A stretch of 64,000 nt of DNA, taken from positions 992,001-1,056,000 of the forward strand of contig NZ_PHUE01000001.1 in assembly GCF_002813295.1 (NCBI RefSeq), written 5' to 3'. The notes under the pieces were generated by a model that saw nothing but the letters and a program-made list of their open reading frames with translations, was not told the DNA's origin and ran no database searches. The translations under genes were made by a program, and so were the position numbers. This DNA comes from Flavobacterium sp. 5. Lineage in GTDB: Bacteria; Bacteroidota; Bacteroidia; Flavobacteriales; Flavobacteriaceae. Below, one piece after another: positions 1 through 64,000 of this stretch (its first letter is position 1; every line of letters begins with the position of its first letter).

Positions 1-849
1 ACCCGCTACGAAAACACCTTCAACATTCGTTTTTGAAGTTCCCGGAGTATTTACAATATATCCTGTCTCATCAAGAGTAAGATAGTCTGCAAAAATATCA
101 GTGTTTGGTTTGTGTCCAATCGCTGAAAAGAATCCTGTAGCAGGAATTTCAAAAATATCTCCTGTAGTTTTATTTTTTGCTGTCACACCAGTAACTACCT
201 GACCATCTCCTAAAATTTCAACTGTATCATGATTCATCAAAATAGAAATATTTTCAGTTTTACGAACACGTTCTTCCATAATTTTAGATGCTCTAAATTT
301 ATCGCTACGAACTAACATTGTTACTTTCGAACACAATTTAGATAAATAATGAGCTTCTTCACAAGCTGAATCCCCTGCTCCTACGATTACAACCTCTTGA
401 TTTCTGTAGAAAAATCCGTCGCAAACCGCACAAGCCGAAACGCCACCACCCATTTTTAGATAATGTTGTTCAGAATCTAATCCCAAATATTTAGCCGATG
501 CACCAGTCGAAATAATTACAGTTTCACAATGCAATTCTATTTTATCATTAATCCAAACTTTGTGAATATCTCCAGAGAAATCAACTTTAGTAGCCCAACC
601 ATCACGGATGTCTGCACCAAAACGTTGTGCTTGTTCTTGCAACTGAACCATCATTTCTGGTCCCGTAACTCCATCAACATAACCAGGAAAATTTTCAACT
701 TCATTAGTAGTAGTCAATTGACCTCCTGGCTGCATTCCTTGGTACAAAACAGGATTCATATTAGCCCTAGCCGCATAAATTGCAGCAGTATAACCCGCAG
801 GACCAGAACCTATAATAAGACATTTTATTTTTTCAATTGTATCTGACAT
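1..849 (-). CDS. trxB: Thioredoxin reductase (5' part; runs off window)
   Basis: The enzyme is an FAD-dependent disulfide reductase that uses NADPH to reduce thioredoxin in the cytoplasm. Translating the minus strand from the ATG at 849 gives 283 residues without a stop. It begins MSDTIEKIK and has the FAD-binding GSGPAG at about residues 14-19, the redox pair CAVC at 140-143, and a second dinucleotide-binding motif VIVGAGDSA just after it. Family members are about 310-320 residues, so roughly the last 30 residues lie outside the window. A TAnnTTTG element sits just upstream. The family assignment is secure; only the C-terminal end is unseen. Confidence 0.95.
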   Translation of the reverse strand, partial: MSDTIEKIKCLIIGSGPAGYTAAIYAARANMNPVLYQGMQPGGQLTTTNEVENFPGYVDGVTGPEMMVQLQEQAQRFGADIRDGWATKVDFSGDIHKVWINDKIELHCETVIISTGASAKYLGLDSEQHYLKMGGGVSACAVCDGFFYRNQEVVIVGAGDSACEEAHYLSKLCSKVTMLVRSDKFRASKIMEERVRKTENISILMNHDTVEILGDGQVVTGVTAKNKTTGDIFEIPATGFFSAIGHKPNTDIFADYLTLDETGYIVNTPGTSKTNVEGVFVAG

Positions 850-868
850 GTTTTTTATTTTTGAGGTA

Positions 869-876
869 CAAATGTA
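869..876 (-). promoter_or_regulatory. Putative -7 element for trxB
   Basis: The minus strand reads TACATTTG, a perfect match to the Bacteroidota -7 consensus TAnnTTTG, about 20 bases upstream of the trxB start. I see no convincing TTG -33 element at the usual distance. Confidence 0.5.
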
Positions 877-957
877 ATCTTTATTCCAAAAAATTCATAC
901 CCTAATAAATCCAAAAAATTGATACCTAAATAAATTTTAATTATTTTCTAAATTTTC

Positions 958-987
958 TTTGAAAAGCAGAAATAAACCTTATATTTG
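958..987 (+). promoter_or_regulatory. Promoter of tRNA-Pro (TTTG-N18-TATATTTG)
   Basis: TTTG at 958-961 is followed after 18 bases by TATATTTG at 980-987. This is the full bipartite promoter of the Bacteroidota primary sigma factor. It ends 11 bases before the mature tRNA, so transcription would start only a few bases upstream of the tRNA. Confidence 0.75.
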
Positions 988-998
988 CACTCGATTTA

Positions 999-1073
999 CG
1001 GGGTGTAGCGTAGCTCGGTTATCGCGCCTGCTTTGGGAGCAGGAGGCCGCAGGTTCGAATCCTGCCACCCCGA
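999..1073 (+). tRNA. tRNA-Pro (anticodon TGG)
   Basis: A 75-base cloverleaf without encoded CCA. The acceptor stem CGGGGTG pairs with CACCCCG, the T arm contains GGTTCGAATCC, and the anticodon loop TTTGGGA presents TGG within a CTGC/GCAG stem. It has its own promoter and terminator and appears monocistronic. Confidence 0.95.
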
Positions 1074-1074
1074 C

Positions 1075-1107
1075 AAAAAGCCGAACAGCAATGTTCGGCT
1101 TTTTTTG
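1075..1107 (+). terminator. Intrinsic terminator of tRNA-Pro
   Basis: A perfect 13-bp stem (1075-1087 with 1092-1104) closes a GCAA tetraloop and ends in a run of T up to 1107, directly after the tRNA. Confidence 0.9.
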
Positions 1108-1172
1108 TGAAACAACTCAAAAAGTTAAATACTACAACTAAAAACTAATTACAATATCAATAGAATTATTTC

Positions 1173-1180
1173 TATTTTTG
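1173..1180 (+). promoter_or_regulatory. Putative -7 element for udk
   Basis: TATTTTTG matches TAnnTTTG and lies 23 bases before the udk ATG. No clear -33 element was seen, so this call is moderate. Confidence 0.4.
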
Positions 1181-1203
1181 TAACATAAATAAACAATTTA
1201 GTT

Positions 1204-1812
1204 ATGCTAATTATAGGAATTGCAGGAGGAACGGGGTCCGGAAAAACAACAGTAGTACATCAAATTATGAATGAACTGCCAGAAGCCGAAGTCGGTATTA
1301 TTTCTCAAGACTCTTATTATAAAGAAACACACGATTTAAGTTACGAAGATCGTTCAAACATTAATTTTGACCACCCTAGAGCTATTGATTTTGAATTGTT
1401 GGTAGCACATCTCAAAGAATTAAAAGCCGGAAATATTATCAATCAACCTGTCTATTCTTTTGTACAACACAACAGAACCGATGATGTTGTTATTACACAT
1501 CCTCGAAAAGTAATGATTATAGAAGGAATTTTAATCCTAACTAATCCTGAATTAAGAAAGCTTTTTGACATCAAAATATATGTACATGCCGATTCGGACG
1601 AACGTTTAATCCGACGTTTAAAAAGAGATATTGCCGAACGTGGACGAGACATGAATGAAGTTTTAAACCGCTATCAACACACCTTAAAACCAATGCACGA
1701 ACAATTCATTGAACCAACAAAGGCTTTTGCTGATATTATAATTCCTAACGATAGATTTAATACTGTAGCTATAGATGTAGTTCGTGCAGTAATAAATCAA
1801 CGTATTTTATAA
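1204..1812 (+). CDS. udk: Uridine kinase
   Basis: Phosphorylates uridine and cytidine to UMP and CMP in pyrimidine salvage in the cytoplasm. The 202-residue product starts MLIIGIAGGTGSGKTT, giving a P-loop at about residues 5-16. It also has SQDSYYK and the FDHPRAID segment typical of the uridine kinase/phosphoribulokinase fold, and a basic RLIRRLKRD region near 135 resembling the lid. Its length is normal for the family. It is the first gene of a same-strand group with a DivIC-like protein and methylmalonyl-CoA mutase, but 114 bases separate it from the next gene, so co-transcription is uncertain. Confidence 0.93.
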   Translation: MLIIGIAGGTGSGKTTVVHQIMNELPEAEVGIISQDSYYKETHDLSYEDRSNINFDHPRAIDFELLVAHLKELKAGNIINQPVYSFVQHNRTDDVVITHPRKVMIIEGILILTNPELRKLFDIKIYVHADSDERLIRRLKRDIAERGRDMNEVLNRYQHTLKPMHEQFIEPTKAFADIIIPNDRFNTVAIDVVRAVINQRIL

Positions 1813-1926
1813 TTTTGTTGTAATTTTATTGCATGCTAAGAAGGTAACAAATCTTTGATTATTTATACAACCAAAGTGATACTGAACAAAATTTCGCTTT
1901 TCTATTAAAATTAGGCAAAAAACCCA

Positions 1927-2250
1927 ATGAAGAATCCATTTAAAGACAACTATTGGTTTAAATTTCTGAGTAACAAGTACATTTGGGTCTCGTTATCATT
2001 TTTAATCTGGATGGTTTTTCTAGATAATTACTCTTATTTTGAACATCGTTTTTTAGACAAACAGATAGATGAATTACAAGATAATGCAACTTATTATCAG
2101 GGAGAAATCAAGAAAGATGAAGAAAACATCAAACAGTTAAAAAATCCTTTGCAAATAGAGAAGTATGCCCGTGAAAAATACTATATGAAAAAAGATAGTG
2201 AAGATATTTATATCATCCAATTTGATGGTGATACTGTCAAGAAAAAATAA
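1927..2250 (+). CDS. FtsB/DivIC-like septum formation protein
   Basis: A small bitopic membrane protein of 107 residues. It has a short cytoplasmic N-terminus, one hydrophobic segment at about residues 19-36, then a charged helix at about 40-75 predicted to form a coiled coil, ending in KYAREKYYMKKDSEDIY. That closing pattern is characteristic of the FtsB/DivIC family, which acts in the divisome with FtsL/FtsQ-type partners. It lies only 34 bases before the mutase small subunit, so the two are probably co-transcribed although functionally unrelated. FtsB and DivIC cannot be told apart here, so no symbol is given. Confidence 0.8.
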   Translation: MKNPFKDNYWFKFLSNKYIWVSLSFLIWMVFLDNYSYFEHRFLDKQIDELQDNATYYQGEIKKDEENIKQLKNPLQIEKYAREKYYMKKDSEDIYIIQFDGDTVKKK

Positions 2251-2284
2251 TTCTATTGCATATTAAATCTAATTAAAATTAAAA

Positions 2285-3649
2285 ATGGCCAAGAATTTAT
2301 TCGACGATTTCAGCTCAGTTTCAGCAAAACTTTGGAAACAAAAAATTCAATTTGAACTCAACGGAGCCGATTATAATGAAACCTTAATCTGGAATTCTCC
2401 CGAGGGCATCAAAGTAAAACCATTTTACGATAAAGAAGATTTCACCAAAAAGCATTCCTTTTCTACAAAAGCTTCACAATTCAAAATTTGCCAAAACATC
2501 TTTGTTTTCGACCTTGATAAATCCATAGAAAAAGCATTAGATTCTATTAATCGTGGTGCAGAAAGTATACGCTTTACAATTCCACAAGAAAATATAAACA
2601 TTACCAAACTATTGGAAAAACTTCCTTTAGAAAAAATTGTTATTTACTTTCATTTCCAATTCATCTCAATCGATTTCGTTAAAAAGATTGATACAATTGC
2701 TAAAGAAAAAAAGGCAACAATTTTTTGTCTTTTAGATCCAATAGGACAATTAGCCAAAGATGGAAATTGGTATCAAACTGAAGAGAAAAATAATTTTGAC
2801 ACCCTGAATATACTTTCAAAAGAAACGGCATCGCTTTCACTTATAAGCATTAATAGTGGTTTGTATCAAAATGCTGGAGCCAATATGGTTCAGCAAATTG
2901 CTTACTGCCTAGCACACGCTAATGAATATCTAAACCGAATAGCCGTTATAAACAAACCTATTGTTTTCCAAATATCAGTAGGAACCAATTATTTCTTTGA
3001 AATTGCAAAACTTAGAGCTTTCCGACTTCTATTTAAGAAAATTGCTCAGGAGTACCAACACAATCTAGATTGTCACATAATAGTTACTCCAACGAAACGC
3101 AACAAAACCATTTACGATTATAATGTAAATATGCTTCGTACCACAACTGAATGCATGAGTGCTATTCTTGGTGGGGCTGATGCTATTGCAAACTTACCTT
3201 ATGATGCTTTGTACCACAAAGACAATGAATTTGGCGATAGAATTGCACGGAATCAATTGCTGATATTAAAAGATGAAAGTTATTTTGATAAAGTAGATAA
3301 TCCTGCAGATGGTAGTTATTACATTGAAAACTTAACCAATCAGTTGGCTGAAAAAGCTTTAGTATTATTTAAAGATATTGAATCTAAAGGTGGATTTCTA
3401 AAACAACTCAACGAAGGTGTTATTAAAAGAAAAATTCAAGAAACCGCAGATGCCGAACAAGCTTTGTTTGATTCTGGAAAAGAAACATTATTAGGAACCA
3501 ATAAATATCCTAACAAAAATGACAAGATGAAGCAGGACTTAGAATTGTTTCCTTTTGTAAAAATAAAACCCCGAAAAACATTAATTACACCAATTATTGA
3601 AAAACGATTGGCCGAAAAATTGGAACAGGAACGATTAGCTACTGAGTAA
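2285..3649 (+). CDS. mutA: Methylmalonyl-CoA mutase, small (beta) subunit
   Basis: Non-catalytic partner of the B12-dependent mutase that interconverts succinyl-CoA and (R)-methylmalonyl-CoA in propionate and branched-chain metabolism. The 454-residue product opens with FDDFSSVSAKLWKQKIQFEL and carries mutase-barrel segments such as NMLRTTTECMSAILGGADA and NPADGSYYIENLTNQLAEKA, which match the large subunit encoded next. It ends shortly after the barrel and lacks the C-terminal B12-like domain found in longer small subunits. That shorter form is, as I recall, usual in flavobacteria. The gene precedes mutB by 82 bases on the same strand. Confidence 0.92.
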   Translation: MAKNLFDDFSSVSAKLWKQKIQFELNGADYNETLIWNSPEGIKVKPFYDKEDFTKKHSFSTKASQFKICQNIFVFDLDKSIEKALDSINRGAESIRFTIPQENINITKLLEKLPLEKIVIYFHFQFISIDFVKKIDTIAKEKKATIFCLLDPIGQLAKDGNWYQTEEKNNFDTLNILSKETASLSLISINSGLYQNAGANMVQQIAYCLAHANEYLNRIAVINKPIVFQISVGTNYFFEIAKLRAFRLLFKKIAQEYQHNLDCHIIVTPTKRNKTIYDYNVNMLRTTTECMSAILGGADAIANLPYDALYHKDNEFGDRIARNQLLILKDESYFDKVDNPADGSYYIENLTNQLAEKALVLFKDIESKGGFLKQLNEGVIKRKIQETADAEQALFDSGKETLLGTNKYPNKNDKMKQDLELFPFVKIKPRKTLITPIIEKRLAEKLEQERLATE

Positions 3650-3731
3650 TTTAATTCATGTCAATATTACATTTTCAACAAAAAAATAAAATCTCTTTCA
3701 TTCAATAACTAAAGAGATAAAGGCTAATAAA

Positions 3732-5861
<2,130 letters not shown>

Positions 5862-5898
5862 CACTTATAATCTCATAAACATTTTTATATTTAAATTC

Positions 5899-5939
5899 AA
5901 AAAGCGCTCAAATGAAATTACTTCAAATGGGCGCTTTTT
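5899..5939. terminator. Bidirectional terminator between mutB and the convergent gene
   Basis: AAAAAGCGC at 5899-5907 pairs with GCGCTTTTT at 5931-5939. A further partly matched stem lies inside around ATTAC. The A run on one side and T run on the other let it serve mutB and the convergent minus-strand gene. Confidence 0.85.
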
Positions 5940-5961
5940 AATTGAGAATTAAAAAATTAAT

Positions 5962-6597
5962 CTAGTAAACGCTGGCGTTACTATCTGCAACGATAAAAGA
6001 AGTATCATAACCTCCAAATCGCAACATATAACTTCTTAATGAAGTACCGTAAGCGTCTTTAAAAAGTCGTTTCCCTTTATATCTGAAATATTTTTTAACA
6101 GAACCTACACCAGCAAGATGCGCCGCTGCTAAAATTCCAGACTCTGTAATACGGGTTCCATTCAAAACGGTTCCTTCATACCTGTCAATAATATTTCTGA
6201 GTTCCCATTTGTTTTTGGCCAGCAAAGCAATAAAAGCTTTTTCCTGCATTCTGGGACTGTTAAGGAAAGCTGCACTATCGTGTATACCGATAGTTTTTAA
6301 AGTTTCAACACCGAATTGGTATTTTCCTAAATAACCAAGAGAATTAATTTTTCTGTATTTTCCCTGTGACTCTTTGAAGCCGATTGCTTCTTTATATCCA
6401 ATAAAGAAAGTTCCGGTATAAGGAATTTCAGAATTGGTATAATCGTTCACATTTAATGATGGCAGCAAGTAGGATGTATCATCTGTTTCATGAATTAGGA
6501 ACCATGGGGTTGATTCTAATTTGGATGGTTTAAAACCTAAGCTTAAAAAAGCTACTACAACAATTAAAGTTGTGTAAAAATACCATTTTTTTATCAT
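5962..6597 (-). CDS. Secreted lysozyme/transglycosylase-like protein
   Basis: A 211-residue protein with an N-terminal hydrophobic segment (residues 5-22, a signal peptide or anchor). Its core resembles the lysozyme/lytic transglycosylase fold: GFKESQGKYRKINSLGYLGKYQFG around residue 72, with a candidate catalytic Glu in KESQGKY, then a helical region and AAAHLAGVGSVKKYF near 160. The GYLGKYQF segment corresponds to the SxGxxQ-like element of transglycosylases. The expected role is cleavage of peptidoglycan in the periplasm. I cannot assign a specific subfamily. It is convergent with mutB and is followed by about 800 bases of repeats. Confidence 0.6.
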   Translation of the reverse strand: MIKKWYFYTTLIVVVAFLSLGFKPSKLESTPWFLIHETDDTSYLLPSLNVNDYTNSEIPYTGTFFIGYKEAIGFKESQGKYRKINSLGYLGKYQFGVETLKTIGIHDSAAFLNSPRMQEKAFIALLAKNKWELRNIIDRYEGTVLNGTRITESGILAAAHLAGVGSVKKYFRYKGKRLFKDAYGTSLRSYMLRFGGYDTSFIVADSNASVY

Positions 6598-6936
6598 AAA
6601 TTAGTTTTCTTCAAACGCTGTCCCGTTATGAAATTTCTATGTGCAAATATACGGCTTAAAAAAATAAAGCTGAAAATCAACCCTTTAAACTTATCAACCG
6701 CACTCCGAAAAAACTCCTAACTAACTAAGTCTACGGGCGTTCGAGCTGCTGAAAAAAGTTAATAAAAACTTTAATTCCTCAAAAACCAAGTCAAATTAAG
6801 TAAGATTTAACCTGCTTATAAAAAGTAAAAACGTCTTGAAAACGCAAAATTAGACTCAAAGTAGTACTAAATTTTGATTTTACTATATCGTAATAGGTAA
6901 AAAAGTAAGTTTTTTCAATTAATTAATAGTATTTTT

Positions 6937-7025
6937 GGGCATGACCACAAGGGTCGGGCTGTTCATTATATCTTTTCTTTTCCAAAAAAAGGAAAAGAAA
7001 AGGATACCATTTCCATCCCTCATGC
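6937..7025 (+). repeat. Extragenic hairpin repeat, family A, short copy
   Basis: GGGCATGACC and GGGTCGGGCT (6951-6960) are followed by a hairpin with 11-bp TTTTCTTTTCC/GGAAAAGAAAA arms and then CATCCCTCATGCA. The same conserved words in the same order occur at 13498-13611, where the hairpin arms differ. That marks both as copies of one repeat family. Confidence 0.6.
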
Positions 7026-7142
7026 AAAGTCGTTTTCAAAACACCTTTTGAGTAAAAAGTAGATAAAAAGCTCCAACGTTTTTCAGCCAGCAATTTCACA
7101 ATAAAAGCAAAAGTTGAAACCAAGTAAAGCATTACCGCAATA

Positions 7143-7261
7143 TTGTCATCCCGAGGAACGAGGAAACTCCACAATATTAGACTTTAAGAACCTTAAGTTA
7201 TAGTAAATTAATTTAGAATGACGAGTTACTTCTGAAGATATCTGCTTCGTCGATATGACAA
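7143..7261. repeat. Inverted pair of TTGTCAT-type repeats
   Basis: TTGTCATCCCGAGGAACGAG starts at 7143. A related sequence runs in inverse orientation to end in ATATGACAA at 7261. Both resemble the perfectly paired repeats at 9128-9278 but have diverged. This is probably a decayed non-autonomous palindromic element in the spacer between mltG and the lysozyme-like gene. Confidence 0.5.
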
Positions 7262-7350
7262 AGATTACGTGATGCGGATTATTGAATATCAGATATCAAT
7301 CCATACAAATAAAGAACGTCACCACTGTAAAATTAAGCAACTAATATCAT

Positions 7351-7392
7351 AAAAAAAGCTTCAAAACTGTCCTTAAACAATTTTGAAGCTTT
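7351..7392 (-). terminator. Intrinsic terminator of mltG
   Basis: On the minus strand AAAGCTTCAAAA pairs with TTTTGAAGCTTT (7381-7392 with 7355-7366) and the hairpin is followed by a T run (A run at 7351-7357). It is 27 bases past the mltG stop. Confidence 0.85.
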
Positions 7393-7418
7393 CTGTAAAT
7401 CAACAGATTTACTAAATC

Positions 7419-8459
7419 TTATCGCTGTACTCCTTGGCTATTAATCCATGCCGAATATTTTTCAGCATTTTTATTATGCTCAGACAAAGTTGCCGCAAAT
7501 TCATGATAACCAAAACGTTCTACACTTGCACAGAAATAGATATAATTATTTTTTTCAGGATTTAAAACTGCTTCAAGTGCTGTAATATCAGGCATTGCAA
7601 TTGGTCCTGGAGGAAGTCCAATATTCACATACGTGTTATAAGGATTTTTCATAATCAAATCATTATAGAAAACTCTTTTTATAACTTGATTAAAATCATT
7701 CGACTTCTTTTTCATTGCAAAAATTACCGTTGGATCTGCCTGCAAAGGCATTTCTAATTTCAATCTGTTCAAATAAACACCGGCAATTCTTGGTCTTTCA
7801 TCTTTTTTAACCGACTCTTTGTGAACAATCGAAGCCAAAATAGTAGCTTGAATAGGTGTTAAACCTTGTGCAGCTGCTTTTGCCGTTCTTTCTTTATTCC
7901 AAAAATTATGATATTCCTTAATCATTTTATCACGAAACTTCAGCGCTGAAGTATTCCAATACACTTCATACGTATTTGGAATAAACATTACGAATACATT
8001 TTCATCATTAAAACCGTTTTCTTTCAAAAAGATAGAATCTTTAAACGTATTTAATAACTCCAAACTATCAGGCTCTATCTGAGCTCCAACACGACCTGCT
8101 AAATTCTCGACACGCTCCTGATTGTTAAAAGCCAGACTTACAGGGTCATTAAACTTCATCGCTTTGACCAACTCATAACTATTCATCCCTTTCTTTAGTA
8201 AAAACCGACCCGCTTTTACATTCTCAGGATAACTTGTTTTTCCAGCCACCATTTCAAAACGGCTTATATCTTTTACATAAGGTGCAAGTAATTGCTTCAC
8301 CTGTTCATAATTAGAGTCTGTAGGCACATAAACATACAGTTCTTTTTCTTCAAACTTTGTGTTACCACTAAAAATTTGATACATCAAAACGGCTCCGTAA
8401 ATAATCAATACTGATATTAATGCAACAGATGCTAATGATACTATTCTTTTTAGATTCAA
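7419..8459 (-). CDS. mltG: Endolytic transglycosylase MltG (YceG-like)
   Basis: An inner-membrane enzyme that cleaves nascent glycan strands and so sets peptidoglycan chain length. The 346-residue protein has one transmembrane helix at about residues 8-29, a LysM-like region, and the YceG domain. The domain contains FIPNTYEVYWNTSALKFRDK, the catalytic-Glu block ATILASIVHKESVKKDERP, and ADPTVIFAM through PPGPIAMPDITALEAVLNP. The stop is followed by a strong terminator. It lies 18 bases after the acetyltransferase gene, which suggests an operon dapF - GNAT - mltG transcribed leftward. Confidence 0.93.
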   Translation of the reverse strand: MNLKRIVSLASVALISVLIIYGAVLMYQIFSGNTKFEEKELYVYVPTDSNYEQVKQLLAPYVKDISRFEMVAGKTSYPENVKAGRFLLKKGMNSYELVKAMKFNDPVSLAFNNQERVENLAGRVGAQIEPDSLELLNTFKDSIFLKENGFNDENVFVMFIPNTYEVYWNTSALKFRDKMIKEYHNFWNKERTAKAAAQGLTPIQATILASIVHKESVKKDERPRIAGVYLNRLKLEMPLQADPTVIFAMKKKSNDFNQVIKRVFYNDLIMKNPYNTYVNIGLPPGPIAMPDITALEAVLNPEKNNYIYFCASVERFGYHEFAATLSEHNKNAEKYSAWINSQGVQR

Positions 8460-8477
8460 AATATAAAAATTTTAAAA

Positions 8478-9032
8478 TTATAGCGCCAGTTCACTGCCGC
8501 TCGTGTTATTATTAATTAATTGAAAGATGGCTTCGTCTTTGTAAACTCCGTTAATCAGAGTCCAATCTTTTTTTACGCCTATTTTTTGGAAACCAAATTT
8601 AGTAAAAAGAGCAATACTAGCTTCATTTTCACACCCAATATTTGCATATAATTGATGTAAATTTAGATTATGAAAAGAGTAATGTATAAGTAAGTCTAAA
8701 GCTTCCGATCCAATACTTTGATTTCTATTGTCAACATCTTGAATTACAATCCCGACACCTGCTCTATTATTCTTTGGATCAAAATCAAAAAGATCAATTA
8801 GTCCCAAAGCTGGAAAATCCTGGTCTTGACAAATAGCCAATCGCAATTGCTTGGCTTCATAAATATCCTGATGAGCATTTTCTAAATATTGCTTCACCAA
8901 AAAACGACTGTAAGGTGTTTGTGTATTACTCACTTCCCAAATACGCTGGTCATTTTCGATTGCATAAATAAACTCCAAATCATTGGGTTCAAGTGCACGG
9001 ATGTAAATGTTGTTGCCTTTTAATGTTTTCAT
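8478..9032 (-). CDS. GNAT family N-acetyltransferase (RimJ/RimL type)
   Basis: A 184-residue cytoplasmic acetyltransferase. It opens with the family pattern IYIRALEPNDLEFIYAIEND. It has the acetyl-CoA binding segment around DNRNQSIGSEALDLLIHYSF (about residues 101-120) and the conserved NIGCENEASIALFTKFGFQKIG stretch near 130. The substrate cannot be read from sequence; relatives act on ribosomal protein N-termini or small molecules. It sits between dapF and mltG, 18 bases before mltG. The spacer to dapF holds a 244-bp palindromic element. Confidence 0.85.
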   Translation of the reverse strand: MKTLKGNNIYIRALEPNDLEFIYAIENDQRIWEVSNTQTPYSRFLVKQYLENAHQDIYEAKQLRLAICQDQDFPALGLIDLFDFDPKNNRAGVGIVIQDVDNRNQSIGSEALDLLIHYSFHNLNLHQLYANIGCENEASIALFTKFGFQKIGVKKDWTLINGVYKDEAIFQLINNNTSGSELAL

Positions 9033-9076
9033 TTAAAATAATTACGAATTATCAATTACGAATTACGAATAAATCT

Positions 9077-9320
9077 CGTTTAGTTAAGAGATTTATCTTT
9101 TTTGTTGCCACAACTATTATCACATACTTGTCATTCTGAGGTACGAAGAATCTCCGCACAGTATTTCCGTAATGTATATCCACACAGTATTACCACCATC
9201 GAATAGCAAAGCAATGCAATACTATTGATTTAGATTGTCGAGTTGCTTGTGGAGATTCTTCGTACCTCAGAATGACAAAACTAGCGAAATATTTTCTGTT
9301 ATTTTTTTCTTAACTAAACG
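9077..9320. repeat. MITE-like nested inverted-repeat element (244 bp)
   Basis: Terminal 13-bp perfect inverted repeats CGTTTAGTTAAGA (9077-9089) and TCTTAACTAAACG (9308-9320) enclose a second, perfect 28-bp inverted repeat (9128-9155 and 9251-9278) carrying CATTCTGAGG. No coding frame lies inside. It fills nearly the whole spacer between dapF and the acetyltransferase. No clear target duplication is visible. Confidence 0.7.
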
Positions 9321-9335
9321 ACATTGAATCGTAAA

Positions 9336-10118
9336 TTAAACAGTAATAATACCTTTAAAAACAAATTCTGCTGGTCCTTTCAAGAAAACATTGGTGTACA
9401 CACCATCATTTTTATCAAAAGAAACGACAAGCTTTCCTCCTTCGACATTAACATTAATAGCGGTGGCATTGGTTTCGCCGGTAGCGTTCATAGCGATGGC
9501 TACAGCTGTAGCTCCTGTACCGCAAGCTAACGTTTCGTCTTCAACACCTCTTTCGTAAGTGCGAAGTCTAAAAGTAGTATCGTCTATTTTTTTTACAAAA
9601 TTAATATTGCTGCCTGCTGTACCATACAATTCTCCGTAGCGGATAGCAGCGCCATTATCTTTTACATTGTAATGTTCCAAATCTTCGACCATTTGTACAT
9701 GATGAGGAGAACCCGTATTCAAAAATGAATATTCTTTTTTGATATCAATCGCAGGTACATCAATCATTTGTAGAGAAACCAATCCATTATCTTCAAATGT
9801 TGCGTGATGCAAACCATCTGTAGCGATAAAAGTAGTTGCATTTTCAATCACTTCTAAATCTTTAGCGAAAGCTACCAAACAACGTCCTCCATTGCCACAC
9901 ATTGAACTTTGATTTCCATCTGAGTTGTAATACACCATTTTGAAATCAGTCTCTGAGTCATTTTCTAACAAAATAAGTCCGTCGCCTCCTATTCCAAAAC
10001 GTCTGTCACACAAATGAGCAATCAACTGTGTATTGTCTTTTGGAAAAAAACCAGCACGATTGTCAATCATAACAAAATCGTTTCCAGCACCTTGATATTT
10101 ATAAAATTCTAATTGCAT
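9336..10118 (-). CDS. dapF: Diaminopimelate epimerase
   Basis: Converts LL- to meso-diaminopimelate for lysine and peptidoglycan synthesis, using two cysteines as acid and base. The product is 260 residues from the ATG at 10118. That start was chosen because MQLEFYKYQGAGNDFVMID is the family N-terminus and an upstream in-frame start would overlap the promoter. Motifs present are GAGNDF, the first catalytic Cys in MCGNGGRC, and the second in LACGTGATAVA. It is the first gene of the leftward dapF - GNAT - mltG group. TACTTTTG stands 23 bases upstream. Confidence 0.96.
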   Translation of the reverse strand: MQLEFYKYQGAGNDFVMIDNRAGFFPKDNTQLIAHLCDRRFGIGGDGLILLENDSETDFKMVYYNSDGNQSSMCGNGGRCLVAFAKDLEVIENATTFIATDGLHHATFEDNGLVSLQMIDVPAIDIKKEYSFLNTGSPHHVQMVEDLEHYNVKDNGAAIRYGELYGTAGSNINFVKKIDDTTFRLRTYERGVEDETLACGTGATAVAIAMNATGETNATAINVNVEGGKLVVSFDKNDGVYTNVFLKGPAEFVFKGIITV

Positions 10119-10140
10119 TTTTGTTTCAATTTTAGTACTA

Positions 10141-10148
10141 CAAAAGTA
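10141..10148 (-). promoter_or_regulatory. Putative -7 element for dapF
   Basis: The minus strand reads TACTTTTG, matching TAnnTTTG, 22 bases upstream of the dapF ATG. No obvious -33 element. Its position supports the shorter dapF start. Confidence 0.5.
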
Positions 10149-10317
10149 CAAACTATTAATGAATTGTTAATCATTGTTAAAGAGCGTTAAACCATATTGT
10201 TCGAAAAAAAAAATGCTATAAATTCGTAATGAAATTACTAATAAGCTATTAAGTTTTACTAAGCAGCTTAGCTATTAACTTTAAATTAAAAACACTTAAA
10301 AACAAATCTATCAAACT

Positions 10318-11718
10318 ATGAAACAAATTTCAAAATTATTCGTGGTATCCTTGTTGAGTGGCGCAACAACTCTTGGAGCGTATAAATTATTATTTGACAG
10401 CAATGGTTATTTTTCGTCTAATAAGCAAGAAATCACTACACTTGCTCCAGAATCTTACGGCAGACAAGTTAATTTAGCTGCCGAAAACATTGATTTTACG
10501 GTCGCTGCAGACAAAACAATTCATACAGTAGTTCACGTAAAAAACGTATCTGTTAGAAATGTCTCCAATCCTATAATGGAATACTTTTATGGCTACGGAG
10601 GGCAGCAGCAACAAGAACAGGTTGGAACTGGTTCGGGAGTAATTATTTCGGAAGATGGCTATATCGTAACGAACAACCACGTTGTAAAAGACGCTTCGGA
10701 CATTGAAATCACCCTGAACAACAAAAAAACATACAAAGCAAAACTCATCGGAACTGATTCTAAAATGGATATTGCTTTACTTAAAATTGATGCCGACGAA
10801 AAACTTCCATACTCGACCTTTGCCAATTCTGATTCGGTAAAAGTGGGCGAATGGGTATTGGCCGTTGGAAATCCGTATAATTTAACCTCTACAGTAACGG
10901 CTGGAATTGTTTCTGCCAAAGCCAGAAATCTGGATACTAGAGGAATTCAATCCTTCATACAAACTGATGCTGCAGTAAACCCTGGAAACAGTGGTGGTGC
11001 ATTAGTAAATACCAGAGGAGAATTAATCGGAATCAATACTATGATTTCATCTATGACAGGTTCGTATGTTGGATATTCATTTGCCGTTCCTTCTAATAAT
11101 GCCCGAAAAATAATTGAAGACATCATGGAATTTGGCAATGTACAAAGAGGAATCCTTGGTGTTGAAGGCGGAGAATTAAACGGAACTGCATCCAAAGAAC
11201 TAGGCGTTATACAAACTCAAGGTTTTTATATTAACAAAGTAGCCAAAAACTCTGGTGCCGAAAAAGCTAAACTTCAAAAAGGAGATATCATTGTTAAACT
11301 AGACAATCAGGATATTGCCACATTTGCTGATTTGTCAGGATATGTAAATACCAAAAGGCCAAATGACAAAATCCAAGTCACTATCCTAAGAGACAACAAA
11401 TCGATGATAGTCCCTGTTGTATTAAGTAAAAATGAATCTTTTAGTACCGATTTCAAAGGAATGGAACTAGAAAATATTAATGCTGATGACAAAAAGAGAT
11501 TCAAATTGAATTATGGTGTAAAAATTAAAGACATCAGCAATGAAAACTTAGCACAATACAGTGAAGAATTGAAAGGGAACATCATCATTAGCATCGATAA
11601 TGTAAAAGCGACCGATGTAGAAACCGTTTCTAAAATTTTGAATAATAAAGACGAAAGACAAAGTACCCGTATCGAAATGATAACTAAAAATGGAGAAATC
11701 ATTCGAATCATTATCTAA
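10318..11718 (+). CDS. HtrA/DegP-type periplasmic serine protease with PDZ domains
   Basis: A 466-residue envelope quality-control protease. It has an N-terminal signal or anchor segment (residues 7-25). The trypsin-like domain shows a complete triad: His121 in NNHVV, Asp151 in KMDIALLKID, and Ser225 in NPGNSGGAL. A PDZ domain follows at about 280-365 (GFYINKVAKNSGAEKAKLQKGD) and a second, less typical one at about 375-460. It degrades or chaperones misfolded periplasmic proteins. DegP, DegQ and DegS cannot be separated confidently, so no symbol is given. It is monocistronic and ends at a strong terminator. Confidence 0.95.
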   Translation: MKQISKLFVVSLLSGATTLGAYKLLFDSNGYFSSNKQEITTLAPESYGRQVNLAAENIDFTVAADKTIHTVVHVKNVSVRNVSNPIMEYFYGYGGQQQQEQVGTGSGVIISEDGYIVTNNHVVKDASDIEITLNNKKTYKAKLIGTDSKMDIALLKIDADEKLPYSTFANSDSVKVGEWVLAVGNPYNLTSTVTAGIVSAKARNLDTRGIQSFIQTDAAVNPGNSGGALVNTRGELIGINTMISSMTGSYVGYSFAVPSNNARKIIEDIMEFGNVQRGILGVEGGELNGTASKELGVIQTQGFYINKVAKNSGAEKAKLQKGDIIVKLDNQDIATFADLSGYVNTKRPNDKIQVTILRDNKSMIVPVVLSKNESFSTDFKGMELENINADDKKRFKLNYGVKIKDISNENLAQYSEELKGNIIISIDNVKATDVETVSKILNNKDERQSTRIEMITKNGEIIRIII

Positions 11719-11738
11719 AACGTTAAAACCCTAAATCC

Positions 11739-11772
11739 AAAGTCGGCTTGCATTTGTAAGCCGACTTTTTTT
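11739..11772 (+). terminator. Intrinsic terminator of the HtrA-type protease
   Basis: The 11-bp stem AAAGTCGGCTT (11739-11749) / AAGCCGACTTT (11758-11768) is followed by T residues to 11772. Confidence 0.9.
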
Positions 11773-11818
11773 ATTCCAAAAAAAACGTAAAAAAAGTTAC
11801 GAAATCGATTGAAATAAG

Positions 11819-11826
11819 TATTTTTG
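11819..11826 (+). promoter_or_regulatory. Putative -7 element for the GAPDH gene
   Basis: TATTTTTG matches TAnnTTTG. It is about 78 bases upstream of the GAPDH start, leaving a leader of roughly 70 bases. The -33 region is not clear. Confidence 0.5.
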
Positions 11827-11904
11827 CACCGAATTTTAAAAATTAATAACATTTACAAGTTGTTTTGTTATTAAAAAAATGGTCTAACAATACAAAATTT
11901 CATC

Positions 11905-13353
11905 ATGACTAAAATGGATTTATACGAAAAAGAGGTTTCGTTACAAGCCGACAGAAGACGTTCAGGAGTAGAATTAATTAAAATCATCAGCGATTTATGG
12001 TATGACAAATCCATTGAGCTGGTTTTGTTCCGCAATCAATTAATAGACAGAAATGTAAGTGAGATTATTAACTTACATGAATACGCTGGTAAATTTATTG
12101 GTAAACCCATTTCGGTTTCAGACTCAGTTGAAATTGCCAGTGTTATACTTTCTTTAGACTTACCACCATCCAAATTAGATATCGGTAAACTTACTTACGA
12201 ATACCGATTAGAAGACGAAAAATATCCAGATGTAAGACATTTTGTTTTACACAAACTCAAAAAAGCCAAATTAACCAAAGAAATCAAACCAAAAGACGTT
12301 GTCCTTTACGGTTTTGGACGTATCGGACGCTTATTAGCGCGCGAGCTAATGTCCAAAACTGGTAAAGGTGAACAAATGCGCTTGAGAGCCATTGTCACGA
12401 GAGACAAAAACGACGCTACAAGTTTAGAAAAAAGAGCTTCTTTATTGCGCTACGATTCCATTCACGGAGATTTTCAAGGCTCAGTTGTGGCAGATACAAA
12501 AAACAACGCCTTAATCATCAACGGTACAACCGTACATATCATCACTGCCAATACTCCAGAAGAAATTGATTATACGAACTACGGAATCGAAAAAGCCCTT
12601 GTAATCGACAACACAGGTGCCTTCACATCCAAAGAAGCTTTAAGTCGCCACTTGGTATCCAAAGGTGTTGCCAAAGTATTACTTACTGCCCCAGGAAAAG
12701 GGATTCCAAACATTGTTCACGGTGTAAACCAAAACGAATACAACCCAGACGAAATCGACATTTTCTCAGCAGCATCCTGTACTACCAATGCCATTACTCC
12801 GATTCTAAAAGCGATTGAAGACACTTTGGGCGTTGTAAAAGGACACTTAGAAACTATTCATGCCTACACTAACGATCAAAATTTGGTCGATAATATGCAC
12901 AACAAATACCGTCGTGGCAGAGCTGCAGCACTAAATATGGTTATCACCGAAACCGGTGCAGGAACCGCAGTAGCCAAGGCATTACCTACATTAGAAGGGA
13001 AATTAACCTCCAATGCCATCCGCGTTCCAGTTCCAAATGGCTCATTGGTAGTGCTGAATCTTGAAGTAAACAAAGAAACTTCGGTAGAAGACATCAACGC
13101 CATCATGAAAAAATATGCATTAGAAGGCGAATTGGTCGAACAAATCAAATATTCTCTAAATAACGAATTGGTTTCTTCAGATATTGTAGGAACTTCGGCA
13201 CCATCTATCTATGACAGCAACGCAACTATCGTTTCCAAAGATGGTAAAAATATAGTGCTTTACATTTGGTACGACAACGAATACGGCTATAGCCATCAAG
13301 TAATTCGACTTGCCAAATACATTGCCAAAGTAAGACGCTTTACATACTACTAA
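11905..13353 (+). CDS. Glyceraldehyde-3-phosphate dehydrogenase, long form
   Basis: Interconverts glyceraldehyde-3-phosphate and 1,3-bisphosphoglycerate in glycolysis/gluconeogenesis. It is 482 residues instead of the usual 330-340. About 128 extra N-terminal residues, mostly helical and charged, precede the Rossmann motif YGFGRIGRLLARELM at 135-149. The catalytic Cys292 in SAASCTTNAI and the partner His319 in TIHAYTND are intact, and the C-terminus has WYDNEYGYSHQV. The segment after the second strand (RAIVTRDKND) lacks the usual ND pair of NAD-specific enzymes, so NADP use is possible. This is an inference. Long GAPDHs of this type are known in Bacteroidota. Confidence 0.93.
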   Translation: MTKMDLYEKEVSLQADRRRSGVELIKIISDLWYDKSIELVLFRNQLIDRNVSEIINLHEYAGKFIGKPISVSDSVEIASVILSLDLPPSKLDIGKLTYEYRLEDEKYPDVRHFVLHKLKKAKLTKEIKPKDVVLYGFGRIGRLLARELMSKTGKGEQMRLRAIVTRDKNDATSLEKRASLLRYDSIHGDFQGSVVADTKNNALIINGTTVHIITANTPEEIDYTNYGIEKALVIDNTGAFTSKEALSRHLVSKGVAKVLLTAPGKGIPNIVHGVNQNEYNPDEIDIFSAASCTTNAITPILKAIEDTLGVVKGHLETIHAYTNDQNLVDNMHNKYRRGRAAALNMVITETGAGTAVAKALPTLEGKLTSNAIRVPVPNGSLVVLNLEVNKETSVEDINAIMKKYALEGELVEQIKYSLNNELVSSDIVGTSAPSIYDSNATIVSKDGKNIVLYIWYDNEYGYSHQVIRLAKYIAKVRRFTYY

Positions 13354-13497
13354 CCAAACCATTTGCAGGTTGGGAAATGCTCTTTTAGTTTTAATTTTAG
13401 TTTTTTAGATAATAAAATCACCCCAACCTGAATTCAATAGAAACCCGTCTTGTTCTAGTAACTTGGCGGTTTTTTATTGCTCCAAAAAAAGTATAAG

Positions 13498-13611
13498 GGC
13501 GTGCCCCCGCTATCAAAAGGGGCTTACTTATAGTACTGCTTATACAGCCCCTTTCGACAGCGGGGTCGGGCTATACGCGTTACAAGGTAACTTGCTTCTA
13601 TCCCTCACGCA
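13498..13611 (+). repeat. Extragenic hairpin repeat, family A
   Basis: GGGCGTGCC leads into a hairpin whose 19-base arms (13505-13523 and 13547-13565) pair with two mismatches. GGGTCGGGCT (13563-13572), a short variable part and TATCCCTCACGCA follow. The same ordered words occur at 6937-7025. Similar sequences are, from memory, frequent in flavobacterial genomes. The 68-residue frame across it (13463-13669) is not a credible gene. Confidence 0.65.
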
Positions 13612-13670
13612 GGCAAACGAGCGTAGTAAAAAAGTAAAAACAAACAAACGAGGTAAATTAGCAATATAGA

Positions 13671-13905
13671 GGTAGGTCGTACCAACACTATTGGTACGAC
13701 CTACCTGTCTTATTGGTGCTTCGCACCAATACTGTTGGTGTAAAATACCAATAGTACAGGTGTTAAAAGCCAATACTATTGGCCCTTTGTACCTGTGTTA
13801 TTGGTATTAAGCACCAATAACACAGGTGTTAAACACCAACAGTATTGGTGTTTAACCATAACAGTATAGGTACATAACACCAACAGTATTAGCTTTAAGC
13901 ACTTG
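13671..13905. repeat. Array of 15-bp dyads at exact 22-bp period (array 1)
   Basis: Ten 15-bp units resembling ACCAATAGTATTGGT start at 13681, 13703, 13725, 13747, 13769, 13791, 13813, 13835, 13857 and 13879. Each is separated by a 7-bp spacer, often like NTTAANC. A decayed eleventh unit may begin at 13901. Units are themselves imperfect palindromes. Neighbours can also pair: 13671-13685 with 13691-13705, 13791-13805 with 13813-13827, and 13828-13839 with 13845-13856, all perfect. No coding sequence is present. A second array of the same kind lies at 33148-33448. Confidence 0.85.
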
Positions 13906-14098
13906 TTTTTAAAAAGAAAAACTTGATTATTACCTAACAATCGCATATTCTATCCTGTACTATTGAGTAGTCAACAAAAAGAACTTCTATGTTACTTCCG
14001 AAAAACAACTATATTTGAATTAAATAATACGAAATATACTTTCGCCAATCTACCCAAAAACAGGTATAATTACGAATATTTGTTTCGCTTATAAACAA
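13906..14098. other. AT-rich spacer upstream of the AraC-type regulator
   Basis: With 13354-13670 and the array this completes a gene-free stretch of about 770 bases after the GAPDH gene. 13366-13374 and 13422-13430 form a 9-bp inverted repeat (CAGGTTGGG/CCCAACCTG) with a 47-base loop. This 13906-14098 segment itself shows nothing I recognise. Confidence 0.4.
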
Positions 14099-14112
14099 GT
14101 TAGCGGTAATTG
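14099..14112 (+). repeat. Left copy of 14-bp inverted repeat flanking the AraC-SnoaL pair
   Basis: GTTAGCGGTAATTG here matches, in inverse orientation and with one difference, the sequence at 16010-16023. It stands 7 bases before the AraC gene. Confidence 0.6.
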
Positions 14113-14119
14113 TAGCGGA

Positions 14120-14992
14120 ATGAAGACAGATATTATAAAATACGACTTTAAGACAGGACTTCCACAAGAATTTGAAATTGTGGATTTAGCTACATTGTAC
14201 CAAGAATTCAAAAATACTTTAACCACTACTCACAGGACAGGATTTTATCATATTATTTGGTTTCAGCAGGGGAATCCAACACATTTAGCAGACTTCAATC
14301 CAATAAAAATATCACCTAATTCTTTACTTTTTTTAAATAAAGACACCGTTCATCGTTTTGATAAAGAAACCAAATTTGAGGGAAAGATATTATTATTTAC
14401 GGAGAGTTTTTTCTGCAAGACGAAGACGGACACCAAGTTTTTAAGAAACACTCCTTTATTTAATGAATTGTTTTCTATTACGCCAATTCAAATTCAAAAG
14501 CAATCAGAGGTATTTGCAAATCTGATGCAATCAATGGCTGACGAATTACAAAAGACAAAAGACCATTTTCAAGCTGACATTTTACAAAATCTGCTAAAAA
14601 ACTTTCTTCTACATTCAGAACGAGAATATGAGCAACAAAACCTTTTCGAAGTTAAAAAAGGGGCTGATTTTGATATTGTGATATTGTTTAAAGACCTTTT
14701 AGAAGCCAATTTCAAAAATCAAAAGCAAGTGAATTTCTATGCCAAAGCATTAATTATTACCGAAAAACGCCTTAATCAAGCAACTTCGAAGGTAATAGGT
14801 AAAACACCAAAAGAAATTATCGACGATAGAATTATCCTTGAAATCAAACGTATTTTGGTTCACACAACCGGAAGCATCAAAGAAATTGGATATAGTTTGG
14901 GTTTCGAAGAACCAACCAATTTTATAAAATACTTCAAAAAACATTCCCAAATGACGCCTGTTGAATTTAGAGAGAAAAACTCTTTGGCGTAA
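14120..14992 (+). CDS. AraC family transcriptional regulator
   Basis: A 290-residue DNA-binding regulator. The N-terminal 150 residues resemble a cupin-like effector domain (HLADFNPIKISPNSLLFLNKD, HRFDKETKFEGKILLF). The C-terminal 100 residues hold the double helix-turn-helix: FYAKALIITEKRLNQATSK for the first, and GSIKEIGYSLGFEEPTNFIKYFKK with TPVEFREK for the second. The effector is unknown. It lies 83 bases before a secreted SnoaL-like protein gene on the same strand, and the two are enclosed by an inverted repeat. It may regulate that neighbour. Confidence 0.9.
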   Translation: MKTDIIKYDFKTGLPQEFEIVDLATLYQEFKNTLTTTHRTGFYHIIWFQQGNPTHLADFNPIKISPNSLLFLNKDTVHRFDKETKFEGKILLFTESFFCKTKTDTKFLRNTPLFNELFSITPIQIQKQSEVFANLMQSMADELQKTKDHFQADILQNLLKNFLLHSEREYEQQNLFEVKKGADFDIVILFKDLLEANFKNQKQVNFYAKALIITEKRLNQATSKVIGKTPKEIIDDRIILEIKRILVHTTGSIKEIGYSLGFEEPTNFIKYFKKHSQMTPVEFREKNSLA

Positions 14993-15075
14993 AAGTATCA
15001 TTCAAAAGCCTTTTTCTACCTTTTCCTACTTTCATAAACATAGCAACTTTGCATCGTAATAAAAACATTTAAAAA

Positions 15076-15942
15076 ATGAAAAAAACGATAGTAAGGATTG
15101 CGTTAATTTTAATGGTTGGATTATCCGCATCAGCTCAAGAAAGCACAGCCAAATTAAAAAATAAAAAAAGTAATAAAATGGAAATTTCAAACAAACAAAA
15201 AGTAGTTGCTCTTTTGAAAAGTATTGAAACAGGTGATGCAACTCCTGTTGGATACATTAACCCAAACAAATACATACAACACAACCTTGGTGTTGCTGAC
15301 GGACTTGCTGGTTTTGGGGCGTTGCTTTCTCAACTTCCTCCTAATTCTGCAAAAGTAAATACAGTACGTGCTTTTGAAGATGGTAATTTCGTTTTCACTC
15401 ATACGGATTACAATTTCTTCGGACCTAAAATTGGTTTTGATATTTTTAGATTTGAAGACGGTAAAATAGTTGAACACTGGGACAATTTACAAGAAACAGC
15501 AAAACCAAATCCAAGCGGTCACACAATGATTGATGGTGCTACGGCAACTAAAGACCTTGATAAAACAGAAGCAAATAAAACTCTTGTGAGAAATTTTGTT
15601 GATGATATATTAGTAAATGGTAAAATGGACAAATTAGCAGGTTATTTTGATGGAAATAATTACATTCAACACAACCCAAATATTCCTGACCAACTTTCAG
15701 GACTTGGTGTAACTCTTGAAGCATTAGGTAAACAAGGTATATTCTTGAAATATGACAAAATTCACCAAGTTCTTGGAGAAGGAAATTTTGTATTAGTTGT
15801 TAGTGAAGGACATTTCGGCAAAGATTACGATGCTTTCTATGATTTGTTTCGTGTAGATAACGGAAAAATTGCAGAACATTGGGATGTTATTGAACCTATT
15901 GCGCCAAAAGAAAATTGGAAAAACAATAACGGAAAATTCTAA
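15076..15942 (+). CDS. Secreted protein with two SnoaL-like (NTF2 fold) domains
   Basis: A 288-residue protein with a signal peptide (residues 1-20, ending SASAQ). Two tandem repeats of a SnoaL/NTF2-like domain follow. Each carries YIQHN (in NKYIQHNLG and NNYIQHNPN), then FDIFRFEDGKIVEHWD in the first copy and YDLFRVDNGKIAEHWD in the second. Such proteins are often annotated as predicted SnoaL-like aldol-condensation enzymes, but the substrate and activity are not known. The pattern suggests internal duplication. It is followed by a terminator and paired with the AraC regulator just upstream. Confidence 0.82.
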   Translation: MKKTIVRIALILMVGLSASAQESTAKLKNKKSNKMEISNKQKVVALLKSIETGDATPVGYINPNKYIQHNLGVADGLAGFGALLSQLPPNSAKVNTVRAFEDGNFVFTHTDYNFFGPKIGFDIFRFEDGKIVEHWDNLQETAKPNPSGHTMIDGATATKDLDKTEANKTLVRNFVDDILVNGKMDKLAGYFDGNNYIQHNPNIPDQLSGLGVTLEALGKQGIFLKYDKIHQVLGEGNFVLVVSEGHFGKDYDAFYDLFRVDNGKIAEHWDVIEPIAPKENWKNNNGKF

Positions 15943-15961
15943 TAAGAAAACTATTTAACTG

Positions 15962-15996
15962 AAAAGCCATTTACATATATTTGTGAATGGCTTTTT
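15962..15996 (+). terminator. Terminator after the SnoaL-like gene
   Basis: AAAAGCCATT (15962-15971) pairs with AATGGCTTTT (15986-15995). The stem extends inward by four pairs, one of them a G-T wobble, and T residues follow. Confidence 0.8.
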
Positions 15997-16009
15997 GGCG
16001 TGAAAAAAA

Positions 16010-16023
16010 CAACTACCGCTAAC
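16010..16023 (-). repeat. Right copy of 14-bp inverted repeat flanking the AraC-SnoaL pair
   Basis: CAACTACCGCTAAC is the inverse complement of 14099-14112 except for one base. It is directly followed by AGCCGTTACAAG. I remember similar GCTAACAnCCGTT words beside accessory genes in other Bacteroidota genomes. That is recollection, not a search. Confidence 0.55.
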
Positions 16024-16159
16024 AGCCGTTACAAGAGATTTGGGCATTTGGCTGAATTTAAAAATGGTTTTGTACTTGGAAAATTTGTGCATAATAGAAA
16101 AAAAATCGCCTATTTTTAAGCTGTTACTGCAGATACAAAATTTAAAATAGTTGTAAGCA

Positions 16160-16194
16160 AAAACCTCGATTAAATCCATATTAATCGAGGTTTT
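16160..16194 (+). terminator. Orphan terminator-like hairpin
   Basis: A perfect 14-bp stem AAAACCTCGATTAA (16160-16173) / TTAATCGAGGTTTT (16181-16194) with a 7-base loop. The SnoaL gene already has a terminator at 15962-15996, and no gene lies between. It may have served a gene now lost or displaced. The rest of 15997-16364 shows nothing else recognisable. Confidence 0.65.
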
Positions 16195-16364
16195 GTTATA
16201 TTTCTAAATGCGTATTCAAGTCTTTAAAAAAGAATTTCATTATTGATTAATCACTACAACACCTCAAACAACTGTTAAAACACAAATAAATACGTATTAT
16301 TTTGATGTTTTTTGAAGATTACTCAAATAAATATTCTAATTTAGTTCGCCTAAACCAAATCGAA

Positions 16365-19361
16365 ATGAGAAGAACCCTACTACTATTATTTTTGAGTCTG
16401 TTTTTGCCCAAAATGCATGCTCAGGATTATTTCCCAAACAGTGAAAGCGTACAAAACAAAAACAACAATTACACTGCTTTTACTAATGCCAAAATTTACA
16501 TCTCCCCTACTCAAATCATTGAAAAAGGGACATTATTAATCCAAAACGGAAAGGTTGTTGGAACTGGAGATGCGTTAACTATACCAAAAAACTCTACAGT
16601 TATTGATCTTAAGGGAAAATTTATTTATCCTTCCTTTATAGACATCTACACTAATTTTGGTATAGAAAAACCAAAAAAGAATTTCAGTGAAGACGATGGC
16701 CCTTTGTACAACACCAAAAGAGTTGGTTATTATTGGAATGAAAGCATTCGCTCTGAAATAAATGCGTATGACACTTATAAATATGACCAATCCAAAGCCG
16801 AAGAATTATTAAAAGCTGGTTTTGGAGTTGTACTCACCCATTTCCCCGATGGAATTGCCCAAGGATCTGGTGCTTTAATAGCTTTAAACAATACTGTAAG
16901 CACCAATCGTGTGGTATCAAACAAAATAAGTAACCAACTCGCTTTTACAAAAAGTGCCTTAACAAACCAAGCATACCCAACTTCATTAATGGGGAGTATG
17001 GCATTGTTACGTCAAATGTATCTGGACATGAATTGGTATAAAAACGGAAACTCAACTACCAAAGACTTATCCCTAGAAGCGATGATTGAAAATCAAAAAC
17101 TGATTCAGATTTTTGATGCAGGAGATAAATTAAACAGTCTTCGTGCTGCCAAAATAGGAAAAGAATTTGGCATCAATTATATTATAAAAGGAGCCGGAAA
17201 TGAGTTTGAAAGAATCGACGAAATCAAGAAAACTGGTTCAAAATTCATTATCCCTATCAATTTCCCTGAAGCTTATGATGTATCCAATCCATACTTAGCT
17301 AATCAAATGGAGTTAAATGATTTCCGCTTTTGGAATCAGGCACCTACAAACCTGAAAGTTTTATCAGATAACGGTATTGTATTTGCTATAACCACTGACA
17401 AATTAAAGAAGACAGAAGATTTTAGACCCAACTTATTAAAAGCTATAAAATATGGCCTGGATAAGACAAAAGCATTAGAATCTTTAACTACAATTCCTGC
17501 TTCTTTATTAGGAAAAAGCGATGAAATAGGCAGTTTGAAAAATGGAAGTCAGGCAAATTTCATCATCACTTCAGGAGAATTATTTGAAGAAAAAACTATT
17601 GTTCACGAAAATTGGGTACAGGGTGCAAAATATACAATAACCGAAATTGTTCCTAATGACATTCGCGGAAATTACGATTTGACCATTGCTAATGAAAAAT
17701 ACAAACTAAATATTGAAGGTGAGTTAGCTGAACCAAAATCTGAAATTACAACTGTTGATGCTAAAAAAGTAAATTCGAAACTAACAATAGCAAACAATTG
17801 GATAACAGCCTTAGTAAAATCGAAAGATACTATAAATCCTAACTTCACTCGATTAACTGGATTTATCGAGAATACAGCAGTACTTTCTGGGAAAGCAATC
17901 TTAGCTAATGGAAATGAAAGCATTTGGACTGCAGTAAAAACTGCTCCTTTTATTATTAAAAAAGATTCGGCAAAAGTAGATAAACCAAATCATATCATTC
18001 CGGTAACTTATCCCAACGTTGCCTTTGGGAATCTACAAAAACCAACACAACAGACTTTATTATTCAAAAATGCTACGGTTTGGACAAATGAAAAAGAGGG
18101 AATTCTTGACGAAACAGATGTGTTAATCAAAAATGGAAAGATTACCGCCATTGGGAAAAATTTATCTGATGCTTCTGCAACAACAATAGACGCAAAAGGT
18201 AAACATTTGACCTCAGGTATTATTGACGAGCATTCACATATTGCTATTTCTGCAGGTGTAAATGAGGCAGGACAAAACTCTACTGCCGAAGTAACTATCC
18301 AAGATGTAGTAAACTCTGAAGACATAAACATATATAGAGATCTAGCAGGAGGAGTTACCACTTCTCAATTATTGCACGGTTCTGCAAATCCTATTGGAGG
18401 CCGCTCGGCTATTGTGAAATGGAAATGGGGATTATCCGCAGATGAAATGCTATATAAAGACCAACCTAAATTTATCAAATTTGCTTTAGGAGAAAATGTA
18501 AAACAATCCAATTGGGGAATTGACAATCCAACCAGATTTCCTCAATCCAGAATGGGTGTAGAACAAGTTTTTACAGACTATTTTCAAAGAGCTAAAGAAT
18601 ATGAAGCTTCATGGAAAAGTTACAATGTAGGTTCTAAAAAAGACAAGAATAAAGCACCTAGGATTGACCTAGAAATGCAAGCCCTAGTTGAAATTTTAAA
18701 CAAAGAACGTTTTGTAACCTGTCATTCCTACGTACAATCCGAGATTTTAATGATGATGCAGGTGGCAGAAAAATTTAATTTTAGAATAAATACTTTTACT
18801 CATATTTTAGAAGGCTATAAAGTTGCCGATAAAATGAAAGAACACGGTGTAGGAGCTTCTACTTTTGCAGACTGGTGGGCTTATAAATTTGAAGTAAACG
18901 ATGCCATTCCTTATAATGGACCAATTCTTCACAATCAAGGAATAGTTGTAGCTTACAATTCGGATGATGCAGAAATGTCTCGACGATTAAATCAAGAAGC
19001 AGCTAAAGCCGTTAAATATGGTAATATATCTGAGGAAGAAGCTTGGAAATTTGTCACTTTAAATCCTGCCAAGTTATTGCATATCGATGATAAAATTGGA
19101 AGTATTAAAGTAGGCAAAGATGCTGATGTTGTATTATGGAACAACAACCCTCTTTCAATTTATGCCAAAGCAGAAAAAACAATCATTGAAGGTGTTGTTT
19201 ATTATGATTTGCAAAAAGATGAAGCACAACGCAACGCAAATTCCAATGAGAGAAATGAATTAATTACTCAATTATTATTGGAAAAAAACAAAGGAGCGAA
19301 TACTCAGGAGCCTAAAAAGACAGACAAAAAAGCATACCATTGTGATACTTTAGAACAATAA
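16365..19361 (+). CDS. Secreted tandem amidohydrolase-superfamily protein
   Basis: A large protein (998 residues from the ATG at 16365). That start is preferred over 16302 because it places a signal peptide, MRRTLLLLFLSLFLPKMHAQ, at the N-terminus. Two amidohydrolase-type halves follow. The second keeps the superfamily metal ligands: HSH in DEHSHIAIS, His in VTCHSYVQSE, His in NTFTHILEG, and Asp in YNSDDAEMS. In the first half the HxH position reads DIYTNFG, so that site is probably dead. Substrate unknown; relatives include imidazolonepropionase-like and peptidase-like enzymes. The next gene, 4 bases on, encodes a related protein, so they likely form an operon. Confidence 0.85.
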   Translation: MRRTLLLLFLSLFLPKMHAQDYFPNSESVQNKNNNYTAFTNAKIYISPTQIIEKGTLLIQNGKVVGTGDALTIPKNSTVIDLKGKFIYPSFIDIYTNFGIEKPKKNFSEDDGPLYNTKRVGYYWNESIRSEINAYDTYKYDQSKAEELLKAGFGVVLTHFPDGIAQGSGALIALNNTVSTNRVVSNKISNQLAFTKSALTNQAYPTSLMGSMALLRQMYLDMNWYKNGNSTTKDLSLEAMIENQKLIQIFDAGDKLNSLRAAKIGKEFGINYIIKGAGNEFERIDEIKKTGSKFIIPINFPEAYDVSNPYLANQMELNDFRFWNQAPTNLKVLSDNGIVFAITTDKLKKTEDFRPNLLKAIKYGLDKTKALESLTTIPASLLGKSDEIGSLKNGSQANFIITSGELFEEKTIVHENWVQGAKYTITEIVPNDIRGNYDLTIANEKYKLNIEGELAEPKSEITTVDAKKVNSKLTIANNWITALVKSKDTINPNFTRLTGFIENTAVLSGKAILANGNESIWTAVKTAPFIIKKDSAKVDKPNHIIPVTYPNVAFGNLQKPTQQTLLFKNATVWTNEKEGILDETDVLIKNGKITAIGKNLSDASATTIDAKGKHLTSGIIDEHSHIAISAGVNEAGQNSTAEVTIQDVVNSEDINIYRDLAGGVTTSQLLHGSANPIGGRSAIVKWKWGLSADEMLYKDQPKFIKFALGENVKQSNWGIDNPTRFPQSRMGVEQVFTDYFQRAKEYEASWKSYNVGSKKDKNKAPRIDLEMQALVEILNKERFVTCHSYVQSEILMMMQVAEKFNFRINTFTHILEGYKVADKMKEHGVGASTFADWWAYKFEVNDAIPYNGPILHNQGIVVAYNSDDAEMSRRLNQEAAKAVKYGNISEEEAWKFVTLNPAKLLHIDDKIGSIKVGKDADVVLWNNNPLSIYAKAEKTIIEGVVYYDLQKDEAQRNANSNERNELITQLLLEKNKGANTQEPKKTDKKAYHCDTLEQ

Positions 19362-19365
19362 AAAT

Positions 19366-20682
19366 ATGAAAATGACACATACAAATAAAGTGATCGTATT
19401 ATTGGTATTTCTTTTATCAGTAACTACAAAAGCACAACAAATTCCAGCATCAAAACAAACAAAATCGGTATTAATACTCAATGCAACCGCTCACTTAGGT
19501 AATGGAAAAATTATAGAAAACAGTGCAATCGGATTTAAAGATGGAAAACTAACTTTAGTTGCCGATGCGACCACTATTCGATTGGCAAAAGATGCTTATG
19601 ACACCACTATTGATGCCAGCGGAAAACACGTATATCCAGGATTTATCGCACCCAACTCTTCTTTAGGACTGGTAGAAATTGATGCTGTGAAATCAACAGA
19701 TGATGAAGATGAAATTGGCAAGTTCAATCCTCACATACGAAGTATTATTGCTTACAATTCCGAATCAAAGGTGATAGAAACCGTTCGCCCAAATGGAATC
19801 TTACTCGCTCAAATTACTCCAAGAGGAGGAGGACGTATTTCTGGCACTTCATCGATCGTTCAACTGGATGCATGGAGTTGGAAAGATGCTATTTTAAAAG
19901 AAAATGATGGAATACATTTGGAATTTCCTTCTAGTTTCAAAAAAAGCGGTAGTTGGTTTGAACCTGGAAACATTGAACCAAATAAAGATTATAAAACTCA
20001 AATAGAAGAGATTAATGCTTTTTTATCTAATGCCAAAGCTTATAATTTAGATACAGCAAAAGAGAAAAACCTAATTCTGGAAGCAACAAAAGGATTGTTT
20101 GACGGTACACAAACTTTGTTCATTCATGCTGATGAAGAAAAACAAATTATAGATGCCATACAATCTGCAAAAAGTAATGGAATTTCCAAAATAGTTATTG
20201 TAGGAGGATATGATGCCTATAAAACTAGTGATTTACTTCTAAAGAACAACATTAGTGTTCTTTTAAGACGTGTTCATGATATGCCAGAAAAAGCAGATAA
20301 TGATACTGATTTACCATATAAATTAGCCAAAATATTGACGGATAAAGGAATTTTGGTTGGTTTAGAAAATAGTGGCGATAACGAAAGAATGAATACTAGA
20401 AATTTACCTTTCCTTGCTGGTACTTGCGCCGCCTATGGTTTGGATAAAGAAACAGCCTTACAATTAATAACATCCAATACGGCAAAAATTTTAGGAATTG
20501 ATTCTTTCTGTGGGACTTTGGAATTAGGTAAAGATGCTACTTTATTCATTTCAGAAGGAGATGCATTAGACATGAGAACTAATAAATTAACGCAAGCATT
20601 CATTCAGGGAAGAACAATCAGTTTAGAAACACATCAAAGTGATTTAAATAAAAAATTCAAGGCAAAATACAATCAATTGTAA
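19366..20682 (+). CDS. Secreted amidohydrolase-superfamily protein with degenerate metal site
   Basis: A 438-residue protein with a signal peptide (hydrophobic residues 8-20, then KAQQ). It has the composite beta-sandwich ends of amidohydrolases (DASGKHVYPGFIAP near residue 80, LGIDSFCGTLELGKDATLFI near 375). The expected HxH is replaced by APNSSLG, and later ligands are incomplete apart from an aspartate region near GLENSGDNERM. It may be an inactive partner of the neighbouring 998-residue protein, whose stop is 4 bases upstream. The family call is fairly sure; the function is unknown. Confidence 0.78.
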   Translation: MKMTHTNKVIVLLVFLLSVTTKAQQIPASKQTKSVLILNATAHLGNGKIIENSAIGFKDGKLTLVADATTIRLAKDAYDTTIDASGKHVYPGFIAPNSSLGLVEIDAVKSTDDEDEIGKFNPHIRSIIAYNSESKVIETVRPNGILLAQITPRGGGRISGTSSIVQLDAWSWKDAILKENDGIHLEFPSSFKKSGSWFEPGNIEPNKDYKTQIEEINAFLSNAKAYNLDTAKEKNLILEATKGLFDGTQTLFIHADEEKQIIDAIQSAKSNGISKIVIVGGYDAYKTSDLLLKNNISVLLRRVHDMPEKADNDTDLPYKLAKILTDKGILVGLENSGDNERMNTRNLPFLAGTCAAYGLDKETALQLITSNTAKILGIDSFCGTLELGKDATLFISEGDALDMRTNKLTQAFIQGRTISLETHQSDLNKKFKAKYNQL

Positions 20683-20715
20683 TTGAATTTTAAAATAAAT
20701 TAAACCAACCAACTT

Positions 20716-22476
20716 ATGAAAAAAGCATTTACCAAACTTGTTCTTGTTTTTATCACTATTGCTCTCGTTAGCTGCAATTCAAATAAAAAAGAAAGTAACG
20801 ACACTACAGACAAAAGTTTTGCAACTTTTGAAACTAATTTTTTAGATGCTTATTGGAAACAATACCCTTCTGCCTCTATAGGAGTAGGTTATGGCAAATA
20901 TTACGACAAATTAATTATTCCTAATGCTGCTACTTTTGCTAATAACGTTTCTTTTTCAAAAAAATGGTTAGCCGATCTAGAAGCTTTGGACTATGATCAA
21001 CTCAGTGATAATAATAAAATCAGTAATAATATCATCAAAAATCAGTTGAAAAGCGATATTTGGTATACTACCGTTTTTAAACAACAAGAATGGGATGCTT
21101 CTGTCTACAATATTAGTGGTTCTTGCGATTACATCATTAACCAACCTTATGCACCATTAGACGAGCGTTTGAAAATACTAACCAAGTTTTTAGAAAACTC
21201 TGATGTTTATTACAAAGCAGCACTGGCGAATTTAAAACAACCAACCAAAGAACATTTGGAAATGGCTATCAACCAAAACAAAGGTGGTTTAGGAGTATTT
21301 GGAAAATCACTTACTGATTCTATTGCTGCTTCTCATTTGTCTGCAACCGAAAAAGAAAGTTTGCAAAAAAACATCATCAAAGCAACTACTGCCATGAATG
21401 ACTACGTGAGCGGTTTAGAAAAAATTGATGCCGACAAGGGTTTTAAATTCAAAGATTACCGCATCGGTAAAAAACTTTTTGCCGAAAAATTTAAATATGA
21501 CTTAGCTACAGATTTTACTCCAGAGCAGATTTATGCCAAAGCAGTTACTGACAAAAAATTCTATCATAACAAAATGTATGTCACAGCAAGTAAGGTATGG
21601 ACAAAGTATTATCCAACCCAAGCCAAGCCAAAAGATAGTTTAGAAGTAATTCGAATGGTCTTGAGTAAAATACAACTCAATCACCCTACTCCAGCGAATT
21701 TCTACAAATCCCTCAAAAACCAGGTGACTCAGTTGAAAAAGTTTATCATTGAAAAAGATTTATTCGATTTTGATACTATTTCACCACCAATTAAAGTGCG
21801 ATACATGCCGGAATATGCTAGAGGTTTTGCTTTAGCTAATGCTGAATTTATCCCGCCTTACCAAAAAAAGGGTACTACTTATTTCAACATTGATGACCTC
21901 ACTCAATACTCACCAGCTAAGGCGGAAAGTGCTTTGCGTGAAACAAATTCTTATTCTTCGCAAATATTATCCATTCACGAGGCGGTTCCAGGACATTGTT
22001 TACAAGGAATTTACAACAATAAAAAATCTCCGGATGTATTGCGTTCTGTTTTCCAAAATGGCGCCATGATTGAAGGCTGGGCAGTATATTGTGAAAAGAT
22101 GATGATTGACGAAGGCTGGGGTAATCATGAGCCCGAAATAGAATTAGCATTGGGAGTTTGGAAACTTCGCGAATTAGCGAATACTATCATCGATTATGAT
22201 ATTCAATGTTTGAACAAACCAAAAGAAGACATCGTAAATCTATTATCAAAAGAATGTTTCCAAACTGATCAACAGGTTGAGGAAAAATATCATCGCGCAA
22301 CGGTTTCACAAGTACAGCTTTGCTCTTATTATAGTGGTGCAACAGCCATTCAACAGCTTAGGGATGATTATCAAAAGAAAATGGGAGACAAATACAGTTT
22401 AAAAGATTTTCACGAGAAGTTTTTAAGTTTTGGTAGTTCGCCTGTAAAATATATTCGTGAACGAATGTTACAGTAA
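20716..22476 (+). CDS. DUF885 family lipoprotein, putative metallopeptidase
   Basis: A 586-residue protein whose N-terminus ends in the lipobox LVSC (Cys20), so it is probably anchored to the outer membrane. The C-terminal half contains HEAVPGHCLQ (about residues 419-428). This is the characteristic motif of the DUF885 family, in which two histidines and a downstream glutamate (IEGWAVYCE) resemble a zinc peptidase site. The substrate is unknown. It lies 33 bases after the amidohydrolase pair, suggesting a three-gene operon for extracytoplasmic peptide or amide breakdown. That link is inferred. Confidence 0.85.
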   Translation: MKKAFTKLVLVFITIALVSCNSNKKESNDTTDKSFATFETNFLDAYWKQYPSASIGVGYGKYYDKLIIPNAATFANNVSFSKKWLADLEALDYDQLSDNNKISNNIIKNQLKSDIWYTTVFKQQEWDASVYNISGSCDYIINQPYAPLDERLKILTKFLENSDVYYKAALANLKQPTKEHLEMAINQNKGGLGVFGKSLTDSIAASHLSATEKESLQKNIIKATTAMNDYVSGLEKIDADKGFKFKDYRIGKKLFAEKFKYDLATDFTPEQIYAKAVTDKKFYHNKMYVTASKVWTKYYPTQAKPKDSLEVIRMVLSKIQLNHPTPANFYKSLKNQVTQLKKFIIEKDLFDFDTISPPIKVRYMPEYARGFALANAEFIPPYQKKGTTYFNIDDLTQYSPAKAESALRETNSYSSQILSIHEAVPGHCLQGIYNNKKSPDVLRSVFQNGAMIEGWAVYCEKMMIDEGWGNHEPEIELALGVWKLRELANTIIDYDIQCLNKPKEDIVNLLSKECFQTDQQVEEKYHRATVSQVQLCSYYSGATAIQQLRDDYQKKMGDKYSLKDFHEKFLSFGSSPVKYIRERMLQ

Positions 22477-22852
22477 CAATTAAACACAGTTATTGCAGAA
22501 CCAATTAACTCCATCTCTCGCGGAGGTCTCATTAAATCGATTTTTTAGTAGCAAATTCAATGCTAAAATAAACTCTTTAATAATCTTGCAAACTTTATGT
22601 TCTAGTTTACAAAGAATTGCCAAAAGTGCTAAATTATATAAATTGCATAATACGCTTTCTTTGTAAACTTGACATATTTTCAGAATACATTCTACTGTTT
22701 AATACCTCGTAACATTAAAAAACATTTGTATATTTGCCAACGCAAAATCCAAAAGGCAAATATAAAATGTAAAAAACAATTTCTTTCAGACAAATAAAGA
22801 TGATATTCCACAAGTTGGTTTACTTCATTGTTTCATCCTCAAAAGAAAGAAT
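22477..22852. other. Intergenic region before the broken ABC-F gene
   Basis: About 375 bases without a gene. A TATATTTG match to the -7 consensus lies at 22729-22736, roughly 117 bases before the ABC-F ATG. That gives an unusually long leader, where ABC-F genes sometimes carry attenuators, but I see no convincing leader peptide or terminator hairpin. Confidence 0.4.
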
Positions 22853-24439
22853 ATGTTTATTTTACAAAACGTGTCTTATACACATCCCAACAAAGAATTA
22901 CTGTTTAGCGGCCTCAACTTTACCGTAAACCCTCAAGACAAAATTGCATTAATCGGCAACAATGGTGCTGGAAAATCAACCTTATTAAAAATCATTGCAA
23001 AAGATTTGCAACCTTCAAATGGACACCTACACGTTGATTCTGAACCTTATTATGTACCTCAGATTTTCGGCCAGTATAATCATCTGACGATTGCACAAGC
23101 GTTAGGTATTGAAGACAAACTAAATGCCTTAAAGGAAATTTTGAACGGAAATGTTTCGGAAGAAAACTTTGATTCATTAAATGATGATTGGACAATTGAA
23201 GACCGCTGTAAAGAAGCCTTAAAATATTGGTAATTAAACAATTTAGACTTAACTCAAAAATTAGAAACACTAAGCGGTGGTCAAAAAACAAAAGTTTTCC
23301 TTGCCTGCATTTCCATTCATCAACCTGAATTAATTTTATTGGACGAACCAAGCAATCATTTGGATATTTCTAGCAGACAACTTTTATATAATTTTATTCA
23401 ATCAACAAAAAGCACCTTAATTATTGTTAGTCATGATCGAAAACTATTAAACCTTTTGGGGAAAGTTTGCGAATTGAATAAACATGAAATTAAAGTGTAT
23501 GGAGGTAATTATGATTTTTATACTGAACAGAAGCAGATAGAAAGCAACGCTTTGAACCAAGACATTCTAAACAGAGAAAAAGCTTTGCAAAAAGCCAAAG
23601 AAAAAGAACGGGAGACATTGGAACGTCAACAAAAATTAGACAGTCGTGGAAAAGGAAAACAAGAGAAATCAGGAGTTTCCCGTATAATGATGAATACTTT
23701 GCGAAACAATGCCGAAAACAGTACATCAAAAACAAAAAGTGTTCACGCTGAAAAAATAAGTGGTATTTCTCAGAAATTACAAGAGTTACGGACAACTTTG
23801 CCAGATATAGATAAAATGAAATTTGGCTTTGACAATTCTTCGTTGCATAAAGGAAAAATTTTGTTTACTGCAAAGGATATTAATTTTAGCTACAACAGAC
23901 AAAATCTTTGGAAAGACAATTTAAACTTTCAAATTACAAGTGGCGAACGCATAGCCTTGAAAGGACAAAATGGTTCAGGTAAAACAACTTTAATAAAATT
24001 AATTTTAGGAAGTTTAGCACCGCAATCAGGAACAATTTCTAAAACTGAAAATAAAGCGGTTTATATCGATCAGGATTATTCTTTACTTGACAACAAATTG
24101 AAAATTTACGAACAAGCCCAGCAATTCAATACTTCGGCTTTACAAGAGCATGATATAAAAATGAGACTCAACCGTTATTTGTTTACCAAAGATGATTGGG
24201 ACAAATCATGCAGTGTATTAAGTGGTGGCGAAAGAATGCGCTTAATCCTTTGTTGTCTAACCATTAATAGCCAATCGCCTGATATTATTATTTTGGACGA
24301 ACCAACAAATAATTTAGATATTCAGAATATAGAAATAGTAACAACGGCCATCAACGAATATAAAGGAACTTTAATTGTCGTTTCGCATGATGAAACATTT
24401 TTGGAACAAATAAATATTGAACATACAATTGAGCTGTGA
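22853..24439 (+). pseudogene. ABC-F family ATPase interrupted by one in-frame stop
   Basis: The frame encodes two fused ABC domains without membrane segments, as in ABC-F ribosome-protection or translation factors. Domain 1 has the Walker A GNNGAGKST at about residue 36, signature LSGGQ and Walker B LILLDEPSNHLD. A charged linker (KEKERETLERQQK) follows. Domain 2 has GQNGSGKTT, LSGGE and IIILDEPTNNLD. Codon 127 (23231-23233) is TAA, after EALKYW. The same frame then reads on without other damage for 402 codons, with no frameshift. Walker A and the signature of domain 1 are thus separated, so the product should be dead unless the stop is read through. Whether it was an antibiotic-resistance or a housekeeping type cannot be told. 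Confidence 0.85.
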
Positions 24440-24550
24440 ACTGCAAAACAATAACATATACATTTTGAATCATTTGCAGTGTTTTCCATAAAATTGAATT
24501 ACTATTTTCTTTAACTTCGTTCTAGTTGAAATAACCTTTAATGTTAGAAA

Positions 24551-24940
24551 ATGAAAACCGAAATACAAGCATATAACGATAAGCAAACTCCCGTTGATAA
24601 AGAAATTTGTGACCAACTTGCCTTGACAATTAACAATGAGCTAACAGAAGCAGAAAACAAAATTTGGCACGCAATTCCTGTTTGGTTTTTAGATGGTAAT
24701 CCGATTGTTGGTTATGGTAAACTAAAAGACAGTGTTAGGCTTTTATTTTGGAGCGGTGAAACATTTGAAGAAGAAAAACTTCAGAAAGAAGGAAAGTTTA
24801 AAGCGGCTGATATTCGCTATACATCCACTGATCAAATTAACTCAACAGACTTAACTCGTTGGCTCAAAAAATCAAGAGAAATTCAATGGGACTATAAAAA
24901 CATAGTAAAACGCAAAGGACAACTTGAACGTTTAAAATAA
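24551..24940 (+). CDS. DUF1801 domain protein
   Basis: A 129-residue cytoplasmic protein of the DUF1801 (YdhG-like) family, recognisable from the NKIWHAIPVWFLDGNPIVGYG segment at about 37-57, the LLFWSGE stretch and the C-terminal IVKRKGQLERLK. The molecular function of the family is not known. It lies 111 bases after the broken ABC-F gene. Between them ACTGCAAA (24440-24447) and TTTGCAGT (24473-24480) form a weak hairpin. Confidence 0.75.
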   Translation: MKTEIQAYNDKQTPVDKEICDQLALTINNELTEAENKIWHAIPVWFLDGNPIVGYGKLKDSVRLLFWSGETFEEEKLQKEGKFKAADIRYTSTDQINSTDLTRWLKKSREIQWDYKNIVKRKGQLERLK

Positions 24941-25027
24941 GAAATTAGCAACATTGTAAATTCTATAAATAACCTTTATTTACGCAAATCTGATTAAAAT
25001 TTCAAATTGTTATTACAATCCAATCTT

Positions 25028-25486
25028 TTAAATTGGTAAGACCGTTGTGCTCTTCACTTCTGAAATAATAAAAAAACTATTTATAAGAGATACTTCAGGT
25101 AAAATAGACAATTTCATTTGATGAAAATGATGGTAACTTTCCATATCAGGTAGCACAATTTTAAGCATATAATCAAAGCTTCCTGAAACAAAATTACATT
25201 CTACCACTTCAGGTAAATTCAAAATAGCCTGATTGAAACTATCCGAAATATCGAAAGTTTGCTTTACTAATGTCACTTGACAATAAACCGTGAGGTTTTT
25301 ACCTAGTTTTTTTTTGTTTAAAATAGAAACATATCGCTCTATAATACCCTCTTTTTCAAGACGTTTCACCCGATCATGAACAGGAGTTAGGGAGAGATTT
25401 ATGCTATTCGAAATGTCTTTTAAAGTCAAATGAGCATCTTCTTGAAGAAGGCGCAATATTTTTCTGTCAATTTCATCTAAATTCAT
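25028..25486 (-). CDS. Lrp/AsnC family transcriptional regulator
   Basis: A 152-residue regulator starting MNLDEIDRKILRLLQEDA at 25486. A longer frame with hydrophobic residues upstream does not fit the family. The N-terminal winged helix-turn-helix (LKDISNSINLSLTPVHDRVKRLEKEGII) is followed by the RAM ligand-binding domain (VVECNFVSGSFDYMLKIVLPDM). It is divergent from the alanine dehydrogenase gene, 211 bases apart. An Lrp-like protein beside ald commonly senses an amino acid such as alanine and controls ald. Here that is inferred from position only. Confidence 0.92.
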   Translation of the reverse strand: MNLDEIDRKILRLLQEDAHLTLKDISNSINLSLTPVHDRVKRLEKEGIIERYVSILNKKKLGKNLTVYCQVTLVKQTFDISDSFNQAILNLPEVVECNFVSGSFDYMLKIVLPDMESYHHFHQMKLSILPEVSLINSFFIISEVKSTTVLPI

Positions 25487-25653
25487 AACAAAAAAGGAGT
25501 TAAAACAATTAAAAAATAACAATTAAATCCGATTAATTTTCTCTTTTCAAACAAAAAAAAGAACAAATAAAGAATTATTTTATGCTAAATTACTAAATAA
25601 AAACAAAATTTTCTTTTTTTTATTTACAATAAACAAAAAATTTCTTTATCCCC

Positions 25654-25661
25654 TAAATTTG
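25654..25661 (+). promoter_or_regulatory. Putative -7 element for ald
   Basis: TAAATTTG matches TAnnTTTG, 36 bases upstream of the ald ATG. The very AT-rich 25487-25697 spacer probably also holds Lrp-type binding sites, but I cannot define them. Confidence 0.45.
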
Positions 25662-25697
25662 TAACACAATATAAATCAATCACAAAATACAACAGTT

Positions 25698-26822
25698 ATG
25701 ATAATCGGTGTACCAAAAGAAATCAAGAATAACGAAAATCGTGTTGCTCTTACTCCAGCAGGTGTTGCTGAAATGAAAAAAAATGGCCATAGTGTTTATG
25801 TTCAAGCAACTGCAGGTGAAGGAAGTGGTTTTGCTGATGCAGAATATGCTGAAGCAGGAGCTGTAATCTTAGCTACTATTGAAGAAGTGTATAGTATTGC
25901 TGATATGATCATCAAAGTAAAAGAACCAATCGCATCTGAATACAATTTAATTAAAAAAGATCAATTACTTTTCACCTATTTTCACTTTGCTTCATCAGAG
26001 CCACTAACTCATGCTATGATTGAGCGTCAAGCTATTTGTTTAGCTTATGAAACTGTTGAAAAAACAGACCGTAGCTTACCATTATTAGTTCCAATGTCTG
26101 AGGTTGCAGGTCGTATGTCAATTCAGGAAGGTGCTAAATACTTAGAGAAACCACTAAAAGGAAGAGGAATTCTTCTTGGAGGTGTTCCTGGTGTTCCTCC
26201 TGCAAAAGTATTAGTTCTTGGTGGTGGAATCGTAGGAACTCAAGCTGCAAAAATGGCTGCAGGTCTGGGAGCTCAAGTAACTATTATGGATGTGAGTTTA
26301 CCACGTTTACGTCAATTGGATGATATTATGCCAGCTAACGTTACGACTCAAATGTCAAATAATTACAATATTAAAAAAGCAATTACTGAATCCGATTTAG
26401 TTATTGGAGCTGTATTAATCCCAGGAGCAAAAGCACCACACTTAATTACTCGTGATATGCTAAAATCTATGCGTCCAGGAACTGTTCTTGTTGACGTAGC
26501 AGTTGACCAAGGAGGTTGTATCGAGACTTGTACTCCTACAACTCACGAAAACCCAACTTTTATCATTGATGATATTGTACATTACTGTGTGGCTAATATG
26601 CCAGGAGCAGTTCCATACACATCTACACTAGCACTTACAAATGCTACTTTACCTTATGCTGTACAATTGGCAAACAAAGGATGGCAAAAAGCTTGTGCAG
26701 AAAATGAAGAATTAAAAAAAGGATTAAATATTGCCAACGGAAAAATCCTTTACAAAGGAGTAGCCGAAGCTTGGAATCTTCCTTTTAATGAAGAATTGGT
26801 ATTAGAAAACACTGTTTGCTAA
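25698..26822 (+). CDS. ald: Alanine dehydrogenase
   Basis: NAD-dependent oxidative deamination of L-alanine to pyruvate and ammonium, or the reverse. The 374-residue protein has the family start MIIGVPKEIKNNENRVALTP, the pyruvate-binding region KVKEP (about 75-79) with the catalytic His in FTYFHFASSE, and the NAD motif LGGGIVGTQAAKMAAGLGA at about 174-192. The closing region includes MPGAVPYTSTLALTNATLPY. Length is normal. It is divergent from an Lrp-type regulator and convergent with an amino acid permease, sharing a terminator with it. The set suggests uptake and catabolism of alanine or similar amino acids. Confidence 0.96.
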   Translation: MIIGVPKEIKNNENRVALTPAGVAEMKKNGHSVYVQATAGEGSGFADAEYAEAGAVILATIEEVYSIADMIIKVKEPIASEYNLIKKDQLLFTYFHFASSEPLTHAMIERQAICLAYETVEKTDRSLPLLVPMSEVAGRMSIQEGAKYLEKPLKGRGILLGGVPGVPPAKVLVLGGGIVGTQAAKMAAGLGAQVTIMDVSLPRLRQLDDIMPANVTTQMSNNYNIKKAITESDLVIGAVLIPGAKAPHLITRDMLKSMRPGTVLVDVAVDQGGCIETCTPTTHENPTFIIDDIVHYCVANMPGAVPYTSTLALTNATLPYAVQLANKGWQKACAENEELKKGLNIANGKILYKGVAEAWNLPFNEELVLENTVC

Positions 26823-26848
26823 TATTAAATAAGTGCTTACTACACTAG

Positions 26849-26886
26849 AAAAACCCGTTTTGACATCAAAACGGGTTTTCTGTTTT
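26849..26886. terminator. Terminator shared by ald and the convergent permease
   Basis: AAAACCCGTTTT (26850-26861) pairs perfectly with AAAACGGGTTTT (26868-26879). An A run lies on the left, and a pyrimidine/T-rich end on the right. Confidence 0.9.
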
Positions 26887-26928
26887 TATAAATAAACTAA
26901 TTTAATGTAAGATTAAAACTGATTAAAG

Positions 26929-28338
26929 CTATTCTTTTGGTTTCGTTAAATAATATATCGGAATTCCCGTGAGCATTATTAACACTCCCCATCCACAGGT
27001 GGAAAATTTAGTCAATAATAACCCAATACAAATAGCAACTGCAACTACAATATAAACCAATGGTAAAAATGGATATCCAAAGGCTTTGTATGGTCTTTCG
27101 GCTTCAGGCATTTTTTTTCTAAGAATAAAAATCCCATAAATCGTAAGTATATAAAAAATCAATACAATGATAATTACAAAATCCAATAAATCACCATATT
27201 TACCAGTTAAACACAGTGCAGAAGCCCAAAAACATTGAACCCATAAAGCCCAAGCTGGCACACTAGCATCATTCAGATTAGCAGCTTTCTTTAAAAACAA
27301 ACCATCTTTAGCCATAGTATAATACACTCTAGCTCCCGCCATAATCAATCCGTTGTTACATGCAAAAGTCGAAATCATAATCATTAATGCAATGATAATC
27401 GTCCCCATGTCACCAAAAGTATATTGGGAAGCCACTACCGCTACTCTATCTGATTTTGCAGTTGCAATTTCCTGAAAAGGAATAACTGCTAAATACATCA
27501 AATTGGTTAATATGTAAATAATAGTCACAATCAATGTTCCTAAAAACAAACTCAATCCAACATTACGTTTTGGATTTTTAATTTCACCAGCTATAAAGGT
27601 AACTCCAACCCAAGCATCACTAGAAAACAAAGAACCAACCATTGCTGCTGAAATCCCTGTTAGCAAAGCCGTACCACCAATTGGCATCCAAGATCCTCCT
27701 TCAGTATCAAATGCTCTAGAACTCCATGCATTTGACCAGTTAGCATTCCAAATATCAGCTTTGGCTGCTAATATAAAACCAAAAACAATCAATCCGAACA
27801 ATGATAAAATCTTAATTATTGTTAAAACCGTTTGCATAATTTTACTGTTTTTTACTCCACGACTATTAATGTAAGTCAATAAGACAATCGTAATTATAGA
27901 AACAATTTGAGCTGCATTTAATTTGAATGAACCTAATTCGTACAAAATATTTTCATCACTCAAAGGGGGATACAAATAGGCGGCAAATTTCGAAAACCCA
28001 ACCCCAACAGCAGCTATAGTACCTGTTTGAATTACCGCAAAGAAACTCCAACCATATAAAAAAGCAACTAACTTATTATAAGCTTCTTTAAGATAAACAT
28101 ATTGACCTCCTGCATTAGGAAACATAGCGCTCAATTCTCCGTAACTCACAGCAGCTATCATTGTTATTAAGCCCGAAATAAGCCATATCAATATTAACCA
28201 ACCTGCAGATCCTACTTGTCTGGCAATATCGGCACTCACAATAAATATTCCAGAACCTATCATAGATCCCACGACAAGCATGGTTCCATCTAGTAAGCCT
28301 AGTTCTCTTTTAAATTCTTCTGGTTTGTTTTGTTCCAT
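26929..28338 (-). CDS. APC family amino acid permease
   Basis: A 469-residue inner-membrane transporter with about 12 hydrophobic segments. It begins with the APC signature LGLLDGTMLVVGSMIGSGIF, whose GSGIF bend in helix 1 binds the substrate backbone. GELSAMFPNAGGQYVYLKEAY follows in helix 3. The long polar loop around residues 200-220 and the KYGDLLDFVIIIVLIF region fit the LAT-like branch. The substrate is not readable from sequence. It faces ald across a shared terminator, so an amino acid feeding that enzyme is a reasonable guess. Confidence 0.9.
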   Translation of the reverse strand: MEQNKPEEFKRELGLLDGTMLVVGSMIGSGIFIVSADIARQVGSAGWLILIWLISGLITMIAAVSYGELSAMFPNAGGQYVYLKEAYNKLVAFLYGWSFFAVIQTGTIAAVGVGFSKFAAYLYPPLSDENILYELGSFKLNAAQIVSIITIVLLTYINSRGVKNSKIMQTVLTIIKILSLFGLIVFGFILAAKADIWNANWSNAWSSRAFDTEGGSWMPIGGTALLTGISAAMVGSLFSSDAWVGVTFIAGEIKNPKRNVGLSLFLGTLIVTIIYILTNLMYLAVIPFQEIATAKSDRVAVVASQYTFGDMGTIIIALMIMISTFACNNGLIMAGARVYYTMAKDGLFLKKAANLNDASVPAWALWVQCFWASALCLTGKYGDLLDFVIIIVLIFYILTIYGIFILRKKMPEAERPYKAFGYPFLPLVYIVVAVAICIGLLLTKFSTCGWGVLIMLTGIPIYYLTKPKE

Positions 28339-28755
28339 TTTTTTGGTTTGTTTTTTTGGTTGGTTAAAGATATACTTTTTTTTAAAAATCCATAATCTGA
28401 TTCTTGCATTATTGAATTTTCAGAAATTAAATCTCCTATTCTTTATTAGTTTTTTTGCAAAGACTCAACTATTAATAATTGCTTATTTTAAAAGGCTACC
28501 GATAAATAAAATTTTTATTTATTTTCTTCAGATGAAATCAATATGAAATAATTTACAGTTTATGAAATTCGTATGTTTTTTTTATTAAATTTGAAATGAG
28601 TGTTTCAAAAACACTTAAATTCAAATTTCTATTAACAATTATTTATTTATTGTATTAAAAAACTTTAGCCCCCAAAATTTTAAATACAATAAAATAAGAC
28701 TATCAGATACTTGTTAAAGCAAGAAATAGGGTTATAAACCTACAAACCAAAAAAT
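28339..28755. other. Divergent intergenic region, permease/histidine kinase
   Basis: About 417 AT-rich bases with no gene. TAAATTTG at 28586-28593 (+) could be the -7 element for the histidine kinase, leaving a leader of about 155 bases. No other site was recognised. Confidence 0.35.
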
Positions 28756-30180
28756 ATGTCGAAAGTCCAAATTTTAAAAAAATTACGTTTTTCAAATGTT
28801 TTTATTCTATTATTAATTGTATTAATTTCCTGTGCATTACTAATTTGTATCAATTTTTTTACCATCAAAATTTTATCTGCAAATAGAGCCTATGTAAATG
28901 GTGAATCGCATTATTCAAAAGGTCAAAAAGATGCATCCCGCCATCTTCTTACTTATCTATTTACTAAAGACTCAAATCAATGGCAATTATACCTGAAAGA
29001 ATTAAAAGTCCCTCAAGGTGATGCTACAGCCAGAATAATGCTTTTAAAAGTTGGAGATAATGAAACTTCCCGCAAAGGGTTCCTTGAAGGTAGAAATCAT
29101 CAAGATGATTTAGATGATCTTGTTTGGTTGTTTGTTAATTTTAAACAAGTATCTTTTTTAGCAAAAGCAATTCATGAATGGGAACAGGGAGATAATTTAA
29201 TCTCTAAATTATTTGTTATAGGAAATCAAATTGACGTCAAAATAAAACATAACATTTTAACTTCAGCTGAACAACAAAAATTTCTTCAAGAAATTAATGA
29301 CATTAGTGACAAACTAACCATTAATGAACGTAATTTTTCTAATACTTTGGGGGAAGGAACCCGTAAAATAAAGAACCTACTTATTATTACTAATATCTTT
29401 TTTATTTTAATTATCGTTTGCAGTTTTAGTCTTTATTATTCAATAATGGTAAAACGCTTAATAGCTTCAAAAAAAGAAATTGAAATTAAAAATGATAACC
29501 TCCTATTGGTAAATCACGAACTCGACCGATTTGTTTATAGTGCATCACATGATTTAAGATCTCCGATAACTTCATTAAAAGGCCTTATTGACATAACCTT
29601 ATTAGAAGATGATGTAAATCAGATTAGGGAATATCTAAATTTAATGTCCCAAAGTCTTATTAGACAAGATCAGTTTCTTAGCGATATTATAGATTATTCC
29701 AAAAATAAACGAAAACAAATAATTATTGAACCTGTAAGTCTCCATGAATTATTTGATGAAGCAATATCACAAGTAATGCATCTAGAAAATGCCAAACGAA
29801 TCACTATCAAAAAAGAATTATTAGTCGATGAAATCCAGAGCGATGGTTTGCGCTTAAAAATTATCATTTCGAATTTATTATCCAACGCAATAAAATATTC
29901 GGATAGTAGCAAAAAAAATATGTTTATCTCTATTAAAACTTATATAGCCGATGGTTTTAATACAATTGAAATATCCGATAATGGACTTGGAATTAAAACT
30001 GAATTCATAGAGCACATCTTTGAAATGTACTTTGGAACAAATAAAAACAAGGGTTCAGGACTGGGTCTTTATATTGTACAAGAAGCTGTCGAAAACATTA
30101 AAGGTACAATTTGTGTCTCTTCAGAAAATAATATTGGAAGTAAATTCATTGTAACCTTCCCAAATCAAAATGGAATATAA
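28756..30180 (+). CDS. Membrane sensor histidine kinase
   Basis: A 474-residue kinase. Two transmembrane helices (about 16-38 and 207-230) enclose a roughly 165-residue helical periplasmic sensor that I cannot assign to a named domain. The HisKA domain has the phospho-acceptor His265 in SASHDLRSPI. The HATPase domain shows the N box (IISNLLSNAIKYS), G1 (ISDNGLGI) and G2 (NKGSGLGLYIV). All catalytic motifs are present. Its stop codon overlaps a 19-codon start of a response regulator that is cut short, so its original partner seems lost and any partner now must be elsewhere. Confidence 0.92.
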   Translation: MSKVQILKKLRFSNVFILLLIVLISCALLICINFFTIKILSANRAYVNGESHYSKGQKDASRHLLTYLFTKDSNQWQLYLKELKVPQGDATARIMLLKVGDNETSRKGFLEGRNHQDDLDDLVWLFVNFKQVSFLAKAIHEWEQGDNLISKLFVIGNQIDVKIKHNILTSAEQQKFLQEINDISDKLTINERNFSNTLGEGTRKIKNLLIITNIFFILIIVCSFSLYYSIMVKRLIASKKEIEIKNDNLLLVNHELDRFVYSASHDLRSPITSLKGLIDITLLEDDVNQIREYLNLMSQSLIRQDQFLSDIIDYSKNKRKQIIIEPVSLHELFDEAISQVMHLENAKRITIKKELLVDEIQSDGLRLKIIISNLLSNAIKYSDSSKKNMFISIKTYIADGFNTIEISDNGLGIKTEFIEHIFEMYFGTNKNKGSGLGLYIVQEAVENIKGTICVSSENNIGSKFIVTFPNQNGI

Positions 30181-30229
30181 ACCAGTATTTTTAATAATCG
30201 AAGACAATCTAATAGATCAAATTATCTAA
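30170..30229 (+). pseudogene. Response regulator remnant (19 codons)
   Basis: An ATG inside the last codons of the histidine kinase gene (overlap ATGGAATATAA) opens a frame of 19 residues containing PVFLIIEDNLIDQII, then TAA at 30227-30229. This is the typical first strand and acidic pair (ED) of a CheY-like receiver domain. The receiver, phospho-Asp and any output domain are missing. The next gene ends, on the other strand, 15 bases later. The start overlap is normal for kinase-regulator operons, so this is most likely the stub of a deleted partner. Confidence 0.7.
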
Positions 30230-30243
30230 ACTCTACTCTTTTA

Positions 30244-31647
30244 TTATTTCAAAACACGATTTACTTGTGCAAAATTCTTGTGATAATATGGTTCTTTCGT
30301 TGATGAAACGATCACTCCTGAATGTGTTGATGAATGAATAAATTTTATTTCACCTTCTCCTACTTCAATAACCATTCCTACGTGATTGATATGGCTTCTA
30401 CCATTAGTTCTAAAAAAAATAAGATCTCCTTTTTGAACATTTTCATCATCAATTTTTTCTCCAAATGAAGATTGTTCAATAGATGACCTTGGTAATTTTA
30501 TATCAAATGCCCCAAAAGTAGAACACATCAAACCAGAACAATCGAATCCAGCAGTTGTAGTGCCACCGGATCTATATCTTGTCCCTATTTTATCAGATGC
30601 CTCCTGAATGAGTTTCTCAATCAAATCTTGATTAGCAATAGGCAACCGAACAGATATACTGTCTTGTGGTTTTTCAACTTGAGAGACAGTCGTCATTTCT
30701 TCTTTTACTATTACTTTTTCGACAGTAGTATTTGGAACTTGAATAGTCAATTTTGCGCCAACATCTAATTTTTGTTGAATGCTAGGATTTTGTTTTTCCA
30801 GATCTGCTACAGTGATACCATATTTTTTTGCAATTCCGTATTTTGTTTCTTTGGTCAAAACCACATGAATAATTTCTGCTGTTTGACTTTCAGAATCTGT
30901 TTTAATTTCTTTAGAAGTATTTATATCAACAACAGGAACTGTTGCTTTAATTTCTGCAACTGGAACTTCTTTTTCTTTTAAGCTCTCATTATCTACAACA
31001 GCTTCGTTTTCTTTTAATTTTCCGTTACTTGGAATACTGATTACTTGTCCAATACTTAAGCCCTTTTTACCAATATTTGGATTTGCATTTTGCAATTCTT
31101 TCAATGTAATTCCATATTCTTTTGCAATAACATATAAAGATTCTTTAGCTTTTACCTGATGTGTCAAAGGTGCAGGCATCTCTGCAACTTCTTCTACTTT
31201 AGTATTTGATAAACTGACGATTTCTTTTTGACTCAAACTTGATGGAACAATAATAGTTTGACCTATTTTCAAGCCTTCCGTTTCTAATTTCGGATTGGCT
31301 TTATAGAGTAGTTCTTTGGTAGTTTTGAATTGTTTGGTAATTCCATACAATGTTTCCTTAGCCAATACTTCATGAGTAACTTCGGTAGTTTGTTCGGAAA
31401 CTAAACTTTCAGTGCTGTTTTCTTTTTTGGATTCAGAATTTGGAATTACTAAAACCTGGTTGAGATGTAAGGTTTTTTTAGCCTTAGGATTTAGCTTATA
31501 AATCGATGCAATCGATACATTATATTTTTGAGCAATACTGGAAATTGTTTCTCCTTTTACGATTGTGTGCTTGATATTATTTTCTTGCGAAAAAACACTT
31601 ATGCTACAAAAAAAAAGTGCTAAAACAATTACTCTAAAATAACTCAT
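30244..31647 (-). CDS. LysM-repeat NlpC/P60 cell-wall hydrolase
   Basis: A 467-residue secreted protein: signal peptide (residues 1-20, ending VFSQE), four LysM domains at about 25-70, 90-135, 155-200 and 255-302, then an NlpC/P60 cysteine peptidase domain from about 345. Catalytic Cys in AGFDCSGLMCS, His in INHVGMVIE and a third polar site in IHSSTHSG are present. The LysM units bind glycan and the peptidase cuts stem peptides, so it likely acts in peptidoglycan remodelling. It is convergent with the histidine kinase gene. Confidence 0.93.
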   Translation of the reverse strand: MSYFRVIVLALFFCSISVFSQENNIKHTIVKGETISSIAQKYNVSIASIYKLNPKAKKTLHLNQVLVIPNSESKKENSTESLVSEQTTEVTHEVLAKETLYGITKQFKTTKELLYKANPKLETEGLKIGQTIIVPSSLSQKEIVSLSNTKVEEVAEMPAPLTHQVKAKESLYVIAKEYGITLKELQNANPNIGKKGLSIGQVISIPSNGKLKENEAVVDNESLKEKEVPVAEIKATVPVVDINTSKEIKTDSESQTAEIIHVVLTKETKYGIAKKYGITVADLEKQNPSIQQKLDVGAKLTIQVPNTTVEKVIVKEEMTTVSQVEKPQDSISVRLPIANQDLIEKLIQEASDKIGTRYRSGGTTTAGFDCSGLMCSTFGAFDIKLPRSSIEQSSFGEKIDDENVQKGDLIFFRTNGRSHINHVGMVIEVGEGEIKFIHSSTHSGVIVSSTKEPYYHKNFAQVNRVLK

Positions 31648-31873
31648 TCCTTTTTTATTTTCGTCAAATTCTAATAATACAAACGTATTTATAGACGAAT
31701 TATTATTATTTATATATTTTCATATCAAAAAACTACTGTTTTCTGAAGAATGACAAATATATGTTTTTAAGTAAATATGAAAGTTAAAGGATTACTAAAA
31801 TTTTAGTAAAATGTAATAATTGTATGTTATTTAGAAACAATCTTTTGCAATTTCACTCCTTATCTAAAGTAAT

Positions 31874-32506
31874 TTATAAGCTTTTCAAAATGGCGATATA
31901 ATGAAAAACTGTACCTAAAAGCACAAAGAAATGCCAAACAGTATGATAGTAGTTTTTATATGATTTTACATAAAAATAGACTCCAAAAGTATAACTTAAA
32001 CCTCCGGCTAAAATCCATAAAAACACCGAAAATGGCATAACGCCCCACAAAGGTTTAATAACGAAAACAATCATCCACCCCATTAACAAATACAATACAG
32101 TAGAAACAATCTTAAAACGATTTACATAAAAAATCTTAAAAAAAGTACCTAACAAAACAATTGCCCACATTGTACCTAGAAAAATCATTGCACTTTTGGT
32201 ATTCAAATACAAAATCATTAAAGGAGAATATGTTCCTGCAATAAGAAAATAAATACTGATATGATCTGCTATTTTAAGTAATTCTTTGCTTCTCTCTTTT
32301 TGAACCAAATGATATAAGGACGAAAAACAATACACTAACAACATTCCAACTCCAAAGGTCAAAACTGACAAAACAGTAACTAAATCATGCTGTTTGGAGG
32401 CTTTAGTTACTAAAAAAGGAACCGCGATTAAACAAAACAATACTCCTAGAATATGTGAAATTCCATTTGCTAATTCTTCGTTTCGGGTTTGAATTCTGTC
32501 TGACAT
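31874..32506 (-). CDS. Hemolysin III family (PAQR) membrane protein
   Basis: A 210-residue protein with about seven hydrophobic helices. It has the family N-terminus RNEELANGISHILGVLF, with SSLYHLV after helix 2 (putative zinc-site His) and YYHTVWHFFVLLGTVFHY near the C-terminus, whose histidines complete the hydrolase-like metal site of the PAQR/hemolysin III superfamily. Despite the name, most bacterial members are not cytolysins; roles in membrane lipid homeostasis have been proposed. It lies 34 bases after a small membrane protein gene on the same strand. Confidence 0.88.
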   Translation of the reverse strand: MSDRIQTRNEELANGISHILGVLFCLIAVPFLVTKASKQHDLVTVLSVLTFGVGMLLVYCFSSLYHLVQKERSKELLKIADHISIYFLIAGTYSPLMILYLNTKSAMIFLGTMWAIVLLGTFFKIFYVNRFKIVSTVLYLLMGWMIVFVIKPLWGVMPFSVFLWILAGGLSYTFGVYFYVKSYKNYYHTVWHFFVLLGTVFHYIAILKSL

Positions 32507-32540
32507 TAATTTTACAATTTTAATCCAATATCACTTAAAT

Positions 32541-32924
32541 CTATAAATTTTCTTCTTCATCAGAATTACTATTCGATTTGATAGTATCAAATAGGATAAC
32601 TTCGCTTTCTTGATCCTTCGTTTTTCTTTCCTTGAGCTTTGTTTTTACAAATTGGACTACCATTATAAATACCATCAATAGAGCAACTAAAAAACTCAAC
32701 CCAAAAATTGCAACTGCACCCGTTACACATTTATTCCCATTCATAGTCATTCCTTTCATTGCTAAGAAAAAACTAAAAAAAGTAATAATTACTTGCATAA
32801 ATAAACTAGCAATACAAACACCTAAATAGTCTTTATACAATAAGTTATTCAAGGATTTATTACCCGAAATAATTTGAAATACCAAAGGAATAAACAATAT
32901 TAAAACTGAAACTAGTATTAGCAT
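32541..32924 (-). CDS. Small membrane protein of unknown function
   Basis: 127 residues, not recognised. Three hydrophobic segments at about 1-18, 34-55 and 68-92 are followed by a charged tail with KLKERKTKDQESE and an acidic end SNSDEEENL. Frame length, lack of overlap and the 34-base spacing to the hemolysin III gene support a real gene in a two-gene operon. Confidence 0.6.
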   Translation of the reverse strand: MLILVSVLILFIPLVFQIISGNKSLNNLLYKDYLGVCIASLFMQVIITFFSFFLAMKGMTMNGNKCVTGAVAIFGLSFLVALLMVFIMVVQFVKTKLKERKTKDQESEVILFDTIKSNSNSDEEENL

Positions 32925-33147
32925 TTAAAATTATTTTTAATAGACTTTCAAAGAATTAGATTAATGAATTACCTAATTGTCACTTTGTAAATTTATTCAA
33001 ACTTTTTGTACAACAATCCAAAAATAAATTATTTTTTTGAGCTCTAGAATTGAGATTTCAAGTTTTACTAAATGATTCCATAAACACTGTATTCTTTAAT
33101 TTTAATTCCTAAAAGTGAGATAAATAACATGTTTTATGGCACGAAAC

Positions 33148-33490
33148 CCCAATAGCAAAGATGCCTAACACCTATAGTATTGGTCATTAACACTAGTCTC
33201 ATTAGTACTAAACACCAATAGCATGGATACTTAATACCTATAATACTGACTATTAACACTAGTCTTATTGGTACTAAGCACTAATAGTACGGGTGCTTAA
33301 CACCTGTAATATTGGCTATTAACACTAGTCTTATTGGTACTAAACACTAATAGTATGGCTGCTTAACACCTGTAATATTGGCTATTAACACTAGTCTTAT
33401 TGGTATTAAACCCCCATAGTATTAGTGTTAAGCACCTGTAATTTTGTTTTAAACTCCTGTCTTATTATTTCAAAGCACCTATAAATGATA
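33148..33490. repeat. Array of 15-bp dyads at exact 22-bp period (array 2)
   Basis: Fourteen 15-bp units start at 33148, 33170, 33192, 33214, 33236, 33258, 33280, 33302, 33324, 33346, 33368, 33390, 33412 and 33434, a strict 22-bp step. The last copies to 33490 slip by one base and decay. Units resemble ACCTATAGTATTGGT, and spacers are often CATTAAC, TATTAAC or GCTTAAC-like. Three consecutive units form a 66-bp higher-order repeat: ACTAGTCTTATTGGT recurs identically at 33258, 33324 and 33390. The motif and period are those of the array at 13681-13893. Confidence 0.88.
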
Positions 33491-33518
33491 TGACAAATGA
33501 TTTTATAATACTGCATCA

Positions 33519-33662
33519 CTAGCCCTGATGGGAATGGAAAGCCTTGTGAAATAGACTTGTATTTTTTTCTTGATATAAAAGAGCGACCAACGGAAGCTCC
33601 TTTTATATCAAGAAAAAAACAAGGATATAAACAAGCTTGAAATAACAGCAGGATTAGCTCCT
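33519..33662. repeat. Extragenic hairpin repeat, family B
   Basis: CTAGCCCTGATGGGAATGG at the left and AACAGCAGGATTAGCTCC at the right enclose a long hairpin. 33556-33584 pairs with 33596-33623 almost perfectly (arms about 27 bp, with CTTGATATAAAA in the left arm). The ends are themselves weakly inverted. From memory this kind of repeat is frequent in flavobacteria. The rest of 32925-33730 is the dyad array and AT-rich spacer; the minus frame at 33406-33693 only traverses repeats. Confidence 0.65.
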
Positions 33663-33678
33663 TATTTAAATTTTGAAC

Positions 33679-33711
33679 AAAAAAAACTCCCAAGTTGCCT
33701 TGAGAGTTTTT
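33679..33711 (-). terminator. Intrinsic terminator of acnA
   Basis: On the minus strand AAAACTCTCAAG pairs with CTTGGGAGTTTT with one mismatch around a 4-base loop and continues into a T run (A run at 33679-33686). It lies 20 bases past the acnA stop. Confidence 0.8.
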
Positions 33712-33730
33712 GACATATAAACAGTAACAT

Positions 33731-35992
33731 TTAAGCGTTGGCTGCTATTAAGTTCAAGGCTGAACCTGCTTTGTACCAACCAATTTGTCCTTCGTTGTAC
33801 GTATGGTTTGCCAAGATTGTGTCTTTGCTTCCATCAGCATGAATAAATTCTACTGTTAATGGTTTTCCTGGAGCGAAATCAACCAAATCGGTGAAGTTGA
33901 TAGTGTCATCTTCTTGGATTTTGTCATAATCAGCTTCGTTAGCAAAAGTCAATCCTAACAAACCTTGTTTTTTAAGATTCGTTTCGTGAATACGAGCAAA
34001 AGATTTTACCAATACGGCTTTTACACCCAAGAAACGAGGTTCCATCGCAGCATGCTCACGAGAAGAACCTTCTCCATAATTATGGTCGCCAACAACTACT
34101 GAAGGCACACCGGCTGCTTTGTAAGCACGAGCTACTACAGGAACTGCATCAAACTCGCCCGTCAATTGGTTTTTAACAGAATTTGCTTTTTGGTTGAATG
34201 CATTGATTGCACCAATCAACATATTATTTGAAATATTATCTAAATGTCCACGGAAACGCAACCATGGTCCTGCCATAGAAATGTGGTCTGTGGTACATTT
34301 TCCAAAAGCTTTGATTAATAATTTGGCTCCTGAAATATTTTTACCATCCCATGCATCAAATGGAGCCAATAATTGCAAACGATCCGAAGTTTCGCTTACC
34401 ACAATCTTCACGCCTGAACCATCGGCAGCTGGGGCTTGGAAACCAGCGTCTTCTACAGCGAAACCTCTTTTTGGTAATTCGTCACCAAATGGAGCGTTTA
34501 ACTTTACTGCTTCTCCATTATCATTTATTAAAGTATCTGTTAATGGATTAAAATCCAATCTTCCAGAAATTGCCAGTGCAGCTACCATTTCTGGTGAAGT
34601 CACAAAAGCGTGTGTATTTGGATTACCATCAGCTCTTTTTGAAAAGTTACGGTTGAATGAATGTACGATTGTATTTTTCTCTTCTTTGTCTGCCCCTGCT
34701 CTATCCCACTGTCCTATACATGGTCCACAAGCGTTTGTAAACACTTTGGTTCCCATCTTTTCGAAAGTAGCAATGATACCGTCTCTTTCGATAGTATAAC
34801 GAATTTGCTCAGAACCTGGGTTAATTCCGAATTCAGCTTTTGGAGTAATTCCGTGTTCAACAGCTTGGTTTACAATTGAAGCTGCACGAGCCATATCTTC
34901 ATAAGAAGAGTTTGTACAAGAACCTATTAATCCCCATTCTACTTTTATTGGCCATCCATTAGCTGCAGCTTCGGATTTCATTTTAGAAACTGGAGTTCCG
35001 CGATCTGGAGTAAATGGCCCATTAATATGTGGTTCTAATTCAGACAAATTGATTTCGATAACTTGGTCAAAATAATTTTCAGGATTAGCATATACTTCTG
35101 GATCTGCTGTTAAGTATGACGCTACTTTATCTGCGGCATCCACTACATCCTGACGATCAGTAGCTGACAAATACCTACGCATAGAATCATCATAACCGAA
35201 TGTAGAAGTGGTAGCACCGATTTCGGCACCCATATTACAAATAGTTCCTTTTCCTGTGCAAGACATTGAAGTAGCACCTTCACCAAAATATTCAACAATT
35301 GCACCAGTTCCACCTTTTACGGTAAGAATATCGGCTACTTTAAGAATTACATCTTTAGGAGCAGTCCATCCCGATAATTTTCCAGTTAATTTTACTCCAA
35401 TTAGTTTAGGAAATTTTAATTCCCAAGACATACCAGACATTACATCCACAGCATCTGCACCACCAACACCGATAGCTAGCATACCTAATCCACCAGCATT
35501 TACAGTATGTGAATCGGTACCAATCATCATTCCTCCTGGGAAAGCATAGTTTTCTAAAACAATTTGGTGAATAATTCCTGATCCTGGTTTCCAGAAACCA
35601 ATACCATATTTATCTGAAACTGATGACAAGAAATCAAAAACTTCTTTTGACTGTTTATTGGCTACAGCCAAATCAGATTCAGCCCCATTTTTAGCTAAAA
35701 TCAAATGATCACAGTGCACCGTTGTAGGAACAGCAGCTGTTTTCTTACCAGCATGCATAAATTGTAATAATGCCATTTGGGCAGTTGCATCTTGACAAGC
35801 AACTCTATCTGGAGCAAAATCTACATAATCAACCCCTCTTTTGTAAGCTTCCTTTGCTACTCCCTCCCAAAGGTGATTGTACAAAATTTTCTCAGTTAAA
35901 GAAAGTGGACGGCCAACTATCTCACGTGCTGCATCAACACGACTTACCATGTTGTCATACACTTTTTTAATCATTTCGATATCAAATGCCAT
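33731..35992 (-). CDS. Aconitate hydratase (mitochondrial/AcnA-like type)
   Basis: Isomerises citrate to isocitrate in the TCA cycle with a [4Fe-4S] cluster. It has 753 residues from the ATG at 35992, where [15 protein letters not shown] is the natural N-terminus. An upstream extension would run through basic residues with no family match. Cluster cysteines lie in [17 protein letters not shown] and [15 protein letters not shown]. The swivel domain has [18 protein letters not shown] and [26 protein letters not shown]. It is downstream of acnB on the same strand but separated by a terminator, so both may be transcribed separately. Confidence 0.95.
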
Positions 35993-36064
35993 AAGATGTA
36001 TATTAAATTGTTTTTTGTTATTCTTTTTTCGAACACTACAAGGTACAAAAAAATCAGAGTATAA

Positions 36065-36094
36065 AAAAGCCCGAGTCAAATGACTCAGGCTTTT
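36065..36094 (-). terminator. Terminator between acnB and acnA
   Basis: AAAAGCCTGAGTCA pairs with TGACTCGGGCTTTT on the minus strand with one mismatch around a short loop and a T run follows. It lies 25 bases past the acnB stop and 72 bases before the acnA start. Confidence 0.8.
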
Positions 36095-36119
36095 ATAATA
36101 TAATTAACAAATGGTACGA

Positions 36120-38891
36120 TTATTTAACTAACAATTTATGAGATGGTGCAAACTTAGTTAAGTTGATACCTTCCACCGCAGCTTTATATTCTTCTATCGA
36201 AGGAGTTCTACCAAGAACTGTAGATAGTACCACAACCGGAGTAGAAGAAAGTAATGACTCTCCTTTTTTACCTTCTGTATCTTCAACAACTCTTCCTTGG
36301 AAAAGACGAGTAGATGTTGCCATTACAGTATCTCCTTTGGCCGCTTTTTCTTGGTTACCCATACAAAGATTACAACCTGGACGCTCTAAATACAACATAT
36401 TTTCGTATCCTGTACGTGCCACGCCTTTTGGAGCATTATCGTCAAATTCGAAACCAGAATATTTTTGTAAAACTTCCCAGTCACCTTCAGCTTTCAATTC
36501 ATCAACAATATTATAAGTTGGTGGAGCTACTACAAGCGGTGCTTTAAACTCAACCTTACCGGTTTGCTCTTCAATGTTTTTAAGCATTTGAGCAAGGATT
36601 TTCATATCTCCTTTGTGAACCATACAAGAACCGATAAATCCAAGATCTACTTTTTTATTTCCTCCGTAGAAAGATAAAGGTCTGATGGTATCGTGAGTAT
36701 ATCTTTTAGAAACATCTGCATTATTCACATCTGGATCTGCAATCATTGGCTCAGCAATTAAATCTAAATCAACAACAACTTCAGCATAATATTTAGCATT
36801 TGCATCTGGTCTTAAAGCTGGTTTCTCACCAGAAATAACCTCTTTAATTCTCTTATCAGCAATAGCAATCAATCCTTTAAGGACTTGAGTAGCATTATCC
36901 ATACCTTTATCAATCATGATCTGGATTCTACCCTTAGCAATCTCTAAAGATTCAATCAAAGTATAATCTTCAGAAATACAGATAGAAGCTTTAGCTTTCA
37001 TCTCTGCAGTCCAGTCTGTAAAAGTAAACGCTTGGTCAGCAGTAAGTGTTCCAATGTGAACTTCAATGATTTTACCTTGGAATACGTTTTCTCCTCCAAA
37101 TTGCTGAAGCATTTGAGATTGAGTAGCGTGAACCACATCACGGAAATCCATGTACCCTTTCATATCTCCTTTGAAAGTAACCTTCACAGATTCCGGAATC
37201 GGCATTGAAGCTTCTCCAGTCGCAAGTGCAAGCGCAACCGTTCCTGAGTCAGCACCAAAAGCAACACCTTTTGACATTCTTGTATGCGAATCACCACCAA
37301 TAATGATAGCCCACTCATCAACAGTAATATCATTCAATACTTTATGAATTACATCTGTCATTGCATGATAAACTCCTTTCGGATCACGTGCTGTGATCAA
37401 ACCGAAGTCATTCATAAACTTCATCAATCTAGGAATATTAGCTTTAGATTTATTATCCCAAACCGAAGCAGTGTGACAACCAGATTGGTAAGCACCATCA
37501 ACGATTGGTGAAATCACAGTAGCAGCCATAGACTCTAATTCTTGAGAAGTCATCAAACCTGTTGTATCTTGAGAACCAACAATGTTAACTGTAACACGCA
37601 CATCAGAACCAGCATGTAATACTTTCCCCGGAGTTGAACCAACTGCATTTCTATTGAAAATTTTCTCAACTGCAGTAAGACCTTGCCCTTCGATAGAAAC
37701 TTCTTTTGACGGAGCATAAACAGAAACCAAATCAATACCTAAAACCTTTGAAGCAAATGTTTGAAGTTTTTTTCCAAATACAATTGCGTAAGATCCTCCA
37801 GCCTTGATAAATTCCATTTTTTGCGGAGTAAAAGCTTTTGAAATATCAATTAGCTCTTTGTCTCCACTATATAATTTTTTTGTTTTTGTATTAATTGTAA
37901 GAACAGTACCAGTCGCAACTGAATATACTTCTTCTAAAATAGGATCACCACTTTCGTTTAAAACAGCTTTACCGTTTGCGTCCAGTTTTTTAACCCAGTT
38001 TTTAAGATCTAATCCAATACCTCCTGTAACATCAACAGTCGTAAGGAAAATTGGAGAAATTCCGTTAGTTCCTGCAACGATTGGAGCAATATTTATAAAT
38101 GGAACATAAGGACTTGCTTGTTTTCCTGTCCAAAGCGCCACGTTGTTTACACCAGACATTCTTGAAGACCCTACACCCATAGTACCTTTTTCAGCAATTA
38201 ACATCACACTTGCTTCTGGATGCTCTGCTTTTAATGCCTCAATTTTATCCTGTGCTTCAGGAGAAATTAAACATTTACCATGCAATTCACGATCAGATCT
38301 TGAGTGTGCTTGGTTACCTGGAGAAAGTAAATCGGTTGAAATATCTCCTTCACCAGCAACAAAAGTAACCACTTTAATTTCTTCTACTACTTCTGGAAGT
38401 TTTGTAAAAAAATCAGCTTTAGCATAGCTTTCTAAAATTTCTGCAGCAATTTCGCTACCGCTTTTGTAAGCAGCCTCTAAACGATCTGTATCAGCCTCAT
38501 AAAGATAAACTTGAGTTTTAAGAACGTTAGCAGCTTCTTTTGCAGTTGCAACATCATTACCTAAAGCTAAATCAAGCAATACCTTAATAGAAGGACCACC
38601 TTTCATATGTGACAATAATTCAAAAGCAAAAGCAGGAGTTATTTCACTAACCAAAGATTCACCAAGAATAATTTCTTTCAAAAAAGCAGCTTTTACACCA
38701 GCAGCAGGAGTAGTTCCAGGAACAGTATTATAAATAAAAAAATTAAGAGAACCTTCGCGGTTTGCGTTATCTAAATCTTTAATTTGAGTAATGATTTCGC
38801 TTAACAATTCAGCGCCATCAATAGGCTTAGGATGAAGCCCCTGACCTTTTCTTTCTTCGATTTCGTTTAGATAATCGTTATAAATGTTCAT
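36120..38891 (-). CDS. acnB: Bifunctional aconitate hydratase 2 / 2-methylisocitrate dehydratase
   Basis: The second aconitase family, also acting on 2-methylisocitrate in some bacteria. The 923-residue protein has the AcnB-specific N-terminal HEAT-like region (YNDYLNEIEERKGQGLHPKPIDGAELLSEI onward), then the swivel domain (KCLISPEAQDKIEALKAEHPEA) and the catalytic domains. Cluster Cys residues are in YQSGCHTASVWDN and ERPGCNLCMGNQE, and GGDSHTRMSKGVAFGAD is intact. Length matches the family's usual 860-930. Given the methylmalonyl-CoA mutase genes in the window, propionate metabolism could use it, but no methylcitrate genes are visible here. Confidence 0.96.
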   Translation of the reverse strand: MNIYNDYLNEIEERKGQGLHPKPIDGAELLSEIITQIKDLDNANREGSLNFFIYNTVPGTTPAAGVKAAFLKEIILGESLVSEITPAFAFELLSHMKGGPSIKVLLDLALGNDVATAKEAANVLKTQVYLYEADTDRLEAAYKSGSEIAAEILESYAKADFFTKLPEVVEEIKVVTFVAGEGDISTDLLSPGNQAHSRSDRELHGKCLISPEAQDKIEALKAEHPEASVMLIAEKGTMGVGSSRMSGVNNVALWTGKQASPYVPFINIAPIVAGTNGISPIFLTTVDVTGGIGLDLKNWVKKLDANGKAVLNESGDPILEEVYSVATGTVLTINTKTKKLYSGDKELIDISKAFTPQKMEFIKAGGSYAIVFGKKLQTFASKVLGIDLVSVYAPSKEVSIEGQGLTAVEKIFNRNAVGSTPGKVLHAGSDVRVTVNIVGSQDTTGLMTSQELESMAATVISPIVDGAYQSGCHTASVWDNKSKANIPRLMKFMNDFGLITARDPKGVYHAMTDVIHKVLNDITVDEWAIIIGGDSHTRMSKGVAFGADSGTVALALATGEASMPIPESVKVTFKGDMKGYMDFRDVVHATQSQMLQQFGGENVFQGKIIEVHIGTLTADQAFTFTDWTAEMKAKASICISEDYTLIESLEIAKGRIQIMIDKGMDNATQVLKGLIAIADKRIKEVISGEKPALRPDANAKYYAEVVVDLDLIAEPMIADPDVNNADVSKRYTHDTIRPLSFYGGNKKVDLGFIGSCMVHKGDMKILAQMLKNIEEQTGKVEFKAPLVVAPPTYNIVDELKAEGDWEVLQKYSGFEFDDNAPKGVARTGYENMLYLERPGCNLCMGNQEKAAKGDTVMATSTRLFQGRVVEDTEGKKGESLLSSTPVVVLSTVLGRTPSIEEYKAAVEGINLTKFAPSHKLLVK

Positions 38892-38977
38892 AATAGATCT
38901 TTTTCAGCGTTAAAGGCAGATTTTCTTGATTATTTCAAAACCAAATGCCATAATAAGTTCGTGTTTTTTTTGTGATG

Positions 38978-38985
38978 CAAATTTA
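38978..38985 (-). promoter_or_regulatory. Putative -7 element for acnB
   Basis: The minus strand reads TAAATTTG, matching TAnnTTTG, about 87 bases upstream of acnB. The surrounding 38892-39160 spacer is AT-rich with no gene. Confidence 0.45.
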
Positions 38986-39160
38986 ATAATTAAAGACGAG
39001 AATTTAAAAAAATTTAATGGATGTACGATTTGTAAAAATTATTATTGCAAAATAAAAGATTTCAGTGCATTAAAATAAGAAATAAGCATGTTTTTATAAT
39101 GAAATTTACAAATTTCGCAATTTGATTTTTTGTTTTAACAAAAATAAAAATTATTGTTAA

Positions 39161-39200
39161 AACAAAAAGTGTTACATTCCCATTAGAATACAACACTTTT
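39161..39200 (-). terminator. Terminator of the MoxR ATPase gene
   Basis: AAAAGTGTT (minus) pairs with AACACTTTT across 39165-39173 and 39192-39200, followed by T-rich sequence. It lies 24 bases past the stop. Confidence 0.7.
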
Positions 39201-39223
39201 CAATAATTTCTTATTTATTTCTT

Positions 39224-40177
39224 TTAAATCAGCTTTGCGATTATCATTTCCTCAGAAATTCCTTCTGCATCGGCTTTATAGTTTTTAATAATTCTATGGC
39301 GTAAAATTCCCACTGCAACAGCTTTTACATCTTCTATATCTGGTGAAAACTTACCATGAAAAGCTGCGTTTGCTTTAGCAGCCAAAATTAAATTCTGAGA
39401 CGCTCTAGGTCCTGCTCCCCAATCAAGATAATTTTTTACAAATTCATTCGAAAGCACATTATCAGGACGAGTTTTACTTACCAATGTAACCGCATATTCA
39501 ACCACATTATCTGCAACTGGAATACGACGAATTAAATGCTGAAAATCAATAATTTCCTGAGCAGTAAATAAAGCATTTATAATTACATTGGAATCAGCAG
39601 TAGTTTGTTTTACCACTTGCACTTCTTCTTCAAAAGATGGATATTCTAGTTTTATAGCAAACATAAATCGATCTAATTGTGCTTCTGGCAAAGGATAAGT
39701 ACCTTCTTGCTCAATTGGATTTTGAGTAGCCAATACGAAATAAGGTAAACTTAATTTATGGTTTACCCCAGCTATAGTAACAGAACGTTCTTGCATTGCT
39801 TCTAATAAAGCTGCTTGGGTTTTGGGTGGTGTTCTATTAATTTCATCAGCCAAAATAATATTAGAAAATATAGGTCCTTTAATAAATTTAAATTGTCTGT
39901 TTTCATCCAAAATTTCACTTCCTAAAATATCTGAAGGCATTAAATCGGGTGTAAATTGAATTCTTTTAAAATCAAGTCCTAACGCTTGCGCCAAAGTATT
40001 CACCAACAAAGTCTTAGCTAACCCAGGAACACCAACCAACAAAGCATGTCCTCCAGAAAAAATACAAAGCAAAATCTGATCGACAACAGCTTCCTGACCT
40101 ACAATAATTTTGGATATTTCTTTTTTTAATTCATTGCGCTTTTGAACTAAATTTTGAATAGCTGTTACATCCGACAT
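39224..40177 (-). CDS. MoxR-type AAA ATPase
   Basis: A 317-residue cytoplasmic ATPase of the MoxR class, chaperones that assemble or activate metalloprotein and VWA-domain complexes. It has Walker A GVPGLAKTLL (near residue 48, with the A instead of S/G that is common in MoxR), Walker B IILADEINRTPPKTQAALLEAMQE, sensor 1 ATQNPIEQEGTYPLPEAQLDRF, and sensor 2 GAGPRASQNLILAAKA. Usually such genes head a cluster with DUF58 and VWA proteins. None are here: it sits between a SurA-like chaperone and acnB, each gene having its own terminator. Confidence 0.93.
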   Translation of the reverse strand: MSDVTAIQNLVQKRNELKKEISKIIVGQEAVVDQILLCIFSGGHALLVGVPGLAKTLLVNTLAQALGLDFKRIQFTPDLMPSDILGSEILDENRQFKFIKGPIFSNIILADEINRTPPKTQAALLEAMQERSVTIAGVNHKLSLPYFVLATQNPIEQEGTYPLPEAQLDRFMFAIKLEYPSFEEEVQVVKQTTADSNVIINALFTAQEIIDFQHLIRRIPVADNVVEYAVTLVSKTRPDNVLSNEFVKNYLDWGAGPRASQNLILAAKANAAFHGKFSPDIEDVKAVAVGILRHRIIKNYKADAEGISEEMIIAKLI

Positions 40178-40200
40178 TTTTATATTATTTTTTTAATTAG

Positions 40201-40240
40201 AAAAGAGTTAGCATTATGAAAACATAAAACTAACTCTTTT
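40201..40240 (-). terminator. Terminator of the SurA-like gene
   Basis: AAAAGAGTTAG (40201-40211) and CTAACTCTTTT (40230-40240) form an 11-bp perfect stem with an 18-base loop, just past the stop at 40258. The minus-strand end is T-rich, reading CTAATTAAAAAAA only after a few bases, so its strength is uncertain. Confidence 0.65.
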
Positions 40241-40257
40241 TATTTATTTAATGAAAA

Positions 40258-41667
40258 TTATTTTTTTAGCCAGTTACTAGCAAAAGGACAATCTCTATAC
40301 TCATCTACAACCTTAATATAGGTGTCTTTTATTTTAGTGTCCTGCCATTTTGCAATCGCTTTAATTTGCTTCTCTTTCAAAGCTAAATCTTTAATTTTAA
40401 TATAATCCTTAGCATAATCAGCAGTATGAGAATCAATTCTATTTGTCACTGTCATGATTTTATAATCCTTTTTCCCTTGAACATCTTCCAAGAATGGCAT
40501 AGAAATTTCATTATCTTTTAAATTAGAAACCTGAGTATATATACTAGGATCCATGTTGGTCAATTCAAAACGTGTATCTTGAGTCTTAGAATTAACCAAA
40601 GCACCACCATTCGCTCTCGTTTCTTTTTCATCAGACATAGTTCTTGCTGCCTCAGCAAAAGTAATTTCTTTATCAAGAATCTTTTTTCTAATTAAAGTAA
40701 TTTTTTCTTTAGCCTCTTTTAATGATTCCTGAGAAACAACAGGAGAAATTAATATATGCCTAAGTTCAATCTCTTGTCCTTTAATTTTTTCTACATAAAT
40801 AATATGATATCCATATTGGGTCTCAAAAGGCTCTGATATTTCACCTTCAGCAAGACTAAAAGCAACATCTTTAAACTCCTTTACGAAAGGAGTTTTTCGA
40901 GTCATTTTATAATAACCTCCATTTTTACTCGAACCAGGATCTTCAGAATACAAAACAGCTTTGGTCGCAAAACTCGAGCCTTCCATACATTCCTTCCTAA
41001 AACCATTTAATTTATCAATAACTTTTTTCTTATCCTCATCAGTCACCTTAGGCTTAACAACGATTTGGGCCACTTCTAATTCAGCACCAAAAACAGGCAA
41101 ATCTGCAGCAGGTATCTTTTTAAAAAACTCTCGAACTTCTTCAGGTGTAATTTCAACTTTATCAACTATTTTTTTAGTCATTTCACCTGTAAGCTTTTGC
41201 TCTTTCAACACATCAAAGAAATAAGTTCTAAATTCTTCTTCAGAATCCTTTTGATAATATTTCACCAATTTATCCATAGAACCAATTTGTTCCAGCATAT
41301 AATTTAATCTTTCATCCATCATTCCTTTCACTTCAGCATCACTTACTATAATACTATCCTGAACAGCTTGATGTGCATATAATTTTTGCTCAAGTAGATT
41401 TCCTAAAACCTGACATCTAGTTACATCTGCCGTAGACCCTCCTTGACTTTTAATCTCCAAAAACCCCTTATCAATATCAGAATCCAGTATCATATAATCT
41501 CCAACGGTTGCAACTACTCCATCTATTTTAAGTTTTTTACCTGATGGCACCTCTACTTTAGCAACTGTAACAACACTATCTTTTATAATTTCTTGAGCAT
41601 TTACAAAAGTCAAAGCAGAAAACAAAAGAAAAAAAGTCAACACAACTTTAATAGTTATGGATTTCAT
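40258..41667 (-). CDS. SurA-like periplasmic peptidylprolyl isomerase
   Basis: A 469-residue outer-membrane protein chaperone. The start at 41667 gives a clean signal peptide MKSITIKVVLTFFLLFSA ending VNAQ; an earlier in-frame start at 41688 is less likely. An N-terminal SurA-like helical domain (VATVGDYMILDSDIDKG, LLEQKLYAHQAVQDS) is followed by two parvulin (PpiC) domains at about 180-285 (NGGYYKMTRKTPFVKEFKDVAF, QYGYHIIYVEK) and 285-395 (ELRHILISP, NGGALV). It escorts unfolded beta-barrel proteins through the periplasm and isomerises prolyl bonds. The order surA - moxR - acnB - acnA is on one strand. Confidence 0.9.
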   Translation of the reverse strand: MKSITIKVVLTFFLLFSALTFVNAQEIIKDSVVTVAKVEVPSGKKLKIDGVVATVGDYMILDSDIDKGFLEIKSQGGSTADVTRCQVLGNLLEQKLYAHQAVQDSIIVSDAEVKGMMDERLNYMLEQIGSMDKLVKYYQKDSEEEFRTYFFDVLKEQKLTGEMTKKIVDKVEITPEEVREFFKKIPAADLPVFGAELEVAQIVVKPKVTDEDKKKVIDKLNGFRKECMEGSSFATKAVLYSEDPGSSKNGGYYKMTRKTPFVKEFKDVAFSLAEGEISEPFETQYGYHIIYVEKIKGQEIELRHILISPVVSQESLKEAKEKITLIRKKILDKEITFAEAARTMSDEKETRANGGALVNSKTQDTRFELTNMDPSIYTQVSNLKDNEISMPFLEDVQGKKDYKIMTVTNRIDSHTADYAKDYIKIKDLALKEKQIKAIAKWQDTKIKDTYIKVVDEYRDCPFASNWLKK

Positions 41668-42345
41668 TTGTGCAATTTTTAAAGGCATTTTTTATATTTT
41701 TTATTAGTATTATTTCAAAAAAGTTAGTTTTAAAAAAACGCATTCTACTTAAAAACAACGTTTTAAAACTAAAACACATATTCACTTTTAATTCCGAATA
41801 ATTAAACTGCAATAATTCAACAAAATACTTACAATTATCCGAACTTAAACCAAACAAAAATAACAATTCGAATGCATTAAACAAGTTTCCTTACTAGTAT
41901 TAACAAAAAATTATTAAGTTCCAATATACATCAATATTACTAGAGTAAAATTCAAAAAAATATACGCTCAATTAAACTTACAATAAATTAACAAAGAAGG
42001 CATAAAACCTATTCCCTTTACAATTCTCAATAGAAAAATTATTAATTACTTTATACCTTATAACAAAAATTCAAATATCCATTATTAGAAACAACAAAAT
42101 CAGTCCTTTATTATAACATCCTTCCTGCTATACTATTTATGTATGGCTATCTAAATAAAAAAGCAAAGAGATATCGATTTATATAAGGACTAAAGTCAAG
42201 CTTAGCAATTCTTAGTCAGTATTAATAATTGTAATCAAACTCAGAACCTTATTACAAACAAGTATAAATCTGCTTTTATTATAACTATATATTTTTTTAA
42301 ATAGCATTTATAAATAGTACTTTTGCAGACAATTGATATAAAAAT
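41668..42345. other. Long AT-rich intergenic region
   Basis: About 680 bases between the divergent SurA-like and prfC genes. A 78-residue minus frame overlapping the surA start is not credible. Apart from TACTTTTG at 42318-42325, I see no repeats, hairpins or RNA gene here. Confidence 0.5.
42318..42325 (+). promoter_or_regulatory. Putative -7 element for prfC
   Basis: TACTTTTG matches TAnnTTTG, 20 bases upstream of the prfC ATG. No clear -33 element. Confidence 0.5.
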
Positions 42346-43935
42346 ATGAGTTTTTTAAAAGAAATAGAAAGAAGACGCACTTTTGGGATTATCTCACATC
42401 CCGATGCAGGAAAAACCACACTTACAGAGAAATTACTACTTTTTGGAGGAGCTATTCAAGAAGCAGGAGCTGTAAAAAGTAATAAAATAAAAAAAGGAGC
42501 AACAAGTGATTTCATGGAAATTGAACGTCAGAGAGGGATTTCTGTATCAACTTCAGTTTTAGCTTTTAATTATAAAGAAAAAAAAATAAACATTCTTGAC
42601 ACTCCTGGTCATAAGGATTTTGCCGAAGATACTTTTAGAACTTTAACTGCTGTTGACAGTGTAATTGTTGTAATTGATGTTGCTAAAGGTGTCGAAGAAC
42701 AAACCGAAAAATTAGTTTCTGTTTGTAGAATGCGTAAAATTCCAATCATCGTTTTTATCAATAAATTAGATAGAGAAGGAAAAGACGCTTTCGACTTAAT
42801 GGACGAAGTAGAACAAAAACTTGGGCTAACAGTTACTCCTCTAAGTTTTCCTATCGGAATGGGATATGACTTTCAAGGTATCTATAATCTTTGGGAACAA
42901 AACATCAACCTATTTAGTGGTGATAGCCGTAAAAATATCGAAGAAACAATTGCTTTCTCTGATGTTCAAAACCCTGAATTAGAAAAGATAATTGGTCAAA
43001 AACCTGCAGATCGCTTACGAGAAGAGTTAGAATTAATTGACGAAGTATATCCTAAATTTGATCGTCAAGATTATTTGGATGGAAAATTACAACCTGTTTT
43101 TTTCGGATCAGCTTTAAACAATTTTGGTGTTAGAGAATTATTAGACTGTTTTATTAATATTGCACCATCACCAAAACCTAAAGACTCAGAAACCAGATTA
43201 GTCGACCCAAAAGAAGAAAAAATGTCTGGATTTGTATTTAAAATCCATGCTAATATGGATCCTAAACACAGAGACCGATTAGCATTTATAAAAATCGTTT
43301 CAGGAACTTTTGAAAGAAACAAACCCTACTATCACGTTCGTCAAAAAAAGAACTTGAAATTCTCAAGTCCAAATGCATTTTTCGCAGAGAAAAAAGAGAT
43401 TGTAGATATTTCATATCCTGGTGATATTGTTGGCTTACACGATACTGGAAATTTTAAAATTGGCGATACTTTAACCGAAGGTGAAATAATGAGCTTCAAA
43501 GGAATCCCAAGTTTTTCTCCAGAACACTTTAGATACATTAATAATGCCGACCCTATGAAAGCCAAGCAGCTGGACAAAGGTGTTGATCAATTGATGGATG
43601 AAGGAGTGGCTCAGTTATTCACTTTAGAAATGAATAATCGAAAAATAATTGGAACTGTAGGAGCTTTACAATACGAAGTTATTCAATACCGTTTAGAACA
43701 CGAATATGGTGCAAAATGTACCTATGAAAATTTTCCTGTGCATAAAGCCTGCTGGGTAAAACCTGATGATGCAAAAAATGATGAATTTAAAGAATTCAAA
43801 CGTATTAAACAGAAATTTTTAGCAAAAGACAAATACAATCAATTAGTATTTCTTGCCGATTCTGATTTTACAATTCAAATGACTCAAAATAAATATCCAA
43901 GTGTAAAATTATTTTTCACCTCTGAATTTGATTAA
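42346..43935 (+). CDS. prfC: Peptide chain release factor 3
   Basis: A translational GTPase that removes RF1/RF2 from the ribosome after termination. The 529-residue product has G1 SHPDAGKTTLTEK at about 18-30, the switch region SDFMEIERQRGISVSTS, G3 DTPGHKDF and G4 NKLDRE, followed by RF3-specific domains (MSGFVFKIHANMDPKHRDRLAF, VGALQYEVIQYRLEHEYG, FPVHKACWV). The length is standard for RF3 and shorter than EF-G. It is monocistronic and ends at a strong terminator. Confidence 0.97.
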   Translation: MSFLKEIERRRTFGIISHPDAGKTTLTEKLLLFGGAIQEAGAVKSNKIKKGATSDFMEIERQRGISVSTSVLAFNYKEKKINILDTPGHKDFAEDTFRTLTAVDSVIVVIDVAKGVEEQTEKLVSVCRMRKIPIIVFINKLDREGKDAFDLMDEVEQKLGLTVTPLSFPIGMGYDFQGIYNLWEQNINLFSGDSRKNIEETIAFSDVQNPELEKIIGQKPADRLREELELIDEVYPKFDRQDYLDGKLQPVFFGSALNNFGVRELLDCFINIAPSPKPKDSETRLVDPKEEKMSGFVFKIHANMDPKHRDRLAFIKIVSGTFERNKPYYHVRQKKNLKFSSPNAFFAEKKEIVDISYPGDIVGLHDTGNFKIGDTLTEGEIMSFKGIPSFSPEHFRYINNADPMKAKQLDKGVDQLMDEGVAQLFTLEMNNRKIIGTVGALQYEVIQYRLEHEYGAKCTYENFPVHKACWVKPDDAKNDEFKEFKRIKQKFLAKDKYNQLVFLADSDFTIQMTQNKYPSVKLFFTSEFD

Positions 43936-43955
43936 ACTACAAATATTTAAAACAA

Positions 43956-43986
43956 AAAAAACGCCAATTTAAAATTGGCGTTTTTT
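43956..43986. terminator. Terminator between prfC and the convergent small gene
   Basis: AAAAAACGCCAATTT (43956-43970) mirrors AAATTGGCGTTTTTT (43972-43986). Both ends carry A/T runs, so it can act in both directions. Confidence 0.9.
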
Positions 43987-44020
43987 ATATATACAAATTA
44001 AATTCAACCTTAAATACTCG

Positions 44021-44389
44021 CTAGCAAGATTTAATATTTAGCGCTTTTTTCAAAAGCGTTTTTACTAATAAATGATTTGGCTCAGCTCCAGAAGTCATAA
44101 AACTTTTCTTAGAATACATACCGTCATCAGAAAAAGTTTTTCCTATATTCTCTTTAGTTCCCATGAACCAAAGTATAAAATTAGCATTCGAATTTATAAT
44201 AGAACTGGATACTTTTATTGGATTTTCAATAACAATATTATTATGATTTGTTAATACCTCCTCGGTTGAAATTTCTAAATTTTCCTTTTGTCCAAAAACA
44301 GTAGTACTTGAAAAAAAAGCAAACAAAATCACAACAAGTAAAAAACTTCTAGAATTGTTATTTTGCACTTTCAAAAAAAAATTATCCAT
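44021..44389 (-). CDS. Small secreted protein of unknown function
   Basis: 122 residues, not recognised. Residues 12-33 form a signal peptide (SRSFLLVVILFAFFSSTTVFGQ), so the mature form is about 88 residues and lies in the periplasm or is exported. A short aromatic stretch FILWFMGTKENIG near residue 75 and a Lys-rich end are the only notable parts. The frame is in a normal gene position between two terminator-bounded units. Start choice is uncertain. Confidence 0.55.
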   Translation of the reverse strand: MDNFFLKVQNNNSRSFLLVVILFAFFSSTTVFGQKENLEISTEEVLTNHNNIVIENPIKVSSSIINSNANFILWFMGTKENIGKTFSDDGMYSKKSFMTSGAEPNHLLVKTLLKKALNIKSC

Positions 44390-44560
44390 CTCATTTACTA
44401 TATATATGGTATATAAACATATATAGACTACGAAAGTAAATCTATAGTTAACTTTGAAAAAAAATAGTCGTTGAAGTACATAAATAGACGTTTAAATACA
44501 TAAACGTGTTGTCATTGTTAACGAAATAATAATATTTAGGATAAAGGATAAATTACAAAT

Positions 44561-44588
44561 AAAAAAGACTCCATAAAATGGAGTCTTT
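44561..44588 (-). terminator. Terminator of the DUF3467 gene (end of the rpo operon)
   Basis: AAAGACTCCAT (44564-44574) pairs with ATGGAGTCTTT (44578-44588) around AAA. The minus-strand T run corresponds to A44561-44566. It is 10 bases past the DUF3467 stop. Confidence 0.88.
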
Positions 44589-44598
44589 AATTATAAAA

Positions 44599-44910
44599 TT
44601 ATGCTTGTCCCGCGGGACCAAAATTTAATGGAATAGGAGGTTGTTCACCCTCTTTTATTTCACCATGTGCTAATTCAAAACGATGAACATTTTCAGCCAT
44701 TGCTTTGAGTAATCTCTTAGCATGCTGTGGTGTTAAAACAATTCTTGATTTAACTTTTGCCTTAGGAACACCTGGCATAATACAAACAAAATCTAATACA
44801 AATTCAGATGAGGAATGATTAATTATAGCCAAATTTGAATAAATCCCTTCAGCTATTTTTTCATCTAATTCAATATTAATCTGTTCTTGTTGTTGGTTAG
44901 AATTGCTCAT
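44599..44910 (-). CDS. DUF3467 family protein
   Basis: A 103-residue protein from the ATG at 44910 (MSNSNQQQEQINIELDEKIAEGIYSN). An earlier frame start at 44961 would include sequence that forms a hairpin upstream and is less likely. It has the DUF3467 pattern YSNLAIINHSSSEFVLDFVCIMPG, then KSRIVLTPQHAKRLLKAMAENV. Function unknown. It follows rpoC by about 60 bases and is probably co-transcribed. CTCTCTCT (44933-44940) / AGAGAGAG (44949-44956) between them forms a hairpin without a T tract. Confidence 0.85.
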   Translation of the reverse strand: MSNSNQQQEQINIELDEKIAEGIYSNLAIINHSSSEFVLDFVCIMPGVPKAKVKSRIVLTPQHAKRLLKAMAENVHRFELAHGEIKEGEQPPIPLNFGPAGQA

Positions 44911-44972
44911 ATAGTTTAAGTTTTTCAACACTCTCTCTCTGAATTGACAGAGAGAGAACATTGAGGAAAGAA

Positions 44973-47900
44973 TTAATAAATATACTCTTCTTTATTTGCC
45001 ATCATATCATTATAGTCTTCTCTAGATCCTACAATTGCATTATCATATTCTCTCATACCTGTACCAGCTGGGATTCTATGACCTACAATTACATTTTCTT
45101 TCAATCCTTCTAAGAAGTCAACTTTACCTGCAACAGCAGCTTCGTTTAATACTTTTGTTGTTTCTTGGAAAGAAGCAGCAGAAATAAATGATTTAGTTTG
45201 AAGAGAAGCTCTTGTAATACCTTGTAAAACAGGTGTTGCAGTAGCAGTAATTACATCACGAGCCGCAACAAGATTTTTATCTGTACGTTTCAACAATGAA
45301 TTCTCATCACGTAACTGACGGGGTGTAATGATTTGACCTGCTTTTAAAGCACTTGAATCTCCAGCATCTTCAACCACTTTCATTCCGTAAAGTTTATCAT
45401 TTTCAACGATAAAATCTTTAGTATGAATCAATTGATCTTCTAAGAATAAAGTATCTCCTGGATCTTGAACTCTAACTTTACGCATCATTTGACGTATAAC
45501 TACCTCAAAGTGTTTATCGTTAATTTTCACCCCTTGAAGACGGTATACTTCTTGAATTTCATTTACCAAATACTGTTGAACAGCAGCTGGTCCTTGAATT
45601 CTTAAAATATCATCTGGAGTAATAGCTCCATCAGACAATGGCACACCAGCTCTAACGAAGTCATTCTCTTGAACTAATATTTGACTTGATAATTTAACCA
45701 AGTATTTTCTAACATCACCAAATTTAGATTCAATAACGATCTCACGGTTACCTCTTTTAATTTTTCCAAAAGAAACAACACCATCAATCTCAGAAACTAC
45801 AGCTGGGTTCGAAGGATTACGAGCCTCTAACAACTCAGTAATTCTTGGTAAACCTCCTGTAATATCCCCAGATTTAGAAGAACGACGAGGAATTTTTACT
45901 AAAACTTTACCAGCTTTAATTTTTTCTCCGTTTTCTACCATTAAGTGAGCTCCAACTGGTAAGTTGTAAGAACGAATCAATTCACCTTCTTTACCGTAAA
46001 CCAATAAAGTTGGAATTAATTTTTTGTTTCTTGCTTCAGAAATTACTTTTTCTTGGAAACCAGTTTGCTCATCGATTTCAACCATGAACGATTGTCCTTG
46101 CTCTAAATCTTCGTAAGCAATTTTACCAGTAAACTCAGAAACAATTACACCATTATATGGATCCCATTTACAAATTACAGTTCCTTTAGCTACTGAATCA
46201 CCATCATTAACATAGATACTAGATCCGTAAGGAATGTTATTCGTACTTAATAAAATACCTGTTTTTTCGTCAATTAATTTAAGTTCAGTAGAACGAGACA
46301 CTACAATATCAACTGCATTACCTTCACTATCTTCACCTTTAACAGTTTTTAAATCTTCAATTTCTAGTTTACCTCCAAAACGAGTTATAATACTAGATTC
46401 TTCAGAAATACCCCCTGCAACCCCTCCAACGTGGAAAGTACGAAGTGTCAACTGTGTTCCTGGCTCTCCAATAGACTGTGCAGCAATTACACCAACAGCC
46501 TCACCTCTTTGAGTCATTTTTCCAGTTGCTAAGTTTCTACCGTAACATTTAGCACAAATACCTTTCGTAGCCTCACAAACTAATGGAGAACGTACTTCAA
46601 CTTTCTCCACTGGAGAAGCTTCAATAGCTTTTACTAAAGCTTCAGTGATTTGTTGACCTGCTTGAACTAATATATCACTAGTTAAAGGATTGATTACATC
46701 TTGCAATGCAACACGTCCTAAGATTCTTTCTCCTAATGATTCAACAATTTCCTCATTTTTCTTCAAAGCAGAAACTTCAATACCTCTAAGAGTACCACAA
46801 TCCTCGATGTTAACAATAACATCTTGAGAAACGTCATGCAATCTTCTAGTTAAGTATCCAGCATCAGCCGTTTTAAGAGCCGTATCCGCAAGTCCTTTAC
46901 GAGCACCGTGAGTAGAAATAAAGTACTCAAGAATCGAAAGACCTTCTTTAAAGTTAGAAAGAATCGGGTTTTCAATAATTTCTCCACCACCAGCAGTAGA
47001 TTTTTTAGGCTTAGCCATCAAACCACGCATACCAGTTAACTGACGAATTTGTTCCTTAGAACCCCTCGCTCCAGAATCAAGCATCATATACACAGAGTTG
47101 AAACCTTGTTGGTCTTCTCTAATGTTTTTCATTGCCAATTCTGTCAATTGAGCATTTGCTGAAGTCCATACATCAATAACTTGGTTGTAACGTTCGTTAT
47201 TTGTAATAAGACCCATGTTATAATTCGCAGAAATACCTTCAACTTGCTCTCTAGCATCTGCAATTAATTTTGGTTTTTGTTCTGGGATTCTAATATCACC
47301 AAGAGAGAATGATAATCCTCCTTTAAATGCGAATTTATAACCCATATCTTTCATGTTGTCCAAGAAAGCCGCTGTTTCAGGTACACTAGTCGAACTCAAT
47401 ACGTGTCCGATAATGTCTCTTAAGTTTTTCTTAGTCAATACATCATTGATATATCCAGCTGCTTCTGGTACTACTTCATTAAATAATACACGTCCAGCAG
47501 TTGTTTGAATAATTTGGTAAACTAATTCACCAGCTTCGTTAAAATCTTTTGCTCTAATTTTCACTTGAGCATTCAATTCTAAACGACCTTCATTCAATGC
47601 AATATTTACTTCTTCTGCAGAGTAGAAAGTAATTCCTTGTCCTAAAATAGTTTTCTCAGGTGTAGACAAACGTTCTTTGGTCATATAGTAAAGACCAAGT
47701 ACCATGTCTTGAGAAGGTACAGTAATCGGAGCACCATTCGCAGGGTTCAAGATATTATGAGAAGCCAACATTAACAATTGAGCTTCCAAAATAGCTTCTG
47801 GTCCTAACGGCAAGTGAACCGCCATTTGATCCCCATCAAAATCCGCGTTAAACGCCGTACAAACTAAAGGGTGCAATTGAATCGCTTTTCCTTCAATTAA

Positions 47901-49289
47901 TTTTGGTTGGAATGCTTGAATACCTAATCTGTGCAAAGTAGGAGCACGGTTTAGTAATACTGGGTGACCTTTAATTACATTTTCAAGGATATCCCAAACT
48001 ACTGGCTCTTTTTTGTCAATTATTTTTTTAGCAGATTTTACAGTTTTTACAATTCCTCTTTCTATCAATTTACGGATAACGAAAGGTTTGTATAATTCTG
48101 CTGCCATATCTTTTGGCAATCCACATTCGAACAATTTCAACTCAGGTCCAACAACAATTACCGAACGAGCAGAATAATCCACACGTTTTCCAAGTAAGTT
48201 TTGACGGAAACGTCCTTGCTTACCTTTAAGGGAATCAGATAATGATTTTAATGGTCTGTTTGATTCCGTTTTTACAGCAGATGCTTTACGAGTGTTATCG
48301 AAAAGTGAATCTACTGATTCTTGCAACATACGTTTCTCGTTTCTTAAGATTACTTCAGGAGCTTTAATCTCGATTAATCTTTTCAAACGGTTGTTACGAA
48401 TAATTACACGACGGTATAAATCATTCAAATCTGAAGTTGCAAAACGACCTCCATCTAGAGGCACAAGAGGACGCAATTCTGGTGGAATAACCGGAATAAC
48501 TTTCATAATCATCCATTCTGGACGATTTTCTCTATTCAATGAAGACTCACGGAAAGATTCAACAACTTGTAATCTTTTTAAAGCTTCAGTTTTACGTTGT
48601 TTAGATGTTTCATTATTAGCTTTGTGTCTTAAATCATATGACAATTCGTCAAGATCGATACGAGCTAATAAATCCATAATACACTCTGCTCCCATTTTGG
48701 CAACAAATTTATTTGGATCAAAATCATCTAAATATTGATTGTCTGCTGGAAGAGTATCTAAAATATTTAAATATTCTTCTTCAGTTAAAAAATCTAGTCT
48801 TTGTACAGATTCTCCTTCAGCATTTTTAGCAATACCTGCCTGAATAACTACATATCTTTCGTAGTAGATAATCATATCTAATTTCTTAGATGGCAAACCA
48901 AGAATATAACCAATTTTGTTAGGAAGAGAACGGAAATACCAGATATGAGCAATTGGCACAACCAGGTTGATGTGTCCTACTCTATCTCTACGTACTTTTT
49001 TCTCAGTAACCTCTACACCACAACGGTCACAGATGATCCCTTTGTAACGTATTCTTTTGTATTTACCACAAGCACATTCAAAATCTTTAACAGGTCCAAA
49101 AATTCTTTCGCAGAAAAGACCGTCACGTTCTGGTTTGTGAGTTCTGTAGTTAATAGTTTCTGGCTTTAAAACTTCACCTCTCGATTCTTTCAAAATTGAT
49201 TCAGGAGAAGCTAGACCTATAGATATTTTATTGAATCTTTTTACAGGATTCTTATCTTTATTGTTGTTATTATTTCTATTATTCATCAT
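44973..49289 (-). CDS. rpoC: RNA polymerase beta' subunit
   Basis: The 1438-residue subunit. The N-terminal zinc ribbon ([23 protein letters not shown]) and the catalytic [12 protein letters not shown] with its three metal-binding Asp are present, as are the bridge and trigger helix region ([42 protein letters not shown]). The C-terminus has VVDD-type [18 protein letters not shown] parts and ends in [18 protein letters not shown]. It forms the enzyme core with RpoB, alpha and omega. It is separated from rpoB by 264 bases that include palindromic repeats. Two adjacent Met codons at the start make the exact first residue uncertain by one. Confidence 0.98.
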
Positions 49290-49338
49290 AGTTTTTACTA
49301 TTGATTTATTTGCAATTAAAAATTGATTTTAATACATA

Positions 49339-49357
49339 CGTAGCAATGCTACGTTTT
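49339..49357. repeat. Short hairpin in the rpoB-rpoC spacer
   Basis: ACGTAGCA and TGCTACGT form an 8-bp perfect hairpin with one central A. It is followed by T on the plus strand only, so it is not a terminator for the minus-strand operon. Confidence 0.5.
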
Positions 49358-49365
49358 TATTGTAC

Positions 49366-49391
49366 AGATGTTGCACTGCAACGTCTCTACC
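49366..49391. repeat. Degenerate GAGACGTTGCA palindrome
   Basis: AGATGTTGCACTGCAACGTCTCTAC is a second, partly decayed copy of the palindrome at 49510-49536. The right arm is intact and the left arm has lost bases. Confidence 0.6.
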
Positions 49392-49509
49392 CTCGGATTA
49401 CTTCTCTAAACTTCAAACTATTTTTTTTTGAAGTGCTAATTATATAGTTATATAAAAAATCGGAACGGTTTACGGGTATAAATCCTAAAAACTCTTATAA
49501 ATGCCAAAA

Positions 49510-49536
49510 TAGAGACGTTGCACTGCAACGTCTCTA
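49510..49536. repeat. Perfect 13-bp-arm palindromic repeat in the rpoB-rpoC spacer
   Basis: TAGAGACGTTGCA - C - TGCAACGTCTCTA. The same unit appears decayed at 49366-49391. From memory, GAGACGTTGCA-type palindromes are dispersed repeats in several bacteria. It lies 18 bases past the rpoB stop, so transcripts would carry it as a strong hairpin inside the operon. Confidence 0.75.
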
Positions 49537-49553
49537 CCATGACAAAATATTAT

Positions 49554-52500
49554 TTATTCTTCTAAACGAAGGTCTAATCCAAGACCTTTCAATTCATGCA
49601 TTAATACATTGAATGATTCAGGTAATCCTGGTTCTGGCATAGACTCTCCTTTTACGATAGCTTCGTAAGTTTTAGCTCTACCAATAACATCATCAGACTT
49701 AACAGTCAAGATTTCACGAAGAGTACTTGATGCTCCATAAGCCTCAAGTGCCCAAACCTCCATCTCTCCAAAACGTTGACCTCCAAATTGAGCTTTACCT
49801 CCAAGTGGTTGTTGAGTAATCAACGAGTATGGTCCGATAGAACGTGCGTGCATCTTATCATCAACCATGTGTCCTAATTTAAGCATGTAAATTACTCCCA
49901 CAGTTGCTGCTTGATGGAAACGCTCTCCAGTACCACCATCATAAAGATGTGTATGTCCGAAACGCGGTACTCCAGCTTCATCAGTTAATTCATTAATTTG
50001 ATCTAAAGTTGCACCATCAAAAATTGGAGTAGCAAATTTTCTACCCAAGTTCATTCCAGCCCAACCAAGAACAGTCTCATAAATTTGACCAATGTTCATA
50101 CGAGAAGGTACCCCAAGTGGATTCAATACGATATCAACTGGTGTTCCATCTTCTAAGAAAGGCATATCTTCATGACGAACAATACGAGCAACAATACCTT
50201 TGTTACCGTGACGTCCTGCCATTTTATCCCCAACTTTCAACTTACGTTTCTTAGCAATATAAACTTTAGCTAATTTCAAAATTCCTGATGGTAATTCATC
50301 TCCAACAGTAATTGTGAATTTCTCTCTACGTAATGCACCTTGTAAATCGTTCAATTTAATTTTATAGTTATGAATTAAATCATTAACCATTTTATTAGTT
50401 ACATCATCAGCAACCCATTGACCTTTACTTAAGTGAGCGAAATCTTCAACAGCATAAAGCATTTTTTGAGTATATTTTTTACCTTTTGGTAAAACTTCTT
50501 CACCCAAATCATTCATTACACCTTGAGAAGTTTTTCCATTTACAATATTGAAAAGTTTCTCAATCAATCTATCTTTAAGCTCAACAAACTTAACTTCGAA
50601 CTCCATTTCAAGTGCTCCTAAAGCATCTTTATCTTGAGTACGTTTACGTTTATCTTTTACTGCTCTTGCAAATAATTTTTTATCTAAAACAACACCATGT
50701 AAAGATGGAGAAGCTTTTAATGAAGCATCTTTAACATCACCTGCTTTGTCCCCGAAGATTGCACGAAGCAATTTCTCTTCTGGAGTAGGATCTGATTCTC
50801 CTTTTGGAGTAATTTTACCGATAAGAATATCACCAGGTTTAACCTCGGCACCAATTCTAATCATACCATTTTCATCTAAGTCTTTAGTAGCCTCTTCAGA
50901 AACGTTTGGTATATCATTCGTTAATTCTTCATTACCTAATTTAGTATCTCTTACTTCTAATGAGTAATCATCTACGTGGATTGAAGTAAAGATATCATCA
51001 CGAACAACTTTCTCAGAAATAACAATCGCATCCTCGAAGTTATACCCTTTCCATGGCATAAATGCAACTTTAAGGTTTCTACCTAAAGCTAATTCTCCAT
51101 TTTGAGTAGCATATCCTTCAGACAATACTTGACCAAGAATAACTCTATCTCCTTTTCTTACGATAGGTTTAAGGTTGATACTTGTTCCTTGATTGGTTTT
51201 TCTAAATTTAATTAAGTTGTATGTTTTATCATCAGATTCAAAACTAACCATTCTTTCTTCTTCAGAACGATCGTACTTAATAGTGATAATATTGGCATCA
51301 ACATATTCTACAACTCCAGGACCTTCAGCGTTAATTAAAACTCTTGAATCTGAAGCTACTTGACGCTCTAAACCAGTTCCAACGATTGGTGCTTCAGGAC
51401 GAATTAATGGTACCGCCTGACGCATCATGTTAGATCCCATCAAGGCTCTATTCGCATCATCATGTTCCAAGAAAGGAATCAATGAAGCTGAAATCGAAGC
51501 AATTTGATTTGGAGCAACGTCTGTATAATGTACCTGTGCAGGATCAATTACAGGGAAATCACCTTCTTGACGTGCAATTACGTTTTCAGCTGTGATTTTT
51601 CCAGAATCATCCATTTTAATGTTTGCCTGAGCAATTAACATTCCTTCTTCTTCTTCTGCGCTTAAGTAAATTGGAGTAGACTCTAAATCAACAACTCCTT
51701 CAGTTACTTTACGGTAAGGTGTTTCAATGAAACCCATTCCGTTTACTTTAGCATAAACACCAAGAGATGAAATCAAACCAATGTTTGGTCCCTCTGGAGT
51801 TTCAATAGGACATAAACGTCCGTAGTGCGTATAGTGAACGTCACGAACCTCAAATCCAGCTCTTTCTCTCGAAAGTCCACCTGGTCCAAGTGCAGATAAT
51901 CTTCTTTTGTGTGTAATCTCAGCTAATGGATTCGTTTGATCCATAAATTGAGATAACTGATTAGTTCCAAAGAAAGAGTTGATAACTGACGATAATGTTT
52001 TAGCATTAATCAAATCAATTGGTGTAAACACCTCGTTATCTCTAACGTTCATTCTCTCACGAATAGTTCTAGCCATACGTGCTAAACCAACACCAAATTG
52101 TTGAGACAATTGTTCACCAACTGTTCTAACACGACGGTTTGATAAGTGATCTATGTCATCAATCTCTGCTTTAGAGTTGATCAATTCGATCAAATACTTA
52201 ACAATAGTAATGATATCTTCTTTGGTAAGCACTTGCTTTTCCATTGGAGTATCAAGACCAAGTTTTTTGTTAATTCTATAACGACCTACTTCACCTAAGT
52301 TGTAACGTTGGTCAGAGAAGAATAATTTATCGATAATACCACGAGCAGTTTCTTCATCAGGCGGTTCTGCGTTACGCAATTGTCTGTAGATATGCTCAAC
52401 AGCTTCTTTTTCAGAGTTTGTTGGATCTTTTTGCAATGTATTATGGATGATAGAATAATCAACTAGATTATTATCTTCCTTATGCAACAAAATAGATTTA

Positions 52501-53366
52501 ACGTTAGAATCGATGATTTCCTCAACATTATCTTTGTCGATAATAGTATCTCTATCAAGGATTATTTCGTTACGTTCGATAGAAACAACTTCGCCAGTAT
52601 CTTCATCAACGAAATCTTCATGCCAAGTGTTCAAAACACGAGCAGCTAATTTTCTACCAATATATTTTTTAAGTCCAGTTTTAGAAACTTTAATTTCTTC
52701 AGCAAGGTCAAAAATCTCAAGGATATCCTTGTCTCTTTCGAACCCAATTGCACGGAATAAAGTTGTAACAGGCAACTTTTTCTTTCTATCGATATATGCG
52801 TACATAACGCTGTTGATATCTGTAGAAAATTCTATCCAAGATCCTTTAAAAGGAATAACTCTCGCAGAATATAATTTTGTTCCATTTGCATGGAATGATT
52901 GACCAAAGAAAACACCTGGAGATCTGTGCAATTGAGAAACAACAACACGTTCAGCGCCATTGATTACAAAAGTACCACTTGGTGTCATGTAAGGAATTGT
53001 TCCAAGATAAACATCTTGTACAATAGTTTCAAAATCTTCGTGTTCAGGATCTGTACAATATAGTTTCAATCTTGCTTTTAAAGGCACGCTATACGTAAGA
53101 CCTCTCTCTATACATTCTTGAATAGTGTAACGGGGTGGATCAACAAAATAATCAAGGAATTCCAATACAAAGTTATTTCTTGTATCTGTAATTGGGAAGT
53201 TTTCCATGAAGGTGTTGTATAACCCTTCGTCGCCTCTTTCGTCAGATTTAGTTTCCAATTGGAAGAAATCTTTAAACGATTTTACCTGAACATCCAAAAA
53301 GTCTGGATACTGAGGTATGTTTTTTGTTGAGGCAAAATTCAATCTTTCAGTCTGATTTGTTATCAT
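49554..53366 (-). CDS. rpoB: RNA polymerase beta subunit
   Basis: The 1270-residue subunit from the ATG at 53366 ([14 protein letters not shown] is the expected N-terminus; an upstream in-frame ATG at 53462 gives an unmatched extension). Conserved parts are seen in order. The rifampicin-binding region [34 protein letters not shown] carries normal residues at the usual resistance positions, as far as can be judged by eye. [21 protein letters not shown] and the C-terminal [23 protein letters not shown] follow. It is downstream of rplL, with a probable attenuator between. Confidence 0.98.
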
Positions 53367-53575
53367 CAATGGACAAATTTTGATTAAAAAAGTAATTTTT
53401 TTGTATAAATAGAAATGGTATTTATACTCTTCTTTTACAACCGCTACATCTTTAAAAACCAATTTAAGATAACTACTTTCTTATTATCTGTTAATTTTTT
53501 TTCCTCGTAATGGGTAAAATGAATCTAATTTCAAAAGCTAAATTATAAGAAAATAAACTAGACTTTTGTTATACG

Positions 53576-53618
53576 AAAAATGGTTTAGGCCATTGAGTGT
53601 GTACCCAAGACCTAAACC
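53576..53618 (-). terminator. Probable attenuator between rplL and rpoB
   Basis: On the minus strand GGTTTAGG (53611-53618) pairs with CCTAAACC (53582-53589) and T residues follow. It lies 23 bases past the rplL stop and more than 200 bases before rpoB. A partial terminator here would set the ratio of ribosomal proteins to polymerase, as in the E. coli rplL-rpoB gap. Confidence 0.65.
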
Positions 53619-53640
53619 TTATTCTTAAAACTGAGTTTTA

Positions 53641-54009
53641 CTATTTAAGCTCAACAACAGCTCCAGCTTCTTCTAAAGATTTTTTAAGACCTTCAGCCTC
53701 TTCTTTAGAAACACCTTCTTTAACGTTACTTGGAGCTCCGTCAACTACATCTTTAGCCTCTTTCAAACCTAAACCTGTAAGTTCTTTAACTAATTTTACT
53801 ACAGCTAATTTAGAAGCACCAGCTTCTTTCAATACAACTGTAAATTCAGTTTGAGCTTCTTCAGCAGCAGCTTCTCCACCACCTGAAACTACTACAGCTG
53901 CAGCAGCTGGTTCGATTCCGTACTCATCTTTTAATATTGTTGCTAATTCGTTAACTTCTTTAACTGTTAAGTTAACTAATTGCTCTGCGAATTGTTTCAA
54001 ATCTGCCAT
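53641..54009 (-). CDS. rplL: 50S ribosomal protein L7/L12
   Basis: The 122-residue stalk protein that recruits translation factors. The N-terminal dimer domain ([26 protein letters not shown]), an Ala/Glu-rich hinge ([17 protein letters not shown]) and the C-terminal factor-binding domain ([21 protein letters not shown]) are all present. It is encoded after rplJ with a 93-base gap. Confidence 0.98.
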
Positions 54010-54102
54010 TTTTTCTATCGTTTTAAAATGATTTGTAAAAATATAATTTATTTATTGTGCGCTATTTAAGCAACAAGGAAATTGAATTCCCTGTTTTGAG
54101 TA

Positions 54103-54603
54103 TTATGCCTCAACCTCTTCGCTATTAGCGAATTGGTTTTGTAAAGCAGAAATAACTCTTTGAGCTGGTGATTGTAATAATCCGATGATTTCACCGATAA
54201 GCTCTTCTTTAGATTTGATAGTTGCTAATGCATCTAATTGATCATCTCCAATATAAATTTCAGAATTGATATAAGCCCCTTTCAATACAGGTTTTGCTGA
54301 TTTTTTTCTAAAATCTTTGATAATTTTTCCAGGAGCATTTGCAACATCTGCAATAAAAATAGCGCTATTACCTGCTAATACAGAAGGTAAATCACCATAA
54401 TCATTATCAGAAGCTTCCATTGCTTTTGCAAGCAAAGTGTTTTTTACTACCTCTAATTTAATACCTGCTTTAAAACAAGCTCTTCTCAAGTTTGAAGTTG
54501 TTTCTGCGTCTAACCCAGAAATATCAGATACATAAACAATATTTGTACCAGCTAACTGTGCAGTTAAATCTTCAATCGCGATTGATTTTTCTTCTCTAGT
54601 CAT
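54103..54603 (-). CDS. rplJ: 50S ribosomal protein L10
   Basis: The 166-residue base of the L7/L12 stalk. It starts MTREEKSIAIEDLTAQLAGTN and has the RNA-binding RRACFKAGIKLEVVKNTLLAKA region. The C-terminal helix (LLQSPAQRVISALQN) binds L7/L12 dimers. The gap to rplA is only 22 bases, too short for a large L10-binding leader of the E. coli type. Confidence 0.97.
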   Translation of the reverse strand: MTREEKSIAIEDLTAQLAGTNIVYVSDISGLDAETTSNLRRACFKAGIKLEVVKNTLLAKAMEASDNDYGDLPSVLAGNSAIFIADVANAPGKIIKDFRKKSAKPVLKGAYINSEIYIGDDQLDALATIKSKEELIGEIIGLLQSPAQRVISALQNQFANSEEVEA

Positions 54604-54625
54604 ACTAAAAATTATTAACTACCAA

Positions 54626-55315
54626 TTATACTGCTTTAGGGTCCAATGCAATTGCAGGACTCATAGTGCTTGTAAGGTGAATACCTTTAATATAGGTACC
54701 TTTAGCAGCAGTTGGTTTAAGTTTGATTAATGTTTGAATAATTTCGTGTGCATTGTCATAAATTTGCTCAGCTCCAAAAGAAACTTTACCAATTCCTGCA
54801 TGTACGATACCAGTTTTATCAACTTTAAAGTCAATTTTACCAGCTTTAACCTCTGCAACAGCTTTAGCAACATCCATAGTTACTGTACCTGTTTTAGGGT
54901 TTGGCATTAAACCTCTAGGTCCTAAAATACGACCTAATGGACCTAATTTACCCATAACAGCTGGCATAGTGATGATAACATCAACATCTGTCCAACCATC
55001 TTTAATTTTTTGTAAATAATCATCAAGTCCAACGAAGTCAGCACCAGCTGCCAAAGCTTCCGCTTCTTTATCTGGAGTAACTAATGCTAATACTTTTACA
55101 TCTTTACCAGTACCATGAGGTAATGTTACTACACCTCTCACCATTTGATTCGCTTTTCTTGGATCTACACCCAATCTAACAGCGATATCAACAGACTCAT
55201 CAAATTTTGCAGAAGCAATAACTTTGATTAATGCCGCAGCATCTTTCAAAGAATATAATTTGTTCTTTTCAATTTTTGAAGCAGCCTCTTTTTGCTTTTT
55301 TGTCAATTTTGCCAT
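54626..55315 (-). CDS. rplA: 50S ribosomal protein L1
   Basis: A 229-residue protein of the L1 stalk, which moves the deacylated tRNA. It contains the family stretch [30 protein letters not shown] (about 117-146) and [22 protein letters not shown]. In other bacteria L1 represses its own operon by binding mRNA; no site was assigned here. It follows rplK by 13 bases. Confidence 0.98.
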
Positions 55316-55328
55316 GTTTTTCTCTTAA

Positions 55329-55766
55329 TTAAAAAGGAGAATCTCCTGATACAGTTATACCCATAGATCTAGCTGTTCCAGCGATCATGCTCATAGCAGA
55401 TTCGATTGTGAATGCATTTAAATCTACCATTTTATCTTCAGCAATTGCTTTGATAACATCCCAAGTAACGCTAGCTACTTTTTTACGATTTGGTTCACCT
55501 GATCCAGACTTTAGCTTTGCAGCTTCCAATAATTGGACAGCAGCTGGAGGAGTTTTTACAACAAAATCAAATGATTTGTCTTTATACACAGTAATTTGTA
55601 CTGGGCATATTTTGCCAGGTTTATCTTGTGTTCTAGCATTAAATTGCTTACAGAACTCCATGATGTTTACCCCAGCAGCTCCTAAAGCAGGTCCAACCGG
55701 TGGCGACGGATTCGCAGCACCTCCCTTAACTTGTAGTTTAACTACCTTACTAATTTCTTTAGCCAT
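55329..55766 (-). CDS. rplK: 50S ribosomal protein L11
   Basis: A 145-residue component of the GTPase-associated centre. It starts [29 protein letters not shown] with the proline-rich N-terminal linker typical of L11 and ends [13 protein letters not shown]. It lies 67 bases after nusG. Confidence 0.98.
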
Positions 55767-55833
55767 TTTTTAAAAAATTTAACACGACAATCTTTGGAAG
55801 CGATTGTGGTGGATATTATAGATGTAACGAAAA

Positions 55834-56385
55834 TTATACTTTTTCAACTTGCATAAAACTTAATTCTAATGGAGTTTTTCTTCCGAAAATTTTCACCATT
55901 ACTTCAAGTTTACGCTTTTCTTCATTTATTTTTTCAACTGTACCGTTAAAACCATTAAAAGGACCATCGATCACTTTAATAGTTTCTCCTAAGTTGAAAG
56001 GAATAGAACGAGTATCTGTATTTACAGCTAACTCATCAACTTTACCTAACATTCTATTTACTTCTGACATTCTTAACGGAACAGGTTCACCACCTTTTGT
56101 TTCGCCTAAGAAACCAATAACACTTGTGATAGACTTGATAATATGAGGAATTTCCCCAACTAAATTGGCTTCCAACATAACATATCCAGGAAAGTAAACT
56201 TTATCTTTAGACAACTTTTTACCTTCTTTTACAGTAACTACTTTTTCAGTAGGCACAAGAACTTGCGAAACATAATCACTCATCCCTAGACGAGCTATTT
56301 CTGTTTCGATATAAGCTTTCACTTTATTTTCTTGTCCGCTTACCGCACGAACGACATACCACTTTTTTATATTATTATCAGCCAT
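55834..56385 (-). CDS. nusG: Transcription termination/antitermination factor NusG
   Basis: A 183-residue factor that binds the RNA polymerase clamp. The NGN domain starts KWYVVRAVSGQENKVKAYIE and includes VYFPGYVMLEANL. The KOW motif near 130-160 reads IKVIDGPFNGFNGTVEKINEEKRKLEV. It lies 9 bases after secE. Confidence 0.97.
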   Translation of the reverse strand: MADNNIKKWYVVRAVSGQENKVKAYIETEIARLGMSDYVSQVLVPTEKVVTVKEGKKLSKDKVYFPGYVMLEANLVGEIPHIIKSITSVIGFLGETKGGEPVPLRMSEVNRMLGKVDELAVNTDTRSIPFNLGETIKVIDGPFNGFNGTVEKINEEKRKLEVMVKIFGRKTPLELSFMQVEKV

Positions 56386-56394
56386 TACAAAAAA

Positions 56395-56592
56395 TTATGC
56401 TTTTATCCAGTTAAAAAATACAGCTAATGTTTTTGCACATACTTCATCTGTTCCCCATGTTGCTAAAGCAAATACCACTGAAAACACAGCTACAACAATT
56501 GTAAGACGTTGCACTTCAGCCCACTCTGGCCAAGTTACATTTGATTTTAATTCCTCAAATGATTCTGATATGTAATTAACAACTTTTGTCAT
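56395..56592 (-). CDS. secE: Preprotein translocase subunit SecE
   Basis: A 65-residue single-pass protein from the ATG at 56592. A longer frame would run into the tRNA-Trp gene. It has the amphipathic NYISESFEELKSNVTWPEWAEVQR segment and one membrane helix at about residues 30-50 (LTIVVAVFSVVFALATW). It is part of the SecYEG channel. The gene begins 18 bases after the 3' end of tRNA-Trp. Confidence 0.93.
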   Translation of the reverse strand: MTKVVNYISESFEELKSNVTWPEWAEVQRLTIVVAVFSVVFALATWGTDEVCAKTLAVFFNWIKA

Positions 56593-56610
56593 AGTGATTC
56601 GATTATTTTG

Positions 56611-56681
56611 CACGGGCGGAGGGATTCGAACCCCCATCAACGGTTTTGGAGACCGCTATTCTACCCTTGAACTACGCCCGT
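56611..56681 (-). tRNA. tRNA-Trp (anticodon CCA)
   Basis: A 71-base cloverleaf on the minus strand. Acceptor ACGGGCG pairs with CGCCCGT, the anticodon loop CTCCAAA has CCA, and the T arm has GGTTCGAATCC. It sits between tuf and secE. Confidence 0.95.
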
Positions 56682-56687
56682 AGTTAT

Positions 56688-56719
56688 AAAACCAGTGTCA
56701 TCAAAACGACACTGGTTTT
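56688..56719 (-). terminator. Hairpin after tuf, possible partial terminator
   Basis: AAAACCAGTGTC pairs with GACACTGGTTTT (12 bp, 8-base loop). Only TTTTATAA follows on the minus strand, so it may partly terminate tuf transcripts or protect the mRNA end before the tRNA-Trp. Confidence 0.65.
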
Positions 56720-56734
56720 GGTATTTATATAGTA

Positions 56735-57922
56735 TTAACCTACAATTTCAGTAACCTGTCCAGCACCTACAGTTCTACCACCTTCACGGATAGCGAAACG
56801 TAAACCAACGCTCATTGCGATTGGGCTTAACAAAGATACATTGATAGTTAAGTTATCTCCTGGCATTACCATCTCTACACCTTCTGGTAAAGTAATAACT
56901 CCTGTTACGTCAGTTGTACGTACGTAGAACTGTGGACGGTAGTTATTATGGAATGGAGTGTGACGTCCACCTTCTTCTTTTTTCAAGATATAAACTTCAG
57001 CTTTGAAAGTAGCGTGTGGTTTAACAGATCCTGGCTTAATGATAACCATTCCTCTTTTGATAGATTCTTTATCAACACCTCTTAACAATAAACCTACATT
57101 ATCTCCAGCTTCACCTCTATCAAGGATTTTACGGAACATCTCAACTCCTGTAATAGTAGAAGTTAATTTTTCAGCTCCCATACCAATAATTTCAACTGGA
57201 TCTCCTGTATTAGCAATACCTGTTTCGATACGACCTGTAGCAACAGTTCCACGACCAGTGATTGTAAATACATCCTCAACTGGCATTAAGAATGGTTTTT
57301 CAGTATCACGAACTGGCTCCTCGATCCAAGCATCAACAGCTTCCATCAATTCAATAATTTTTGGCACCCAAGCTGGATCATTATTCAATCCTCCTAAAGC
57401 AGAACCTTGAACAACTGGACAGTTATCACCATCATATTCATAGAAAGACAATAAGTCTCTGATTTCCATTTCAACTAACTCTAAAAGCTCAGCATCATCA
57501 ACCATATCCACTTTGTTCATAAAAACTACCATTCTAGGAATACCTACTTGGCGACCTAAAAGGATGTGCTCACGAGTTTGTGGCATTGGTCCGTCAGTTG
57601 CAGCTACAACAAGGATAGCACCGTCCATTTGAGCAGCACCAGTAACCATGTTTTTTACGTAATCCGCGTGACCTGGACAGTCAACGTGTGCGTAGTGACG
57701 GTTAGCAGTTTCATACTCAACGTGTGATGTATTAATTGTAATACCTCTTTCTTTTTCTTCAGGAGCATTATCAATTTGATCAAATGATTTTGCTTGACAG
57801 TAACCAGCATCAGATAACACTTTTGTGATTGCTGCTGTTAAAGTAGTTTTACCGTGATCTACGTGTCCGATCGTACCAATATTTAAGTGTGGTTTCGAAC
57901 GGTTAAAGGTTTCTTTTGCCAT
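56735..57922 (-). CDS. tuf: Elongation factor Tu
   Basis: The 395-residue GTPase that delivers aminoacyl-tRNA to the ribosome. It has G1 [10 protein letters not shown] (residues 18-27), the switch [11 protein letters not shown]3 DCPGHADY and G4 NKVDM, then domain 2 ([17 protein letters not shown]) and domain 3 ([21 protein letters not shown]). Length is normal. There is no Shine-Dalgarno sequence: the 20 bases before the ATG are AT-rich. It is transcribed from the tRNA promoter near 58355. Confidence 0.99.
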
Positions 57923-57976
57923 TTTACTTAATTTTTAATCTAGTTTATATATTTATTTCAATTTCCTACTTACTTG

Positions 57977-58048
57977 AGCCAACTACGGGAATTGAACCCG
58001 TGACCTCTTCCTTACCAAGGAAGCACTCTACCCCTGAGCTAAGTCGGC
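57977..58048 (-). tRNA. tRNA-Thr (anticodon GGT)
   Basis: A 72-base cloverleaf. Acceptor GCCGACT pairs with AGTTGGC with one G-T pair, the anticodon loop TTGGTAA has GGT in a CTTCC/GGAAG stem, and the T arm has GGTTCAATTCC. It lies 55 bases before tuf. Confidence 0.94.
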
Positions 58049-58108
58049 AGAATCCTTGTTAAGGATTTAAGATTTTCAATTCAGAATTCCAAACCTCAAA
58101 TCAATTAT

Positions 58109-58190
58109 GTGGGGAGAGCAGGATTCGAACCTGCGAAGTTCACACAGCAGATTTACAGTCTGCCCTCGTTGGCCGCTTGAGTATCTCCCC
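58109..58190 (-). tRNA. tRNA-Tyr (anticodon GTA)
   Basis: An 82-base tRNA with a long variable arm, as expected for Tyr. Acceptor GGGGAGA pairs with TCTCCCC, and the anticodon stem-loop CAGACTGTAAATCTG contains GTA. Confidence 0.94.
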
Positions 58191-58242
58191 ATTTTTTTTA
58201 TCAATATTCGCATGAACTATTCCAAATCGCATTGGAAAAAAG

Positions 58243-58316
58243 AGCCGGCGGAGGGACTCGAACCCACGACCTGCTGATTACAAATCAGCTGCTCTAGCCA
58301 ACTGAGCTACGCTGGC
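58243..58316 (-). tRNA. tRNA-Thr (anticodon TGT)
   Basis: A 74-base cloverleaf. Acceptor GCCAGCG pairs with CGCCGGC with one mismatch-like pair, the anticodon stem-loop CTGATTTGTAATCAG contains TGT, and the T arm has GGTTCGAGTCC. It is the first gene after the operon promoter. Confidence 0.94.
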
Positions 58317-58325
58317 GATTTCAAT

Positions 58326-58353
58326 AAAAAAAGTCCGCTATTTCTAACGGACT
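58326..58353 (-). terminator. Intrinsic terminator of hpf
   Basis: AGTCCG (58348-58353) pairs with CGGACT (58332-58337) on the minus strand, followed by a run of T (A58326-58331). It lies 55 bases past the hpf stop and just downstream of the -7 element of the tRNA-tuf promoter. Confidence 0.85.
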
Positions 58354-58354
58354 G

Positions 58355-58384
58355 CAAATGTAGAGATTTTATCTTTTAATCAAA
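58355..58384 (-). promoter_or_regulatory. Promoter of the tRNA-tuf-secE-nusG operon
   Basis: On the minus strand TTTG (58381-58384) is followed after 18 bases by TACATTTG (58355-58362), a complete Bacteroidota promoter. The predicted start falls about 6 bases on, inside the hpf terminator hairpin, and about 33 bases before tRNA-Thr. Confidence 0.75.
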
Positions 58385-58407
58385 ACATTTTTTTAAAAAA
58401 ATTTAAA

Positions 58408-58710
58408 TTAAATATGTGTTCTTAACTTTTCTTTACGTTTTATCAGCAATCGCTCAATAGATTCGGCTGCTTGCTCGACTGCTTCCTCAAAGGATTTACA
58501 CTGTTTTTCAACCAAAAAATCATCTCCAGGTACATTAATCTTTATCTCAACATTTTTATTTTCCTTTTCACTTGTCTTTTCTACTTTTAAAAAAACATCA
58601 GAAGAGACGACTCTGTCATAATATTTCTCCAATTTATCCATTCTTTCTTGAACAAAATCTACTAGCTTTTTGTCAACAGTAAAGTTAACTGCATGAACAT
58701 TTACCTTCAT
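58408..58710 (-). CDS. hpf: Ribosome hibernation promoting factor (short form)
   Basis: A 100-residue protein that inactivates ribosomes in stationary phase. From the ATG at 58710 it reads MKVNVHAVNFTVDKKLVDFV, with the family's alternating strand-helix pattern and KIEINVPGDDFLVEK-like middle part. The Lys/Arg-rich end IERLLIKRKEKLRTHI fits short HPF, without the C-terminal dimerisation domain of long HPF. It follows the recombinase gene by 34 bases and ends at a terminator. Confidence 0.92.
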   Translation of the reverse strand: MKVNVHAVNFTVDKKLVDFVQERMDKLEKYYDRVVSSDVFLKVEKTSEKENKNVEIKINVPGDDFLVEKQCKSFEEAVEQAAESIERLLIKRKEKLRTHI

Positions 58711-58744
58711 AATCAATCTATTTAATGGTTAAACACTTTTTGAA

Positions 58745-59644
58745 TTATTTTTTATTTCTAGGATGCGCATTCTGATATACTTTTTTGAGTTCAAACAAAC
58801 TACTATGAGTATAAATCTGAGTTGACGCAAGACTGGAGTGCCCTAATAATTCTTTAACTGAATTCAAATCAGCTCCGTTATTCAATAAATGGGTCGCAAA
58901 TGTATGTCTTAATATATGCGGACTCTTTTTTACCTTTTCGGAGACAGTACTAAAGTATGAATTTATTAATCGATACACAAAAGAATCATTTAATTTTAAC
59001 CCTTTTTTTGTAATGAATAAATATTCCGCATCAACTATAATATCTAGCAATGAGCGCTCCTTTACATACTTTAATAATTGTTCTGAAACTACAGGCAAAA
59101 CTGGAAGAATACGCTCTTTATTCCTCTTACCCAAAACCTTTATAGTTCCACTGCCAAAATTCACATTTGCAAGCTTTAAATGAATAAGTTCCGTTCTTCG
59201 GATTCCTGCAGTATAAAACAATTCAACTATAAGCTTATTCCTCACCTCTTCAAATCCTTCTGGAACTGGATTTTGAGATAAAGCTTCAGCTAATTCTTTT
59301 TCAGAAAAAGGAATCTGAAGTTTTTTTTCCGTTTTTAAAGCTTTATGCTTCAATAATGGATTAATCTGAATTTGTTTTATCTTTAAAAGAAATTTATAAA
59401 AAGCTTTCAGGGAAGCTATTTTCCTATTCACAGTACTATTGGAAATACCATCATCTACAAGCGTAACGATCCAACTTCTAATTTGACTATAATTAACCTG
59501 CTCAATAGCATCCTGCTCAAAACACTCCTTATTAAACACCTCAAAATAAGAGATATCATTTAAGTAAGCATTTACAGTATATGGAGAATATTTTTTTTCG
59601 AGTTGCAGATAATTTCTAAATGCTTCTTTATTATTTGTAGTCAT
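58745..59644 (-). CDS. XerC/XerD-type tyrosine recombinase
   Basis: A 299-residue tyrosine recombinase. The N-terminal SAM-like domain (residues 5-95) contains [16 protein letters not shown]. The catalytic domain keeps every active residue: Arg149 in AGIRRTEL, Lys173 in LGKRNKER, His243 and Arg246 in [12 protein letters not shown], His269 in LLGHSS and Tyr278 in TQIYTH. Its size and lack of mobile-element context point to a chromosomal dimer-resolving recombinase and not an integrase. XerC versus XerD cannot be decided from this gene alone. The ATG directly abuts the T run of the rpsU terminator. Confidence 0.92.
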
Positions 59645-59693
59645 AAAAAAAAACCGTTAGCATCAAAGTTAAGAAACTTTAATAACTAACGGT
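59645..59693 (-). terminator. Intrinsic terminator of rpsU
   Basis: ACCGTTAG (59686-59693) pairs with CTAACGGT (59653-59660) on the minus strand, followed by a run of T (A59645-59653). It lies 27 bases past the rpsU stop. Confidence 0.88.
59664..59671 (-). promoter_or_regulatory. Putative -7 element for the XerC/D-type gene inside the rpsU terminator
   Basis: The minus strand reads TAACTTTG in the loop of the rpsU terminator hairpin, 20 bases upstream of the recombinase ATG. It matches TAnnTTTG. No clear -33 element. Confidence 0.4.
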
Positions 59694-59720
59694 AAATTAT
59701 TTTAAAATGCGTTTACAGTA

Positions 59721-59918
59721 TTAGATATTCTCAATACTATCTCTCATATTTTGGATATAAGCCGCTTTTTGGAATTTCATTCTATTGATAACTGATGGCT
59801 TAATAAAAGCAGTACGTGCTCTTAATTGTCTTACAGTTCCAGTTTTATCGAATTTTCTTTTGTAGCGTTTAAGTGCTCTATCGATATTTTCTCCGTCTTT
59901 AATTGGTATAATTAACAT
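59721..59918 (-). CDS. rpsU: 30S ribosomal protein S21
   Basis: A 65-residue ribosomal protein near the 3' end of 16S rRNA. From the ATG at 59918 it reads MLIIPIKDGENIDRALKRYKRKFDK, the family N-terminus; a longer upstream frame is ignored. In Bacteroidota ribosomes, S21 with S18 and S6 is known to hold the anti-Shine-Dalgarno tail and block its use. The rpsU start here carries a strong Shine-Dalgarno sequence, fitting the proposed autoregulation by S21-free ribosomes. It has its own -7 element and a terminator. Confidence 0.96.
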   Translation of the reverse strand: MLIIPIKDGENIDRALKRYKRKFDKTGTVRQLRARTAFIKPSVINRMKFQKAAYIQNMRDSIENI

Positions 59919-59925
59919 AATTTTA

Positions 59926-59936
59926 TCACCCCCTTT
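59926..59936 (-). promoter_or_regulatory. Strong Shine-Dalgarno sequence of rpsU
   Basis: The minus strand reads GAAAGGGGGTGAT just before the start, ending 7 bases upstream of the ATG. Against the 16S 3' tail complement (AAAGGAGGTGAT) only one base differs, and that one allows a G-U pair. The neighbouring genes tuf, nusG and rplK show no such sequence. Confidence 0.85.
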
Positions 59937-59947
59937 CGTTAAGTCGG

Positions 59948-59955
59948 CAAAATTA
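59948..59955 (-). promoter_or_regulatory. Putative -7 element for rpsU
   Basis: The minus strand reads TAATTTTG, matching TAnnTTTG, 29 bases upstream of the ATG. It predicts a short leader consisting almost only of the Shine-Dalgarno region. Confidence 0.5.
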
Positions 59956-60050
59956 AACATTATTTTGAATCTGAAGCACTTTATTTTATTTTTTTTCAAT
60001 TTATTTTAAAAAATCAACTGAAACAGATTTACTTCTACAATATTCCTCTA

Positions 60051-60176
60051 TACCGCGATGCGCGTTAAGGATGGAAGCTAGTTACCGAAGTAACGCGGAC
60101 AGCCTGACAGCTTGCAGAGTAAAGGGCGCATACTCACAAACCGAATGAGCCCTTACTCTGCAAGGTGGAACGCCCA
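60051..60176. repeat. Extragenic hairpin repeat, family C
   Basis: TACCGCGATGCGCGTTAAGG at the left and GGAACGCCC at the right enclose a small hairpin GTTAC-CGAA-GTAAC (60081-60094) and a larger one (60111-60127 with 60149-60164, a stem of about 16 bp with one bulged base). It fills the space between rpsU and the acyl-CoA dehydrogenase. Similar sequences are, from memory, frequent in Flavobacterium genomes. Confidence 0.65.
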
Positions 60177-60180
60177 AATA

Positions 60181-61323
60181 TTACTTTAAAATATTCCTTG
60201 AAATTACTAATTTCTGGATTTCGGTAGTTCCTTCACCTATAGTACATAATTTTGAATCCCTGTAGAATTTCTCCACAGGATAATCTTTAGTATAACCATA
60301 ACCACCATGTATCTGTACAGCATCATTAGCCACTTTTACACAAACTTCGGAAGAATACATTTTTGCCATTGCACCTAACGTTGTCACGGGTCTGTGTTGC
60401 TCTTTCAGAAAAGCCGCTTTATGTAATAGCAATTCGGAAGCTTCGATTTCTGTAGCCATATCTGCCAATTTGAAGGAAATCGCCTGAAAATCGGATATAG
60501 GCTGACCAAACTGATGTCTTTCTTTAGAATATTTCAAAGCTGCTTCATAAGCTCCTTTTGCAATACCCAAGGATAAAGCACCAATTGAGATACGTCCTCC
60601 ATCCAGAATTTTCATAGACTGAACAAACCCTTGCCCTACTTCACCTAATCTATTTGCATCTGGAATACGACAATTATCAAAAATCAATTCAGCTGTTTCA
60701 CTCGCACGCATTCCTAATTTATTTTCTTTTTTCCCCGATGTAAATCCTTTTGTTCCTTTTTCGAAAACGAATGCAGTCATTCCTTTAGAATCTCCTTTTT
60801 CACCAGTACGAACAATCACCACAGCAATATCCCCAGAAATAGCATGTGTAATAAAGTTTTTAGCTCCATTTACTACCCAAAAATCACCATCTCGAACTGC
60901 AGTTGTATTCATTCCCCCAGCATCGGATCCGGTATTATGCTCAGTTAATCCCCAGGCACCTATATGCTCAGCAGTAGCAAGTTTTGGAATCCATTTTTTC
61001 TTTTGCTCTTCATTACCAAAAGTTAAAATATGATTTGTACATAACGAATTATGAGCTGCAACTGATAATCCGATAGACGGATCGACTTTGGAAATCTCCT
61101 CTACAACTGTAATATACTCATGATACCCTAAGCCTGAGCCACCCAATTCGACTGGAACTAAAACTCCCATAAACCCCATCTCACCTAATTTTTTAAAAAG
61201 CTGCGTTGGGAAAATCTGAGCTTCATCCCACTCCATTATATAAGGTCTTATATTTTTTTCGGCAAAATCTTTTATAGATTGCGCTATTAAAGATTGTGTT
61301 TCGCTATAATCAAAATTCATCAT
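60181..61323 (-). CDS. Acyl-CoA dehydrogenase
   Basis: An FAD enzyme introducing the alpha-beta double bond into acyl-CoA (fatty acid or branched-chain amino acid breakdown). The 380-residue protein has the family signatures [15 protein letters not shown] (about 130-144) and [42 protein letters not shown] at the end, where the GEGTTEIQ Glu is the catalytic base position in short/medium-chain types. Chain specificity cannot be read reliably. Two adjacent Met codons leave the start uncertain by one. Confidence 0.95.
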
Positions 61324-61338
61324 AAAATGTCATTTATA

Positions 61339-62223
61339 TTAAAAGCTCAAATATAAGCTAATATATTTTGCTTTATCAACAGGAAAGTCGTTAATTTTTA
61401 TCAAATCCTCAATATTTTTAAAATCACCATTCATACTCCTGTATTTTACAATCTGTCTTGCAAGATTATTTTTAAAATAAAAAAACATCGATAACTCTTT
61501 TAAAGAAGCATTATTAATATCTATTTTATTTAAATCAGGAAGTTTTGTAATAGCAAAGTGTTTGTTTAAACTTAGAATCACCTCTGGAGACAGGCCCCAA
61601 ACTTCTTTCATCTGCTCCATCGATACGAAAACACCTAATTTTTCTTTTTGAGTTAAAATCCTCAATGATATGGCTTCTCCGATTCCATTAATCTTAATTA
61701 AATCCTCTTGTGTCGCTTGATTTATATCAATAATCACAATTTTTTCTTTTTTGACAAAAGTCTTATTTGAAAAATTTTCATATTCATTATCACCTCTTCT
61801 ATGATTAACCCAATCTGGAAATTTAAAAAAAGGGGCGATTGCATTCAACAAAGAATCCGAAACTTTTGTGACAGCCTGAAACTCTTTGGCAGAATTGACA
61901 AATTTATTTTGCTTTCTAAAAGCTAAAAGCCTATCAATCTCCTCAACAGACATTCCTAATTTATATCCCTTATAATCTGAAATGAAATTTGGATTAAAAA
62001 GATAAATCGTTTGCTTTTCATTGGATTTCAGTAATTTTAGAGAATCTACTTTGGTCTGTAAAGCAAGCCATTGCTGTTTATCTGAGTCATTTTGACTGAC
62101 TGAACTAAAATCAGCAAAAAAATAGATTAATTGTAAAGCAATAATAATCGCAAAAAGCAAAAAAAATCCAATTCGCTGTTCCTTAGTAAATTTTAAAAAC
62201 ATTATTTGCTTCCTAAAATTCAT
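61339..62223 (-). CDS. ComEA-like helix-hairpin-helix protein
   Basis: A 294-residue protein with one N-terminal membrane helix (about 17-35) and helix-hairpin-helix DNA-binding units: IDINQATQEDLIKINGIGEAISLRIL (about 165-190) and IDINNASLKELSMFFYFKNNLARQIV near 233. A more diverged unit lies near 80. The form suggests an anchored protein exposed to the periplasm that binds DNA, as ComEA does in transformation, but it is longer and the role is unproven. Start may instead be the Met at 62202. It is 15 bases upstream of the acyl-CoA dehydrogenase on the same strand. Confidence 0.8.
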   Translation of the reverse strand: MNFRKQIMFLKFTKEQRIGFFLLFAIIIALQLIYFFADFSSVSQNDSDKQQWLALQTKVDSLKLLKSNEKQTIYLFNPNFISDYKGYKLGMSVEEIDRLLAFRKQNKFVNSAKEFQAVTKVSDSLLNAIAPFFKFPDWVNHRRGDNEYENFSNKTFVKKEKIVIIDINQATQEDLIKINGIGEAISLRILTQKEKLGVFVSMEQMKEVWGLSPEVILSLNKHFAITKLPDLNKIDINNASLKELSMFFYFKNNLARQIVKYRSMNGDFKNIEDLIKINDFPVDKAKYISLYLSF

Positions 62224-62496
62224 ATAATAAATATCCTAAATTTTTATAAATCATAAATTAAGATAAAGAAAATCATTTTATTAAGAAAAACATCATATCC
62301 ATATGCTTTTTGATAATTATTTATTTTATCTTTAAGTAAATTTTAAATAGATGAATTTCAGTATTTTAACAAAATACAATGCATTTATCTCTGAAATATT
62401 AAAGTTTTTATAACTTAAAAGAAGATAATTGTTTTTATTTTTTATAAAAAACGATACATTTGGAACTTAAATAATAATTAACCAATATATTATAGT

Positions 62497-63975
62497 ATGT
62501 CAATTTGGAAAAGAAAACCACTAGCACAACTGCTAGCAGAAGCCGCTGATTCTGAAAAAGGATTAAAAAGAACATTAACTGCTTGGTCATTAATTGCATT
62601 AGGCATAGGTGCTATTATTGGCGCCGGTTTATTTGTAAGAACAGCTACAGCAGCAGCACAAAATGCTGGTCCATCTGTAACCATTGCTTTCATTGTTGCC
62701 GCAGTTGGTTGTGCTTTGGCTGGATTATGTTATGCTGAATTATCTTCTTCAATTCCAATATCTGGAAGCGCCTATACCTATACTTATGCAACTATGGGTG
62801 AATTTTTAGCTTGGATTATTGGATGGGATTTAATACTTGAATATGCCGTTGGTGCTGCTACAGTAGGAATCGCCTGGAGTGAGTACCTCAACAACCTACT
62901 AGTCAATGTGTTACACGTCAGTCCAATACCATTTGAATACTCACACTCACCATTTCAAACCTCATCAGATGGAGTAAGTGGTATAATTAATTTACCTGCC
63001 TTATTTATAGTAGCAGCTATAAGCTTATTATTAATAAAAGGGATTCAAGAATCAGCTTTTGTTAATGGTATAATTGTAGTAGTAAAAGTGATTATTGTAA
63101 TCTTAATTATAGTTATCGGATGGAATTTTGTTAATCCTGCAAACCACACACCTTACATACCACAACCTTCAGTTTTTACAGATGAACATGGGGTTGGTCA
63201 TAGTTACGGAGGTATTATGGGAATCTTAGGTGCTGCTGGTACTGTTTTCTTTGCTTTTATTGGATTTGACGCAGTAAGTACTGCTGCTCAAGAGACAAAA
63301 AATCCAAAGAAAAATATGCCAATTGGAATATTAGGTTCTTTAGCCGTTTGTACTGTTTTATACATTCTTTTTGCGCATGTTTTAACAGGTCTTGAGCCAG
63401 TTGAATTTTTCAGAACAGAAGGAAAAGAAGCATCTGTAGCTTTGGCTATTAAAAATGCAATGGGAGTTAATTACGAATGGTTAGGTCAATTTGTAACTGT
63501 AGCAATTCTTGCAGGGTTTTCTTCTGTAATATTGGTAATGTTGTTAGGACAATCAAGAGTTTTTTACTCAATGGGTAAAGACGGCTTACTTCCTAAATCA
63601 TTCAGCACATTACACTCAAAATACAAAACACCATATAAAGCTAATATAGCAATATTGGTAATTGTAGGTTCATTTGCAGCCTTTATTCCTGGTGATATCG
63701 TGGGTGACATGACTAGTATAGGAACTTTATTTGCCTTTGTATTAGTTTGTATATCCGTAATTATTTTAAGAAAAAAAGAACCAAATATGGTTCGTGAATT
63801 CAAAACTCCTTGGGTTCCTTTTGTTCCTTTATTAGGAGTTGCAGTATGTTTTGCAATGATGTATGGTTTAGGCTGGACAAACTGGCTAAGGCTTTTTGCA
63901 TGGATGGCACTTGGAGTAATATTCTATTTTTCTTATGGTAAGAAAAACAGTGTACTAAACAATCCTGAAAAATAA
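62497..63975 (+). CDS. APC family amino acid permease (CAT-like)
   Basis: A 492-residue inner-membrane transporter with about 12-14 hydrophobic segments. The N-terminal cytoplasmic part SIWKRKPLAQLLAEAADSEKGLKRTLTAW precedes the APC helix 1 motif LGIGAIIGAGLFV at about residues 36-48, then GLCYAELSSSIPISGSAYTYTYATMGEFLAWIIGWDL. AFIGFDAVSTAAQETKNPKKNMP near 250 is typical of the cationic amino acid transporter branch. The actual substrate is unknown. It is monocistronic in the window and divergent from the ComEA-like gene. Confidence 0.92.
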   Translation: MSIWKRKPLAQLLAEAADSEKGLKRTLTAWSLIALGIGAIIGAGLFVRTATAAAQNAGPSVTIAFIVAAVGCALAGLCYAELSSSIPISGSAYTYTYATMGEFLAWIIGWDLILEYAVGAATVGIAWSEYLNNLLVNVLHVSPIPFEYSHSPFQTSSDGVSGIINLPALFIVAAISLLLIKGIQESAFVNGIIVVVKVIIVILIIVIGWNFVNPANHTPYIPQPSVFTDEHGVGHSYGGIMGILGAAGTVFFAFIGFDAVSTAAQETKNPKKNMPIGILGSLAVCTVLYILFAHVLTGLEPVEFFRTEGKEASVALAIKNAMGVNYEWLGQFVTVAILAGFSSVILVMLLGQSRVFYSMGKDGLLPKSFSTLHSKYKTPYKANIAILVIVGSFAAFIPGDIVGDMTSIGTLFAFVLVCISVIILRKKEPNMVREFKTPWVPFVPLLGVAVCFAMMYGLGWTNWLRLFAWMALGVIFYFSYGKKNSVLNNPEK

Positions 63976-64000
63976 TTTTTTAATATAAGTTAAAAAGGAT

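Follow-up and report, generated by a model that had tools for sequence, protein, structure and literature searches.

Two phased arrays and their surroundings

The window, by which we mean the entire 64-kb stretch of DNA analyzed here, is positions 992001-1056000 of a 4.97-Mb contig of Flavobacterium sp. 5 (G000:C1:992001-1056000, where G000 is the window's own genome). It holds two arrays of a short unit, A and B, both of them solo arrays, with the following features in and around them:

13479..13660, + strand: dispersed hairpin-forming repeat element adjoining array A
13670..13706, no strand assigned: perfect 16-bp inverted repeat with a 5-base loop, at the start of array A
13681..13900, no strand assigned: array A, ten 22-bp units, each a 15-bp dyad near ACCAATAnTATTGGT plus a 7-bp spacer
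13901..13912, no strand assigned: half unit and T-run closing array A, ACTTGTTTTT, read by eye
14010..14103, + strand: segment common to the surroundings of arrays A and E (79% over 96 columns)
14120..14992, + strand: AraC-family regulator gene 3' of array A (HTH_18, E 4.6e-18)
32541..32924, - strand: ORF of 127 aa with no Pfam match above cut-off, its start ~220 bp from array B
33148..33455, no strand assigned: array B, a 22-bp unit repeated fourteen times and overlaid by a 66-bp higher-order repeat

How strict is the period? The units of array A start at 13681, 13703, and so on to 13879, exactly 22 bp apart with zero drift, and a unit profile (derived from nine arrays, A and B among them) fits best at offset 0, within a range of -3 to +3, in 10/10 units of A and 14/14 units of B. 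The fraction of matching bases at lag 22 is 0.59 in both arrays, compared with shuffle maxima of 0.39 for A and 0.40 for B (lags 10-40, 500 dinucleotide shuffles). The ten-unit, drift-free array of the original prediction is thereby borne out, as is its description of the units as dyads: the dyad score of A was equalled in none of 2,000 column permutations and that of B in two of 2,000. The prediction had also placed the same motif, period, and orientation at 33148; motif and 22-bp period do recur there, in fourteen units, but orientation is poorly defined for a unit this close to a palindrome.

Within this regularity, the first bases of unit 9 of array A (13857) deviate from the consensus. 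The half unit and T-run that close array A have counterparts, by eye and on the displayed strand, in six of the nine arrays of the window unit. Tandem Repeats Finder reports the higher-order repeat of array B at 4.7 copies with 84% matches, and at a score of at least 40 it lists no window array of more than 4.4 copies besides A and B. Because the 7-bp spacers are often dyads as well, an array can also be described as ~11-bp half-units in alternating orientation. A CRISPR array was considered and rejected: it needs unique spacers, and the spacers here are themselves repeated and dyad-like.

The helical repeat of B-DNA is 10.5 bp per turn, so that 22 bp corresponds to 2.10 turns, a phase error of ~34 degrees per unit. 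Exact alignment on one face would therefore require slightly unwound DNA. The predicted two-turn step thus holds approximately and the single face on condition of that slight unwinding; many paralogous arrays, described below, have a period of 21 bp.

The hairpin-forming repeat next to array A is found at a single place in the window (13479-13660), where it has no listed Rfam match. A repeat of this kind, ~130-180 bp long, lies within ~210 bp of six of the nine arrays of the window unit, the similar copies being in L031, L032, L033, L036, and L037. On the 3' side, the segment at 14010-14103 starts with TATATTTG (14010-14017), which fits TAnnTTTG, the Bacteroidetes -7 consensus. Its counterpart lies directly 3' of array E (G000 2916836-2917078, L033); the two segments are alike, yet the genes that follow them differ. 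The AraC-family gene is a candidate target of array A, and the 127-aa ORF is a candidate target of array B. A match to Flavo-1 RNA (RF01705) adjoins array B at 33517-33659, with 41.3 bits at a gathering score of 42; Flavo-1 matches also lie near the solo arrays of L237, L239-L242, and L244.

Array copies and the adjoining HTH gene family

How widespread is the window unit? A 66-column sequence model, built from 25 in-phase triples out of nine arrays, identifies nine arrays in G000: A, B, and seven more. Among the 150 of 3,416 first-look candidates that were scored, the next-best match scores 17.3 bits, compared with up to 55 for the arrays, and BLAST with array A led to the same sites. The unit is thus dispersed, as had been proposed. 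At least 11 of 398 genus genomes, our own included, match the model at E<=1e-5, and these 11 contain 34 arrays, 9 in the own genome and 25 elsewhere; such genome counts are lower bounds, as the multi-genome searches were limited to each genome's top candidates. In the other ten genomes, the units of the 25 arrays have diverged and the 22-bp register is kept almost throughout.

We next turn to the genes beside these arrays. Arrays F (3192711) and H (3362290) of G000 lie 61 and 80 bp upstream of two paralogous genes for ~120-aa helix-turn-helix (HTH) proteins:

G000 3192313-3192672: HTH gene
G000 3361868-3362227: HTH gene

Overall, 14 of the 34 arrays of the window unit adjoin a full-length HTH match (in L107 this match lacks an ATG where the start is expected), and a further array (L102) adjoins an HTH fragment. 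Degraded-looking HTH copies with adjoining arrays are seen in L107 (3811-4170, no ATG), L153 (early stop), and L102 (the fragment). The window itself contains no match to HTH or P165 (a partner gene described below) with the tested profiles at E<=1e-3. Profile searches also gave neither an HTH nor a P165 match in three of the 11 array genomes (G005, G303, and G335); G335 has a short array, and G005 and G303 have long, regular ones. One solo array (L094, L099, L103, L117) is kept downstream of the same gene, which we take to be phytase-like, in four genomes, two of which (G005 and G335) are without a detected HTH gene.

Is the array a general companion of this gene family? Members of the HTH family were found in at least 27 of 398 genus genomes with the first profiles and in at least 44 of 398 with a broader profile, a patchy spread with 1-8 matches each. 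The family extends to a second family of the order (at least 16 of 395 order genomes, 4 of 108 genera). We scored the 450 bp upstream of each HTH gene for its best repeat lag between 10 and 40, with shuffles of 2-base blocks. The best lag was 21 or 22 in 50 of 54 distinct loci, a set that includes the genes through which the link was found and omits L163 (gene cut by a contig end) and loci sharing identical first 300 coding bases. The upstream period exceeded all 40 shuffles in 46 of the 54, and the downstream control gave a best lag of 21 or 22 in just 6/54.

An independent set of 37 later members, first found with the broader profile, behaved similarly: lag 21 or 22 upstream in 26/37 (13/20 and 13/17 in the two batches), above shuffles in 24/37, and lag 21 or 22 downstream in 2/37. 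Four of these (L281, L305, L308, and L310) had too little upstream sequence and were counted as misses; among the 33 that could be scored, seven had a lag other than 21 or 22, and two with 21 or 22 did not exceed the shuffles. Upstream lags of 21 or 22 were found in 9/9 HTH loci of the second family (seven above shuffles, downstream 0/9). Other lags (14, 11, 34) occur occasionally upstream of HTH genes. Arrays of fixed period are linked to HTH genes across distant members of the family, and, as expected of an autoregulatory operator array, they lie directly 5' of their own HTH gene in most members (50/54 and 26/37 loci). The wide range of periods that the original prediction had associated with an unconstrained repeat is not seen upstream of these genes. 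A TAnnTTTG box lies within 100 bp upstream in only 22 of 78 HTH loci, and the loci most closely related to the window type have none in that range.

What kind of protein is encoded beside the arrays? In Pfam at E<=0.01, 15 of 28 diverse members of the family matched HTH_26 (best E 1.4e-6) and 11 matched HTH_3 (best E 1.3e-7); the G000 protein of array F (L034) has no Pfam match on its own. Its AlphaFold2 model (pLDDT 80) comprises five short helices and a long C-terminal helix at residues 88-119. The top Foldseek rows for this model include HipB (E 0.006) and P22 C2 (E 0.02), with unrelated proteins also among the top rows and nothing at E<=0.001. At the level of the family, Pfam and Foldseek place the protein in the Cro/C1-type HTH class, and it is, as modeled, a small Cro/C1-like HTH protein with a long C-terminal helix. 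PADLOC rows for the HTH proteins were weak (best E 3e-4, type I specificity subunit), and we took them to be chance. The G000 HTH protein has no relative in phage and plasmid collections, and neither HTH nor P165 has relatives in viral contigs at the sensitivity of the search tool. On sequence grounds, the link between the unit and a family of predicted DNA-binding genes favors the protein-binding array that had been suggested.

In 38 of 73 HTH loci (those with <1100 bp upstream left out), and in 6/20 loci of the first batch of later members, the 3' end of P165, a gene of ~165 codons on the same strand, lies upstream of the array. The P165 protein is modeled, mostly with confidence, as all-helical (pLDDT 85), and has no convincing family (weak rows only, to DicB, TED, SurE, FbpB, and the like), no PADLOC match, and no fold match for the predicted structure. 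Comparison with toxins gave nothing convincing (HigBA at E 2.1). A toxin-antitoxin operator of the HipB/HigA kind is expected before both genes; here the P165 and HTH genes have the array between them. P165 was found in six of 23 genomes searched (three known to have HTH and 20 without): the three HTH genomes plus G010, G013, and G016, which have distant copies. Four distant P165-like hits are followed by 21-bp arrays in two cases, a 7-bp repeat in one, and no repeat in one. In L296 and L297 (G013 and G016), distant P165-like genes stand directly before 21-bp arrays with no recognizable HTH gene, so that the array could be associated with P165 no less than with HTH.

Unit sequences diverge widely among members of the HTH family. 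Across 52 arrays with a best 66-bp match of at least 0.60, offered periods of 21 and 22 only, 36 fit 22 bp better and 16 fit 21 bp; each has 4-16 phased units over about 90-350 bp, and dyad symmetry is significant (p<=0.05, column permutation) in 27/52 and not significant in 25/52. In G000 alone there are eight HTH matches, six with clear arrays of differing unit types; one is a pseudogene with a weak array (L153, 0.50 compared with shuffle maxima of 0.48 to 0.50) and one a broken copy with no array (L211). Besides the genes of arrays F and H, HTH genes of G000 lie at 347954 and 1392082. Different paralogs have different units. Across 43 loci (omitting L132, L133, L173, and reading frames <90 aa), array similarity is correlated with protein distance at rho -0.37 for residues 41-56 and -0.36 for residues 18-40; the coiled coil gave -0.30 and helices 4-5 gave -0.25, within the permutation range. 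Array similarity thus appears to follow the HTH half of the protein more than helices 4-5 or the coiled coil, in part through common descent.

Other unit types likewise have arrays elsewhere in G000, and at 16 extra array loci in three genomes (11 of them in G000) there is no HTH or P165 match within ~2 kb. Solo arrays share their unit with a paralog of the same genome: when 13 of the 18 G000 solo arrays were compared by profile, 11 fit one cis-array type best. Array A fits cis array F best (0.69) and B fits H (0.66), while type-2 solo arrays fit L212 (0.84-0.87) and type-3 fit L213 (0.74-0.78); D32 ties between H36 and L213, and T4_246 has no clear best type. Five of the eight G000 type-2 solo arrays are copies upstream of 16S rRNA genes and are therefore not independent. 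These 22-bp arrays lie ~690-730 bp upstream of 16S rRNA at five G000 rRNA operons (L237, L239-L242). The genes that flank 15 other solo arrays are tandem at eight, convergent at four, and divergent at three, with several neighbor ORFs that look spurious; we gave this mixed picture no weight.

How do the arrays change between species? When arrays at the same locus were aligned (14 alignments), ten gaps fell inside arrays: eight have lengths that are multiples of 22 bp, and the remaining two represent a single one-base event recorded twice; among flank gaps, 2/67 are multiples of 22. Gaps of other sizes number 2 in ~3.1 kb of aligned array compared with 65 in ~10.8 kb of flank, a comparison in which pairs share loci, flanks are partly coding, and one pair (L096-L110) aligns poorly. 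Drift of the period in related strains, the other sign of an unconstrained repeat that had been named, is not what these gaps show. Array identity between species is 0.55-0.96, and conservation is not above that of the flanks.

A proposed regulator and the alternatives

The finding is real and larger than two arrays: it concerns a family of HTH genes, their phased arrays, and copies of these dispersed elsewhere. The most likely reading of A and B is as phased operator arrays bound by such an HTH protein, and we consider it probable that they are dispersed solo operator arrays of an HTH regulator family of Flavobacterium and related genera. Judging by the predicted fold, the dyads, the constant phase, and a location 5' of the gene, the HTH protein would bind the array, assemble into a filament, and act as a regulator. 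The core locus consists of, often, a P165 gene, then a phased 21- or 22-bp array, then the ~120-aa HTH gene. One HTH dimer would occupy each unit, and neighboring dimers, two helical turns apart, would touch, so that the protein could spread along the array as a cooperative, phased filament; on 22-bp arrays this filament would either twist round the DNA or slightly unwind it. Bound in cis, the protein would determine how its own gene is expressed; at solo arrays, such as B or A with its AraC-family gene downstream, it would act in trans, either controlling the flanking gene or holding distant arrays together. We put forward, more tentatively, the idea of private address systems, in which each HTH-coiled-coil paralog reads its own 21/22-bp unit, polymerizes on its cis and dispersed arrays, and joins or silences those loci, with new paralogs arising by joint change of recognition helix and unit.

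Could the regularity arise without a binding protein? In a neutral minisatellite, slippage or unequal exchange of whole 22-bp units would keep the register, and copy number does change by whole units between species; 66-bp higher-order repeats occur in B and, by eye, in L116, and regular arrays exist in two genomes without a detected HTH gene. Against this, the 21/22 period is maintained across many unit sequences and specifically upstream of HTH genes (50/54 compared with 6/54 downstream, and 26/37 compared with 2/37), gaps other than multiples of 22 are scarce in arrays relative to the partly coding flanks, and the dyad is kept in about half of the arrays; we regard this explanation as unlikely. 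Alternatively, the arrays might work at the RNA level, with rows of transcribed hairpins terminating or stabilizing transcripts. Array A folds at -115.8 kcal/mol (z -13.1 relative to dinucleotide shuffles; B, z -4.1), and many window-type arrays sit, by eye, between genes of the same direction. However, z falls below -2 in 26/52 arrays on one strand and in 29/52 on the other (one value undefined), and such excess folding on both strands is expected from DNA dyads. Three arrays (L144, L154, and L188) keep the period without excess folding, the preference for G-T over A-C is only moderate (155 compared with 104 pairs), and in Rfam the arrays stay below the gathering score of every family, overlapping only weak microRNA matches. 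Because folding is symmetric between strands and some arrays lack its excess, we lowered our estimate of a role as RNA and think it rather improbable.

A mobile or selfish unit made up of P165, array, and HTH, with solo arrays as its footprints, would account for the patchy spread (44/398 genus genomes, 1-8 matches each), the fast divergence of units, the broken HTH copies, and the second dispersed repeat within ~210 bp of six of the nine arrays. This is nevertheless quite improbable: no transposase was recognized, by eye, among the listed neighbor ORFs, the searches described above found no relatives (HTH in phage and plasmid collections and viral contigs, P165 in viral contigs), and some solo arrays (L094, L099, L103, and L117) hold their position across species. 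Centromere-like or nucleoid-organizing arrays of a partition system are the least probable of the alternatives, and we give them very little credence. The pairing of a phased array with a small DNA-binding gene does recall ParR-parC, but there is no NTPase partner, P165 being predicted as all-helical with no convincing family or fold match, and a single chromosome carries many unlinked arrays, with several types of unit. The suggestion of a nucleoid-, partition-, or replication-related role thus found no support, no partition or replication gene being recognized by eye among the listed neighbor ORFs, and the linked protein being a small Cro/C1-like HTH protein.

If A and B are operator arrays of the HTH family, what follows? 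The phased arrays of Flavobacterium would gain a partner gene and a rule: most of the HTH genes found have an adjoining array, and some HTH paralogs have solo copies elsewhere. They offer a natural series of protein/site pairs for studying change in DNA recognition, a possible bacterial example of a phased nucleoprotein filament, and a route to regulon prediction from repeats that are easily dismissed as junk.

Relation to known systems

We found no description of this phased-array/HTH system in the literature, in a search that left subscription journals mostly outside. The nearest likeness in protein kind is to HipB, the C-proteins of restriction systems, and P22 C2, which share the type of HTH (Pfam, Foldseek) and have sites 5' of their own gene. 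These known autoregulated Cro/C1-type regulators have few operators, whereas here there are 4-16 phased units per array, units that vary from paralog to paralog, and dispersed solo arrays.

Two plasmid systems resemble the arrangement of site and gene. ParR-parC plasmid partition places an array of short sites beside the gene of a small DNA-binding protein; in contrast, the arrays here are chromosomal, many per genome, and no motor NTPase was found. We rejected this identification, since P165 has no NTPase or fold match and the DNA-binding protein is Cro/C1-like, not ribbon-helix-helix. Plasmid iterons are ~22-bp repeats read by a protein encoded next door, but here no replication initiator was recognized and there are many chromosomal copies. 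Iterons were rejected as well: the linked genes are those for the ~120-aa HTH protein and, at some of the loci, P165, and the HTH protein has no relative in the plasmid collection.

For the proposed multimerization, the likeness is to BldC of Streptomyces, a small HTH protein on tandem sites that is reported to form cooperative multimers on DNA direct repeats (PMC5859096). A BldC-like direct-repeat binder was rejected as an identification, the fold beside our arrays being Cro/C1-like by Pfam and Foldseek and not MerR-like. BldC is MerR-like and binds direct repeats, whereas the system described here appears to pair a Cro/C1-like protein with a 21-22 bp unit that is a dyad in about half of the arrays.
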